From: Rhodocollybia butyracea
Taxonomy: Eukaryota > Basidiomycota > Agaricomycetes > Agaricales > Omphalotaceae
Direction: 5' to 3'
Assembly (NCBI GenBank): GCA_015501585.1
Contig: JADNRY010000063.1
Location: forward strand, 186,001-250,000
Length of the DNA: 64,000 bases
The notes below the pieces were generated by a model that made no database searches, was not told the origin of the DNA, and saw nothing but the letters and a program-made list of their open reading frames with translations. This document shows positions 1 to 64,000 of this stretch, piece by piece (the first letter of the stretch is position 1; each line of letters begins with the position of its first letter). The position numbers and the translations under genes were made by a program.

Positions 1-802
1 GACCTCGAGCGGGTACAAGCGGGGACGACGGGCTGGCACTGGCGCACTGTGCTATCCCTGTGCACATTAAATCTAACTTCAACATTGTAATTTACTCAAA
101 CTCACTGTTGCATTCCCAGCTATTGTTAACTACACTCATCAGACCAAGAAGCAAGCAATGAGGGTAGCGTGTCGCAGTGATACTTTTGTTGCTGTCCTGA
201 CAGTTCTCAAGTAGTACAGCCTCGGACACCAAGCGAGTTTCAAGGTTGGAGAATACACAGTTGTGCTGGTGTGAGTGATTCAGAGGTTTGAGCTTCGAGG
301 GGCATAACCGCATTTACGACACTGTATAGACGCGGTATGTCTAGTTTCTCTCTCGGAAAAGACATTGACAGCTATATCCGACGGTAAAAAGGTGCCAGTC
401 ATTGGGTGGAATCCATTCTGCGTTGAATATGTAAATTATTAAATAGCATAATTTCTGAGAGTTCGCAGTCAAGTTAGACAAAAGGAAAACTTGAATCTAC
501 TGCGGGCCTCAAGTGTATAACCAGGATCAAGGGATCAAATAAATGTCCAAGTAGGTAGTTGGGAGTACTGGGGCACACGCTCAAACCCATGGAAAGGAGA
601 ACTCTTAGGCGTGTGGAACGTACAGTGACTACCAGTGAGGGAAAGGATGCATTACCTAGATTTTGAAAACTCCTTTGAAGTTAAATCCAAATAGTTCCCT
701 CGAAACCCACCTTCCTGCGGATGAGTTCGGTGCATCTATTTCAGCTTAGCCAGACAAAAATTGGGATACATTATCCCAGAACGCGTAGTAATGACTCTCA
801 GT
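1..802. other. Outer flank of left arm, no gene seen
   Basis: I see no supported gene here. Positions 471-525 carry, in reverse orientation, a short tail repeat (core TTTTGTCTAACTTGACTG) that recurs near 6236, 11515 and 11608. Around 705-760 the minus strand resembles 6040-6090 on the plus strand (shared core ATGCACCGAA). The inverted duplication of the metacaspase locus therefore reaches at least this far out. Confidence 0.5.
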
Positions 803-1246
803 TCAACGGAGAGGCTGATGATGGAGTATGTCGCTGAAGAAAGTTAACGCACACACAAAGCCAAAGGTGTAACAAAACAACTTGCCTGGTATCAACAGCG
901 ACATATCGATGTTAGATACAGGAAAGAAGTTTTTTAGTTCGTCGTAATCGTCTCCGAGTTCATCTCTACGGTGCTGTTTCCAGGTAGCTTTCTCCCTCAA
1001 GTCCATGGTAACACCCACACCGAAGCCCCGCATCCACCCACCAGAAGAACTGATAGGCAATATGGAAGTGGATCATTTCGAAAGCTGTCATCCCGACTGA
1101 GAGGGTAGTAAAGGTAGGGGAAAGGGACGGAGAAGATGGTAAAATGGAGATATGAGGCAGCGGATAAGGACCATGCTTGCAAGCCCTCGACTGACCATTT
1201 TAATGAAGTCAGGGGGACCCGCGTGCATAATGTCATCCAGTGCCAT
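803..1246 (-). pseudogene. Short conserved remnant beside metacaspase A
   Basis: A minus-strand ATG opens a short stretch (MALDDIMHAGPPDFIKM), followed by a donor-like GTCAGT and a further conserved block containing GDDYDELKNFF. The same arrangement follows the other metacaspase copy at 5626-5910. No single reading frame or clean splice model joins the pieces, and I recognise no family. It may be the end of a neighbouring gene caught in the duplication, or a decayed gene. Confidence 0.3.
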
Positions 1247-1289
1247 CTGGCGAAAAAGAACAAATTGGAAGAACAATGGCTGTGACAAT

Positions 1290-1515
1290 GAGTAAATGAA
1301 GGGGAGTAAATGAAGGTGATGAGTAGGTGAAGGTGATTAGTATGTGAAGGTGATGAGTAGGTGAAGGTGATGAGCAGGTGAAAGTGATCAGTAGATGAGG
1401 GTCATGAGTAAGTGAGGGTCATGAGTAGGTGAGGGTCATGAGTAGGTGAGGGTCATGAGTAGGTGGGGGTCATGAGTAGGTGAGGGTCATGAGTAGGGTC
1501 ATGAGTGAGCGTCAT
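1290..1515. repeat. Minisatellite (GAGTAGGTGAGGGTCAT-like units)
   Basis: Roughly a dozen imperfect units of about 17-18 bp related to GTGAGTAGGTGAAGGTGAT, drifting to GAGTAGGTGAGGGTCAT. An equivalent block in opposite orientation lies at 5395-5590 in the other arm, so it predates the inverted duplication. Confidence 0.8.
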
Positions 1516-1643
1516 GAATCGAGGATAGAGAGCAAATGGAGAGTCTGTTAAAGAAATGACGTGACGCTTTTATAGTTTTGTCCTTGCGTTACACAGAAAG
1601 CCAGGAGCCTGCCTCATTTCATCTAGCAGCCAGAGATAAAGAC

Positions 1644-3194
1644 TCATGCAAACCACAGCCTTTCCGTCTTCCTTCCTGCGACATACGCCGTTTGGAACGG
1701 CATGACAAGGCCGGGGCTCTGGATAAGATCCCAATATGTGGTGGTGGGATTGAGGCCGAGAGGCGACCTGAGCACAGAAAGAAACCGAGAAGTAAAGAAG
1801 CCTTGAGTTGTTCCAGTGGTCCTATCGGTAAACTCAAGTGCTTCTTCATACTCTTTAGCGGCAGCGATCAAAACATGCGATTTCATGTTAGCACGGAAGT
1901 TTGGACTAGCGGTGCGGGGTCTATCTGGCGATAGACGGTTCGCCTCATCCGCAGCTTTGAACATGAGCGGTACAGCTGAGGGAATGGGAGGACAAAAACG
2001 AGATGTAAGAAAATCCTTATCTCCCACTTGAAACGAAACAAAGGCAGAAGAAGAACCCCTTATCCCGCTACCAGTATGACAGCAATCTAGAATAAGTGTG
2101 ATGTTGGAGCACTTTTTTGCTATTTCGCCAAGGATGACGTTGATCTCGCGATCGCTGATGTCCACGATCATCTCCTCCGTCCCATCTGCGTTGGACTTTA
2201 GTGTGCGGCGATCTACAGGAGAAATAGCTTCGATGGATCCAGTATTGAGGGTAGTATAATCCGTTGCACGGTAGCTTTGGCCGTGTCCTGCGTAGAAGAT
2301 TATAATGGAATCGTTAGGTTTGATGTTGGGATTATCGTGGAGGTCGTATAGTGCGTTCAGGATATTCTCCCGTGTCGGAGATGAAGAGGGAATACGCTCG
2401 TCGCCAGTCGGGGAGAGGAGAAGCGTAATCTGGTCGACGGGCACGGAAAGGTCTTGTACAACATAGTCATGAAAAAGCATCGCGTCATTCACGCATCCAT
2501 GGAGCGCTGGAGTTTGTGGATCGTTATATTTGTTGATGCCTATTATCACGACATGGAAACGATGACCATTAGCCTTCTAAACAATCGCAGAACTGAGTTT
2601 TTTTCCTGGGGCAGTAACATTCTACGCACCTTAAAGCCATCAGAAAGATCTCGTTGAGAACAAACATCGATATTCTCACTTCCACAGGCCCTCCGCAGAT
2701 GAGAAACCAATTCATGTCTATCTTTCTTGAGGCGACCAAGCTCGTGGAGACATCTCAAAGTGTCTTTCACGGGCTCTCCTGCGCTGTAGCGCTGCTGGAA
2801 TTCCTTGAGCAGCTCGTCGACATCGACTACTTTGAATGTAAGTTCAACGCGGATAGAGAATCAATGAAGAACAAACCATCCGATGTATCAGTGGGATACC
2901 GTGCTTTCCACAGCTCGTCCGCCACCACCATTCTCTCTTCGATGTCGTTGAGCTGGTTTACGATGAGTTTAATGACGGAGTCGTCGCGCTTGTTTGCGGG
3001 CACCAGGTCCTGCCAGTCATAATTCTTGCCTGTGATTGGCATTCGTCAGTGAAGCACTTGCTATCATAGTTGGCTGCCATACCATCGTACGGATTGCCTT
3101 GAAATCCAGGTGTGATAGTTGCTAGTAGAGGCCGGCCAGGGTGTTCCTCTTTGTCACCACCGAAGCCCCGAGAAAACAGGTCTACTTGAACCAT
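1644..3194 (-). CDS. Metacaspase-family protease (peptidase C14), copy A
   Basis: Predicted cysteine protease of the caspase/metacaspase clan, family cleavage after Lys/Arg. Four exons splice cleanly: 3194-3083, 3029-2877, 2829-2630 and 2576-1644, giving 465 residues. Residues 1-155 form a helical, charged N-terminal module (core LCCLHELGRLKKDRHE-like, seen here as RCLHELGRLKKDRHE) that recurs in the other local copies. Residues ~163-465 are the caspase domain. It starts IIGINKY, with the catalytic histidine in YAGHGQSY (~His253) and the cysteine in LDCCHTG (~Cys320/321). The start ATG is the one conserved in copy B with the same exon-1 length. It is transcribed away from copy B across a ~500-bp shared upstream region. 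All catalytic motifs are intact, so this copy looks functional. The physiological substrate is unknown. Confidence 0.85.
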
Positions 3195-3698
3195 TTACTG
3201 TTCAGCGGCCAAGGATAGTCGATAGAGCAGCGCTGACCTTTATAGTGGGTACACGGACAAATAATTTCCGGTTGTCGGGCCTCGATCAGAAAAGTACACC
3301 TGGAAGGCATGAGTTTACCGGAGATAATCTGATATCAAGTCAACAGCAACAATAGAGCATGGAACACTATACATGAGGGATAATTAATAATTTCTTTCCG
3401 GAGATAGTTTCCGGTTTTGGCAAAAGCGTAACACGTGGGAGTATCATGGTTTGCAGCGTAGTTCCATGCCCCAAACTCATGCCTATCGTACTTTCTACTT
3501 AATCGAGGCCAGACAACGGTGTAAACGTGGTAGGGGCGCTGCATCAGCGTGCTCTATGTTTCGAAAGTCTCCGTTAAACCCATTGCCTCCCAGGTGTACT
3601 TGTCTAATCGAGGCCCGACAAACCGGAAATTATTTGTCCGTTTATCCACTATAAAGGCCAGTGCTGCTCTATTAACTATCCTTTGTCGCTGACCAGTA
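3195..3698. promoter_or_regulatory. Divergent intergenic promoter region of metacaspases A and B
   Basis: About 500 bp lie between the two outward-facing start codons. Both sides share a mirrored stretch (3180-3330 against 3568-3720) including ACCCACTATAAAGG or CCACTATAAAGG, which may be a TATA-type element ~50-60 bp upstream of each start. The central part (3331-3567) is unique. The promoter role is inferred from position and the mirrored sequence only. Confidence 0.45.
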
Positions 3699-5265
3699 AT
3701 GGTTCAAGTAGACCTGTCCCCTCGGGGCTTCGGTGGTGACAAAGAGGAACACCTTGGCCAGCCTCTACTAGCAAGTATCACACCTGGATTTCAAGGCAAT
3801 CCGTACGATGGTAAGGCAGCCGACGATAACAGCAAGCAAGCGCTTCACTGACGAATGCCAATCACAGGCAAGCTTTACGATTGGCAAGGCCTGGTGCCTG
3901 CACACAAGCGCGACGACTCCGTCATTAAACTCATCGTAAACCAGCTTAGCGATATCGAGCCCAAAATCGAAGAGAGAATGAAGGTGGCGGTCGAGCTGTG
4001 GAAAGCACGTCATCCAGATGATACATTGAATGGTCCGTTCTTCGTTGATTCTCTATGCGCATTTAACTCACATTCAAATAGTTGATTACGACGAACTGCT
4101 TAAGGACTTCCAGCAACGTTTCAGCGAAGGGGATGAGCTCGTCGAGGCCACTTTAATGTGTCTCCACGAGCTTGGTCGCCTCAAGAAAGATAGACATGAA
4201 TGGGTCTCCCATCTACGGAAAGCCCGTGGAAGTGAGAATATCGATGTTTGTCCTCAAGGGGACCTTTCTGATGGCTTCCAGGTGCGTGGAATGACATTGC
4301 CCTTAGGAAAAAAAACTCACCTCCGCGATTGTTTAGAGGGCTAATGGTCATCGTTTCCATGTCGTGATAGTAGGCATCAATAAATATTACGATCCACAAA
4401 CTCCAGCGCTCCAGGGATGCGTGAACGACGCACTGCTCTTTTACAACTATGCTATACACGACCTTTCCGTGCCCGCTGATCAAATCATGCTTCTCCTCTC
4501 CCCACTGGTGACGAGCTCATTCCCTTTCCATACAAGGCTCCGACACGGGAGAATATCCTGAACGCCCTATACGACCTCCACGATAACCCTAATATCAAAC
4601 CTGACGATTCTATCATCATCTTCTACGCAGGACACGGTCAAAGCTACCGTGCAGCGGGTTATACCCCCCGCAATACTGGATCCATCGAAGCTATCTCTCC
4701 TGTAGATCGCCGCACGCCGAAGTTAAACACAGATATGACAGAGGAGATGATCGTGGACATCAGCGACCGCGAAATCAACGTCATCCTTGGCGAGATAGCA
4801 AAAAAGTGCCCCAACATCACACTTATTCTAGATTGTTGTCATGGTGGTGGCGGGTCAAGGGGTTCCGATTCTGCCTTCACCCTGGGAGATAAAGAATTTC
4901 TTACATCCCGTTATTGTCCTGCCATTCCTTCGGCTGTACCGCTCATGTTCAAAGCTGCGGATGAGGCAAGACGTCTATCGCCAGATAGACCCCGCACCGC
5001 TAGTCCAAACTTTAAGGCTAACATGAAGTCACATGTGTTGATCGCTGCCGCAAAAGAGTATGAAGAAGCGCATGAGTTTATCGACAAAACCACTGGAACA
5101 ATCCAAGGTTACTTTACTTCTCGATTTCTCTCTGTGCTCAGGTCGCCCCTCGGCCTCAAACCCGCAACCACGTACCGGGATGTTATCGGGAGCCCCGGTC
5201 TTGTCATGCCATTCCAAACGGCATTTATCGCAGGGAAGAAGACAGCTAGGTTGTGGTTCGCCTGA
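3699..5265 (+). pseudogene. Metacaspase copy B, broken by a one-base deletion
   Basis: Exons 3699-3810, 3868-4032, 4082-4281 and 4337-5265 mirror copy A. The N-terminal module (CLHELGRLKKDRHE), His motif YAGHGQSY and Cys motif LDCCHGG are all present in the DNA. In exon 4, copy A reads CTCTCCCCGACTGG and copy B reads CTCTCCCCACTGG, one base short near 4502. This shifts the frame and stops it at 4559-4561, before the catalytic histidine. The rest of the caspase domain stays open in the other frame to 5265, so the lesion is young or a sequencing indel in a C-run. As it stands, the gene encodes only the N-terminal module plus the start of the caspase fold. Confidence 0.8.
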
Positions 5266-5394
5266 GTCTTTACCTCATCTCTCTTGCTGCTAGATGAAAT
5301 GTTGCAGCCTCCCGGCTTTCCGTGTAACGCAAAACAAACATCTATATAAACACCACATAATTCCTTTAACGGACTCTCCATTTGCTCTCCACTC

Positions 5395-5590
5395 TCTTTT
5401 ATCACATTCATTTCTCATCACCCTCACCTACTCATCACCTTCATTTCTCATCACCCTCACCTACTCATCACCTTCATTTCTCATCACCCTCACCTACTCA
5501 TCACCTTCATTTCTCATCACCCTCACCTACTCATCCCCCTCATTTATTCACCACACTCATTTACTCATCACCTTCCTTTACTCATCGTCA
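5395..5590. repeat. Minisatellite (CTCATCACCTTCATTT-like units)
   Basis: Tandem, slightly degenerate units of ~17-18 bp, some doubled into a ~35-bp higher-order period (CTCATCACCCTCACCTA followed by CTCATCACCTTCATTT). It is the inverted counterpart of 1290-1515. The repeat keeps several frames open, but those open frames are compositional artefacts. Confidence 0.8.
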
Positions 5591-5625
5591 CGGCCATTGT
5601 TCTTTCAATTTGTTCTTTTTCGCCA

Positions 5626-5910
5626 GATGGCACCGGATGACATCACGCGCGCGGGTTCTCCTGACTTCATCAAAAATGGGTCAGTCGAGGGTTTGCAAGC
5701 ATGGTCCTTATCCGTTGCCTCATATCTCCATTTCATTGCCCTACCTTTACAACCCTCTCAGTCTCGGGATAACAGCTTTCGGAATGATCCACTTCCACAT
5801 TGCCTACTCTGGTGGGCGGATGCAGGACTTCGATGTGTTTACCATGGACTCAAGAAACAAAACACTGGAGAGATGAACTTGGAGGAGACGACGATTACGA
5901 CAAACTAAAG
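5626..5910 (+). pseudogene. Short conserved remnant beside metacaspase B
   Basis: This is the counterpart of 803-1246: ATGGCACCGGATGAC opens a short stretch resembling MALDDIMHAGPPDFIKM of the other arm, then a conserved block ending near LEETTITTN. No continuous frame or convincing splice model exists and the family is not recognised. Confidence 0.3.
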
Positions 5911-6290
5911 AACTTTCTTCCTGTGGCACTCTTGGCGTCGTGTGTGCGCTAACTCCCCCCCCTCAGCAACAAACCCGACCACTGGCAGCTGCCAGCCGAC
6001 AGTCATTACTCCGCGTTCTATCCCTTTTCTCGCCCAGCTACACTGGAAATGCACCGAATTCATTTACAGGAATTTCGGCTAGCTGGATTAGGGAATACAT
6101 GTTTTTTAAAAATCTAATCAACGAAGTGGTCTATCCCTACCACTCAGTTCCTTACTCACCGACGCTATGCGTGCCTCAGACCCCGTTCCAAATATTCACT
6201 ATTACTTCCTTCTGTTATTTCTCCTGAACTACTCATAAACCTGACGGCTGCAGTAGACTTGCAAGTTTCCCTTTGTCTAACTTGCCTGCA

Positions 6291-8121
6291 AGCCCTTATT
6301 ACTTTCCGTTTATCAAGTTTCCTCACGTCTCTAACTAGCCTGCTAATCATACACTAGCTAGTTTTTTACACTATCCGCCCTTTTCACCCTTCTCTATCGA
6401 TCCGCCGCTGATGTTCTACAGTACATACACGTATTCACGCTGTACCATCTAATGCAGTTTCTTCAGTCGCTGTCTTCCCTGTTCACCTAATCTAAACGAC
6501 GGCAAACAAACGGCAGCTTGTTGATGGATCTTGAGATCTTACTTCTCTACCTATGGAATGTTTGCGTCTATACTCTATTGGCACATGGACATTATATGAA
6601 GACCGACACGGAGATAGCTCTATTCAGCACAGAATAGACTGGTGGTATGGCTGGCACACTCGACACATGCTCGTGCACAAAAGTTAATGACTTGCTACGG
6701 GCAGCGTAAACACTTAAGGAAACAAAGGAAACAAAAAGAAACACCAGACGAGGGATGATACGGAAGGTCTCCAGTAGGAGAAATTTGTTGCATTGGCGGC
6801 AAGTGCAACTTAGCTTTAGTGAAGAGAATACTACAGGTGCCAACTTGATGCTTGCGGCCGAAGCCATAACCACAGATAGTAGTATGAACAGTCTGGACCC
6901 TAAGGGAGGTTAGCCGCTCGACCCACGGAAGGTACGCTCCCCGAGGGGAAGAGATATCTCATATCTCATATGTAAAGGAACATGGTTAACATACAATGTC
7001 TTATTTCTCCTCGCCATCCTAGCTACCAAAAGTTGAAAACTATCAAATTCTCGTACAAATGATACCGCAAAAACCCAAAACAAACAAAAAAACAAACAAA
7101 AAAAAACAAAAAAAACCGACATCCGGTGCCATTAGTCAGTAAAGTCCTTGTCTTCAACAATTTACTTATCCAGGACGTTGAAGACGTGTACGGTCAGGCG
7201 CGCGCTTGAATTTGTTCAACAGCGCCTGGGCTGTACTATTATGTGTTTGATACCGTGACATAGTAAACACCATTCAACTGCACCTCCTCCTGTGACTACC
7301 CGAATGCTCTGTAAACTCAGAGATCTTTTGAACCGGCGAACCAGACCTTCCATCAAAGGTATATTTCTTTCGGCGAGATGGATTCTCAGCAGCACTGCTG
7401 TAGTTTCAGTGTTTTCGTTCCATTACTCGACATTATTTTTGATTGACTTGCGAAATGCAGTAGACCGCGGAGCTCTGCGACAACCGTCTAGCAAAATACC
7501 GAACAAGCCTCATTGTAGTTTAATTCCCCGCAGGTGTACAGCACTTCCACAGCTACAGGAACAGAGAATGGCCACGACTCTGGCCACTCACACGTCTTTT
7601 TCGGGATAATGATGTAGGAAATTTGGTTTTGCACTTATAATGGGGCAAAAAATAAGGCAAATAACAATGCTTTGCTACCTGTTTGTCTGGGCTGAGTCTC
7701 CCAAGGCTCCCCGGAGGGAGGGAGAGAGGTCAAGGACGGAGGGAGAGGGCAAGAGTTAGGGCGTCAGGGTGTGATGACATGGGAGGAAATGGAGTGGCGC
7801 TTCTGTCTACATACGATCGTAAAAAATAAGACACCTACTCAACTTGAAGGTGCGCCCGGTTTATTTTATTTGACAATATCTTAAATCCGACTTGAAGTGT
7901 ATATATAATCATGCAGTATCGGTTTCGAGCAGCAGTTTTACGCCCCGGAATAATGGGACCGTGCCATCTGTCCTCTCGTTTAACCATTAACACCATACCC
8001 TCAACGTACAAACCTTTTTGGCTCACAAATATAACAGTTTCTGACATTCGCGAACTATTATTCCACTTGCTCTTGTCAGTAATGGTTCATTGTGTATCTT
8101 TCGACCTCAAAAGCTGACCTC
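6291..8121. other. Intergenic region, no gene supported
   Basis: Only short open frames without recognisable motifs. An A-rich run of about 40 bases lies at 7077-7116 and a purine-rich G stretch at 7690-7760. I see no TIR, LTR or RNA gene. Confidence 0.4.
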
Positions 8122-11100
8122 ATGGCAGTAATCCTCCTCCAGGTGTTAGGTATTTGTCCCAGTACCTCTGGTGATTTAGCTCAAAGCCTCTATGCAGCTA
8201 CACAGAAGGAGAGAAGCGCGCTACCGAAGCCGCGTAAGTACATAGCATTAGCTTTGACTTCGAGTACGCTCATTAACATTGGTGTATCTAGATATAGAAA
8301 ATACGAGAAGTCCAAGAAGAAGTGAGTGTTTCTGCGTGTATAGTAGCACTTTCCTGAATGCTATAGGCCTACTGCTCTTCCTCAGCTGAAGATTGTAGAA
8401 GATATGTACGTTCCCCTTGCATTCCAGTGTAATTTTCGGCTTATTGTTCAATCCTCAGTGTAGCGTCCAAGTCATTGTTTGCTATAATCATCGGTGTTAA
8501 TGAATATGCACATGACGGAGTCAAAAACTTAAATGGCGCCGTGTCCGACGCAGATATGTTCACGAAGTATCTGACTTCGACGTTGGGAGTACCCCCAACA
8601 CAGATCAAGAACCTTCGAGACAAGGCTGCAACAAAGGTAGCCATCGAAAAAGCTATCAAAGAGTTGGGCGATGATCCCAGTGTCCCAGAGGACGCCGCTC
8701 TCCTTCTCTTTTTTGCTGGTCATGGTGCGGAGGTGGATGCGCCGACTAACCGGCCCTCTGGACATGTCAAAGGAAAAATTCAAATGCTTCTCCCTCACGA
8801 TTTTAATCCGCAAGTGAAGGCTGACGAAGCTACTCATGGACAAGGCCTCCTTGATGTCGAATTTGCCCGTTTGCTTGAAGAGCTCGCAACAAAGAAATCA
8901 GATAACATTGTACGTGAATTGTCATTTTCTGGCATCATGATAATGATCAATAATATACCAGACTGTGATTGTGGATTCTTGTCATTCGGGTTCTTGTACT
9001 CGATCGTATCTATTGGACGATTCTAAACTCGCCATACGCGGAGTAGAACTCCCAGATAACTTTGTTATAGCAGTCCAGCAACTCTTGAACGATTTTATGG
9101 CAGATGATGAAACTCGAGCATACGTACCTTCGGCTGGGTATGAAACCATCGGTCATGGATCGCATATGCTGCTCGCGGGATGCATGCAAGGAGAGGAAGC
9201 CAAGGAAAACAAAGGACACGGTGCTTTCACGACAGCCCTGTTGAATCTATTCCGGGATCATGGAGTCGATAAACTCACTTACCGAGATGTCATCGACAAA
9301 CTACCAGATCTTCCTTCGTGAGTGCATTGCTTACAGGTATATCCATACTTATTATTTTTAGACAACATCCCCAGTGCGAGGGCGCCAACATGACTAGGTT
9401 TCTTTTCAACGGCCAAATCCATTCAACTCAAGTGTTACACAACCTTTCTTCTGACCCAAATTCCAAAGAATTGATTTTGGAAGGCGGTGATGCTCACGGT
9501 ATCACCACAGGAGCAGAGTTTGCCGTCTACGAAGATGATAAAATGGAGAAACAACTGGGCACCGTTACTGTGACCAGCAGTACAGCTTTTAGCAGCGTCT
9601 GCATATCCACAGATCTGGACCCCTCTTCTCTTTCTCCCCGTGCATTTGCTAAAATGACTCGAGTGGGTGACGGATTCGATGTTCGTCTCCTTGTCCCGAT
9701 GCATAACGACTTTCTCCGTCCTATCCGACGAGTAGCATTAGAGATGGAGAGTACGGAAGAGACGAAAAGGAGGTTTTTCATGGTGGACCGCATGGACGAA
9801 AACCCAGACCTCATCCTCACGCTGGAGAATCAACAAGTTCACTTTGAAATCGGTGACCGAGTCTGTCGAGAACATGGCATGGAGCGCATGTCTACCTCGG
9901 TTCCCGTCAAAGGAATAGATGATATCTCTCGCGTTCTTCTCAGCTCGGCTGATTTCTACTGGCACCTTCGTCGCTCGAAAAGAGAGAATAAACTCTCTGG
10001 TAGCGGTAAAGTGACAATAAACTGCGTTCGACTTGTAAAAGAGTCGGATGGAACATATTTACCCGATTCACAACGCACCGATTTCAATGTCAATGGTGTT
10101 GTTGCAGTTAACGTGGATGACGGTTTTCAGTATGGTTTTAAGATCAATAACCAGTCGAAGGTTCCTCTGTATGCTGCTCTGTTCTTCTTTGATGTTGGCG
10201 ATTTGAGTATCAGTAAGTTTTGATAACCAGTTTCGTCCATATTATTTGCACTAATCAAATACTATATCTAGCCAAAGTTTACGTCCCTGGTCGTGCGAGG
10301 TATAACATAGCCGACGCTTCGATTCCCGCTGGAGGAACATTAACCATCGGTTACGGATCTAGCGGCACAGTCCCGCGCATTTTCTGCCTCAAAGAACACC
10401 AGAAGGTCGCTATTGGTTACCTCAAACTCTTCCTTTCGAACAAATACGTCGACTTTTCGAATATCGAGCAAAATTCCCCCTTTGACTCGAGTCGGGGAAC
10501 TAATCGTCCGTCAACAAGGACGAAGGATCTTTACGAGGCGATATGCATCACTGTGGTTCAGAAAAATGTTCCAGTCATTGGTACCATCTCTGAGACGAGA
10601 CCGCCTCAAGCTGAAGTAGTGCCTCTGAAAGTTATATCATCTGATTCATCTCCGCAGACCAATCCCGCTCCATCCACGAGTAGTGAGCAGGCAGTGATTC
10701 CGCACCGCTCAAAATCCCTTACAGAGCTGAGAGAGGAAGACGAGGTCAGTGAGTCGGCAGCTGTTGGTTCTCAGGCAGAGCAGTGGGATGTGGGATCATC
10801 CAGTGATTACACACCTGGACTGCCATATCAGGCCAAAGATTTCATCAATAAGTTCTACTCAGGACTGGAACCTTGGGTAGACGTTGATACTGACAATACT
10901 CATATCATCGTCAAGACGGTACACGGTCTGGTTGAGTCTTTGATGGCCTCACGGTTCTCTTTCCCCCAGCAGATGCTTTTTCGTTTTTTGCAGGGTATCG
11001 ATGCGTCTTCAAACCCGCAGTACGTCTCTAATTTGCAGAAGTACTACTCTTCTTTGTCAATGCCAGGTGGGCCACCACTAGAGTCAGAGCTCACCACTAG

Positions 11101-11131
11101 CCCTCGCTTTAGTTCCTCTTGGAGAACTTGA
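8122..11131 (+). CDS. Large metacaspase-family protein, second subfamily
   Basis: Five exons join in frame: 8122-8321, 8459-8909, 8962-9317, 9362-10212 and 10272-11131, predicting 905 residues. The first ~66 residues are poorly conserved-looking, with a hydrophobic then basic stretch (LALTSSTLINI, KYEKSKK). They have the least certain boundaries, and another small exon in intron 1 is possible. Residues ~67-340 are a caspase-like domain starting FAIIIGVNEY. The histidine is in FFAGHGAE (~152) and the cysteine in VDSCHSGS (~224), both intact. A long C-terminal region follows: a beta-rich part, a Ser-rich acidic linker (~residues 740-830) and a helical tail. It lies in the same neighbourhood as copies A-C but differs in sequence and architecture, lacking their CLHELGRLKKDRHE module. 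Confidence 0.8.
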
Positions 11132-11347
11132 AGGTCGGAGGTCCTTTCAGGCTCAGAGGTTTCTTATGAAAGTAGTTTCTATCTGTATATATGCTGTATA
11201 CATTCAACGTCGATATTCAGATGCTTCGGTGGATGTGAGGCTTAAGAATATGTCGTATGCTCGAGTGTCCGTTCCTAGAAGATCTGAGGCCGAAGGCTTC
11301 TCTAGATCTTTCCAGGCTGGGAAAGCCCTCCTCCGTCTATATACACA

Positions 11348-11499
11348 ATGGATCGTCAGTATAATGAGTCTGCCTGGGGGAGACTACCTCCGAACAATGG
11401 TTTTTGGCAGGATCAAGATTTTTGTAAGTGATCCCAGCCTCACGCTCGAAGCTCACTGGTGATCAGTTTCTCCCGGTATTCCGACTTACATTTATTTGA
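11348..11499 (+). CDS. Possible tiny two-exon gene
   Basis: An ATG opens a 25-residue stretch rich in N, G, W and Q (ending NNGFWQDQDF) that meets a good donor GTAAGT at 11424. An acceptor GATCAG follows, with a short second exon ending in TGA. It sits just upstream of the tail repeats. Nothing else supports it, and it may be chance. Confidence 0.15.
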
Positions 11500-12080
11500 T
11501 CCCTTGAATCCTCTATTTTCTGTACCTACTTATACAGTCACAGTAGACTCAGGTTTTCCTCTTGTCTAACTTAACTTGACGGAAAGCTCTATACGCATGT
11601 ATTCGATCCTCTGTACCTACTTATACACTTGAGGGCCGGAGTAAACTCAAGTTTTCCTTTTGTCTAACTTGACTGTTTGCTCTCAGGTAAATACTTTTAT
11701 TTGTTCATATGACTGGTCCAGGTTACTGTGCACAGAAGTGTGGCTTAATGCTTCGGCCGCTAAGATGAAAGAAACATCTCACTCAACTTATAATATACCT
11801 ACCCTTTATGAAGGTCTTCCGTCCTGAGTCTCAATCTTAGCGTATCCCAACCAAGGAAGCTGCACATTAACGCGACAGCCAGATAAATATACAAATAACT
11901 GGTCAGCGAAATATAATATCCTGTTTTCTATACTACTTAGACGATGATCGTACGGCGGTCATATAATAAAATGTAAGGTAATCTACACAGAGCGCATTAA
12001 AACATACTTAAGCTTTTACACAACGCAAATAAGAAGATAATAAGTTGACACTGTAGACCAATAAGATGATGTCGGAAGAT
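11500..12080. repeat. Two direct copies of the tail repeat, otherwise no gene
   Basis: Copies at ~11515-11580 and ~11608-11670 share CTGTACCTACTTATAC followed by the core TTTTCCTTTTGTCTAACTTGAC. The same core occurs at 471-525 (reverse) and 6236-6290, each time beyond the end of a metacaspase unit. The rest to 12080 is AT-rich with no supported feature. Confidence 0.55.
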
Positions 12081-12246
12081 TGTTGGATATTTATCCTGGG
12101 CTGCTCAATCGAGGCTGTGGACAAACACATATATACAAATGATGTGTAACTACAACCCTTGATAACAATCTAATAGTAGTCTTGAACCGCCATCTCAGAG
12201 CCATCTCAGAGCCATCTAAGAGTCTAGGAGTCTTTATTAACCAACA
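12081..12246 (+). repeat. 5' LTR
   Basis: 166 bp, TGTTGGATAT to ACCAACA, preceded by the target duplication AAGAT. Contains two adjacent AGAGCCATCT-type repeats. Confidence 0.92.
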
Positions 12247-12258
12247 GGTTATGGGCCC
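12247..12258 (+). promoter_or_regulatory. Primer-binding site matching the anticodon arm of initiator tRNA-Met
   Basis: Directly after the 5' LTR comes GGTTATGGGCCC, the reverse complement of GGGCCCATAACC, the anticodon stem-loop region of eukaryotic initiator tRNA-Met. Drosophila copia is primed by such an internal half-tRNA fragment rather than by the tRNA 3' end. The match is to my knowledge of the tRNA and has not been aligned to this genome's own tRNA. Confidence 0.75.
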
Positions 12259-12387
12259 CGTGTCCACACTATACATCTAAGAGTTTTATTCATCATCTAG
12301 GAGCTTTACTTTTCACCCAATCACTCAATCTCACTCATTTCATCATCCCATCCCCAATCTCTTTTCAACGACTCATATTCATTCACT

Positions 12388-13485
12388 ATGGCCACACTTT
12401 CAGCTCTTCTTAATCTTGGAAGGAACATTCCCCTACTTTCCACTACAAATGCTGATGACTGGAGCAACTGGAAAGAGGATGTTCTGCAAATGGTGCTTAG
12501 TGCAGATGGTCAGAGCGCCAAGATTGCCACAGGGTTGACTTCACGTCCATCAGAGGCTGCTGATGCCAAGGAATGGGATCGACTCAACTCACAGGCTGCG
12601 TCCATCATTAAATCCCTCACTAATCGAGACTGCCGAAACATCTACAAGGATAAGACAAATGCTTCCGAAATCTGGAGTGCACTTGTCTCCTATTTTGAAA
12701 AATCATCATTTTCCTCACGTTCAGCTACACGTGCTGCCTATCACCGCATTACGCATGATCCACTTAAACCAACCAAAGTCTATCTTGATGCTTTGGATGA
12801 TATGCGTGCTCGTCTTCAGGCACTACTCCCTTCCGGTGAAACAATCTCTGATAGTTATCACAAGGATATCATGCTCCAGAACCTTCATTCATCATTCGAG
12901 GCCTGGAAAACATCTCTTCTCGCCCAACCTACTGGCGAGCCCAATCTTAAAACCTGCCGCACTGTTCTTGAGAGTGCTATGGTTTCATTTGACCCTGAGA
13001 AGAGAGCCGATGAAATTTTAGATGGGATTAATAACCCATCTGAACCATCCTCCCGTGTAGAGGCTGCTCATGCTTATGCTACAGCTTTCCGAAAGGGAAG
13101 TAAAGGAGGAAGTCGGAATGGATCTGGTACTAGGGAAAGTTTTAGTGGTAGAGGGGGAGGAAGAGGGGGAGCTTCCAATGGAAGCGGCCATGAAGATGGA
13201 CAAGGATTTATAGACAGTCGCGGAAATCGCTGGTGCGATATGTCTATGGATGGCTGTCACCGTTGTGGAGGTATGTCGCACAAGGCTTCTAACTGTGTCA
13301 AGGACATGCCAGAGGAAGTCAAGCACTGGTGTCTTAACCGCACATATGACACTGCGCACATCACTCACAATCCTCCCAATAACATCTCTTCACATTTCAT
13401 TGCTCCTATTGATACTTATGGTTTTTCTGCTCATCCTACTTGTCCACCCTTTGAAGAGGAGGAGTATATTGATTTTCATGCTTGA
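12388..13485 (+). CDS. gag: Copia-type Gag protein
   Basis: A single uninterrupted frame of 365 residues. The N-terminal two thirds resemble the UBN2-like gag of Ty1/copia elements (NADDWSNWKEDV, then EIWSALVSYFEK). Residues ~235-275 are Gly/Ser/Arg-rich. A CX2CX4HX4C zinc knuckle follows (CHRCGGMSHKASNC, ~residues 292-305). Gag packages element RNA into virus-like particles. The frame ends 48 bp before the 3' LTR with no trace of pol, so the element is gag-only by structure and not a truncated copy with missing sequence at the LTR junctions. Confidence 0.9.
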   Translation: MATLSALLNLGRNIPLLSTTNADDWSNWKEDVLQMVLSADGQSAKIATGLTSRPSEAADAKEWDRLNSQAASIIKSLTNRDCRNIYKDKTNASEIWSALVSYFEKSSFSSRSATRAAYHRITHDPLKPTKVYLDALDDMRARLQALLPSGETISDSYHKDIMLQNLHSSFEAWKTSLLAQPTGEPNLKTCRTVLESAMVSFDPEKRADEILDGINNPSEPSSRVEAAHAYATAFRKGSKGGSRNGSGTRESFSGRGGGRGGASNGSGHEDGQGFIDSRGNRWCDMSMDGCHRCGGMSHKASNCVKDMPEEVKHWCLNRTYDTAHITHNPPNNISSHFIAPIDTYGFSAHPTCPPFEEEEYIDFHA

Positions 13486-13522
13486 TTATATTTATAGCTT
13501 AGGGGGAGCTCTCTTTGTTTCG

Positions 13523-13533
13523 CAGAGGGGGAG
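13523..13533 (+). promoter_or_regulatory. Polypurine tract
   Basis: AGAGGGGGAG-type purine run ending exactly at the 3' LTR, the usual plus-strand primer site of LTR elements. Confidence 0.75.
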
Positions 13534-13699
13534 TGTTGGATATTTATCCTGGGCTGCTCAATCGAGGCTGTGGACAAACACATATATACAAATGATGTGT
13601 AACTACAACCCTTGATAACAATCTAATAGTAGTCTTGAACCGCCATCTCAGAGCCATCTCAGAGCCATCTAAGAGTCTAGGAGTCTTTATTAACCAACA
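13534..13699 (+). repeat. 3' LTR
   Basis: 166 bp, same sequence by eye as the 5' LTR, followed by the target duplication AAGAT at 13700-13704. Confidence 0.92.
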
Positions 13700-13750
13700 A
13701 AGATAATACAACGATGGAGTACCTACTGTATCCCCTTCTAACATCGCTGC

Positions 13751-15447
13751 TCAGGTGAACCACAGCGTAGCCGTCTTTCTCCCTGCGACAATTGCCGTTT
13801 GGAATGGCATTACAAGGTCAGGGCTCCTAATAACATCCCGGTATGTGGCCGTGGAAGGACTCGACCTGAGTGCAGAGATGAACCGGGAAGTAAAGTAGCC
13901 TAGGCTCACTCTTGTTTTCCTATCTGTGTATTCGAGTGCTTCTTCATAGTCTTTGGCAGAAGCAACCAATACGTGTGATTTCATATTGGCACGGAAGTTT
14001 GGATCAGCGGTGCGGGGTCTATCCGGCGACAGACGTCCACTCGCATCCGCAGCTTTGAACATGAACGGCAGAGCGAACGGAATGGGAGGACAGTTTCGGG
14101 GTGTGGAAAGTTCCTTATCCGTCAACTGGAACGAATTTGAGGCGGGAGAACAATCCCTTGTTCCGCCACCAGAAAAGCAGCAATCTAGAACAAGCGTGAT
14201 GTTGGGGCACTTGTTTTTCGCTATCTCGCCGAGGATGACGTTGAGCTCGCGGTCGCTGATGTCCACGACGATACCCTTCGTCCCATCCGCGTTGGACTTG
14301 CTTGTGTTGCGATCTGCAGGAGAGATAGCCTCGATGGATCCAGTATTGAGGGGAGTATAAGACGTCTCGGCCGCAGGGTAGCTTTGGCCATGCCCTGCGT
14401 AGAAGATGATGATAGAATCGTCGGGTTTGATGTTAGGGTTATCGTGGAGGTCGCATATTGCGTTCAGGATATTCTCCCGGGTTGGCGTTGCGTATGAAAA
14501 GGGAATGCGCTCGTCGCCAGTCGGGGAGAGGAGAAGCGTGATTTGGTTGGCGGGAACGCAAAGGTCGTGGATAAGATAGTCGTGAAAGAGCAGTGCATCA
14601 TTCACGCATCCCTGGAGCGGTGTAGTCCCTGGATCGTTATATCTGTTGATGCCCACGATCACAGCATGGAAACGACGGCCGTTAGAACCCTAGACAGAAG
14701 TGAGCCTCTTCTTGCGGGTGGTCTAATTAGTACGCACCTTGAATTCATTAGGAGAATCTCTTCCACTGTAAACACCGAGCCCGTCCCTATCAAAACAACT
14801 CGATAGAGTAAGAAGTAGGGTATGTTTAGTCTTGTTGAGCTCGTGAAGTCTGCCGAGACACGTCAGATGGTCCTGCGCGTGCTCATCCCCAGCATTGACA
14901 CGATGTTGGCATTCTTTGAGTAGCGCATCTGAATCAACATCGTCGGCATTGGATTGCACTGTTTTTGAACCTGAGTTCGATGGTCGTAGAGAATGAAAAA
15001 GAACTCACCGGCACCATCTGACCCACAGTACACCTTCCACAACTCTTTCTCCGTCCTTGTTTTCTCTTTGATTTCCGATTCGATGTCATTGAGCTTGCTT
15101 TCGAGAGCCACAATCGCGGGCTGTTTGCGTTTGTCTGTAGGCAATTGCTCCAGCAATTCAGACCAGTCGTTCCAGTAATTCTTGTCTGTTTACGGAGTAA
15201 GTATTACTAACCGTCAAATGGATTTGTAATTACATATGACGTCAACCACAGATTCGTCTTGAGAATCTTCACCAAAGCCTCGGGTCTGGGTTCCTTGGAA
15301 TTGGGGCTGCAGCGGCAGCTGTCGGCGAAGAGATTCATGAGCGCTACGGAGGCGAAGGTCAATCGCAGGCAAGATAGTTCTGATATTAGAGCGTATTTGC
15401 AGCGGGATTCGTCTCTCCAGCGTCTCATTTATCACGTGTTGAAGCAC
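13751..15447 (-). CDS. Metacaspase-family protease, copy C
   Basis: The third close paralogue, on the minus strand. Exons 14689-13751 (caspase domain), 14958-14738 and 15185-15009 splice in frame. An upstream exon ends at 15234 (…RGFGEDSQDESVV, comparable to RGFGGDKEE of copy A). The caspase domain has VIVGINRY, the histidine in YAGHGQSY and the cysteine in LDCCFSGG, all intact; the usual His after DCC is Phe. In the 5' exon no in-frame ATG lies between the upstream stop and RGFGED, so the true start is unresolved. It may be in a further exon or lost. The gag-only element inserted 47 bp beyond its stop codon, which could affect its 3' end. Confidence 0.7.
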
Positions 15448-15484
15448 TCGCTACGCATTTAATGCTGTTTTCAAAAATAATCCA

Positions 15485-15655
15485 GGTATTCCCAGAAAAG
15501 GAAGTTCTGGCACGACACAACTCTGTGAGATCGTCAGATATTTCCAAAAAAGGGAAGATCCATAACCATCGCACTCAGATATTCCCATAAAAGGAAGAAC
15601 CATCCTGTGTCGAACTGACCAGAGTGGTCAGATATGTCTAAAAAAGGAAAATTGT
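15485..15655. repeat. Four degenerate ~50-bp tandem units upstream of copy C
   Basis: CAGGTATTCCCAGAAAAGGAAG near 15485 recurs as CAGATATTTCCAAAAAAGGGAAG, CAGATATTCCCATAAAAGGAAG and CAGATATGTCTAAAAAAGGAAA at spacings of about 43-53 bp. The block lies immediately 5' of copy C and could contain regulatory sites, but only the repetition is seen. Confidence 0.65.
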
Positions 15656-15699
15656 CGCTCCATGTCGGATGCTAGCAGAACAATACTGAAGTCATGTGT

Positions 15700-15970
15700 T
15701 TCGTCTCATCGGCGTCTCCGCGTTACATGTAACGTTTTTAGCGGCTGCAAATACGCTCTATTGCTGGTCTTTCTTTCCACACTTGGGATGACGTCACCGA
15801 TATCCAACCCGTCAGACTTTAGTCGAGAGGTGTTGCGATCCATAGGACAGATAGTATGTTCGGGGTGTTTGTAGCTGGCGCCGTGTCCTGCGAAAAACAA
15901 CAGGATGTTGTCGTCGGTTCAAATATCATTTTTGTCCTGGCTGGGTTCTTAGATAATAACGGTTCCGATC
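15700..15970 (-). pseudogene. Decayed metacaspase core fragment
   Basis: On the minus strand FFAGHGASYKHPEHTI and CPMDRNTSRLKSDG are recognisable relatives of YAGHGQSY...ISPVDRRTLKSNADG in copies A-C. Further 5', pieces resembling DNPNIKPDDSIIIF are spread over two frames with stops. No cysteine motif follows. This is a relic and encodes no protease. Confidence 0.7.
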
Positions 15971-16216
15971 TGATCATTGTGAAAATTTTGACCGATTTTT
16001 TCATACCGAGGGGCGGAGCAGCCAGCCCCATGCGCGTGCGGAATCAATTCTGCCGAGGGCCAGTTGGGCTGGGGTTTCAATTCCCGGGCCTCCAATACCT
16101 AAATATTGCCTAGATCTTGTTCAGATTCTGTATTTCTGAGTAAAAGTTCGAAAAATTTTGCCGCCTGTAAGTTGACTGTAAGTATATATAGAAATTAGCT
16201 ATGAAAAAAATGCCCA
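15971..16216. other. Short gene-free stretch
   Basis: No caspase start motif or other gene is visible between the decayed core and the MITE-like element. Confidence 0.4.
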
Positions 16217-16218
16217 TA

Positions 16219-16953
16219 CTAAGGGTCGTAGGGATCTTCCGATTTTGTACAAATCGCTGATAACCTGGTAAGTACTTACTTTATCAAAATTCTGAATAGA
16301 CAGTTCGATTCAGAATGCCTTACAACTTTTGATTCCTAAGTTTAGTGAGTTTCTGTGGAGTACTTGGACTGTCGGACAATGTCCGATGAAAAACAAGGAT
16401 CTTCCGGACCCTGGTCACAGGAGAGTCACAGAAAAGCCGTTCGTCGGCAGCTCAGGCAAACCGGCGCACAGTCAAGAATTTACGAGAATCAGTATATTTC
16501 CACAAAATTAACAAGCGGGTTCGTTTATCCGGACGACGGCAAACTTCCTAATGCCAAAGCTGTCACTCTCCAGGATCCTTTCATTTTTGGACATTCGTTA
16601 AAGACCCAAATTATGTGCAACTCCCTAGAAAATTGATACAAGGCATCTTAAGAACAAACTCATGGTTTCTATCTACTTTTATCTGTTGTTTCTATTCACC
16701 TTTGTACCGTTCCTGGTACTTTAATGTAAAGTCACGCATAAGTTTGTCAAGTATCTTGACCTCTGACTCGTTGTCCCTCAAGAATATATGACTTTGAGTT
16801 GATAGTCGAGTACATTTATGACTGTTCAATGCTCGTGCAAAAGGGTTAAGGTAAGGAGTGCCCAAAACGCTGAAAATCGAGTGATTTTCGAAAATCGAGT
16901 GATTTTCGAAAATCGGAAGATCCCTGTTGCCGGAAGATCCCTACGACCCTTAG
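16219..16953. mobile_element. MITE-like element, ~735 bp, TA flanks
   Basis: Ends carry an inverted repeat of ~23 bp: CTAAGGGTCGTAGGGATCTT on the left and its complement at 16931-16953. TA dinucleotides flank both sides (16217-16218 and 16954-16955), as in Tc1/mariner-type insertion. Near the right end two direct copies of GAAAATCGAGTGATTTTC occur. No transposase frame is present, so it is non-autonomous. Confidence 0.6.
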
Positions 16954-17220
16954 TAGTACGTGACTTTACAGTGCAAAACGGCTTGCTATGCACTAAAACC
17001 TTGCAGGAAAAAGGCCTAATTATACCTTGAATTATACGAAAAGTTCGCGCTAACGCGCGAAACCCAAAATGCCCAGTACTTAGGGCCTGTTCAGCAGCGA
17101 GATTGAGTCCGATGTTGGTCTAATGTTCATTTCTTTGTGCTGTTTCTCTAAAGTTTCCATGCTAGTATATCCATTTATTCATAGTCTTACTGAAATAGCA
17201 TTAAAAAAGGTTTATTGAGC

Positions 17221-19320
17221 TTAAATTGCACCTCATACGCCCAGTAGACCTATATAGTAGCCTTTGACATGGGGGGTGTGATGGCGTAGGGAGTTATCAT
17301 AACAATCCGCTATTGTACAGTAGCGCAATAAAAGCGCTATATTTCGTCTGACTTTGATGTACAGAGATCTCTCGGGTACCAATGGTACTGAGATCACGCG
17401 TAAGCCGTCCCGAACATACGCGCCTTAATTTGCGCCGCCTCCCGAGCAAACTATCTTCTGCCCCAGTCCAGTGCTCCATTCCTTGTAACTTTATATGAAG
17501 TTCATGTTGTTATAACCCATACATATCTCATGACTTGAAAAATCGTGAGAAACAGTGCCAGAGAAGCAAAGGCATACAGTTGATGGACTTGAGCTTCCTG
17601 AAGAGCTCTATGGTACAGGCCCCTCATATGGAAGTATCAGATACTTGAACCCTCAATGTCAGCGATGCTGCTCCAGCTTTGAACGACAGTATACCACCCA
17701 CTGGAGTCTTCCTTATTGCCCTCTTGCTTGTCTCACCATCTCGTCATCAATAGTTGCAGTTAATAGATCATCTATGGCTTGCATGGTGTAAGTATCTAGT
17801 ATTTTACAATGTATAGAGGCTATGGAGGCCCTCTATGTAGTCTATAGGGCCAAATATCCCTTGTGGTCATGGAGGAGAGCCGCGAATTGAAACGTGGGAA
17901 TGTACCGGAAAAGTTTGCCGGTGCTTCCGCTCGTTGTTCCAAACGGTGAGCAGAGGGAGGGGATCATTTCTGATTAAAAGCGGACATCACGGAAGCTCAT
18001 GCAAAGGTGCAATCGTTTCTTTTAGAGCAAAATTTGCATACAAATATACCACAAGGTTCTTGAAATATCCACCCCTTTGTAAAGAGATGCAGTAAAAGTC
18101 GTATTCACTAGGCAAAACAGCGAGCTCAAGAAGGAACAACTTGTACTACGGTCATCATGTTTGGACAATGAGACAATCTATAATAGTCCTTTATTACACA
18201 TTAAAATTGGCTCTACTGGAGTGGTCTGACAATGTTAACATGACCTTACTTTCATTCATCCAAGTCGTTGCACTTGGTTTGATCCTTGAAGACCTATTAC
18301 CCTCTTGAGACTGTTGAAGTTGGTAAATAACTCTAATTTTGCCATATTATGTTGATATAGCATACGAAAGTCTATTACCACTATATCAAGTCCGTAAGTA
18401 AACTCGTTCCTTCTGGAGCAAACTGTTTTGGCTAGTGAATACAACTTTTACTGTACATCTTTACAAAGGAAAGAGTATTTCAAGCTCCTTGGGGTATATG
18501 TTTATGTAAATCTCACTCGAGAAGGAACGATTACACCTCCCCATGAGCTTCCGCGATGTTCGCTCCTAATTGAAAATTATCCCCTCCCTCTGCTCACCGT
18601 TTGGAACAACAAGCGGGAGCACCGGCAACCTTTTCCGGTACGTTCCCACGATTCCATCCACAGCTCTCCTCATCGTTCAGCACAACCACTAGATAATACT
18701 AGCCCTATATGTTACATAGAGGGCCCCCGTGGTTGCTATACATTTCAAGCTCCTGGATACTTACAATATGTGAGCAGTATATCATCTATTAACTGCAACT
18801 ATTGAAGATGAGATGGTAGCCTCTTGTGTCTTATAGGCCACACTCTCAAAGCCAAACAGTGGTTTGAACGTTCGAGTTTGTTTGTTTGTTTGTAACCACT
18901 TATTTATATTGGAGAAGACGATGCAACGACTTATCTGTACGGCGGGTCACTGTGCATGCCCTTATGTACAAGGTTGTGTACATAAGGGCCATTTACAGTT
19001 ACTATGAGGCAAGTATGTAAAGGTTATAACGGCGCGAAAGCTACCAGAGAGTGAGGGAGTGCTGGAGTTGAGCAAGAAACAGTGTTCGGGAGGCTGCGAT
19101 ATTCGAGGCGGCATATGTTCGGGCGGCATACGCGTGATCTCGGTACCAGTTTTCCGGTACCCGAGAGATCACTGTACTACTACATCAAAGTCAGATGAAA
19201 TATAGCGCTTTTATTGCGCTACTGTACAATAGCGGATTGTTATGATAACTCCCTACGCCATCACACCCCCATGTCAAAGGCTACTATATAAGTCTACCGG
19301 GCGTATGAGGTGTTAAATTG
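17221..19320. repeat. 8-bp target duplication TTAAATTG of the foldback element
   Basis: TTAAATTG occurs at 17221-17228 immediately before the left terminus CACCTC and at 19313-19320 immediately after the right terminus GAGGTG. Confidence 0.85.
17229..19312. mobile_element. Foldback (long-inverted-repeat) element, 2,084 bp
   Basis: The two halves are reverse complements centred near 18271. For example GGCGTAGGGAGTTATCATAA at 17284 mirrors its complement at ~19240, and CAAACGGTGAGCAGAGGGAG near 17940 mirrors CTCCCTCTGCTCACCGTTTG near 18590. Similarity reaches inward to about 18150/18395. The outer ~250 bp are the best preserved. The ends are CACCTC...GAGGTG with a perfect 8-bp duplication. No frame encodes a recognisable protein. 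The shared terminal hexamer and duplication length with the KDZ element next door suggest mobilisation by a KDZ-type transposase. Confidence 0.85.
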
Positions 19321-19330
19321 AGCTCATAGT

Positions 19331-19641
19331 CACCTCGACATCACGCCTATCAATAGATCTAAGCCTGGTTAGATGGGGCCCACATGCCAGGCCCCCTCCC
19401 CTGGATCCGGGTCTTTCTCTACATCGCGAGTATTTCCGCGAATAATTCTAGATATTTTCTATAAGGTTAGAGTCTGGAGCCTTGATGTAAGCTACCTGAT
19501 AAGCAGGGTGATAACGACTATGCAATAACAGCATCCTTTGCCAAGTCCGCGATATCGGGCCTGAGTTCTTTGATTGCAATCACTGCCAATCACTGCCCGC
19601 CCACTGTCCCGCCCCTTTTCCCAACGCCGCAATTCTTCAGT
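19331..19641 (+). repeat. KDZ left terminal inverted repeat
   Basis: Begins CACCTCGACATCACGCCTAT. Read against the complement of 29779-30089 it matches nearly throughout, with a small insertion (AATCACTGCC duplication) and scattered mismatches towards the inner end. Ends ~75 bp before the transposase ATG, so it probably includes the promoter. Confidence 0.92.
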
Positions 19642-19716
19642 CGTTCCGCCCTCTTACTCTCATTTTTTTTACTGACACCTATCTTTTCGGGAAGTCCGTT
19701 TACATAAATCAACGAT

Positions 19717-22700
19717 ATGGGCAAGAGAAAGGCAGACGGCATTCAGCGCGCGGTACGCTCATACGTCGGTGCTGGGAGGTTTGGGAAAGTACTAGGTACA
19801 AGTTCAACGTTAGGTCCTCGGGCTTTGGCTAAGAAGCGCGAGGAAGCTGTGGCTAGAAGGACTCAAGCGTCTCAAGGTGCATCCTATTTTCAATTCATCT
19901 TAGGTGTATTCTTACAGTCTTTCAAAAGGTCTTAGTACTGAGCTACAAAATGCACTGAATGATATCACGGGAGATGATCATCTGGACTTTGGAGGCTCTG
20001 AAGGTATGGAGATCGATGGCATAGGCTCTGATATAAATGCTGGAGATACCGCCGATGGTGAAGACAGTAGCGCAGAGCTCAACTCTTCCCGGAATGTTGT
20101 TGTTGATCTCCGCGACTTTATAGGAGTCAACAAGTGGCATGGCCGTCGAAAATATAAGGATGCTCGCACTTGGAAGCAGCGTATTCAGCGTTTCAATAAC
20201 GCTTGGGCTTCGATTATCACCGAGCTTGTAGATGAGTACATTTGCTGGAAATACAACTCTAAGCCCAGTACTTGCAGTCCCAGTGACTCTTGGGAGTTTT
20301 CTATTGAAATAATTGATGTCCACTCTCTCACTCGTCAAACAACTATCTATCGAGACAGCGAAACGAAGGCCACCTCTGCTCTGGTTCGCGCAGGCTACCT
20401 CCCGGCCTCACCTGAATCACCTTCCGTTGCAGTTTCTTTACGCACGCTAGAGCTATTTTACGCAATGCGACTGTTCAAACCCAATTTCAGTGTTGAAGCA
20501 TTTGCCAAAATGGTGTGCTACCTACACTCAGTACGTATTTTACCATGCATTGTGTTCTGCCCTTATACCTGCCTAGGAGCCATACCGTCGTACCTATCGT
20601 ACTGCGCTCTCAGATACCTTTGATATCTACCTAGCTATACTGCGAAAGGTCGAATCCCGCGTAGCAAAAGAGCTAGGTCATGATTCGCCGGACTATCGAG
20701 CACTTAATAGTTGTCCGCCGTGCACCTATGAGGTACGCATGATTTATCCAGTTTATTATTTTTATCTGAGACTTTCCAAGCTTGAAGGCGAACCGCCACA
20801 GACATTCTCGCGTATGGTTGTTGTTGACGGCAACAACTCGCTGAAACGCCTAGATGGCGTAGGCAAACGTGAAGTTGCGGATACTCGCGTTTTTGGTGAA
20901 AGCGACTACTACCTCAGTGAGGAGTTTGTGAATCTTTATGCTGACGAGGTTCCGGCTCGCCCTCTGCCAAAGCCAGCAGTTGAAGTTGAAGAAGATTTTA
21001 CTGAGGATGTGGTACAGGGCAAGTACGGCGACCCCACTGATGGAGACTCCGACCCTGCACTCCGGGAGTGTACAGACAATTGGAAGGCTTCAGATGCAGA
21101 GGGCGCGAAGAAGATGTGGGATGCATTTCGGGAGTCAGGATACTTTGTGATGGCCTGTCGGCATGGCTTTGTGATGTGGGTAGTGGATATGATACGGAGT
21201 GGAGAGCTGTGAGTTGCGACTTTTTAATTTCTCTTGATTTTATTGCCACGTAATCAACCTGCTAATGAATCTCGGTGTAGGGCCAAATACCCGCTTGCAA
21301 TGGTAGCAAAAGCACTCAAAGTCTTCGGCTCCCATTGGCTGCTTGGGTACGATATTGGGTGTAGTTTTGGAGGTACCATACGCCGAAGTTCACTGGGCCC
21401 GGAATTTGACAAAAAGAAATGCCGCACATGCGTAAACGCCTTCCATGGATATGCACATTGTGCTTTATGCCAGCAGATATACCACCCTCTCAACATCTGC
21501 GGTATGGGGCTTGAGGACCTTGAAACTCTGGAACATCTCTTCTCTTCCTCCAACCAACTTGCCTCAATCACCAGGTACATGAGCCCATATCGACGTCGTG
21601 TATTCATTGACCTATTCTTACAACAATGGGACAGAGAAAAATATCAGAATCTTGCGACTATGCTCCACAACAACTACGTTCAAGCACTGGATGTCCTTGA
21701 ATATGAATTACCATCTTTCGAGGCAGATATCCAGGCACTGGGGCTCACCAAGGGAGACCTTGACGCATACATCGCAGAGGAGTCACATCACTTTGCTACC
21801 CTGGGTTCTGAAACGGCGGAAGATTTGCATGCGGTGGCGTACGTTGAGTTACTTCGAAAGTATAAGGAAGTCAAGTAAGTTGTTACTCTTTAGAATAACT
21901 GCTCTGCTGATACGTGCTATGATTCGTAGCACTGCATATGAAAATTCAAGCACAAATTTTCGCCTTCATACACCCTTGGACTATCAATTTCTATCTGACG
22001 CAGCATCGTACAACGCCAACCTCTCTGAAGGTCGCAAAACTGAAACGCGACGCCACTACCTTCTTGAACAGCGGGATAAAATTCTATTTGAAATTGTGCA
22101 GCTGGAAATGGTGATGAACGTTCATCGTCGGTGGGATCCAAGTGACTTGGAGTACAAGCAAGCAGTGGAATATCTTAACACGCGCAAGTACCGCCGGGCA
22201 CTAGAGCGCCTGCAGAAGCTGGTAGTACAGCGTTTGTTTGAGCTTCACAAGATGAATTTATCAAACACAGGTACGTTCTGTTTCAACAGAGTTATTGAAC
22301 CTTAGTTGATTTGTCTCTAATGGTAGGGTATAAAATGCGCACCCATATCTCCAGCGCCCTCCAACGCCGTTCTGCAGCCATCCGAAATGCTGTCAAAACA
22401 TATAACGCTGCTGCGTTATCTCTTGATCCACCCCGTGACACCCTGGACTGGTCGAAGGTTTCTCATTTCACATTCCTTGACCAGTTTAACATTCTTCAAG
22501 ATACACGGCATAGCGTCTTTGATCAGCCATGGGCAAAGCCAGTCGTCCGAAGTCTGATGAAGCAGCACTGTCAAATTGAGCGTGCTCGGGAAGAAATCAT
22601 ACATTGTAACATTGGTATTCGACGCCTCCACACATCGATAGTTGACGAAGAGAAGAACTTTGACATTGCACTGCAGAAGCTCAACGACGCACCGCTGTTT

Positions 22701-22970
22701 GGGCCTGTCTCGGACTATGTACGGCGTCGCAAAGCCGTGAATGCCCTGCTGCTTGCTCGTATCCATCAGACGTACAATCTGCCGGGTTTCACAGGTGATT
22801 TCACTCCAGGGAAGCGAAAGGGCTCCACTGATCCGCTTGAGACTTGTACCACTGTGCCACAAGCTTGCCCAGATCCCGAGTCTGATAATGGAGAAGACGA
22901 AGACGACGATGAGTTCATAGATGGAGTAGGGGCAATGGTAGACTTCATGTCCAGTATGTCAGTACAGTAG
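19717..22970 (+). CDS. KDZ transposase
   Basis: The transposase of the KDZ superfamily (RNase H-fold DDE-type nuclease). Seven exons give a continuous 974-residue model: 19717-19876, 19929-20530, 20577-20732, 20781-21208, 21281-21874, 21930-22270 and 22327-22970. The first acceptor is weak. Recognisable family features in order are a basic N-terminus (MGKRKADG), RTYRTALSDTFDIYL, the cysteine pair NSCPPCTYE, MVVVDGNNSLKR with an acidic residue, ACRHGFV, GYDIGCSF with the second aspartate, FHGYAHCALCQQIYHP and GLEDLETLE. The C-terminal third is helical and ends in an acidic tail (GEDEDDDEF). No frame break was found. It would cut and paste the element, and possibly the neighbouring foldback element, by recognising the TIRs. 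Confidence 0.92.
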
Positions 22971-23131
22971 CTCTAATGTACATGCTTTTTTAACAATTTG
23001 AAACTATTTACAAATTACAATCGTTGATGCGAGCAATGGCTCTGGGCCTCACCTCTGCATCTCAACTTCATTGCAACAATGATTGCATGCTACAAAGATA
23101 TCCCAACTCTGCGTGTAAAATTTTTATATCC

Positions 23132-23777
23132 ATGCCGTCAAGTAAAGATACGCATTCGATATTGCCAGCCCCCGGAAGCAAAGAGATGAAACAAGAGATG
23201 AAGGAAATATTGAAGGAATACTTCCACTGCCAAAGTGACTTGGACTATGAGGATGAAGCCTCGTGAGTTATGATTTATTGTCAGAGTTGTCTCCTCCCAC
23301 TGACTCCGAGTTTTAGTAGAAAAGAGGAAGCTAGCTACCTTGAGAGACTGGAGAAACAGGAACTAGATAAACAGACTCAGAAACTGCAGAAGTACGTGAC
23401 TTACTTCCGCGTTTACACTTGGACGACGTTTCTGAATTTAATACTTCAGAGAACAAGAAATCAGGGCGGCAAGAGAGAGGGCCAAAGCAGAAGAACTGGA
23501 CGATGAGAACAACGCTTGGCAATGGGATGGGGAGGTACGTATATCTCGGCTGCTGGACAAGTGCCCATCGACTGGGGAATACACCTGGAACGGCAGATAT
23601 CAACGTCTGCAAGGAGGAAAGTGGGTGGCGGGAGTGCTTGAGAAGTGTAGTGCGTCGGGAATGTATATATGGACTGGGAAAGGCCCCCGGCTCCTTGAAC
23701 AGGAACCGCGTCCCATGCCCCTTCGAAATGATTACATTCCACGCGCTTTGCGTACCATTCGGGCTAGCCATACATAA
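23132..23777 (+). CDS. Small coiled-coil protein of the KDZ element
   Basis: Three exons splice in frame (23132-23262, 23317-23391 and 23450-23777), giving about 177 residues. The first part is Lys/Glu-rich and helical (MKQEMKEILKEY, then EEASYLERLEKQELDKQ), a probable coiled coil continuing into EIRAARERAKAEELDDE. The C-terminal half contains a duplicated pattern, roughly LLDKCPSTGEYTW / VLEKCSASGMYIWTG, a possible two-repeat unit. I recognise no family. It sits 160 bp after the transposase on the same strand inside the TIRs, so it is presumably element cargo; an accessory role is an inference. Confidence 0.55.
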
Positions 23778-24774
23778 AGTTGCCTCAGCGTACTTATTAG
23801 TGCTCTGTAACTCTTGCATATTTGGAATACCAAATATTTACTACTGCCTGTAACCCCCGCATCTTGTACTTGTAGCACCTGTAGCAGCCAATAATCTTGA
23901 TGCTTAAGCGACCAATGTAACCTTGATTTCAGTAACTATGATGACCAAATTTCCCTCAGCTAACTGTGGGAATTAATAGGCGCTTAATAAAGTTGCCCGC
24001 CCATCCTTGTCGGGGCGTGCGCGCATCCCGACTTTGAAGTTCTTAAGTTGCTGGGGCCAGATATCTCAGGCGCGCTGTATCCATTAGACTTGTGTATATC
24101 TATTCTACTCAAATATGTAGTCGTTTCATTTAATTCTTCATTTGCACTTCCTGGGCACTTTGAAAGGTGATAGAGCTGAATGTCCTCCAAAACTACTATC
24201 CTGAAATGAATTAAAAAGTATCTGAGCTTCTAAGAGGTAAATATAGCTGGGATATCTATAAATCTCAGCTTTTGTGGCCTCTTGCGACATACCTGTACAG
24301 ATACTTGTCTCAACATTTTGCAAAACTGGGGTTTTCGGGGGCATTTTTCAACAAACTAATTAACCTATTGGAGATCCAACTCTACAAAGGGACTCGCGTC
24401 AAGTATATCTTCCATTTAATATGAATTTTACCTGTCCTTGAATTTTTGAGGTTAGAAAGTTTATCGAAGGTAGCCACAACTGCAGTAGCAGTTTGTGTTT
24501 AAGGTTCAAACACTTCGACCTCAACCATGTATGGAGCGATGTATTATAAAATTGATATGCTGGCTCGTTACATCAATTAGAGCTTATTTACTGCAATCAA
24601 ACTACTAAAAACTTCGTAGATTGACGTTGCTCAACGTTGCAAGTGGTGAGGTCAAGCATCGGAGTGGGCGGTCCGCAACCTAATCCAATACCTTCAAGTC
24701 TTCGTCGAACACAAATTTATGATAAAAAGCTTTGTTTATAGGTAACGGATGAAGCGAATCTATTTTACTCGTAG
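23778..24774. other. Gene-free interior of the KDZ element
   Basis: About 1 kb of AT-rich sequence between the 3' ends of the small gene and of the convergent TET gene. No frame, inverted repeat or insertion boundary is evident. Confidence 0.45.
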
Positions 24775-26581
24775 CTACGTATCGAGCCCGAGTTCCTCAA
24801 GAGTAGAAAACAAATTCAATCCCATTTTCCAACGTCCTTCTTTCCGTACTTGCTCCTCCTCAGCCTCCCTTGCTGTCAGCGATGCATGATACTTTTCCTC
24901 AGTTTGAAACCCATGGTCTACCCAACGAAAGTTACCTCCTGATGAATACTGTGTAAACGAATACCGGGTTTCCTTCTTGCCTATCCGCGTATTACCATGG
25001 CGGCAGACGCCGGACGGAATCGCAGCGACAGTGCCTGGAGGAAACTCAATGACAAGTCTGAGATCCCACAGCACCAAGTGACCGCCTCGTTTCCAGTTAA
25101 ACCAGCCAAGACCCCAGATCCAGCACCAAAGGAAAGCCAAGTTACCGAAGTCAATATGCGGTATACAAACCGTGCGAGGACCGAAGTTGAAGGCTGCTGA
25201 AGCCATGACACTGTTGTCAAAAATCCGGATGAAGGAGTCGTCGCTCGAGAGGAGACGCTCATATTGCAAACTGCAATACTCGTAAAGTCGAGGAGCCCAG
25301 GTTTTGAATATACCTGCCGTAGCGTGTAAGTAAAAGGCAGGTGGTTCTTAACAAAGTATCCCTTACCAGTAGCGTAGCCAGATAAGCGTTGGAATGGAGT
25401 TGAGTTGATAAGCTTGTCGATGACCTCTGCATTTGTTTCGGTGTTGGTGATATTGGCAGGATGCTGAGGCAAGAGTCGCTAAGTACGTGTAAGCTGGAGG
25501 GCAGTCAGAACACACCAAACGTCCTCCACCATGCGCAACGCCAGCATTAAGGTTACCGAAGTGCCCCCGACGGTTATCAATCCCTTTCCCAGTAAAGCAT
25601 GCCTCCGGTCGTAACTCACGCATAAGTTCAGCTGCTTCCTCAGCACATTGAGCCATAGTTGAGTCTCCGTATGCAATAAGACCCATAACGCGGTGGTTTG
25701 CGTCGACTAGTGGGACGGTGGTGCTTGGCTGGCTTCAATATGCGGCTGAAAAGAATAGAAGAAGTTACGCACTGCGGTACTGCTTTAATGAGTGTGAAGC
25801 CTTTCGAGTTGGGGCCTACGAGTTCCTTTAGTGCCCAAGTTCGACCCTCTCCTTCATCACCCTGGTCTAATAGCCCGACGTACGCTGTTGACGCTGCAGG
25901 AGCCTCACTCTCCATGGAAAATTTGACGTCAAACGCAGTGTTGCTGGGCACGAATCGTTCTGCCGGTTTGCTGCGTGCGGGAATCGCGTCGGCGTCTTTA
26001 GGTGGCGCCTCCTGCCTGCGTTTCTTACGGTTCTTCTTACTCCGAGATTTCCCTCGTTCCAGCTTGCGTTTCTGCGCGTTGGATTGTGATCGGGGTACTG
26101 GGGTACTTTGCGGCGTTGGAAGGGAAGAAGGAGAAGGTGGTGACGGAGAAGGAGGGCAGGACGTTAAGGGAGATGACGGAGTTGAAGAAGGGGGTAAGCC
26201 GTGGCTGGGCATGTCGTCTAGATTATCGTACAGGCCTTCAACGGAGATTGCGTGAATCAGGGCGTTTGTGAAGTCGAAGGTTTGCTCTATTACATAGGCA
26301 GAGACGCCTAGAGACTTAGCTACGTCTAAAAGGTAACGCCTGGGTGAGCAAGACCAAGGTGCGCTTTGAAATAGAAAAACAAAATGCGCCACGCGTAGTG
26401 CAGCCGGTTTCTCGCATTCCCAGGGCAATGAGTACGCAAGAGCGGTTGTGATACGCGTAAAAACGCGAAGAATACGTTCAAACCGCACTAGCTTATCCCC
26501 AAAGGACAGTTCCAGCCAAATGCAGCTAGCAGCCAGTTTTGAATTTCCAGTGCATGAATACTCAGCAGGCGGCAAGTGCAT
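24775..26581 (-). CDS. TET/JBP-family 2-oxoglutarate/Fe(II) dioxygenase
   Basis: Predicted 5-methylcytosine (or thymine) oxygenase of the fungal TET/JBP family. Four exons, 26581-25773, 25732-25516, 25463-25367 and 25313-24775, give 553 residues. The N-terminal ~200 residues carry Pro/Ser-rich and strongly basic segments (KRKLERGKSRSKKNRKKRR, a likely nuclear signal). The catalytic core runs from VPLVDANHR to the end. It contains NRRGHFGNLNAGVAHGGG and WAPRLYEYCSLQYERL. The Fe ligands are in PHIDFG (His427, Asp429) and VCRHGN (~His480), the 2-oxoglutarate arginine is in ETRYSFTQY (~Arg491), and KRGGHLVLWDLRLVIEFPPG lies between. All key residues are intact. The start at 26581 is the first in-frame ATG; a further 5' exon is possible. 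It is divergent from the viroplasmin-like gene across ~160 bp. Confidence 0.9.
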
Positions 26582-26744
26582 GGGTAGAAAAGCCTCCAAT
26601 GTAGGCTAGGCAAAGAAAAAAAGAGAAAGAGCATCTGACTCACCATTCTGCAGCTTCAGCTTCAGCTTCATGACAAAGTTGAATGTCAAGTTGAATGTCA
26701 AGTTGTTGACAAGTTGTGACATGTGATCAATCGATCGATTGAGC

Positions 26745-27955
26745 ATGGCGCTTTCTTCGGCGCCTATTCAACGCAACTGTGCTGCAGTAATCGTAATGGC
26801 CAAACGCTACATCGTCGTTGGTCCCTCTCAAGTACAGGGGAACGTTAAAAAGCCAGGGCTTTACTCAGTAATGTAAGCAATTTTATTTACTTATTTACCT
26901 CTGCCTTCATTTTCTAACTGATACTTACAGGCAATTTAAGCCTGGGGGTTACGGCGCACCGCCGCTACCTCTACTTATTCAATGCCCGGACGACGCAGTT
27001 GCTCAGGTTATTTATGACCGGCTTCAGCCCTTCTTCACTTTCCATGAAAACTGGTCTTCCGTCCCTCGCACTATGGTGGCCAAATTCACCAGTACACAAG
27101 AATTTCAATGTGTAGCAGAGCTAGTGGAGAACCGCAGGCAATTAATCTGGGCCGTGAAACTTGGTAGCAAAGCTGGTCTATTTCTTGATACGTAAGCTGC
27201 ATTTTTCATCCAAAGTTACACCTCTCAATTTTACAAACAGCGTCGAAGCAATTGCTTCAGTTGATCACTCCAAAAGAAATGACTTTGGCGAAATCTTCCA
27301 AGAGGCTTTTGCTTTTCGTAGCTTCACCGAGGCTGTCAGATGCCAAATGCTGAACGATAGGCCCCGAACGCATATTCACGTTTACAACCCTGCCAACGAG
27401 CCCGAGAGGAGTGCTGCTCTGCGTCGCACTCTTCTTGAGGAAGGCATCAAGGATGAACCCCTGGACCCAGATCTTGGCATTTCGGGACCCGTTCCCGACC
27501 CTGACAGCCCACAGCTTCCACCTAACCGTGGGATCCCCTCAGCACCTTCTACACCCCGTTGCCAACACTCTACGCCAAGCACACAGCCTGCACTGAGCTG
27601 GGGAAATGTCCTCTTTGCTCCCAATATCAATGTTCGAGTTACAAGCCCAGGTATTTTTTTTGTGTTGCTCTAGAACGTAACGTCTGATGATACATCAGGC
27701 CCAGCTTCAACTGCAAGCCCCGGTCCTTTAACTCCTACCCGAGTAGCTCGTGCTCCACGCGGGAGGGAGTTGGGCCATCGACTCCTGATTGCTGATGGTC
27801 TCAGTTTGCATGATGCTTCTGACTTTGAGGACATGCTTCTTACAGCTCAGTCATCCGCAGGTTTTGTCGATGAGGTCAGAGCTTCTGGAGGTCTCTTGGG
27901 AGCATTGAATGCCGAGAAGGTTGCTGTGCTTTGGGACTTGTACAAAATGCATTAA
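26745..27955 (+). CDS. KDZ cargo protein with viroplasmin/RNase H1-N-like region
   Basis: Four exons, 26745-26872, 26931-27191, 27241-27650 and 27699-27955, give 351 residues. A second in-frame ATG at 26796 (MAKRYIVVG) is also possible. The segment YIVVGPSQVQGNVKKPGLYS is followed ~60 residues later by WAVKLGSKAGLFLDTVEAI and FAFRSFTEAVRCQML. The pattern 'W/Y-A-V-x-x-G-x-K-x-G-x-[FY]...F-x-F-x-x-EA' is like the caulimovirus viroplasmin / RNase H1 N-terminal fold that binds RNA-DNA hybrids. This is a weak pattern match, not a confirmed domain. A Pro/Ser-rich linker and a helical C-terminus follow. No frame break was found. Confidence 0.6.
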
Positions 27956-28065
27956 CTTAACTTTGACCCAACCACCCTAAATCTATGATTTAATTTGTAG
28001 ATCTGTAGATACGCGATGATTTTTTATGCATGTGTGTTTAAACAACGGCTTCAGTTCGACGCACC

Positions 28066-29646
28066 ATGGCTCGCCAGAAAAAATCCAGCAACTTTAACAA
28101 GCTTCTCCAGGCCTCTCGCCGAGTCGGCCCTACTACGCGGAAGCCCTGGAGGACTCGAACCAAACGCGTGGCTATTAAACTCACTGCAGGGCAGAAGACT
28201 GAGAGAAAGCGGAAACGTGCAGCTCAAAAACTCAGCTACAAGCAGGCTTTGTTAGACGTTCATCAGCAAATATATGCAGCAGCTGCAGAGATTCATGAAC
28301 GCTTCCCCCAACTGTCTGTTGATCTCATAGTAACTGATATCTTCCAATCCGAAAGACTTCAGTCTGCAACAAAGGACGTTGGGCGGTACAGTGCATTCGT
28401 GAGCCTTGAATCAAAGCGCCTCAATGCTGGTATGTTTTACCTGCTTTATTATTTATTTTTGTCTCAAATATACTATTAACAGAGGTTCCTGAAGGCCAGC
28501 CTCGTCGCAAAGTGCACGAAATGTCTTCGGAAATTGCGGCAAAATGGCGGGAGATGTCTGAGGAGGAGAAGGACGTAGCCACAAAGGGGGAGCTAGCACA
28601 TCTTCGGGACCGCAGGGCTAATAAAGAAATTGGAGAACATCGAGTACCTGCTGCCGCCGCCCATGACTCCTTCCTAACACTTGAACGTGTGCAAGAAAAT
28701 GTAATTTGGGCTGTATTCTTATTAACGGAGCTCATTACTGACGTGATTTCAACAGTTAGAACGCTTGAATATAAGGACTGGCGACGAACACTTGCTGATC
28801 AGCACTCGCGGTAGCAACAAGGTCTTTCATAAGCCTTTTGTCTTTGCCAGCAGCGATCGCGTTGTTGAATTCTTCAACAACGCATACAAGGATGTTCCCA
28901 CAGAGATGGGGTACAGAATGGACGCCTTCATGGTATCCGGGGTTGAAGGTTTAGCACGCACGCAGGTTCAAGTCCTAACGAAGCTGAAGAAGGACATTAG
29001 CCAGCTCATTTTCAGAAAACTACGTAAGTCTGCCCCCCTTTATTTTTTGGCATGCTGCTAATTGCCAACATAGAGGAATGCGTTGGCCGGACTAAGGTTG
29101 GACGAATGGTTTACGTCGGTTTTTATCGAGAGTATCACCCGGCGGTATGGAATTATCGTCAAGAACTGGCCACTTCCAGAGTTCAAAAACCCCAGCTCTG
29201 TCGGGACGAAAACAGAACTCGACATTCTTTGGAACGCATGGAACACCGACGCTACTCACTTTTACCGCATGACAAGCTCTGAGCATAGTGAATGGCTTGC
29301 TGCATATGACGCCCGTCCACAGTTGCTAAGTAGCGGAGAGAGTAGATTTAGCGGTGAAGACAGCGCTGGAGATGGTGAGGTTGGAGCAAGAGAGGGAGAT
29401 CAAGAGTTGCAAGCTGAAGGACTGGGCTCTACGTCGAGCACGTTATGCAGTACAAGTGCTAGTTACGTCCCCGCGGGGAATGCTGCTACTACCTCTACCG
29501 CGGGGCGCTCTAACTTTGTCGCGATGAGCATGGTTACTGATGCAAACGGAGTTGCAATCGCTGTAAAGGCAACGAAGCGGAAGAAACGCTCAGACGCGGG
29601 TAAGCCTCGCAAGCGAAAGGCTCAGGTTGACGGCGGAGCTAGCTAG
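28066..29646 (+). CDS. HMG-box-like DNA-binding protein of the KDZ element (frame problem at last junction)
   Basis: Exons 28066-28429, 28483-28700 and 28756-29023 join cleanly; the last begins about 29074 and ends 29646. The N-terminus is strongly basic (KTERKRKRAAQK). The region KVHEMSSEIAAKWREMSEEEK resembles helices 2-3 of an HMG box, and HMG-like proteins are a usual KDZ companion. The last exon has the conserved-looking stretch ITRRYGIIVKNWPLPEF with GTKTELDILWNAW, then an acidic/Ser-rich tail and a basic end (KKRSDAGKPRKRKAQ, a likely nuclear signal). The donor CTAC/GTAAGT leaves phase 1, but every nearby acceptor into the conserved frame gives phase 0 or 2. This copy either has a one-base shift or uses a splice site I did not find. 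Confidence 0.65.
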
Positions 29647-29778
29647 TACTTATGTATGCTGCCCTGTATTCAGCTTGAATACATGCTTTTAAAACTACGG
29701 TATTGTAAAAAGACGCAGCGTAATTAAGAAAAGTGAGAGAGGGCGGGATGGCAGGCGGGCGTTAATGGCTCGGTATCT

Positions 29779-30089
29779 TAGACTAATGACTGAAAAAATT
29801 GCGTTGTCGGGATAAGGGGCGGGACAGCGGGCGGCAGTGATTGCAATCAAAGAACTCAGGCCCGATATCGCGGACTTGGCAAAGGATGCTGTTACTGCAT
29901 AGTCGTTATCACCCTGCTTATCAGGTAGCTTACATCAAGGCTCCAGACTCTAACCTTATAGAAAATATCTAGAATTATTCGCGGAAATACTCGCGATGTA
30001 GAGAAAGACCCGGATCCAGGGGAGGGGGCCTGGCATGTGGGCCCCATCTAACCAGGCTTAGATCTATTGATAGGCGTGATGTCGAGGTG
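29779..30089 (-). repeat. KDZ right terminal inverted repeat
   Basis: Ends ...GGCGTGATGTCGAGGTG, the complement of the left end CACCTCGACATCACGCC. It is followed directly by the target duplication CTCATAGT. Confidence 0.92.
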
Positions 30090-30104
30090 CTCATAGTTGC
30101 CCGT

Positions 30105-30831
30105 TAGAGCGAGTTGCATGGGCGCTTACCTGCTCACATGACCATCGGTCAAAAACGGTCCTGTCTAATCGGTTCGAAAACGGTCCAAACGGTCGGGCGT
30201 GGGAACCCTTGGTTTGAGGCTGTAGTCCCGCATGGCGCAGACGATCCTTTTTGTGACGTAGTTGAAGAAGACGGTCCAGAAGGTTCAAACTATCGAGGTC
30301 TTTCTGTATGATGATATTACTGGAAACGCACAGCTGGTACTCTTCGAATAGTTCGTCTGAGTCGAGCTCCTCATCGGCATCGCTAGTGTATTCCTCCCAC
30401 ACTGGCTTCAGCTCGGCCTCAATCTGCGTGAGTTGCCCCACGAGAGTATCTTCAAGGCCGTCAATATCAATATTATCAGTCATCTTGTGCAAGCGGTCGT
30501 AATAATTTGGTAGAGTATTTTCTAAAATACTCCGTGCAATGATCAATTTATGCGGCAAACACTGAGCTGAAAAAGCGTACCTGGGTGGAAGAGTTTCGTA
30601 ACAGAGTGCAAGTACTTCAATAACGCAAGGAAATGAGCAAGGAACAGTTAAGATTGTGCTCCCGCTCGTAAGCCTTATATACTCCGCCTGGTGAACACAG
30701 CAGAGATCATTATACGATCGAGTGTGGCGCAACCAAGGTACAGTCTGAAACAGGCGTTTATTCTCTTGATTAGGCGAGCGTATAGAAATCACGTTTATGA
30801 TTGTGCAATCGGAACCTGAAGATAGAATCAA
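30105..30831 (-). pseudogene. Detached N-terminal metacaspase module
   Basis: An open frame of 246 residues. The part starting MTDNIDIDGLEDTL shows the same layout as the N-terminal module of copies A-C: QLTQIEAELKPVWEEY against QLNDIEERMVVADELW, DELFEEYQ against DELLKEFQQ, and LQLRHKKDRL against ELGRLKKDRHE. No caspase domain follows. A good donor CAG/GTAAGC at 30129 lies 40 bp from the KDZ terminus. The natural continuation would be an intron now holding the KDZ, foldback and MITE-like elements. Residues before MTDNIDI have no counterpart and may be upstream sequence. Confidence 0.6.
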
Positions 30832-30839
30832 CTCTATTT

Positions 30840-32256
30840 ATGATCGTGTACTTTAAGTAGTACACTTTAAGAAGTACTACTTGTACAACTAGTTAAAAGC
30901 TACAAAATTACTTAAAACTATGAAAATATGAAATCGTTTCAGAACAGTATCACGAACTGTAAATTATGCACACAATTCTTAAGAAGGGTATACTGAGAGT
31001 ACGTTGAAACTCACACTGTACTCTTAACATCCGGAAACTGCGATTGCGATCATCATGCCATATAGGCCTGCTTCGAGCAAGGCTACATGCAAGCGTGCCA
31101 ACCAGCCTAACCCTCAAAGCTCACACGATTACCGGTATCTATGTAAGATGGTCTGGATTCTCAAGACTACCGGTATCACCTGTTCACGACTGCGGTTTGA
31201 AAATATTATACCAAAAGCACAGCTGCAGAAAAATGACTCATAGGTTATAACCGAACGCGGCGTAATCTGGGCGTAATGACTCCTGGTCGCGGAAAATACA
31301 ATAAGAGTCGGCATGGGCTTTGTCCGATCTTCTTTTGTCTTTTCAAACAATAGACAGAAGTACTTTTAAATGCTTGACTACCCGTGGGCCTACATTATGG
31401 TAGCACTCGGAAATGACAATAAGTATCTCTTCGGCGCGGGCCAGTCACACCTTCTGTCTATTGTTTGAGCACTCCTTTGTCTTTTCAAACAATAGACAAA
31501 AGCACTATTAATGCTCAGCCACTTGCTGAATTGCTGCCATTTTCTGTAAGTGCGAGGCAATAATGCCACGGAGACATTAAAACTCAAAGAATACTTAAAG
31601 AATACTTATCTTGATACTTATAGGTCACAAGAATAACTCGCTGTGCGTCTAGCAATATGGGATATGATTTGGATACTTGAAAACATGATGAGAGCCCGGT
31701 GCATATCAATATAGGCATGGTATAATATATCGTAGATACTGATCAATTGGTACAAGTGCTCATGAGTACTCGCTAGTGCTAGTTTTAGAGTTTGTGGAGG
31801 GCTAATTCCGGCGCAAAGTTGTGCAAACTATCCAAACACTAAATATAACCTTAATCATTGACTTACTCGATTGCGGTTAGATTTCCAGTGCAATCGTTAG
31901 TTACTTGTGATGGTTCAGAACATCAGTGATACAGGCACACCTCTAACTACACCCACAGCCGAAGATACTCATAGTGTGCAGGTCACTCTTGTTGAGTGGA
32001 ACGACACTCATATAATTCTATTACAAAGTCCAGCTGAGAATTTATATCAAGATACTTAAATAGACTCAAAAATTCGAACGCAGTACAAGTTCAAGAAAGC
32101 CTGTGTAGTAAGGTAAAAGAAAGAAATCTGCTATATTCCGAGAGACAATTCAAATTCATATCGGTAGTCTGGATAGATGTCTTCCCAGTAAAGTTCAAAT
32201 AATCTGTCCGAACATTAATCAGGATTCTAAACCACTAAGGGTACAATTAGAAAGAC
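30840..32256. other. AT-rich intergenic region with small dispersed repeats
   Basis: No gene supported. TTTGTCTTTTCAAACAATAG occurs twice (31334 and 31478), and CTTCTGTCTATTGTTT, its inverted core, lies at ~31451, giving a possible short hairpin element within 31330-31520. At ~32016 the segment ATTCTATTACAAAGTCCAGC recurs at ~34390, bracketing the deaminase gene. Confidence 0.45.
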
Positions 32257-34260
32257 CTACGGTTCGACTGGTGAGTTGAACGGAAAACCCCGTGTTTCTG
32301 TTCGGAGTAAGACCCGAAGCAGATGTATCGCAAGTGTTCTCATCATCGTGCTGTCCATCCCTTCATGTGGTGGCACCCAAGGGGTGATGATTCCATGACT
32401 TCCAGGCAATATGAACTTCTCGTCCTCTGGTTTGCCTTCATTATAACGATCGGCAAGCCAATCACAGATGTAACAACACTTTTTGTTAATGCCAATAGCG
32501 CGGGAAGCCTTGATTAGGTCAAAGAGAAATTAAGCAGATAAGAAATAAGGATGCGGGTGGCTTGCCTTCAAATCGTGAGACTTCTCATTGAAACACATAA
32601 GAATGGCTTCGCAATGTGTGGTTCCACAAAACTGCGGAGTCTTATCAAGAACAGCCTTTAATTCTTCCTGCTTCACCAGAAATGAATCACGCTTTCTGCA
32701 AGCCCACTTGATTATTGTCTGTGTAACGTCGCTTAAGAATGCAACAGATTCAGAAGGATCGACAGTCGGACATGGCGGTAGCACCACCAAATTGATAGTT
32801 ATCTCAGTCTCCAAATCCATTTTATCATCTTGTTCACTATTGCATCGATCTAAGCATTCAATCATTGTATTATGAATAGGAATGTTGAGAGAGGAGAAAA
32901 AGACAAACTTCTGGAATGCATGCACTGACTGTGCTCAAAAAGCGCCGCAAAAACTGGAGTGGCGCATCATATGGTACTGTTAAAATTATGAGTGAAATGA
33001 AAGTCGGAAAACAGATGACATACTACGGTCTATTTTGAGGTCCTTGTCTTGCTGACGATAGAAGGGTAGATCAAGAAACTCATCGCTACATGCACCACCC
33101 ATTGAACTTGCCATGAAATTTGTCTTCAGGCAATCATTGAGCGTCTCCAGGTGCCAAAATTGAAGGGGCATGACTCTCAAAACCACATGCAAGTCGAGCA
33201 GATTTCTAGTCAACGAAGGGAGATCATCCAAAGATGACAGACAGATATTGCGGAGGAGTACGCGTATACGAGTGAACCAGCCGCTCACGTCTTTTGCACA
33301 GCATCGAAATTCATTCTCGTTCACAGGTGTAAATTCCGGTAAGACCTTGAGAAGGTCGAAGTGAGCAGGAGAGCATTTAACACTCTGCGGGAACCTGGCA
33401 CGACTGAACTCATCCTCGGCAATGGTCCAGTTACTCAGTCCAGAAAAGAGTCCACCCGAGGAAGCAGGCAGGGAAGTGTCACAAGTGGATGTGCTGCGAG
33501 TGATCCAGAATTTAGTGTGGGATTGAGCACAACTGATGATTTTTTGATGACAAGCATTGGAAAAATAATGATAAACCTGGGGGTAACGCCCATAAATACT
33601 ACCAGCAGCGACAACGGAGAGAAAATCAAGTATATAGTTTTGAAAATATTTGGTGACTGGGGGAGAAGCACCGATATCGGAGCTGAGAATGGGTTAGTGT
33701 GGGATCGTTGCAAAAGCACCAACAATAACAAAACTGACGACAAAATCTCATTGCCTCTGATAGCAAGCTGGTGCTTCGTTAACGAGTGTCTCGGTTGTTG
33801 GTGTTCTGTGTTTGGATTTCTACTGAAGAGCTTGTCTTTTACGGATAAGTCACTGTTATATTAGCAGTAGGATGAACAAAATGTCAATCAAAGGCGAGCG
33901 GGTGACTCACGTCGAAGCGATGGTTAACGAATAACTTTTGTTGGTAAAAAATACGGTCACGGCTACAGCTGGTTCCTGCGCTATCTCGCTACGGGTGAAC
34001 AACGAAGCGAGGTATTGGAGATCTCCTATGCATTGCGACTCCAAGGGGGCTGGTGTTAATTGATCAAATACACGCCTTTCGTCGAATCGTAAGTTGAGGA
34101 AAGTGGAAAGATATTGAATGAGATCGCGAAGATTCTGTTTAATAAGAGTGGCAACATATTCCTCGACGTCCTCCCTTCTGCGAATGTCTTTGCCAAGGTA
34201 GGTATGCATACCAAGTGTCTGGAAACGGATAGATAATCGCGGAAGTAAAAAGAGAGACAT
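32257..34260 (-). CDS. OTT_1508-like deaminase family protein
   Basis: Predicted member of the fungal OTT_1508-like branch of the nucleic-acid/nucleotide deaminase superfamily; the substrate is unknown. Diagnostic residues lie in the last two exons. A metal-binding histidine and catalytic glutamate are in FCGTTHCEAILM. After an AAG/GCAAGC (GC-AG) intron at 32509-32565 comes IGINKKCCYICDWLA with the cysteine pair, followed by FILPGSHGIITPWVPP. The upstream exons read MSLFLLPRLSIRFQTLG onward, with a 41-bp intron containing the perfect branch motif CACTAAC near 33700. A long exon (…YPQVYHYFSNACHQ...) runs to ~33010. One junction (32930-33000) and the exact start are unresolved. It is the intact member of a tandem pair. 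Confidence 0.65.
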
Positions 34261-35517
34261 CGTTGTCTCACTGGTGTACACCCGTTTTGTATCATCTGAG
34301 GATCGGGGGATACGCCTACAAGTTCAAAGCTCCTGAGCTGAAACAAGCTACGGCCGCTCGTTTTTGTTGAATGGAGCATATTTACCCTAGAATACTATTA
34401 CAAAGTCCAACTGAGGATTTCAATGATAAAACCAGTAAAACCCTACTGCGGGAAGGGAAGTAAACCGCAAGCCAATGCAAAGAATCCTGAAATATGGGCA
34501 AAACATCAGCACAAATTGAGAAAATGAGCGCCCGGAAAATAAACCCTGCGCCGCAGGCTCCATGTCAACTACACCAAGAAATGGAAAAAAGCCATAGTAG
34601 AGCGCCCTCCTGTGGCCGCCGCGGTGAGCGGACAGGAAGGGGGTTTGGGGGAAACGTAGTGTCCCCAATACCGGCCCCTATGGCGAGTGGGAAGGAAGGA
34701 ACATTACCAACAAAAAGAACGGAGAAACAAACATGGAGAAACAAACACTTACAGTAATCTGGATCAATGTTCCTTGCGGCTTGCATCCAGCTGGCAGTGG
34801 GAAGGCTTGGAACATAACAAATGACCTTCATCAGCTACAGAGTAACATGTTACAGCAGCGCATACTAAGAATTCTTCTGCATGGGAGGTCCTGTAAGAGT
34901 ACTTAACGGGAGATCATCAGTGATCAATGAAATTCGGGTGTGTGGGAGAGAAAAATGTGTTGAGGTGCGAGAAGTAAAAAGAGGGTTGTGAGGATCACGC
35001 GTGGGAGGGTACAGCGAGGATATCATCGTTGGATGTGAGCCTACTAATGAACTACCTGGTTCAATGTAACTGCTTTTGCGAAGCCTGGCTCCTCTGCAGA
35101 GAATAAAAAGAGGTGAGGCAACGACCCAAAGGGAGCGAAGAAAGAGGACAGCAGACGCTAGGCTTTTTCAGAGAGAAAGTCGAAAGCGGCCGTAGCCATC
35201 ACGTGGTCACTGTGGTGTGCGGCCGGAGCGCCCCTGAGTTATGTGCTCATGCCCGGCGCCCAAAGCGCCCCAAAGGAACCAAACGCCCTCAAACGCCCCG
35301 GGGCGTCTGGGGCATTTCCCGCTTCAGACTTTTTCTCCCAGTAAAACGGCAAAATTCGAGCGCAGTACAGTAAGAAAGAGGAAGAAAACCTGCTATATTC
35401 CAAGACGCGACTCAAGTGAATACCGGAGGCTTGGATGGATGTCTTCCCAGGTAAATTCGGGTGGTCTGGCCGAACATCAATCAAGATCCTAAACACGAAA
35501 GTGCAATTAGAAAAGAC
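34261..35517. other. Spacer between deaminase copies, no gene supported
   Basis: Holds possible 5' sequence of the intact copy (to ~34380), a direct-repeat flank at ~34390, and a GC-rich stretch at 35240-35320 with repeated AAACGCCCC. From ~35350 it resembles 32070-32260, the 3' flank of the other copy. Open frames here show no family signature. Confidence 0.4.
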
Positions 35518-36350
35518 CTACGATGGAGGTGATTCGATCTGTGAGTTAAACGGAAAGCCTCGTGTTTCTGTTCGAAGCAAAACCCGAAGTAGATGTATCG
35601 CAAGTGTTCTCATCATCGTGCTGTCCATTCCTTCATGTGGTGGCACCCAGGGAGTGATGATTCCATGACTCCCAGGCAATATGAACTTCTCGTCCTCTGG
35701 TTTGCAACGATTGGCAAGCCAATCGCAGATGTAACAGCACTTTTTGTTAATGCCAATAGTGCGGGAAGCCTTTGTTGGTCAAAGAGAAATTAAGCAGATA
35801 ATATATAGCGATGGGGCTGGCTTGCCTTGAAATCGTGAGGCTGCTCGTTGAAACACAGAAGAATGGCTTCGCAATGTGTGGTTGTTCCACAAAACCGCGG
35901 AGTCTTGTCGAGAAGTTCCTTCAATTCTTCTCGCTTCACCGGAAATGAATCACGTTCTCTGCAAGCCCAATTAATTATTATCTGTATAACATCACTGTGA
36001 CTTAGGAATCCAACAGATTTAAAAGGATCGACAGTCGGAGGTGGTGGTAGTACCACCAAGTTGATAGTTTCAGTTTCCAGATCCATTTTACCTATCTTGT
36101 TCACTATTGTATCGATCTAAGTATTCAACCGTTGTATTATGGATAGAAATTGTGAAAGAGGAGAAGGACGAACCTCTGGAATGCATGCACTGACTGTGTT
36201 AAAAAGCGCCGCAAAAACTGGAGTGGCGCATCATATGGTGATTCTGCTCAAATTATGAATGAGAACGCAAAGATTTTGTTTAGTAAGAGTGGCAACGTAT
36301 TCCTCGACTTCCTCCTTTCTGCGAACGTCGTCGTTCATTAGGTATGCATA
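35518..36350 (-). pseudogene. Second OTT_1508-like deaminase copy with internal deletion
   Basis: It repeats the last two exons of the neighbouring gene closely: FCGTTTHCEAILL, the same AAG/GCAAGC intron, IGINKKCCYICDWLA (9 bp shorter just after) and LPGSHGIITPWVPP. Upstream, at ~36250, the sequence jumps from the equivalent of ~32990 to the equivalent of ~34110 in the intact copy. About 1.1 kb of middle exons is missing, with AATGAGA-like microhomology at the joint. The catalytic exons alone could still be transcribed, but the protein is truncated. Confidence 0.7.
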
Positions 36351-37365
36351 CCGTACCGGTATCTGGAGCAGTCTTACATGACAAATCTCGGCTCCATGCA
36401 AGTCATGTCCTCGTACTTGCTACCATCCTTATGTTGGCCCCGCAGTCTACCTTCTCTTCCGGAGTTAAGCTCGCTGCCTGCGCCCAGATGCCAGCTGTTT
36501 CCTGTACAGGACCCTTTCGACGTCGTACGGCCAACTGGGCTGTGAACTCTTGTCATATCATCGAAGGACGTTTCCAGTTGTGCTGCAACTGTATGTTTAC
36601 TGGCAGGACTGTCTTCTACGGAACCGTCACCGCTATCAGCAGGAAGATTACCGTCCAAGCTTATGTGCATTCACAAACAATTTTTCATCCTTGTCCATAT
36701 GATTTGAGCGCACAAGAATAAACCGTCTTTGGGTACGATATAAACCATTCCTGAATGCATGACTGATAAGCTCATATCAGTGGTGATAAACCTGGACCCA
36801 CAGCACAAAAGGAATCAACGTGAAAGCAACACGTTCAAATGTTCTTCTTGCTAGATCGAGCTGATTACTGTGTGTTGTTCAAACGTTCAAAAATGATCCA
36901 ATGGCCAGAATGCATGCATTGACAAGGATCATGAATAAAAATTGCAACAACAGTACTGATACAAATCGATTAGTTAACGTGTTGGCAAGGAAAAAGAAGG
37001 GCAAAAGCTACTGGTTAACCAGCTCGAGTGTGCGTGTGCGCGCCTTGGAAGATCCCACCACCACAAATCGAGATAAATCAGCAGCCCCGCTAGGCCCAGT
37101 TAAGTGTATATACGGAAAGGCCCCTGAGCACATATAAGCAAAGATGAATTCCTGAGCCAACTGAAGAAAAGAGAGAGAGAGAGAAAAAGCAGAAAAGAAA
37201 AAGCACGATCAAGCGCAACACATAAATCAAAGTGGACACGCCACTACTCGGGTAGAGGGACAATGCACCACGAGTTATGTTCAGCACAACATAAGGAATA
37301 AAGATACTAGGGCAAAAGGATGGGATGGTGGGTATCATATCCCTTAGACCAACAAAAGGTATCCT
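36351..37365. other. Intergenic region, no gene supported
   Basis: One plus-strand open frame (36344-36721) and its antisense lack recognisable motifs or coding bias. 37160-37210 is a purine-rich (GA)n-like tract in the 3' flank of the GPI-protein gene. Confidence 0.35.
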
Positions 37366-38238
37366 TTATAGCGAGAAAGCGATGAGTCCAGCGATGGCGC
37401 TGAGGAGCATAATGGGGGCAGTAGCGTGAGTCATAGCTCCGTTGCTGCTGGCCTCAAGAGGACCATTGTTGCCGACAGCGCCGAGAGGTCCAGCAGGAGC
37501 CGAAGAGGAAGCGCTAGCGGGTTGAGTGGGGGCAGAACCAGTGATAACCATACTGGAAAGCAAGTTTAAATTATTTTGCTCGTTCCAATGGCATAAGCAC
37601 GTACGTGGTACCAGTTACAGCAACAGAAGATGAGGCGGCAGAGGATGAGGCAGCTGATGAGGACGAAGCGTCACCAGAGATACAGCTGGTGTCAGAGCCC
37701 TGAGCGATAGTAAACTGAAAAAACAGTTATGACATGGAAATAACGTAGGACAAAGGGAAGCCGTACAGTGCCTGACCAAGCCACGTTTTCATTAGAATCT
37801 TCCAGGGATAACTCAAGCTGAGTTCCCGCAGGAAGATTGGGAATCCAGGTAAGAGAATTGTTGTTAAGGGCTCCAAAGTCAACACTGAAAGATGAAGTTC
37901 AGCTTAATAGATCTTACGAAAGTTTGAAGATAACATACACAGGAGTGCCACAAGGGTCTGAAGGGGAAACCGCAATAAGATCGAATGGTCTATAACAAAC
38001 CTGTCAGTAAAAGCATCAATGAAGAAAAGATAAGCTTACCCAGAACCACCAGTCCAGTTAAAGGTGACGGGCTCGCACTAAAAGCAAACTTATGGGTTTT
38101 TGGCGCGATTTTCTTTCAGAGTTAGAGCCTTACTGTAGTAACCTCCTGGGGAGTGTCAATAGTCAAATCGGATTGGGCAGCGACGCCATTGAAAGCAGCA
38201 GCGGCAAAAAGAGTGACGGTAACGAGTGTGGCGAACAT
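37366..38238 (-). CDS. Kre9/Knh1-like Ser-rich GPI-anchored surface protein
   Basis: Secreted cell-wall-associated protein of the fungal Ser/Thr-rich GPI-anchored Kre9/Knh1 group. Six exons, 38238-38134, 38077-38040, 37989-37939, 37884-37767, 37714-37605 and 37552-37366, give 202 residues. Signal peptide: MFATLVTVTLFAAAAFNGVAAQ. The core has CEPVTFNWTGGSGPFDL, a Cys pair with SDPCGT, and TWIPNLPAGTQLELSLED, typical of the beta-sandwich domain. A Ser/Ala-rich stalk (SSSSAASSSAASSSVAV) follows, then a hydrophobic C-terminus (IMLLSAIAGLIAFSL) after a small-residue stretch, a likely GPI site. All junctions are in phase. Beta-1,6-glucan assembly is suggested for the yeast relatives only. Confidence 0.85.
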
Positions 38239-38521
38239 GTTTCACTAGATTCGTAGGGAGGGGAGAAAAAAGGAGGATTTATAGGAAGGTGGAAGTAGGG
38301 GAACAAGAGGCAACTTGGCCCAAATCTGGGCGCCGCTTTAGCCGTTATTGTTCAACAATTCCCACGTCTTTCCGGCAATATCATCCCGTTTCAAAAATTC
38401 AAAGTTCTTGGCACACGGCCAACAGGCCCGCACGACTTGGCCGCACGACTGCCGCACCCCCACTCATGAGTCTCAAAATTGAATAAATTAAATATACATC
38501 CTCCTGCTCTACACGACTTGC

Positions 38522-41144
38522 TCACAGCTTCGCTCCCTTGAACGTTGCAAGCATTGTGCGTTTAGTGATCCTGTATACGTGAAAAAATTTGGACATCATG
38601 TCAGTCAGTGTCGCCATGGTCACCATCTCGTGTATGCACTCACCCAGAATGGGATATCGATGAGGGCGACTTTTTCGCCGGAGGGCGTTCATTGACTGGA
38701 CATATTCTCTCTTAGTTTCTCCGACATAAATCTAGGGAGGGGATTACGTTCAGATCAAGCGCATATAACGGTGCATCGTAGGTCCGTACCTGTCGTGGCC
38801 TCCATATTTTAACGCCGCCAGGTTGAAGCATCATCTGAACGAGGTCAAAATCATCCTGATTGCTTCAAGCGAATATGTGACTCACTTGCCGCCAATGGGC
38901 CAACCATCCTACCACTCGGGGGACAGCAAATAGCACTGGAAAAAAGTCAAGGGGAAAACCTACACGTGCAATTACAGTAAATTATCATATCCTCATCTTT
39001 GAAAACAAGTTTCACGTACCCATAGCCCGATAAATGAGGCCACTGAGACCAAATCGTTTCAGCGCGCTGATTTCGTTTCATAAGATCATCTTAACTTACC
39101 TCCTAAGAACAGAACAATTGAGTTTACACGGCAGCAGACGCGAGGTAAACACGTACCAAAAATCTACATTTGGGGCCAGTCTACGTTTGATGAAGTATTC
39201 GTCCTTCATTGCAGCCTCGTGGAGAGCCATAGCGGTCTCTAGCAGCTCATCTTTACCGGTTCTAGGTGACGTCAAGACTTGAATTGCGCCTTGGCAACTT
39301 GGTCAAAACTTACACTCTAAAGACCTCATCTGCAGTCTTCCGCACGATGAATGACCTCGGATCGGACTGCCACATCGTTAATTTGAGAAATCTTTCAATG
39401 AGTTTAATAAACGTACAGTCTTGTAAACCCTTCAGGAACAGAACACACTGAATCACCGGTCTCTCAGTATGCAGGAACATGACGCACCGGTGTCCGAATC
39501 CTGAGAGAACTTTTTCACGCTTCTTGACCGCTTCTAAGAAAGCTGGAACATTCGCAGGGCTACATAGACATACCTCCGGATCAACTATAGATATCATGTC
39601 TATTTGAAGAGGCTCACCTTCCTATGGAGATGAGCATTCGGATGACCGCTTCGTTTGCCCCTCCTAAAGATACATATGAGCTGCTTTGGATTCCTAAAAG
39701 TCACTATATCACTACGAACCATGTAAAGGTCCGCTAATTCTAGTTAGTAGCATACCAGCCAGTCTCGACTAGATGACTCACTATAGTGATGCACACCCGG
39801 CGCTACAAAGAGATGAGAGAAAACTGAGAACTAAACTGGGATGGAATTGCAAAACACTCACGCAATAGCTGAATACGGATCTACCAAGGAACTTCCCGTC
39901 TGTAATACCGTCGTCGCAGATGCATTAAGCTCATGATCAGCGTGCAGTAGGAATAGCACGTCCAGAGCTTTCTCCAAAACTGGGTTTGGCTTGTAGTTTT
40001 CCTCACCGAGATAGTCCATCTGGTATAAGAATCTTAATCGGGAAGCTGAGCGGCAGAATCAAAATGGCGTCAAGGGAGTGGTATACTCACGATCCAGTAT
40101 AGCTCAGTCCAGTTGGAGGTGTAACAAAATTTCTGCCCTGTCGGACGCGATAGGCCATTCTGGCGGAGACGTAAGGAAGACTCTAGTACAAGGTGAAAAT
40201 GACATACGCAGCGAGGGTAGTAGCCTTTCCAATCAATCTGTATATTTGCTTATCCATCACGGCGAACGATTCGGGGCTTCCTTTGGTGTACAGAGATTGA
40301 CCTAGAGATTCTAACTCCACAAATTATTGCTTCGGATTGAGATGAACCACCAACCTTGCAGCGAAGGATTAGCCTCGCTATAATACGACCCGAGGTAGGC
40401 GAATGCACTAGTGAGGATGGCCATGGGATGTGCATCATAGCTACCGAAGAGATGTCAAGGATCCGGATAACACTCCTAAAGATGACCCATCACTAACCGA
40501 AAAGAGCGAAAGAACTGCTCGGCGTCTGCGTGCACAACAGCGTGATGCATGACCTCGTCCTCCCACACTTTAAGCTGGGGTTGGCTGGGCAGGGAACCAT
40601 ATATGAGAAGGTAAGCTAAAGAGGCGGTCAACAATCACAAGCAATCGCAGTATGGGTTTGATGCGGACCGGTTTCAAGATGGGAAGAGTGCAAAGCCAGT
40701 TGCTCGATGGGATATCCTCTATGCGGATGATTCAGATGATTGAACGGCTATATACCACGCGAATGAATGCACACCTGTAGCGAAGGACTTTGGATCACTT
40801 GAATAATGTTCAGTTTCAATGAGTCCAGTAAAACGTACCTCCAGCATCTCCATCAATGAAAGTAATTTCGCTCCTCATCACAGCGGTATTCAAGTAGCCC
40901 TTGTCGGATACTCGGAGTCCCTTGGTAGTCTCATTCTCTTCTCTCTCACCTTTCTCCGGGTTTGCAGAAAGAACTTTGAACGCAGTGGCCGGGATGCTGT
41001 TATCTTCGATGCTGGCGACACCAGTTAGATTAAATTCGTGTAAAGAGAGGAGTATAACGCATACGCGATGTCTACAGTCTTACCAGTACGATTATCGCGA
41101 ACTGTAAGACTGTTCTGAGAGGACGAAGGAGTAGGTTGACCCAT
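38522..41144 (-). CDS. Citrate synthase (peroxisomal/glyoxysomal-like type)
   Basis: Condenses acetyl-CoA with oxaloacetate. About 20 exons splice in frame from ATG 41144 ([15 protein letters not shown]). The protein reads ITFIDGDAG, then [31 protein letters not shown] and [10 protein letters not shown] (first catalytic His). It continues with [35 protein letters not shown] (second catalytic His), [20 protein letters not shown] and [14 protein letters not shown]. Several exons are tiny: 40787-40775 (13 nt), 39802-39782 (21), 39733-39720 (14), 39429-39417 (13) and 39042-39020 (23). Reading the last exon straight through ends ...LATFKGAKL, a peroxisomal PTS1-type tripeptide; splicing at GTGAGT (38652 region) would give another end. 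The sequence resembles eukaryotic peroxisomal citrate synthases more than mitochondrial Cit1, and no mitochondrial presequence is obvious. Confidence 0.9.
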
Positions 41145-41382
41145 AACTTATGTCGACTGGGGTATCGGTTTAGAAGGTTCACTGGTGCTGACTGGGTACT
41201 TATACGAAAAACAATATGAATCTGCTGGACGCCAGGTAATAAAACTTATCCGGTGGCGCGCGCTAAAGCTAAAGACGCGTCGGTCGAAATCACATGAAAA
41301 AGTACCGATTAGCATACGAAGCTTAGCAAAGACCGATTTTCGCTCAATGTTGTCTACAGTAATTTTGACAAAATACATATTC

Positions 41383-42687
41383 TCATTGTATCAGAATCAT
41401 CCATGCAAGTATAAAATAGAAAAGGCTTTATGCAGCACCGTCAGCAGTCCATAGAGAACACTTCCAAAGAGAGACTCACAGAAGAGGGTACACCGCAAGT
41501 AAAATTCGCTGAGGTTCTATCTTGGTTCCATCCAAGAAGTTTACGGACGCTGAAGAGGAACATCAGGCGACTGAACTATCCACAAGTGATAGAACTAGCT
41601 TACCCCATATACACCAACCCCAAGCGAGTAAAGCGATTGGTGCACGCACGTAGATAACATGTACAAAGCAGGAAATTAGAGCAGCGACATCAAGAGGGGC
41701 AATGCAGTATCCGAGAACACAGAGGCCTTGAAAAAATGAACTATCAGAGTCAAGTTAGTCTCTAGTTTGTGCTGCCATAAAGAGTATGACTTACACTCTA
41801 CCACCGAGAAGCTGTATTTATACTAATAAGTAATAAACTTGAAGTACGAGTCGGTAGACATACCTTCGCCTGTACAGTAACAGCGAGAGCTCCCAAAGAA
41901 CATATGACTATCACACTAGTAAAGACATTTAATGATTGCGATTGAGGTGCCTATGTATGCCGAGTGCTTGCTTTAGCCGAAGAACAGAAAGAGATGAAAC
42001 TGCCACCGACATTGACGCTGAGCATGATTCCGAGGAGTAGACAAAGCAGAAATGGTCCCCATAGGTCCCAGTCCCTGAAACTCAGGGTTAAAACGACGTG
42101 TTGCAACCAGGACGGAAAGCACATACCGAAGCACTTCTCGCCCATTGGATCTCCGAGGATAAACTACCTGGATGAGTTTGGAATAAATTGAGAGAAGGTC
42201 GCGAGCCTGCAAGGAATTGAATACGTGTCAAGTTTTGTGAACATGAGAACTGACTATGGTTTGTGAGACAGGTTCGTCCAATGTATCGACGCCAGAGTAT
42301 CTAGAAGAACCTTCAGTAAGTCACTGCGAAATATCTGAAAGTCGGCGTACCGCGTTTCAACTTGTATACCTCCGATTGTTTGTCGCGCTGGCCGCGCAGG
42401 TCCTGGCGAGCTCCCAATGTTTCCAGAGAGAGGCCCTGAGCTATTGCCATTCCTCGAAGGCATCGCTAGCTGTTCTGGCTCTCTAGCACGATTCTTTCCC
42501 TTGTCAGGTTGAGGAGACTGCGGCATTCCAGGATGAGTAAATCCCGGAATGTTTTCCTCTTCAAAGTCATCGTCGTCGTCTACGCATTCTGTGAGAAAAG
42601 CTTTGTTATTCCAAGATATCTTGTCATACCCGCTTGAATAAATTGAGAATTTCCAGTCAAGGGTGTCATTGCGGAATCCAACTCCAT
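41383..42687 (-). CDS. YIPF6/Yip4-like Golgi membrane protein
   Basis: Yip1-domain family, involved in Rab-linked ER-Golgi trafficking. Ten exons give 279 residues: 42687-42630, 42588-42351, 42300-42255, 42206-42127, 42074-42011, 41950-41864, 41811-41795 (17 nt), 41740-41604, 41549-41480 and 41425-41383. The N-terminus is acidic and disordered (DDDDDFEEENIPGF). Then come YSGVDTLDEPVSQTI, DLLSIYSKLIQVVYPRR, DWDLWGPFLLCLLLGIMLS (first membrane helix), SVIVICSLGALAVTVQAK, FFQGLCVLGYCIAPLDVAAL and a final helix LFYFILAWMILIQ. The start ATG is chosen because it opens the frame that splices into the acidic exon; a longer open frame to 42832 exists but would overlap RPT2. It is divergent from RPT2 across 127 bp. 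Confidence 0.85.
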
Positions 42688-42814
42688 CGTTAAAGGGCAA
42701 GGCGAGAGTTTGGCTGGCTGGACAAGTCGTGATGTGACCCTGGGAAGAATTCGTCCATTTTCGGACGAATACGCGTCCTTCGCGCTTTCTCATCTCTTTC
42801 TCTAAACTTTCATC

Positions 42815-44415
<1,601 letters not shown>

Positions 44416-44527
44416 TTTTCGTTCGCTGTTATGTACCTTCGTTCCTCTACTATGCTGTAACAAGAAAATTTCACTCTAACGGATCTCGCTGCATGTATAA
44501 CTTAAGGTCTAATAATATACAACATCG

Positions 44528-45917
44528 TTATCTGGGATCCACGAAATCCAATACCGAGTCGAGGACTACCTTTGGAGGCATCAGCATACGAATTTCGGTC
44601 GCAGGGTCATCCGTGCCAGAAGCTTCTCCGCTCTTTCTCGTTCTACATCGCAAACCTAGCTCTGTGGTAGTTATAATCGCGCCTCTGGACATGCCATATT
44701 CCCCAAACGAGTCAAACATCCGGTGAGAATCAAAGGAGTCACCATGTTCTACTGCGATGATCTCAAAGCAAGTGGACATGATCTCCTCCTTTGTCACCTG
44801 TGCGAGTTTGCAAGCTGTCTTTGTTATTCGACGCACCTGCTCGCCAAAGCGTGTTTTCAAGCCTTCTCGAGATGCGAGAGAACCTTTCCCATACCCTTGA
44901 CAGCCTGCAACCAGGAGGATATCGGCTGACCATCTGTACATGGTCTCAGCCAGCTCGTTCGATGAGTAGTCACTCAAATACGGGTACATCGTATGGATAT
45001 GACGGTGAGTTAGTGCTCTCCATTTGGAAGAGGTAGGTTGTGGTTCTGACGATGAATAATGTTCAGGATCGACGAGTGGTTCCGATGTCGAGCTTCTCAC
45101 CTGCAGCGTACATATGTGAGTAGATTTGTGTCAAGACAGCGTCTGCTTTTGTGGGGAACCCCATGCAGAAGACTGACAGGGCTCTAGCGATGCAGGTCGA
45201 TATACAGCCTTGGAGAGCTAACTGAACGAGGATTGGATCCTGCGAGTGATCCCGACCAGAGAGGATACGGACTACGCTTGGTCCCAGCCTCGAAGCTGTA
45301 TCCTGCGTGGCCTGGCTGACGAGCTTTGGCGATGTAGCAGTCTTTGCGAAACTGCAAAGGTCTGTGGCTGCTGCTGAGAATTGAAGGATTTCGGAGTTGA
45401 GATCGTGAATGGCTTGGACGACTTGAGCGCCTGACCAAGAGTCTGTGCGAGTCATGAAGACCTCTGTAGTCTTTGAAAGTGCACGATTCTCGTCCAATAT
45501 TGAGCCAGGATTTTCGTCCAAACGGCGGTCTGGCTCGTCGTCGGCGTCCGGCTGAGATCCCCTCAGTTTCTCTATCTCCTGGTCCCTAGCTTTCAGCATC
45601 TCCCTAGTCTCGAATAAAGTCTTCTCCAATAATTTACACCTCTCTTGTAGCTTCATCATCTCTGCGTGTGTCCTCGTCAGCTCTCTCCTCGTTTCATCTG
45701 TATCTCTCTTCATGTTCAAGCTCAAACCCGGTTGCCGACAGGTCGCCTCGTCCAAGCGTTGACGTAATGGGACGCGCTCAGGGTCGTGTACTGGAGTTAG
45801 AGTTAATCGCTGGTCCTCCTCCAAATCTTGGGGACGGTAAGTGGGAGTACGAAGTGCAAAGAACTCAACAGTAGCTGAAGCGAGCTCCTTGAGGTGCAAA
45901 TTAGCGACGGGCAACAT
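44528..45917 (-). CDS. Conserved coiled-coil protein of unknown function
   Basis: Two exons (45917-45101 and 45045-44528) splice in frame to 444 residues. A central coiled coil (RRELTRTHAEMMKLQERCKL, then EKTLFETREMLKARDQEIEK) is followed by a helical domain beginning WSGAQVVQAIHDLNSEILQF. This contains a Cys-rich hydrophobic patch (LQGCISTCIARALSVFCMGF) and continues past the intron. The C-terminus is soluble-looking. I recognise no named family, though the layout is like Agaricomycete proteins of unknown role. It converges with RPT2 with ~110 bp between stops. Confidence 0.8.
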
Positions 45918-46223
45918 GACGCCAATACCGATTGACTTGAAATCAAACAGTCAAGATAACTTATTACAATCCAGCTCTGATATCGAGCTTTCTGGAAACT
46001 TGCGTCCCGGCCACGAGGTTTGCCTCATTGTAATCGCATGTGGAGAACACAAGGGGTTGGCGTGCATTACGCGTCAACCTGTCTGATGCAGCCCTATTAG
46101 GTCGTGTTCGCTGTTCTCCCAACGACCAGCTTTCCCGAATCCCTTATGACCTTTGGTCAAACTCAGTCCCCAACTATCTGTTATCCTATCTTAATCCGCT
46201 GATATCTCCTCTTAATCAACAAC

Positions 46224-48815
46224 ATGAAGTCCTCTTCAGACACGCGCAAGCCTTATAGTGGTACCACTCGATCACTTGTGCTCGCTTTAGATGTGGGCAC
46301 AACGTTCAGCGGGGTCAGTTGATTTAGCCTGTTTACAGCCCTGTCTAAGCTCATTATTCCCAGGTCTCGTACGCTATACTGGAACCCGGAGAGGTTCCAA
46401 AGATACACGGACTGACACGGTACTTGTTCTCTGATTGCCCTTTTCTTCGCAACACTAACATCTTGTTCAGCTTTCCCGGTCAGGAACATGTCGCTGGAAA
46501 CTCGAAAATCCCAACGGTTATGTACTACGATAGTGAAGGAAAAATGATGGCTGCAGGAGCAGAGGCCGATACTCCCTCTGTGTTTGCACTGGCAGAAGAC
46601 GAAGGCTGGATCAAAATCGAATTGTGCGTATCATATTCCTGGTGCTTAGGCTTTTTTTGACCTTGGTCCAGGTTCAAGCTACGCCTTAGACCTCGCACAA
46701 TGAAGCTGGACATGAATGGAATGCGATTAGGACCTTTACCTTATCGAAAAACCGCCGTCGACGTTTTTGGGGACTTTCTATCATATCTCTTTCTCTGCAC
46801 ACGCAATTTCATCCGAGATACTCATGCAAATGGTGCATCACTGTGGAAAGCCGTAGAACACGATATTCAATTCGTCCTATCACATCCAAATGGATGGGAA
46901 GGTGCGCAGCAAACCAAGATGCGTCGTGCAGCAGTATACGGTGGCTTGATCCCCGACACGAATGAGGGCAAGGCTCGAGTACGATTTGTCACTGAGGGTG
47001 AAGCTAGTCTCCATGCATGCATATTGAACGGACTCGCAGACGATGTGCTTTCTGTAAGACTTGTCGATTCCATATTACATATGTACTCACTGCGTTTAGG
47101 GTCCTTCAAAATCAGGATTTCTAGTCCTCGACGCTGGGGGTGGCACGCTTGATATAAGCTCTTATACCATCAGAGATCAGTCACCTTTAGTAATTGAAGA
47201 GGTAGCGCCCCCAGACTGTTAGTACATGTTGATTCATATGCGATTATCTTACCAAGGGCGTCCGCAGGTGTATTTGCCGGATCTGTCTTCGTGAGCCGGA
47301 GAGCTCGAGAGCTATTCCAAGGTATTCCCTCCCCTTCAACTCCCCTTTCTCGATCTCAATACCTCGAATCCTAGACAAACTCAAAAATTCAAAATATGGA
47401 ACACCAGATGCCGTGGACCATATAACCGTACGCACATTCTGCTCAATTCTGCCTGCACCGTCTTAAAGATGTATAGAAACGCTTCGACGAGACTACCAAG
47501 CGTTTATTCCGCGACAAGCGAGACCCACAATTTATAGCATTCGGGTCGCCTCTTGACAAGGATCTTACGGCTGGAATTAGGAATGGACAATTGAGGCTTT
47601 CAGGGTATGAGATTTTGCTTTTTCGTTCAGATTGGGAATTAATCTTGATCGAGCTAGTGCAGAAGTTGCTGAGCTATTTGAGCCTTCCATCCAAGGTATG
47701 CATTACTATAGTTTTGAAGGAAATTTACTTACACTTACACTTGCACTTTTCAGCTGCGGTTAAAGCCATCAAAGGACAAGTCGAAGCCTCCGCGGGGAGG
47801 ATAAAGGTCAGTCTATTTCTGTAGGCACAAGATGCATGTTTACAAACGTGTTCCACGATAGTCAGTGTTTCTGGTTGGAGGCTTCGCCAACAATAGCTGG
47901 CTCAACAGCCAGCTACAAGAAAAACTAGCGTCGTACAAGATTGCTGTTAGTCGGCCGGACACTCAGACGTAAGTTATGCAACCTCTTTCACGCCTCTTCC
48001 GCTAATATTTAACCATACAGCTCCAAAGCCGTCGCAGATGGTGCAATAGGCTTTTATTGCGATCACCACGTCTCTGCTAGGATGTCCAGATTCATGTATG
48101 GTGTCGAGTTTCTGCGACAATACGATGCAGCAGATCCCGAGCACGTCGAGCGAAGGGATCGGTTATGCGAACTTCCATCTGGACCTCGGCTATTACCGGA
48201 CGCATTCGACTGTATCTTAGCGAGGGTGAGTGGATGTGGTTTAAACCTATCTTTTCTTCGCATAATAATCAAGTATTGTATCAGAGCGTGAAAATCAAGG
48301 AATCCACTGTGTTTACGCGCAAATACTGCACAGAGTTGACCAGCTTATCGTTGCTTTCCGTCTTCGAAGTCGAGATATGGTGTTACAGAGGCGGAAACAC
48401 TGTACCGAAGTGGATTATGAGACAGGCTGGCAAGTTTTGTTTTTTCCAATAATGATTCTACTCTTATTTGTGAAATTTTCAGAGGATTTCTCTACCCTTT
48501 GTCTTGTGCGAGCGGATTTGTCTCCGCTGAGCAGTAGCGCAGAACCAAAAACAGGGAAGCACGGAAGGGTGTATTGGAATATCGTGTTCTCTGTTGAGAT
48601 TCACTTTGGACTGACAGAGTTTAGGGCCCGGATAAAATGGGTTGATAACGTGCGTACATTCCAATGAGTGGTTCAGTCCCTTTTCTCATTATTTGTTGCG
48701 TTAATCAAGGGCGTAACGAAGTAGTAAGTTTCCTCTCAGAACACTGTTAGCCGCATGAGTTAATCTTTCTTTCAGTGGTCCAGCATCAATCATCTACAAC
48801 GAACGAGGTCACAGA
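46224..48815 (+). CDS. HSP70-like ATPase (HSPA12-type)
   Basis: Actin/Hsp70-fold ATPase of the divergent HSPA12-like group expanded in mushrooms. It starts MKSSSDTRKPYSG. Motifs: LALDVGTTFSGVSYAIL (phosphate 1), GQEHVAGNSKIPTVMYYD, VTEGEASLHACIL, GFLVLDAGGGTLDISSYT (phosphate 2), VFAGSVFVSRRARELF, FDETTKRLFRDKRDPQF, VFLVGGFANNSWL (adenosine motif) and DFSTLCLVRADLS. Exons start 46224-46313, 46364-46419, 46471-46623, 46672-47053 and 47100-47217, continuing from 47268. One late intron has a GC donor (GCTG/GCAAGT near 48431) and one exon is 14 nt (~48708-48721). The final exon opens with GPASIIYNE, where the family normally ends, but the frame runs on into the next entry. Confidence 0.85.
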
Positions 48816-50771
48816 TTGGAGGAAGACGAGCCAGATACTATCCCAGAAGACGACATAACTCCAGCCAATTCCCGAGTAAACCGAAGTCTACCAGGCTCGC
48901 GCGCACGTTCCGTCGACTCGACAGCCTTCCACACCCCCGCTTCCAACAGCAAACGATCTTCAGTACTTGGTCCAGGGAGGAATGAGCCTCCACCAGTACC
49001 ATCGGGCATCCCCGAGGTCGTTGCTCCACCCACGCCTAGCATACCGCCTAGCATACCGCCGAGCATACCGCCGAGCATACGTGGAAGTAGTGTTAGGTCT
49101 AGTTCACGTCTGCCTTCCGTATCTCATACTCCGACAGAGAATGGAACCAGGACAGCAGACCTCTCTCGAGATCCTTCGCGAGGAAGATCGGTAGTATCGA
49201 GTAAAGGGAAGGAAAAAGTTATATCTTCCCCTCCTACGAATAGCAGCGGAACGGCGAGTACACGAAATTCAAATGGGAGACTTGGGGATACGCTTTCGGC
49301 GGTTTGGGGTGCAGTGTCACCTAGTGCTAGATCGATAGCAGAGTCACTCAAGTCCAAAGATACTACTCCGCTGTCGTCTCCCATAACGAGAGAGCTGAAG
49401 GAAGTTCTGCAATCCCCGCCAGGTCAACCAGCGGAATCTGGTCCCCCACCTCCTGCTGTAGAGGAGCCACTGTCAGCAGTAGATATGTCAAGTTATTTCG
49501 AAAACGCAGTTCCTTCGATTGAGCCGGAGCAAATAGAGCAACCTGCGACTGAGTCATTCGGTGGCCAGACAGCAGCATGGGGCTCGTTTACAAGTGCGGG
49601 AGAAGCAACGGGTGCACCTACCAATCTCAGAATCGAAACGGGACTCTCTAATAGTAACAGAGCTCTGTCTGCTGTCATTTCACCAATCAATTTACCAGAA
49701 ATGAACATCGATTCAGCGCCTGCTGTAGACGAAGGAGGTTCCAATGGATTACTCTCATTATCCAGCGAACCGTTCTCATTATCCAATGAGCCAGACGGGT
49801 TTTCTGACTTGCTTTCCGCTCCACCCGAACCGACTGGCTCGAACATAGCGAGTCTCGCTGACCTTCTTGGCAACGATACAGCTGCACCTGAAGTCAAGTC
49901 ACCAAATGCAGTAGAAAGCTTCTCTCCAGTTGCTGCTACAACGTCAAAAAGTCCATGGTCAGCGAAGGCATCACCGAAAATTCCGTCTTCTCCTAACCCA
50001 GCGACACCTGCGGAGGAGGCACCACCACCACCACCACCACCAGTGGCTGCAGTGCCATCAAAGTCACCATGGGGCACACCAAAACAAAGCGCACCTGCTA
50101 CTTCAGCTCCAACTCCAGCAGCCAAGTCACCATGGGGCACACCAAAACCCAGTGCGCCTGCTACGTCAGCTCCAACTCCAGCATCCAAATCACCATGGGG
50201 CACACCAAAACCAGCTGCGACACCTAAAGTAGCCTCAAAGAATCCTTCGAAGGCCCCCACGCCAGCTGCTGTGACCCCCCAACCGGCAGCCACACCAAAA
50301 GTTGCATCGCCTGTGCCATCTCCAAAGCAAGAGTCTGCTGAGCTTCCGGCAGAAAACGCTGCGTCTGAACCAGAGGCAAACAATGAGGAAACTGTGACGC
50401 AGGAGACAAATACCTCCGAAGAGATGCCTGCGCCACTCGTTACAGAAGTCACTACTGAAGCTGTCGTTGAACAGCCAGCTGCGGATCCAGCTGAACCTCC
50501 GACAGACGAAGTAACTTTAGAGCCCGAGTCTACAACGCTGGCTGAAACCAACGGAGAAGATGCCGCTGTTGAATCTGCACCAGGGACACCAGGAGATGGA
50601 TTGAATGGAGCCGATGTCGATGCTGAAGGCGAAGGAGCTGAAGAAGGCGAGGAGAATGTAGAGGAACCAGTGACTCCCGGTGGTGGTAAGAAGAAGGGTA
50701 AAGGTCCCGATACCAAAGGTCCCGAAAACAAAGCTGCTGACAAGACCAAAAAGAAGAAGAAGAAGAAATGA
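48776..50771 (+). CDS. Disordered Pro/Ser/Ala-rich region continuous with the HSP70 frame
   Basis: The exon starting 48776 stays open for 665 codons. It has no in-frame ATG for its first ~240 residues, so the coding must come from upstream exons or from an unseen start. Content: SIPPSIPPSIPP repeats (~49040), basic Ser-rich stretches, a possible helix (LGDTLSAVWGAVSPSARSIA), acidic segments, and a block of three near-perfect repeats KSPWGTPK.SAPATSAPTP (~50060-50210). An Ala/Glu-rich tail ends in KTKKKKKKK. Composition suggests an intrinsically disordered, possibly RNA- or microtubule-associated tail. It is either the C-terminus of the HSP70-like protein or a separate gene whose 5' exons I missed. 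Confidence 0.6.
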
Positions 50772-50855
50772 GCGGGTCACTAGCAATCGGGAGTATTGAT
50801 TATGGTTTATTTCGAGCGAACATCCTTAGATATATACAGATTGTTAGGGTATGAA

Positions 50856-51249
50856 TTAATCGACAGTGACACCACGGTTTCTGAGCTCGTTTTTGGCTTG
50901 GGAAATTTCCTAGTGTGTGGTTCAAGATGTGGGTCCATCTCACAAAGTTGCTTGAAACGCACCGTTAAGAGTTCCTCATACGCTTCTGGACAATCTCTGA
51001 ATGTAAACAGCCCCCACCCCAAAGACCATAATGAATAAGACCCAAATGAAACCAGTAGCCACCAGGGAAGCTTTAGAAAATCCATGAACATCGAAAGAAG
51101 TATGATTCAGCAATGCCACCTACGACCGGCAAGATCTGTTGAACTACAGCATCATCGACAAGAGGGACTTGAAGGGTTTCGAAGAATACAAGGAAATATA
51201 GTGTTGTTAATACGAGTGAGATAACGGCTACGCGTTGAGCGCGGGTCAT
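50856..51249 (-). CDS. DPM3: Dolichol-phosphate mannosyltransferase subunit 3
   Basis: Small membrane subunit that anchors the DPM1 catalytic subunit at the ER, supplying Dol-P-Man for N-glycosylation and GPI synthesis. Three exons (51249-51124, 51070-50963 and 50909-50856) give 95 residues, the expected size. The sequence has two hydrophobic segments (VISLVLTTLYFLVFF and LPWWLLVSFGSYSLW), the signature GLFTFRDCPEAYEELL and a C-terminal helix ISQAKNELRNRGVTVD. All junctions are canonical and in phase. It lies tail to tail with the preceding plus-strand gene, 84 bp apart. Confidence 0.93.
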
Positions 51250-51543
51250 CGGTAAATTTTTGCCAACGGAGATGGTGGTTACAGTTCAAGTCAGGAGACA
51301 CGTTACAATCAAAGTTAAATACAGCTTTGCTCTACCTCTTGCATCTCCCGCTCAGCCACTAGATACGATTATCTGTAATCCCTTAGAGTCCCTGTTCGTT
51401 GCGCCCACGGAAACTCAAGAGCCCTGTACAAGCTTACACGTCTATAAAGTTGTCACATCGATATTGGCGCGGAGAGTCACGTCTAGTCACGACTTGGCTG
51501 TGAACTTGAACATCGACCACAGACCCAACGACCACGACCTACA

Positions 51544-53124
51544 ATGAGAGCTGATGATCTCCCTCTTGAAATTTGGCTGCATATCACTCGATTTATCCCG
51601 GATGCTACTATTCGCAGCATGATTGCGGTTAATTCGTTTTTTTACAACCTCTCGATGGACCTGAGGTACAAGTCTCTTGAACTTCAGAGAATTAATTCAA
51701 GGACGAGGATCCTTCTTAACAGACTTGCGTATGTCCTATATCTCCTATGCTATACTTCTGGTGACTGAATGTATTCATAGTGACCCAGCAGTAGGTACGA
51801 GAGTGCATGCTCTCACTGCGAGCCCAGATTTTAGGTTCTACGGGACAGGCGGGCGTGCACCCTCTATGCGTGACAGATTTCAGAACGTACTACATACCTT
51901 TCATTTGGCCGGGCCTATATTAAGGCCAGAGGAGGAAGGCACATATGCTCTTATTTCCGCTTTACCATACATGACGAATGTCAAAGCATTTACCATCGAT
52001 TCACATTCCTGGGGTCAGCATTCCGGACCAGAACTCTCTACATTTCTGAGCACTGCGTGGACTACATTCGGCTCCAATCTGAGGAAGCTTTCTCTTCGGG
52101 GGCATGCTGCTTCTTTTCGCACCATTATCAGCTCTCAACCTGCACTTCCCATGGTTGAGGAGTTGTTCTTCGAGCTCATTGATAATCCATTATCGTCTAC
52201 CAGACAGGCGGACGCCGATACTTTGGTCACGGTTTTTGCCCCATTCATCAACAGCTTTTCCTCCAGACTACAGGCGCTCACTCTCTGGGCTTGGGCCTCC
52301 ATTGAACTCTCTGGCTTGTTTAATACTCTGAACAAGTTTCCTCTGTTGACTTGTTTCAACTTCCAAACATCCTTTCCCCGAACATTCAGAATTGATCCAT
52401 CTAGCCTCTCTGGCTTCCTCAGGAATCACTGCTCCCAGTTGGATATCCTAGTTTTACGGCTCAATACAACCCCTCTGCTGCATGCTATTTCAACGGAGCA
52501 GCGGCTAAGCGAATGGACGCTGAAAACTTTCGAAGAAAATCATTTTTCACGTTTACATGAGCTGCAGCTTTACCCTTCGGCTCTCCCAGAAGGGTTCCGT
52601 GGTCTTTTATCTTGCATTCAGCAATCCGCAGATACACTGCAAAACTTGGTTGTCCGAGAACGATATTTGGATCCAGACGATGTGATCACGCTTCTGAATG
52701 TCCTTCCACTGGGCTTGCGGTCGCTTCGACTCAACCTCCGTGAACTAAACGTTGAACTATTCGATGTCATTACATCCAGACTACCGACATTATCCTCATT
52801 GTCATTGTATATCAGCAATGTTTCAACAGTCAGTGTATCTTCTCCTTGCCCTTTCTATGATATTAATGGATATTCCTTTGCCTTTGACAGACTTTTACCT
52901 CGGATATGGAAGCTCGGACCTTCAACAACTTGAAACTTCACAATGTTGGTGTCTGGCAAAGTGGTTCCACGGCTAACGAAATCATGCGTGTTATTGGACG
53001 CACTATTCCTAGCGTTAACAGCTTCTGGAGTCTTGGTACAACAGACATAGAGGCATCTAATGATCGTGAATTGGAGCCAATTGTAGATTGGTCGACCAGA
53101 AATATTGATGACGGTATCCACTGA
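51544..53124 (+). CDS. F-box protein with leucine-rich C-terminus
   Basis: Exons 51544-51728, 51781-52819 and 52891-53124 give 485 residues. The F-box is at the very N-terminus (LPLEIWLHITRFIPDATIRS, then MIAVNSFFYNL), expected to bind Skp1 in an SCF ubiquitin ligase. The remainder is an irregular leucine-rich array (LRKLSLRGHAASF, LQALTLWAWASIEL, LGLRSLRLNLRELNVEL, LSSLSLYISN). Such proteins form a very large, fast-evolving family in mushrooms, and the target cannot be inferred. Confidence 0.85.
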
Positions 53125-53251
53125 CTTGGGGTACATACTTACATATAACTTATCATCAGAAAAATGGACTGCTTGAAAGGATTTTTGCATAAATAATCGC
53201 GCGCAGATAACAGCCCTATCCTCGGTTTGAGAGGGAATTAGTGCATTTAAA

Positions 53252-55273
53252 CTAATGCAGCCCAAACTTCATCAGCAACGTTGCCCCAGATGATTTTCCA
53301 TCCATATTCATCATATGGACGAGACGCCATCCTTGATGTAGGCTATCCACTCGCGCGCAGAACACAGCTAGATCCAGATCTTTTTCGAGTTTGCGGTTTT
53401 GCCGAATGCGGAGGCTGAGGTACGGAGGAAGCAAGGTAAGAACTCTAGGTACTCATGTTCTTGATAAGTTCAACCACATACCGAACGAAAGCCAGCTCAT
53501 CGTTTTCATACTCCCACTCAAATTCTTCGTTCCACATAGCATCTCCTTCATCTGCCGTCTTGACAGTCTTCGATCTCCACGTTTGGTCTTGCTGTGAGTG
53601 ATAAAGTTCTGCTACTACATACACGTGGAATGGGTTGTTTTCATGTCCTTTTGGAGCTGGCACTAGAATTAAGTGAGACGTCAGTAAATGAATTCTGGCA
53701 TTCAGAAATTAAACCTACGAGAACTAATACCAACAACCTCAGCTCTGAACCTGACCTTCCTCATGTCTGGGTTGAGGGACCTTTGGTATTGAGGTTTCAG
53801 CACCCATCCCGGACTCCCGACAAACATTGCCTCATTTATCTGCATTGGTGCATCGAATGTCTGCCAGTTAAGACTCACAACGTGTGAGCCATTACGCCAG
53901 AATTTGAGAATATCCATGTTGCTTGATCGAATACGGGTACCTTTTGGAAAGATGCGACGAAGATGTCTACGGCCATGCTCGACAAGGGGGTCAAGTTGGG
54001 CAGGAAGAAGCGCCGTAACGGAGGATTCGGATATGTTGATAAGGATATGACGGGGATCAACAAGTTCTACGAGATAGTTAGTAGACAAATTAGTAGGGTA
54101 AGACTAAACGATACCTTGTTGTAACCAGCCCTTTGAAGGTTTCCAACTACGGGCATAATATCCGAGAGCTGCCAATTCGTCCGAGATCTTCCCCCGTTCA
54201 ACTTTTCCGACGAGGACCTCGGGAAGGTCCTCGCCCTCAACCACGCTTTCGGCAGGCTGAGTGTCTTCATATCTCTCCGAGTCGTCTACAGCCTCAGTCT
54301 CAGCCTCAGCCTCCTTAGTTTCAATTTCAGCAAAGTTGCTTGGGGCATAGTATTCCACCTACAGCATGAAATTTAGTATACAATGTTTGTACTTTGGAAT
54401 AAACCACATACCATCAGCACGATTCGTCCTTTCAGAGCCTTTGGGGGTACCTTGATGTTTTCTTCGAACGAGTCGTTCAATTTCCCCACCACCAGTTTCT
54501 CTCCCCAAACATCCTTCAAGATATTCACCATGTTTACTTGCCCTTCTGGACCGACATGGCATTCAAGAGAAACCATGACCGGCCAAGCATCAGGACCAAG
54601 AGCGTCTACCCCCGCACCAATAGCCTCACAGACCTTTCGGAAAGATGTTCCTTTCGTTAAGGTATACCCATGGGTTACGACCAACTGGATTACATCTGTC
54701 AGATTTCAGACGCGAAATGATAAACTATTACTCACACCTTCCGGGCTAGAGCTTGGCCATACGTCGATCTCAACAACACGGGCTCCTCGAGATAGAGCAT
54801 GCGTATAAGATTCTGCGGAGGCCCTTCCTATGAGTTGCCTCGATAGAAGATACGTATTGTGTGAGGATCTAGAAGTGTTAATTAGGACTCTTGAACTGCA
54901 AGACTCTAGACCTGTTTTCCACGAACGAGACAAAATAATGTGTAAGAGGCTGCGCGTCGTCCCATTCAGGCGGCGACACTACTGGGAGTCCAAGTAACTC
55001 CTCTTTTGACTAATTTGTGCTTTCAGCCGTAGAAGTCTGATGAGGGCGGAGAATATTTACGATATCCAATCTGGTCTGAATGAACTCCTCAATAGCAGAA
55101 CTGAGGCGCTCATCTTTCGGAGGATGGACATTTTGCAGGAAATCGACCCTATAAAGTTCTTGAAGTTTAGCGTGCAATCGAGCGTCCATGGCAGTATAGA
55201 AGAAACTATAAATATGTTTCACTGGCCCCAGCCGCCAACTTTGATCATGATCAATATAAAAGATTTCGATCAT
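53252..55273 (-). CDS. Phosphoinositide-specific phospholipase C (delta-like)
   Basis: Hydrolyses PIP2 to IP3 and diacylglycerol. Eight exons, 55273-55061, 55009-54912, 54868-54736, 54684-54412, 54358-54115, 54066-53731, 53662-53482 and 53414-53252, give 546 residues. The X domain has catalytic histidines in SSHNTYLLSRQ and VVTHGYTL, with VEIDVW and ECHVGPEGQ (acidic Ca ligands). An acidic X-Y linker (~residues 235-290) precedes the Y domain (ELAALGYYARSWKPSKGW). The C2 domain runs from the FRAEVVG region to the end (LAVFCARVDSLHQGWRLVHM). The N-terminal ~70 residues contain at most one EF-hand-like segment and no PH domain, so it is short for a delta-type enzyme. An unseen upstream exon is unlikely because the next gene starts 54 bp away on the other strand. 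Confidence 0.92.
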
Positions 55274-55326
55274 AACGAGCGCTTATTGAGGTTTATTCCC
55301 AGGCTTTCTTTGACCAGTACTTCGAA
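55274..55326. promoter_or_regulatory. Very short divergent promoter interval (PLC / Sec14-like)
   Basis: Only 53 bp separate the opposed start codons of the PI-PLC and Sec14-like genes, so 5' UTRs must overlap or promoters lie inside the genes. Both products handle phosphoinositides, so co-regulation is plausible but not shown. Confidence 0.4.
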
Positions 55327-56565
55327 ATGGACACCAAAGTTTACGCGCCCCTTCCTCCTCCTGGAGAAAAGGAATTGATATCCTTGCCTGAACTGAAACC
55401 TGAACAGGTTAACATGCAGGAGAAAATCCAGGGGCATTTTACAAAGGACGGATACACGCTCCCAGGCGTTGAGTCCGGAGGCGAGCTCATGGAAGAGGAA
55501 AAGTTTTGGTTGTCCTATGAATGCCAGTTTCGGTGAGTTTACTATAATATAGCGTCTGTAAAAGCTAACGAGCACCAGGTATCTTCGTGCAACCAAGTGG
55601 AAGGTAGACGACGCAATAAAGAGGCTGGAATCTACTCTCAAATGGAGACGCGAATTTGGTCTTTATGCTCATATAACACCAGAATATATCGAACCAGAAG
55701 TGAGTTATTGTGGAACTAAAATTTTTCGCTCTAACATGTGTTCGGTAGGCTGTGACAGGCAAAGAAATACTATTCGGCTACGACACATATGGAAGACCGG
55801 ATTTTACATGATACCCAGTCGTCAAAACACGACTGAAGCTACGCGTCAAATCGAGTTTGCTGTATGGATGCTAGAACGGTGTATCGATCTTATGGACGAA
55901 GGGGTCGAGTATGTCGCGTTTTTCCCCGTGTTGACTTCCGACTTACTTTCCTTTGTGCCACTCAAGATCTCTTGACCTCCTCATAAACTTTGCCGACAAG
56001 GCGAAGAATCCGTCCATGAGTACCTCAAGAACAGTTCTTTCCATTCTGCAGAACCACTACCCAGAGCGTCTGGGAAAAGCCCTCGTTATTAATGTCCCTT
56101 ACCTTGTGAACATGTTCTTCAAAATCATCACGCCATTCATCGATCCGGTGACAGTCCAAAAGCTCAAGTTTAACCCCAACGTTGTGAAAGACAAGATATT
56201 CGTGGAAGACCAGGTCTTACTCTTTAAGCTTTATGAGCCGATATTCAACTGCTAATATTCGCTTTCAGGTGATGAAAGATTTCTGGGGAGGAAATCAAGA
56301 CTTTGAATACGATCATGCAAAATACTGGCCAGCGCTTGTACAGCTTTGCCAGACGAGGAAGGCAGCGTGGATGGAAAACTGGAAAGAGCTAGGTGGAACA
56401 ATCGGGATCCATGAGTCCGATTACAAAAACACAACTGAGGGGACACTAGAGAAGACACCAACTGTGTCTGAGCCTGTGGAGGAGGCAATAGATGACATCG
56501 ATGAGGCCTCTTTGGAGGAAGAGGAAGGAGCTCCTGCGTCAGAAGAAGTGGTAGATATCGCGTGA
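55327..56565 (+). CDS. Sec14-like (CRAL-TRIO) phospholipid transfer protein, one-base frame break
   Basis: Exons 55327-55532, 55579-55699, 55749-55908, 55967-56213 and 56269-56565. Features: CRAL-TRIO N-terminal segment (FLRATKWKVDDAIKRL-like, here YLRATKWKVDDAIKRLESTL), ILFGYDTYGRP, MIPSRQNTTEATRQIEFAVW, LLINFADKAKNPSMSTSR, NHYPERLGKALVINVPYLV and DFWGGNQDFEY, with an acidic C-terminus. The summed exon length is one base short of a multiple of three. The break is at 55800/55801, where GGAAGACCGGATTTTAC lacks one base compared with the family pattern G-R-P-x-F-Y. As sequenced, the frame stops at TGA soon after. Everything else is well conserved, so a sequencing indel beside the T-run is as likely as a true mutation. 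Confidence 0.8.
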
Positions 56566-56877
56566 ATTAGATTTATCTAGATTTTTAGTACTACTCGTTG
56601 ATTGGGCTCTCTAGACTCTTACTACTACAATACCATACTTTAGATTTTAGCTTGCATAGATAATGTTTCGTTGCTTATTTTTTATATTGATAAAAGGATA
56701 ATTATAAACGGGGTATCCAATGGAGCTTGATTGAAGAAATTCTAAACTAGTACTACTAGCAGCAGTCGTTCACATCAGCGAAATACTTAAATTGGTGGAA
56801 CGATTTCCATATTTGGTAATCGGAGTTCTCATGGTCAGAGCACCGTGACTCACGCGCACGGCGTGACCACTATAATC

Positions 56878-58007
56878 ATGAACGAAACTGTAAACGAACC
56901 ATACTATAGTACTGGAGACGTTTCTGTGGATCGTTTGGCTTTTTTCCACATTCTCGAACGATTAAAAGTAAGCCAAACGAACCTGAAAAGTTCAACGTTC
57001 ATGACCGACGGTTTTGGTAGACTCAGAAACGTACCGGATGGGTGAACAACGCGGTATGATCTCTTTTGTTTTCTGAAGCCCGCAAAGTTGTTCATGCAGC
57101 CACAGATTCCGAATCCTGAAAGGTGCGCGTCGAATCTCTGGTTCTTCTTATCACTAAACCTTTTCCAGTATCTCTGACCACATGTACCGAATGGCCCTCT
57201 TATCGATGTGTACATCTGACGCGAAACTCGACGTTGCAAAGTGCGTCGCGACCCGAGAAGCGAAATATTGTTGACATTTGGATCAGATGTGTTATGCTGA
57301 GCGTCGTGCACGACTTAGCTGAAGCACAAGGTTAGTCGCTTCCTGTCCTGGAGCAGCTTACTGATGCTCATCAGGAACTAACTAGTTGGAGATATTGCTC
57401 CCAGCCATGGTATTTCGAAGGAAGAGAAGTCCCGATTAGAAAGCGTTCGTGGTGTCCTTCCAATGCCCTTCATACCAATCAATGATCTGCTGGTAACAGG
57501 AAGCTATCCGCGTGTTCGTACACGAAATGTTACACAACAGCCCTGCGGCTCAGAGGATTGAAGCACTTTGGAAGGTACGACCAGGCAGACTCGTTTATCT
57601 TTCTATTGAGAGTTAATTCGGCGGTTACAGGAATACGAAGAAAGGAAAACACCCGAAGCTTGTTTCGTGAAGGGTAAGCGACGAACAACGCGTTCAACTT
57701 TCTGCTCATTTTATGGATAGACCTCGATCGGTTTGAAATGGCTACACAAGGTACCTCCACCATCTTGACACTAAATTGGTTCTTATCCATACTCAATTGT
57801 ATAGCGCTGGAATACGAAAAGGTTCTTGACGCGCCGAGACTTCAAGCATTCTACGATAGCTCTATTCCGGACATTAAACACCCAGAAGTACAGGGATGGG
57901 GAAAAGATTTACTCGAGGAACGGTCGCGGCTATTCCCCTCATCTCAAGTCCAACAAACTGGAGTAGGTTCGGTAGAATTGGGTGACGATCCTCGGAGGGT
58001 TCTCTAG
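56878..58007 (+). CDS. HD-domain phosphohydrolase (HDDC2/YfbR-like)
   Basis: Relative of 5'-deoxynucleotidase YfbR and human HDDC2. Ten small exons join in phase to 223 residues: 56878-56967, 57021-57053, 57100-57122 (23 nt), 57169-57240, 57287-57330, 57386-57444, 57500-57574, 57631-57673, 57721-57750 and 57805-58007. Metal-binding residues of the HD fold are present: DHMYR, VVHDLAEA and DLDRFEMA. Also typical are VDRLAFFHILERLK, VGDIAPSHGISKEEKSRLES and ALEYEKV. The start ATG is the first in frame; the preceding GTG-containing stretch lacks another. Confidence 0.9.
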
Positions 58008-58598
58008 GCTCTATAGGACCCTGGATCAGATTTCTCAAATGTACCACTCTATGATGTATTCCAGCTTATATTCTACCCATTTTGGGGGCTTTTGGGGGCG
58101 ACTGTGATGGTGGAGTGTTCAAAAGAAACGACATGACTCTGCGGATCCGTCTGCGGCGTCCACTAGTAGCCACTAGTAGTCTAGTATGATGCAAACTCTG
58201 GGTGCAAAAGGGTCAAAACGAGGCGAACTCGGATTTGGGTTCTGGCCTTAAGTATACAGTAGGAGGAAGAGGTTGGAAGAGGTGGTCTCTGTTTTAGGAA
58301 TGGGTCATCATGCACATGCGCCTATGTAGGAGAATATAAGGCCCTGTTGAGCCAGGGCCCACGCTGCACAGTGCAACCGATGAGCGTATCTCACCTGGTT
58401 TCGAAAAGTCTCGAAATCGCTTGTGAGAACGGCTCCATCAGCTCACCAGCGCTCAGAGTTAAGCGGATAACTCCTTTTAGTAACTGAACTCAATCCCCAA
58501 CCAATCATTAATCAGCAACATCCATCATGCATTCTTCGCACAAGCTTTATAAATGATACACTACATTTTCAACACAAGCTTGTGAAAAGTAGTCACAA

Positions 58599-59996
58599 AT
58601 GAGCTCACATCTCATCTCCGAATCCTATGTATGGGATCCTCGACCATACTATCCACTGGTTTCGACAGTCAAACGATACTGGAAGTCTTCATGGCAGGAT
58701 GGGCTGACGCTGGTTTTCGCCCATGGAACGGGATTCGGCAAAGAACACTGGGAGGTAGGGTTCGTTTACCTGACTGCGTGATTGATGCTCATATACAGGT
58801 CTTGCAAGCCCACAATTGACGACCTACTGGACATTATCGAGCAACAACAACCGAAGATCAAAATACGGGAAATTTGGTCTATCGACGCGCCAAACCACGG
58901 AGACGCTGCGATCCTGAACGAAGAAAAACTTCAGTGGGGATATGAGCCTGTTTGTAAGTAACAGCCTCTGTTATGCTTTTGACCTCTCATCTTCGTGTTT
59001 CAGTCCAATGGGGGGAATACGGGCGTAGCATTCACTCTTTTCTGACCAGTAGAGGTCGTACTCTCCTTGGATCTACATTAGAAGGCAAAGTTGTCGGCAA
59101 CTTCGACTTTTCGTCTCATACACTTGTTGGAATTGGACACTCCATGGGCGCCATCTCTCTTCTTCTCGGACTGGATTTTGCCCCATCCACCGAGCACCTT
59201 TTCGCATCCATAATCCTTGTTGAACCCATGACGATGAATCCAGCCACTGTTTCGGAGGGTACCGTTGCAAACCTTCCAAAAGGTTCAGAAGGAAGGAGGG
59301 ACATATGGCCCTCTCAGGAAGAGGCATACAAGGTGCTGAAGGCACGTAAGGCGTGGAAGATATGGGATGACAGGGTATTGAGGATTTTTGTGGTTCGTTT
59401 ACATTTGTTTCTCATATGGTCGGAGAGTCTGAATGTTTTGCGCAGGAAACTGGTCTACGTCCTCTCCCAACACTGGACTACCCGGATATCAAGGAAGGTG
59501 TGACACTCAAATGTACGCGGAAGCAAGAAACAGTGAGTGTCCCTAATTGTTCACTCGTTGCACAACTTATCTCACTCCATGTATCGTAGGCTTCATACAG
59601 AGATCCCCTTGGTTATGTCACCATTTACCGAGGCTTTCGCTCTTACGCTTCACGTATACCGATACATGTCTACTATGGCTCAATTCACGATTATGTGTGG
59701 GTAACTCCTCCGATGTAAACACTGGAGTAGATGCTCACAAAGTGACCCGCAGCGCCGAAGAGACCAAGAAAGATGTGATTAAGAATGCACTTGGAGGTCC
59801 GCAGAGCCTCGCTAGTTTTGGTTACATTGAGGGAGCAGGACATACGGTTAGCGAGGCTTCTTTTTCTCTACAATTGGTTTTGACGACTCAACTGAATATG
59901 CAGGCCCCGCAACATAGTCCAAGGGGAGTCGCAGAGAAGATCTTCGAATCCCTGAAAGTGGACGCGAGGACGAAGACTCTGGGATCCAAGTTATAA
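58599..59996 (+). CDS. Alpha/beta hydrolase with C-terminal SKL, frame uncertain in exon 5
   Basis: Exons 58599-58754, 58809-58953, 59004-59392, 59446-59532, 59590-59846 and 59904-59996. It has the alpha/beta-hydrolase hallmarks TLVFAHGTGFGKEHW (oxyanion region), IDAPNHGDA and the nucleophile elbow GIGHSMGAIS, a late acidic segment, and the catalytic histidine in IEGAGHT. The C-terminus is ...TKTLGSKL, a canonical PTS1, so the enzyme is probably peroxisomal. In exon 5 the conserved text switches frame between IHVYYGSIHDYV and AHKVTRSAEETKKD at about 59690-59730, and no acceptable intron repairs it. The exon sum is one base short of a multiple of three. The substrate is unknown. Confidence 0.75.
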
Positions 59997-60723
59997 TCAG
60001 GATGTTAGTTTAGCATTTCAAGGGTGATTATATAGAACAGGTAAATGAGGTAGACGCGAGTTGGTCGCCTTCGTACAGTTAGCGACTTTCTAGAATTCGA
60101 CTGTTTTCTTGTGGGACGGCGATGTAGGGCGGAACCGTGTATAATACTACCACGCGCTGACTTTTCCTTGAACCATCATCATCTAACGGGCGCTAATCCT
60201 CCACGACAAAAAGAAAGCCTTCAGAGGAGCGTATCTGCCCTTACAACTACCATATAACCATGGATAGTTCCTACGAACACTGTCTTTATTGGGTGAAAAG
60301 GTCACAGGCGATGATGTGGAAGTTGTACTCGCACTTGACCTCAGTACCCCTGTGACGAGTGAAAGGGCTTGACATTGGTGGAAAATGGACGTTGATGACC
60401 GTAGAAAGACTCGTGGAGGCGGATTGGTGCCCCTTGACGGTATATGTCCTTGACTTGCGCGATGTGAAAGTCACAGTTGACGACAACTAGCCCCTTTCAA
60501 TCTGCGCCCCTATAGAGGACGGCCTGGACTATACACATCTCCACAAAACCATTGCACACGCAACATCATCTATAATTGATAGCCTTATGAACATTGTACA
60601 CGCAGTTCCAACACTAGTCGATAGCCGTTAAAAAAACATGTTAACGAAGACTACTGGCGGAATCAACGGCAGTTGCTCTTGTGCACCCAAGCCGCCTAAA
60701 GGGTTAGGGAAGAGAGGATGTAG
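59997..60723. other. Intergenic, no gene supported
   Basis: A minus-strand open frame at 60286-60486 has no recognisable domain. Nothing else is evident. Confidence 0.35.
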
Positions 60724-61440
60724 TTGCCCACACCATACAACAAGGCCAATGATGTAAAAGGTGTAATCGTCAGTAGCCTTGGCTACCGGGACTACCTACT
60801 ATCGCTCTCATCTAATCATATTGCAAGGTGCGCCATCTGGGTAAACAATGTATTGCTAGTCTTATCCCGCCTCCCTGTCCCTGTCATTTGCTCTACCCAC
60901 CTACATGACAGAGAACACATAAAAACCACCAGGAAAGATGTGGCGCGCTTGTGCAAAGCTACCGTTATGACATGCATCCTGTATTCCACTTGACTTTATC
61001 TCCTCAATCATTGTGTGCAATACAACGTGAACAACAACTGGATGATCTCGACACCTGCACTATGCCTAGTAAGGCCATACTTAACCATTATTAAAGTGCC
61101 CAAGCATAGAGATCCTTTCATCCGTCTCATCACGTCGTCTCGCATCGTCTCACGGACCAGTGGCGGACTGGCGGTAGAGCGGTTACGCTACGCTACAGGC
61201 CTTTCATCCTGAGAGAATGGCAGCTTTGCCAATTCTGTCAGGAAGAAACTGAAGATGAAGGCCACGCCCTCCTATCATGCAGTGGTAACCCCTCACTTTC
61301 CTTAATCCACCATACCTTTCTGGAGAAGGCGTGCAGACCATCACCTAAGCTTACTCACACTCTGACTTCGTTTCCCCCCGCGAGACCTACTATTCAGAGA
61401 ACGACTGTTGCCTTTGCTGGCTAAATGTCTTTGACGTTCT
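60724..61440 (+). pseudogene. Decayed LINE-type (non-LTR) retrotransposon 3' part
   Basis: Fragments in several frames read like the C-terminal region after the reverse transcriptase of fungal LINEs: WVNNVLLVLSRLPVP, HRDPFIRLITSS and LAVERLRYAT. A zinc-knuckle-like CQFCQEETEDEGHALLSC (CX2C...HX4C) follows at ~61225-61285. Stops and frame changes interrupt it. No 5' part, poly-A tail or target duplication is recognised. Confidence 0.55.
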
Positions 61441-62700
61441 GAATTTATTCGCTAGTAAGGATGGGTCCCCAGATCCAGAGTTGAAGTACTTAGCACACCG
61501 GAGGAGAGTGATGTCTTGTCTTAACGAGAAAGTCTATATACATTGTCGTACTTTAGATACACGTCTAATTTACTCATTGATATACTTTGTTGCGCCTTTA
61601 AATAATATAGAGCCCCTGGTACTGAATATGTTCCTTACCGAATGTGTTCTTTACTAGGCCCTCTCGTGCCGGTCAAAGCTTTTGTGAGTTCCAGGATCCA
61701 GCCTGTGTACACAGCAACGGTTGAGACGGGTGCCCTCGGCACATATCACAGGCGCGATATGTGTAGCGTGGAACCCGGCTGTTTCTTAATGGGACCGCGC
61801 CGGTAAAACCTACCTACCTACATACCTATCACACCTTTTTGATTCCCAGTTTCCTTCCACTCGGGATTATTCCTGGTTTTTAACATCTGCGGCACACACA
61901 GGGCGCAGTATGTATAGCGCGGACGTTGACTGTTCCTCGATGGTACCATGCCGTTTATCCTAACCCCCCCCCCCCCCTCCTTGCGTAGCAGGCCACGCGC
62001 TAGCTTCAGGAATCGAAATTTCCAATCCCTCAAAGGTTAAACGTATTTTTGACCACCTGAAACCGAGTGCGACCACTGAGTTTTGTCATAAAGTGATGCT
62101 AACTGCAATGAAGACCTGGGGCATTCTGCCAAAGTCAGTGTTTCCCTCCATGCCAGATAGTATACCAAGTCCACCGCCTCTCTTCTCGATCGTAGATCTT
62201 CCTTTACGCTCCTGCTTATTTCAGTTTATTTCCTTCTCTTTCCTACTACTAGAGTCTACTCGTTTGCAAGTGCCAATCCTTTTGCTGACCCCGAAGTAGA
62301 TATTCTATTCGTTGCGAAGCAAACCCGTTACACCGTAGTGCTCGCCGACACCCTCGCAATGGGCTATATACCATTTGTGAAACTCCAGTCGATAATTTTA
62401 TTGTTCATTCAGTTTCTAGTCATCTCGGGTATATGAATGGCACTCGGGCTCCAGGCGCAGACTCCAAAACTACTGCTGAATGTGAAGGATTTGTTCGAGA
62501 ACATGCTCGTTCCGTTTAGATATGATAAAATATGTACTAGTAGGTTTACCATGGGCACCTACTGCCCTCCACATGCATAAAGGCTCGACAGGAAGCACGA
62601 GAAAATGGCCGTTAAACTTATCGCCAATTTCACGTTATTTTTTGCGAATTCTCACGATTCCAAACTATTATGAAAACGGCTATAAAGTATCGACGCGAAC
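61441..62700. other. Gene-free, repeat-derived sequence
   Basis: Two diverged ~200-bp-spaced blocks share GCGCGATATGTGTAGCG / GCGCAGTATGTATAGCG followed by a GGGACCGCGCC or GGTACCATGCC end (61750-61800 and 61900-61955), probably remnants of one repeat family. A C-homopolymer of ~13 bases lies at 61966. No coding feature. Confidence 0.4.
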
Positions 62701-62786
62701 CCACGACTTGGCTCCTCAGGTCTTTGCAATAATGGATCAAACTTCGGTTTTGTCTTAAGGGCGATAAGGTTTAGGACAAGTGTATT

Positions 62787-62871
62787 CTGGCACGAAGAGA
62801 GAACCGATAGGTAAATAGAATAGAATACAGTGTCCTTGTAACTCACCTGGCACGAAGAGAGAACCGATAGG
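62787..62871. repeat. Pair of 25-bp direct repeats inside the copia LTR region
   Basis: CTGGCACGAAGAGAGAACCG(ATAGG) occurs at 62787-62811 and 62847-62871, 60 bp apart. It probably forms part of the LTR that begins at 62968 on the minus strand. Confidence 0.7.
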
Positions 62872-62967
62872 GGCTCTTCTTCGGGTCAGGGTGATTAATA
62901 AAGTAATAATGTCCGATTAGGAAAGTAAAAGGATGCTTTGGCCTAAGGCGTCTGATCAACCTCTAAC

Positions 62968-64000
62968 ACCCCCCCTTGAGTAGCGTCTAGGCTAAGCAAT
63001 TTAACCCATTGCTTGTGCATTGTCCTGTGGAGGGGTTTCGTGAAAATGTCGGCAACGTTTTCCTTGTTCGATACATAGACGACGTCGACGAGGCGTTTTG
63101 ACTATACAGTCGCGGATAAAGTGTTCACGAATGGATATGTGTTTCATCTTGCTGTGAGCATGGGGGTCGTGTGTACACGCAACCGTTCCTTGGTTATCGC
63201 AAAATAAGGAAGTGGGGGCTTGTTGAGGGAAGCCGAGTTCTGCGAAGAAGTTTCTGAACCAAAGGATGTCTTTGGCGCAGTGAGTCGTAGCAAGATATTC
63301 TGCCTCACATGAGGATAGAGCAACGACAGACTGTTGTTTGGAACTCCATGATAGTGGGGAGCCGTTCATGAGGATAATGAACCCAGAGACTGATTTTCTG
63401 TCATCGCCCATTCCCCAGTCAGAGTCGGATAGGGCACGGAATAGAGGGTAACGTAGTTTGTTTCTTCCGAGCCACAGAGAGTAGAAGATAGTTCCTTTGA
63501 GGTAGCGAAGCAGGTGTTTTGCTGCAACAATGTGGACAGGCCCATAGTTGGACATAAACCTTGCCAACTCTCGTACTGTATATGCGATATCGGGCCTGGA
63601 ACAAGTACAGAGATACATGGCTTTACCAACGACCGCGGTATAGGGGAAAGCCCTGACTTTCGCTCTGTTATCTGGCGTGAGTTCTTCAGTCGAAGGAAAG
63701 AGACGAACACCAGGGTCCATGGGAGTCGAGACTGGTTTAGAGTTCTCGAACCCAAACTCGCGAAGGATGGATTCCGTATATGCGAGCTGGTCTAGTCTAA
63801 TGGTTCTGTTGCTTCTGTCACGGGTGATTCCGCAACCAAGGTGGAAAGTGGGTTCACCGTTGTCGGTGATGTCAAAGAGGGAGCTGAGCTGTTGTATGAC
63901 TTTGTCAGATTCGGATGCAGGTTTGGAACCGATAAGCATGTTGTCGACACTAGTTGTAATAATGGATCTATTGTCACCTTCGTAACGAACATAGACACTC
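62968..64000 (-). mobile_element. Partial Ty1/copia retrotransposon, pol C-terminus and LTR junction
   Basis: On the minus strand, the frame entering from beyond the window edge reads RT palm residues (SVDNMLIGSKPASESD), FHLGCGITRD and STPMDPGVRL. The RNase H region follows with SRPDIAYTVREL, KHLLRYLKGT, SDSDWGMGDDRKSVSGF and SCEAEYLATTHCAKD. After RDCIVKTP the conserved text continues one base out of frame as VDVVYVSNKENVADIFTK to the purine run AAGGGGGGG and the likely LTR start TGTTAGAGG at 62968. The usual YVDD is SVDN, replacing one catalytic acidic residue. This copy is defective; its 5' part lies outside the window. Confidence 0.85.

What the first reader, a model, noticed from the sequence alone, without database searches (positions are those of the whole stretch)
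19331..30089. Intact KDZ transposon carrying a TET/JBP 5mC dioxygenase and three further cargo genes
The sequence directly shows ~311-bp TIRs, a perfect 8-bp duplication CTCATAGT, a 974-residue KDZ transposase without frame breaks, and a complete TET/JBP gene (His427, Asp429, His480, Arg491 intact). The KDZ-TET association is known in basidiomycetes. Less described is the full five-gene layout, with TET divergent from a viroplasmin-like gene across ~160 bp and a small coiled-coil gene next to the transposase. A mobile element encoding its own cytosine-oxidising enzyme could escape methylation silencing or time its transposition.
Basis: partly seen in the sequence, partly recalled or inferred. 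Interest (0 to 1): 0.93.

Follow-up and report, generated by a model that had tools for sequence, protein, structure and literature searches.

The report
Five-gene mushroom transposon with TET enzyme
A mushroom genome carries a complete-looking 10.8-kb jumping gene that encodes, besides its own transposase, an enzyme predicted to oxidise DNA methylation marks and three more conserved genes; the general kind was already known, but this five-gene version seems undescribed, and its copies still show the scars of DNA methylation.

Summary
Window 19331-30089 is a DNA transposon in Rhodocollybia butyracea: ~300-bp TIRs, 8-bp TSD CTCATAGT, a paralogous empty site exact across the junction, and a second copy elsewhere (99.6% identical, own TSD). 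It encodes a 974-aa KDZ transposase, a small coiled-coil gene, a TET/JBP-fold dioxygenase on the opposite strand, a gene without significant domain match, and a weakly HMG-box-like gene. A 68%-identical element (C583) keeps all five in order; all five show purifying selection. KDZ-TET-third-HMG recurs at 6 loci, the last three at 2 more (small gene not searched there).

"Intact" needs care: the last gene differs by one T from the sister copy, and the transposase has His where most relatives have Arg.

Simple escape from methylation is not supported: 28 of 30 substitutions between the copies are CpG<->TpG/CpA. TET-carrying fungal transposons are published (PMC12730594). No listing names this layout. 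The enzyme's HxDxxN...C motif fits neither published Agaricomycete type at the residues tested. Short derivatives keep one internal non-coding block.

The parts
19323..19330 (.). left target-site duplication CTCATAGT
   Evidence: single copy at the paralogous empty site in L050
19331..19637 (+). left terminal inverted repeat (275 nt at 97%, then a 41-nt overlapping extension at 85%)
   Evidence: 41 matches in the host genome, 40 of 92 candidates scored
19717..22970 (+). KDZ transposase, 974 aa, exons 19717-19876, 19929-20530, 20577-20732, 20781-21208, 21281-21874, 21930-22270, 22327-22970 (first intron chosen by splice rules only)
   Evidence: Pfam KDZ 2.8e-75, CxC1 26.2 bits against a cut-off of 26.9
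23180..23777 (+). small coiled-coil gene, at least 161 aa, exons 23180(5' end uncertain)-23262, 23317-23391, 23450-23777
   Evidence: no stops in 155 of 161 aligned codons of C583 and of C740, pS 0.68/0.55 against pN 0.27/0.17
23979..24677 (.). block without a recognised gene, kept in short derivatives of the element
   Evidence: no Rfam match
24775..26581 (-). TET/JBP-fold dioxygenase, up to 550 aa, exons 26581(or later)-25773, 25723-25516, 25463-25367, 25313-24775; homology to relatives begins about 26325
28066..29646 (+). HMG-box-like gene, exons 28066-28429, 28483-28700, 28756-29023, then a last exon (from about 29074) with a one-base T-run difference near 29120
29794..30089 (-). right terminal inverted repeat
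30090..30097 (.). right target-site duplication CTCATAGT

Best explanation
It is a recently mobile DNA transposon of the KDZ superfamily whose mobile unit is a co-inherited set of five genes between ~300-bp TIRs. Shown by sequence: ends, 8-bp TSDs, a paralogous empty site, two near-identical insertions at different sites, a 68%-identical sister element with the same gene order, TET/JBP fold of the dioxygenase (predicted model), purifying selection on the five genes (on exons 1-3 of the last). Inferred: cut-and-paste movement by the transposase acting on the TIRs; the dioxygenase oxidises 5mC in DNA (Asn at the place of TET2 Asn1387 suggests a conventional 5mC reader rather than CcTet's 5mC/6mA mode) and so relieves methylation-based silencing in bursts or lets the transposase act on methylated TIRs, without keeping the element free of methylation for long; the HMG-like protein may bend TIR DNA as an accessory factor; the internal block may be cis-acting.
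Against: 28 of 30 substitutions between the two copies are CpG<->TpG/CpA: the TET-bearing copies seem to have been methylated anyway. The window copy is not pristine. The dioxygenase itself has no Pfam match; 8 of 36 aligned members match Tet_JBP at E <= 0.5. The position that holds Arg393 in CcTet and His1904 in TET2 is Ser/Pro/Ala here, so the substrate is not proven. 83 of 110 TET-like loci have no KDZ within 12 kb. No expression, methylation or activity data.
Confidence: 0.68

Rival explanations
1. The dioxygenase serves transposition chemistry or target choice rather than silencing escape: methylated or oxidised TIRs or targets are preferred substrates, so methylation is part of the life cycle.
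For: Both copies show strong CpG decay while the genes show long-term purifying selection, which fits an element that lives methylated. In Coprinopsis, oxidised 5mC is reported mainly together with 5mC around transposons (PMC12730594 section 4.2).
Against: No direct evidence; CpG decay is also seen in other repeat pairs of this genome.
Confidence: 0.2
2. Passive passenger: the TET and other genes are hitchhiking cargo or relics with no present role.
For: TET-like genes are abundant in the host (129 matches), 83 of 110 loci with no KDZ within 12 kb; each of the two near-identical copies has a damaged or altered gene.
Against: pN well below pS in all five genes across highly diverged elements, with no stops at aligned codons of C583 and of the C740 cargo genes; same arrangement at 6 loci; the third and fifth genes are joined in one Gymnopus gene model each in P0128 and P0136.
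Confidence: 0.08
3. The dioxygenase modifies a base other than 5mC (6mA, thymine or RNA).
For: It is only 14% identical to CcTet in the structural alignment and its family lacks CcTet's Gly331/Asp337; the base O2-contact position is not Arg/His.
Against: The best fold matches (CcTet, NgTET1, TET2) all act on 5mC and rank above FTO/AlkB; Asn stands at the place of TET2 Asn1387, which binds 5mC N4 and would clash with 6mA (PMC11040006 passages).
Confidence: 0.15

Closest known systems
TET+ Kyakuja and Zisupton DNA transposons of Agaricomycotina (Kojima 2025, PMC12730594; main-text parts 1-4 of 7, section 4.2 and the figure legends read)
   Same: KDZ-superfamily transposons with defined termini and a TET/JBP gene inside; Zisupton is given 8-bp TSDs
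   Different: Kyakuja there has 7-bp TSDs and no TIRs; the Agaricus bisporus TET+ elements, Zisupton among them, are described with PE-type (HxE) enzymes. Here 8-bp TSD, ~300-bp TIRs, HxDxxN..C enzyme, three further genes. Table S1 and Figure 7 could not be seen, so a relative there is not excluded
KDZ1 of Cryptococcus neoformans (PMC12810828, passages read)
   Same: ~11 kb, long TIRs (241 bp), 8-bp TSDs, KDZ transposase with CxC1 domain; shown to insert in new sites
   Different: no TET gene mentioned in the passages seen
CcTet of Coprinopsis cinerea (PMC11040006, passages read; PDB 8jkk)
   Same: TET/JBP fold, iron-binding HxD..H and 2OG-binding Arg
   Different: 14% identity; Asn and Cys here where CcTet has Gly331 and Asp337, the residues behind its 5mC/6mA dual use
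KDZ-TET associations of Iyer et al. 2014 (recalled, and as cited in PMC12730594; paper not held)
   Same: genomic association of TET/JBP and KDZ genes in basidiomycetes
   Different: this case gives ends, TSDs, empty site and the gene set for one element

Membership tests
KDZ superfamily transposon | KDZ transposase domain | tested here: met
   PF18758 full length, E 2.8e-75
KDZ superfamily transposon | TIRs and 8-bp TSDs at several independent insertions | tested here: met
   C972, C762, C583, C113, C1349, C223, C659: 7 of 7 elements of which both ends were read, each with a different 8-bp TSD
KDZ superfamily transposon | working DDE active site | tested here: inconclusive
   presumed D322, D473, E533 present (assignment recalled, not from a call), but residue 534 is His where most relatives have Arg
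Kyakuja lineage (as in PMC12730594) | 7-bp TSD and no TIR | tested here: not met
   8-bp TSD, ~300-bp TIRs
Zisupton lineage | 8-bp TSD and TIRs | tested here: met
Zisupton lineage | transposase groups with Zisupton in a tree | not tested
   no labelled Zisupton, Dileera or Kyakuja sequences at hand
TET/JBP dioxygenase | TET/JBP fold | tested here: met
TET/JBP dioxygenase | HxD..H iron triad and 2OG-binding Arg | tested here: met
   H424, D426, H477, R488, placed by motif
TET/JBP dioxygenase | Pfam Tet_JBP profile | tested here: inconclusive
   window protein: no hit; 8 of 36 aligned members hit at E <= 0.5, best 1.2e-6
TET/JBP dioxygenase | oxidises 5mC | not testable with these tools
   needs enzymology
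AG-type TET (PMC12730594) | Asp at the CcTet Asp337 position (stated there for Kyakuja-encoded enzymes), Gly/Ser at Gly331 | tested here: not met
   Cys and Asn here, placed by counting from HxD; of 120 listed relatives 106 have a readable motif, 104 with Cys and 103 with Asn
PE-type TET (PMC12730594) | HxE instead of HxD | tested here: not met
   HID here; 105 of 106 readable relatives HxD
viroplasmin / RNase H1 N-terminal domain | profile or fold match | tested here: inconclusive
   no Pfam hit for the window protein; one relative's fragment E 0.032, 14.9 bits against a cut-off of 21; low-confidence model, no fold match better than E 0.98
HMG-box protein | HMG-box profile above cut-off | tested here: inconclusive
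   window protein E 0.0054, 17.6 bits against a 25.4-bit cut-off; 15 of 19 relatives match at E <= 0.1, best 2e-4; the PDB profile search with 19 relatives gave no HMG structure at E <= 1, one with the fused Gymnopus models gave SSRP1 at E 0.58

The most novel reading that the evidence does not exclude
The element is a self-contained counter-silencing vehicle: its four non-transposase genes form a conserved module that acts at more than one level (a 5mC oxidase of a new, TET2-like-reading subtype; a possible hybrid- or RNA-binding protein against RNA-based silencing; an HMG-like DNA-bending partner of the transposase), and a separate internal cis block, not only the TIRs, marks DNA for mobilisation, so that short derivatives must keep it.
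Probability: 0.14. Interest if true: 0.82.

Novelty: new variant of a known kind. Interest (0 to 1): 0.55.

Why it matters
It turns the loose 'TET genes sit near KDZ transposases' observation into a defined, recently moved unit with known ends, sister copies and short derivatives, in a mushroom where expression, methylation and excision can be measured. The two nearly identical copies also give a direct readout: they differ almost only at CpG, so one can ask what a transposon gains from a methylcytosine oxidase if it is methylated all the same.

Tried and rejected
Rejected: TIRs or TSD by chance (independent copies and an empty site); C762 as an allele or assembly duplicate (the window's 2-kb flanks gave no match to C762's roughly 0.9-kb flanks, and the TSD differs); an annotated RNA in the conserved internal block (Rfam, no match up to E 1) or a protein in it (no ORF of 80 aa or more seen to be shared by the short elements, read by eye).

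Led nowhere: PDB sequence searches for the dioxygenase, the third gene and the fifth gene (top hits are designed repeats); fold search with the low-confidence model of the third gene. The own-genome Tet_JBP profile search did not list the window's own gene, so the protein search was used instead. Literature searches; none of the listings names this layout; only the papers named in the report were opened. PMC8889193 and PMC12510652 were seen as passages only.

Results against my reading: CpG changes between the two copies; high CpG share also in other near-identical repeat pairs of the host (for example 13 of 21, 18 of 19, 11 of 18, 12 of 16, 9 of 17, 39 of 59, 40 of 57, 23 of 29, 23 of 45; lower, 8 of 32 and 13 of 23, in one short-element pair; 0 of 1 in one; some pairs overlap), so the decay is not special to TET elements; C1010 transposase has 5 stops and the C740 remnant 1; frame-shifting indels in C583 and C740 were not assessed, as codons with gaps were dropped.
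Full report
Host. The best protein match to the dioxygenase is a 99%-identical Rhodocollybia butyracea protein on a 268,910-nt contig, the length of the window's contig C972; so the host is taken to be R. butyracea, genome 95.6 Mb in 1381 contigs.

The element. TIR arms 19331-19605 and 29815-30089 are 97% complementary over 275 nt, with a 41-nt extension at 85%. TSD CTCATAGT flanks both ends. The TIR has 41 matches in the host (40 of 92 candidates scored, so a lower bound). C762 holds a second copy, 99.63% identical over all 10,759 nt, with unrelated flanks and TSD ACATACGC. C583 holds a 10,702-nt element, 67.7% identical over aligned positions, TSD ACAAATGA. Four short elements (C113, C1349, C223, C659; 2.8-4.8 kb) have the same ends and TSDs AATTCAAC, TTTTCGGA, GTGCTCAA, TGTCCTTT. 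The 7 elements whose two ends I read have 7 distinct 8-bp TSDs; five further places (C1010, C740, C741, C428, C539) were read at one end only. The joined flanks of the window element match, as one run, a copy of a dispersed repeat at C235 with a single TSD (only 18 nt lie left of the junction). 12 of 40 listed matches span that junction in the same way; only C235 was checked base by base.

Genes. Transposase: 974 aa in 7 exons, KDZ E 2.8e-75, CxC1 26.2 bits against a cut-off of 26.9. Small coiled-coil gene: at least 161 aa, 5' end open. Dioxygenase: opposite strand; homology to relatives starts near 26325 and its first exon is unsettled, so the spacing to the next gene is too. Third cargo gene: 334 aa; the public model of the C762 copy agrees except for one residue and its last residues. 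Fifth gene: HMG-box-like; its last exon differs by one T between the copies, and relatives read in the C762 frame. Transposase residue 534 is His in the window and Arg in C762, C583 and C1010; it follows the Glu that I take, from recall, to be catalytic. In one search, 17 loci were scanned and 14 besides the window's own piece gave a readable motif (these three included): 11 Arg, 2 His, 1 Gln.

Selection. Codon comparisons by NG86 (dS near saturation, so ratios are rough; gapped codons dropped, so frameshifts in the relatives were not assessed) of the window with C583 and C740: TET 460 and 461 of 465 codons, dN/dS 0.080 and 0.063; transposase 965 of 975 (0.079) and 220 of 975 (0.082); third gene 328 and 309 of 335 (0.142, 0.214); HMG-like exons 1-3 278 and 283 of 283 (0.049, 0.080). 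Stops at aligned codons of the relatives: 0, except 1 in the C740 transposase remnant; C1010's transposase (954 of 975 codons, 0.189) has 5. Small gene: 155 of 161 codons in C583 and in C740, no stops, pS 0.68/0.55, pN 0.27/0.17. Between window and C762 themselves there are too few changes to estimate a ratio.

Layout in the host. Matches were clustered by hand into 89 KDZ, 110 TET-like, 10 third-gene and 21 HMG-like loci (source; the TET search scored 121 of 268 candidates, so its number is a lower bound). 27 of 110 TET-like loci have a KDZ locus within 12 kb, against at most 2.2% of the genome within that distance. 26 of the 27 are on the opposite strand: 11 downstream (window type) and 15 upstream (a second, divergent type); 1 is downstream on the same strand. 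KDZ-TET-third-HMG in that arrangement occurs at C972, C762, C583, C442, C938 and C1160; C740 and C2 have the last three without a KDZ-domain match. The small gene was sought only in C583 and C740, and the TIRs of C442, C938, C1160 and C2 were not examined; some of these may be haplotype pairs. 8 of 10 third-gene loci and 15 of 21 HMG-like loci lie within 12 kb of a TET. Outside the host, third-gene relatives were found in Gymnopus androsaceus (P0125, on a contig of the same length, 224,438 nt, as TET P0012) and in one unnamed record; P0128 and P0136 of Gymnopus are single gene models containing the third and the fifth gene in that order. HMG-like relatives named by a source are from Rhodocollybia, Gymnopus and Lentinula (19 found, 2 unnamed).

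Non-coding block. 23979-24677, between the small gene and the dioxygenase's 3' end, is the main internal region shared by the short elements and the full ones (about 67-73% identity); it has 16 matches in the host, two contigs counted twice. The rest of the short elements' interiors does not align, apart from the near-identical pair C223/C1349, two patches in C113 and stretches of C659 that match C740 and C583. Retention suggests a cis role; this is inference.

Methylation. Between window and C762 there are 30 substitutions; 28 are transitions, all 28 CpG<->TpG/CpA, with 14 CpGs missing in each copy by my count of the list (loss of CpG assumed as the direction), while CpG holds 21% of C/G bases. 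This is the mark of 5mC deamination. Controls show a raised CpG share in most other near-identical repeat pairs too, from 8 of 32 to 18 of 19, with one pair at 0 of 1. Five matches to C5-methyltransferase exceed the cut-off. So the host very likely methylates such repeats, and carrying a TET gene has not spared these copies. CpG observed/expected is 0.88 in the element, as in the rest of the window (0.87, 0.89), and 0.58-0.80 in the short elements.

Known work. PMC12730594 (parts 1-4 of 7, section 4.2 and legends read) already describes TET+ transposons with termini and TSDs in fungi and proposes silencing escape; its main text has no mention of Rhodocollybia, Lentinula or HMG; its supplements and figures were not readable. 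PMC12810828 (passages) describes KDZ1, ~11 kb, 241-bp TIRs, 8-bp TSDs, seen to insert into a reporter gene. Hence: new variant of a known kind. Likelihoods: real mobile unit about 0.97; dioxygenase a 5mC oxidase about 0.7; role in counter-silencing about 0.6.

Noticed in passing
window 17216-19312: The left flank (19181-19312) is a multi-copy sequence with an inverted copy at about 17216-17361, so another ~2.1-kb inverted-repeat element seems to sit directly left of the transposon.
   Followed up: no
window 19313-19330 and 30098-30228: The transposon sits inside a copy of a dispersed repeat (TTAAATTGAGCTCATAGTTGCCCG...); 12 of 40 listed matches run uninterrupted across the insertion point.
   Followed up: partly
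host contigs C1268, C506, C676, C74, C905, C1090, C837, C716, C902, C620, C1027, C650, C1094, C531: A second TET-KDZ arrangement: 15 loci with the TET-like gene upstream of and divergent from the KDZ gene.
   Followed up: partly
P0094, P0107 (Schizophyllum): Public gene models of 962 and 946 aa combine a TET-like region with a KDZ domain, either gene fusions or merged models.
   Followed up: no
L005/L006, L025/L029, L026/L028: Contigs C539 and C428 share more than 10 kb at over 99% including flanks, so parts of the assembly look like separated haplotypes.
   Followed up: no
C74, C905, C837 and C442, C938, C1160: Several KDZ/TET elements occur as near-equal-scoring sets on different contigs, candidates for further recent copies or haplotype pairs.
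   Followed up: no
C1349, C113, C223 elements: Short elements are more CpG-depleted (observed/expected 0.58, 0.63, 0.74) than the full element (0.88).
   Followed up: no
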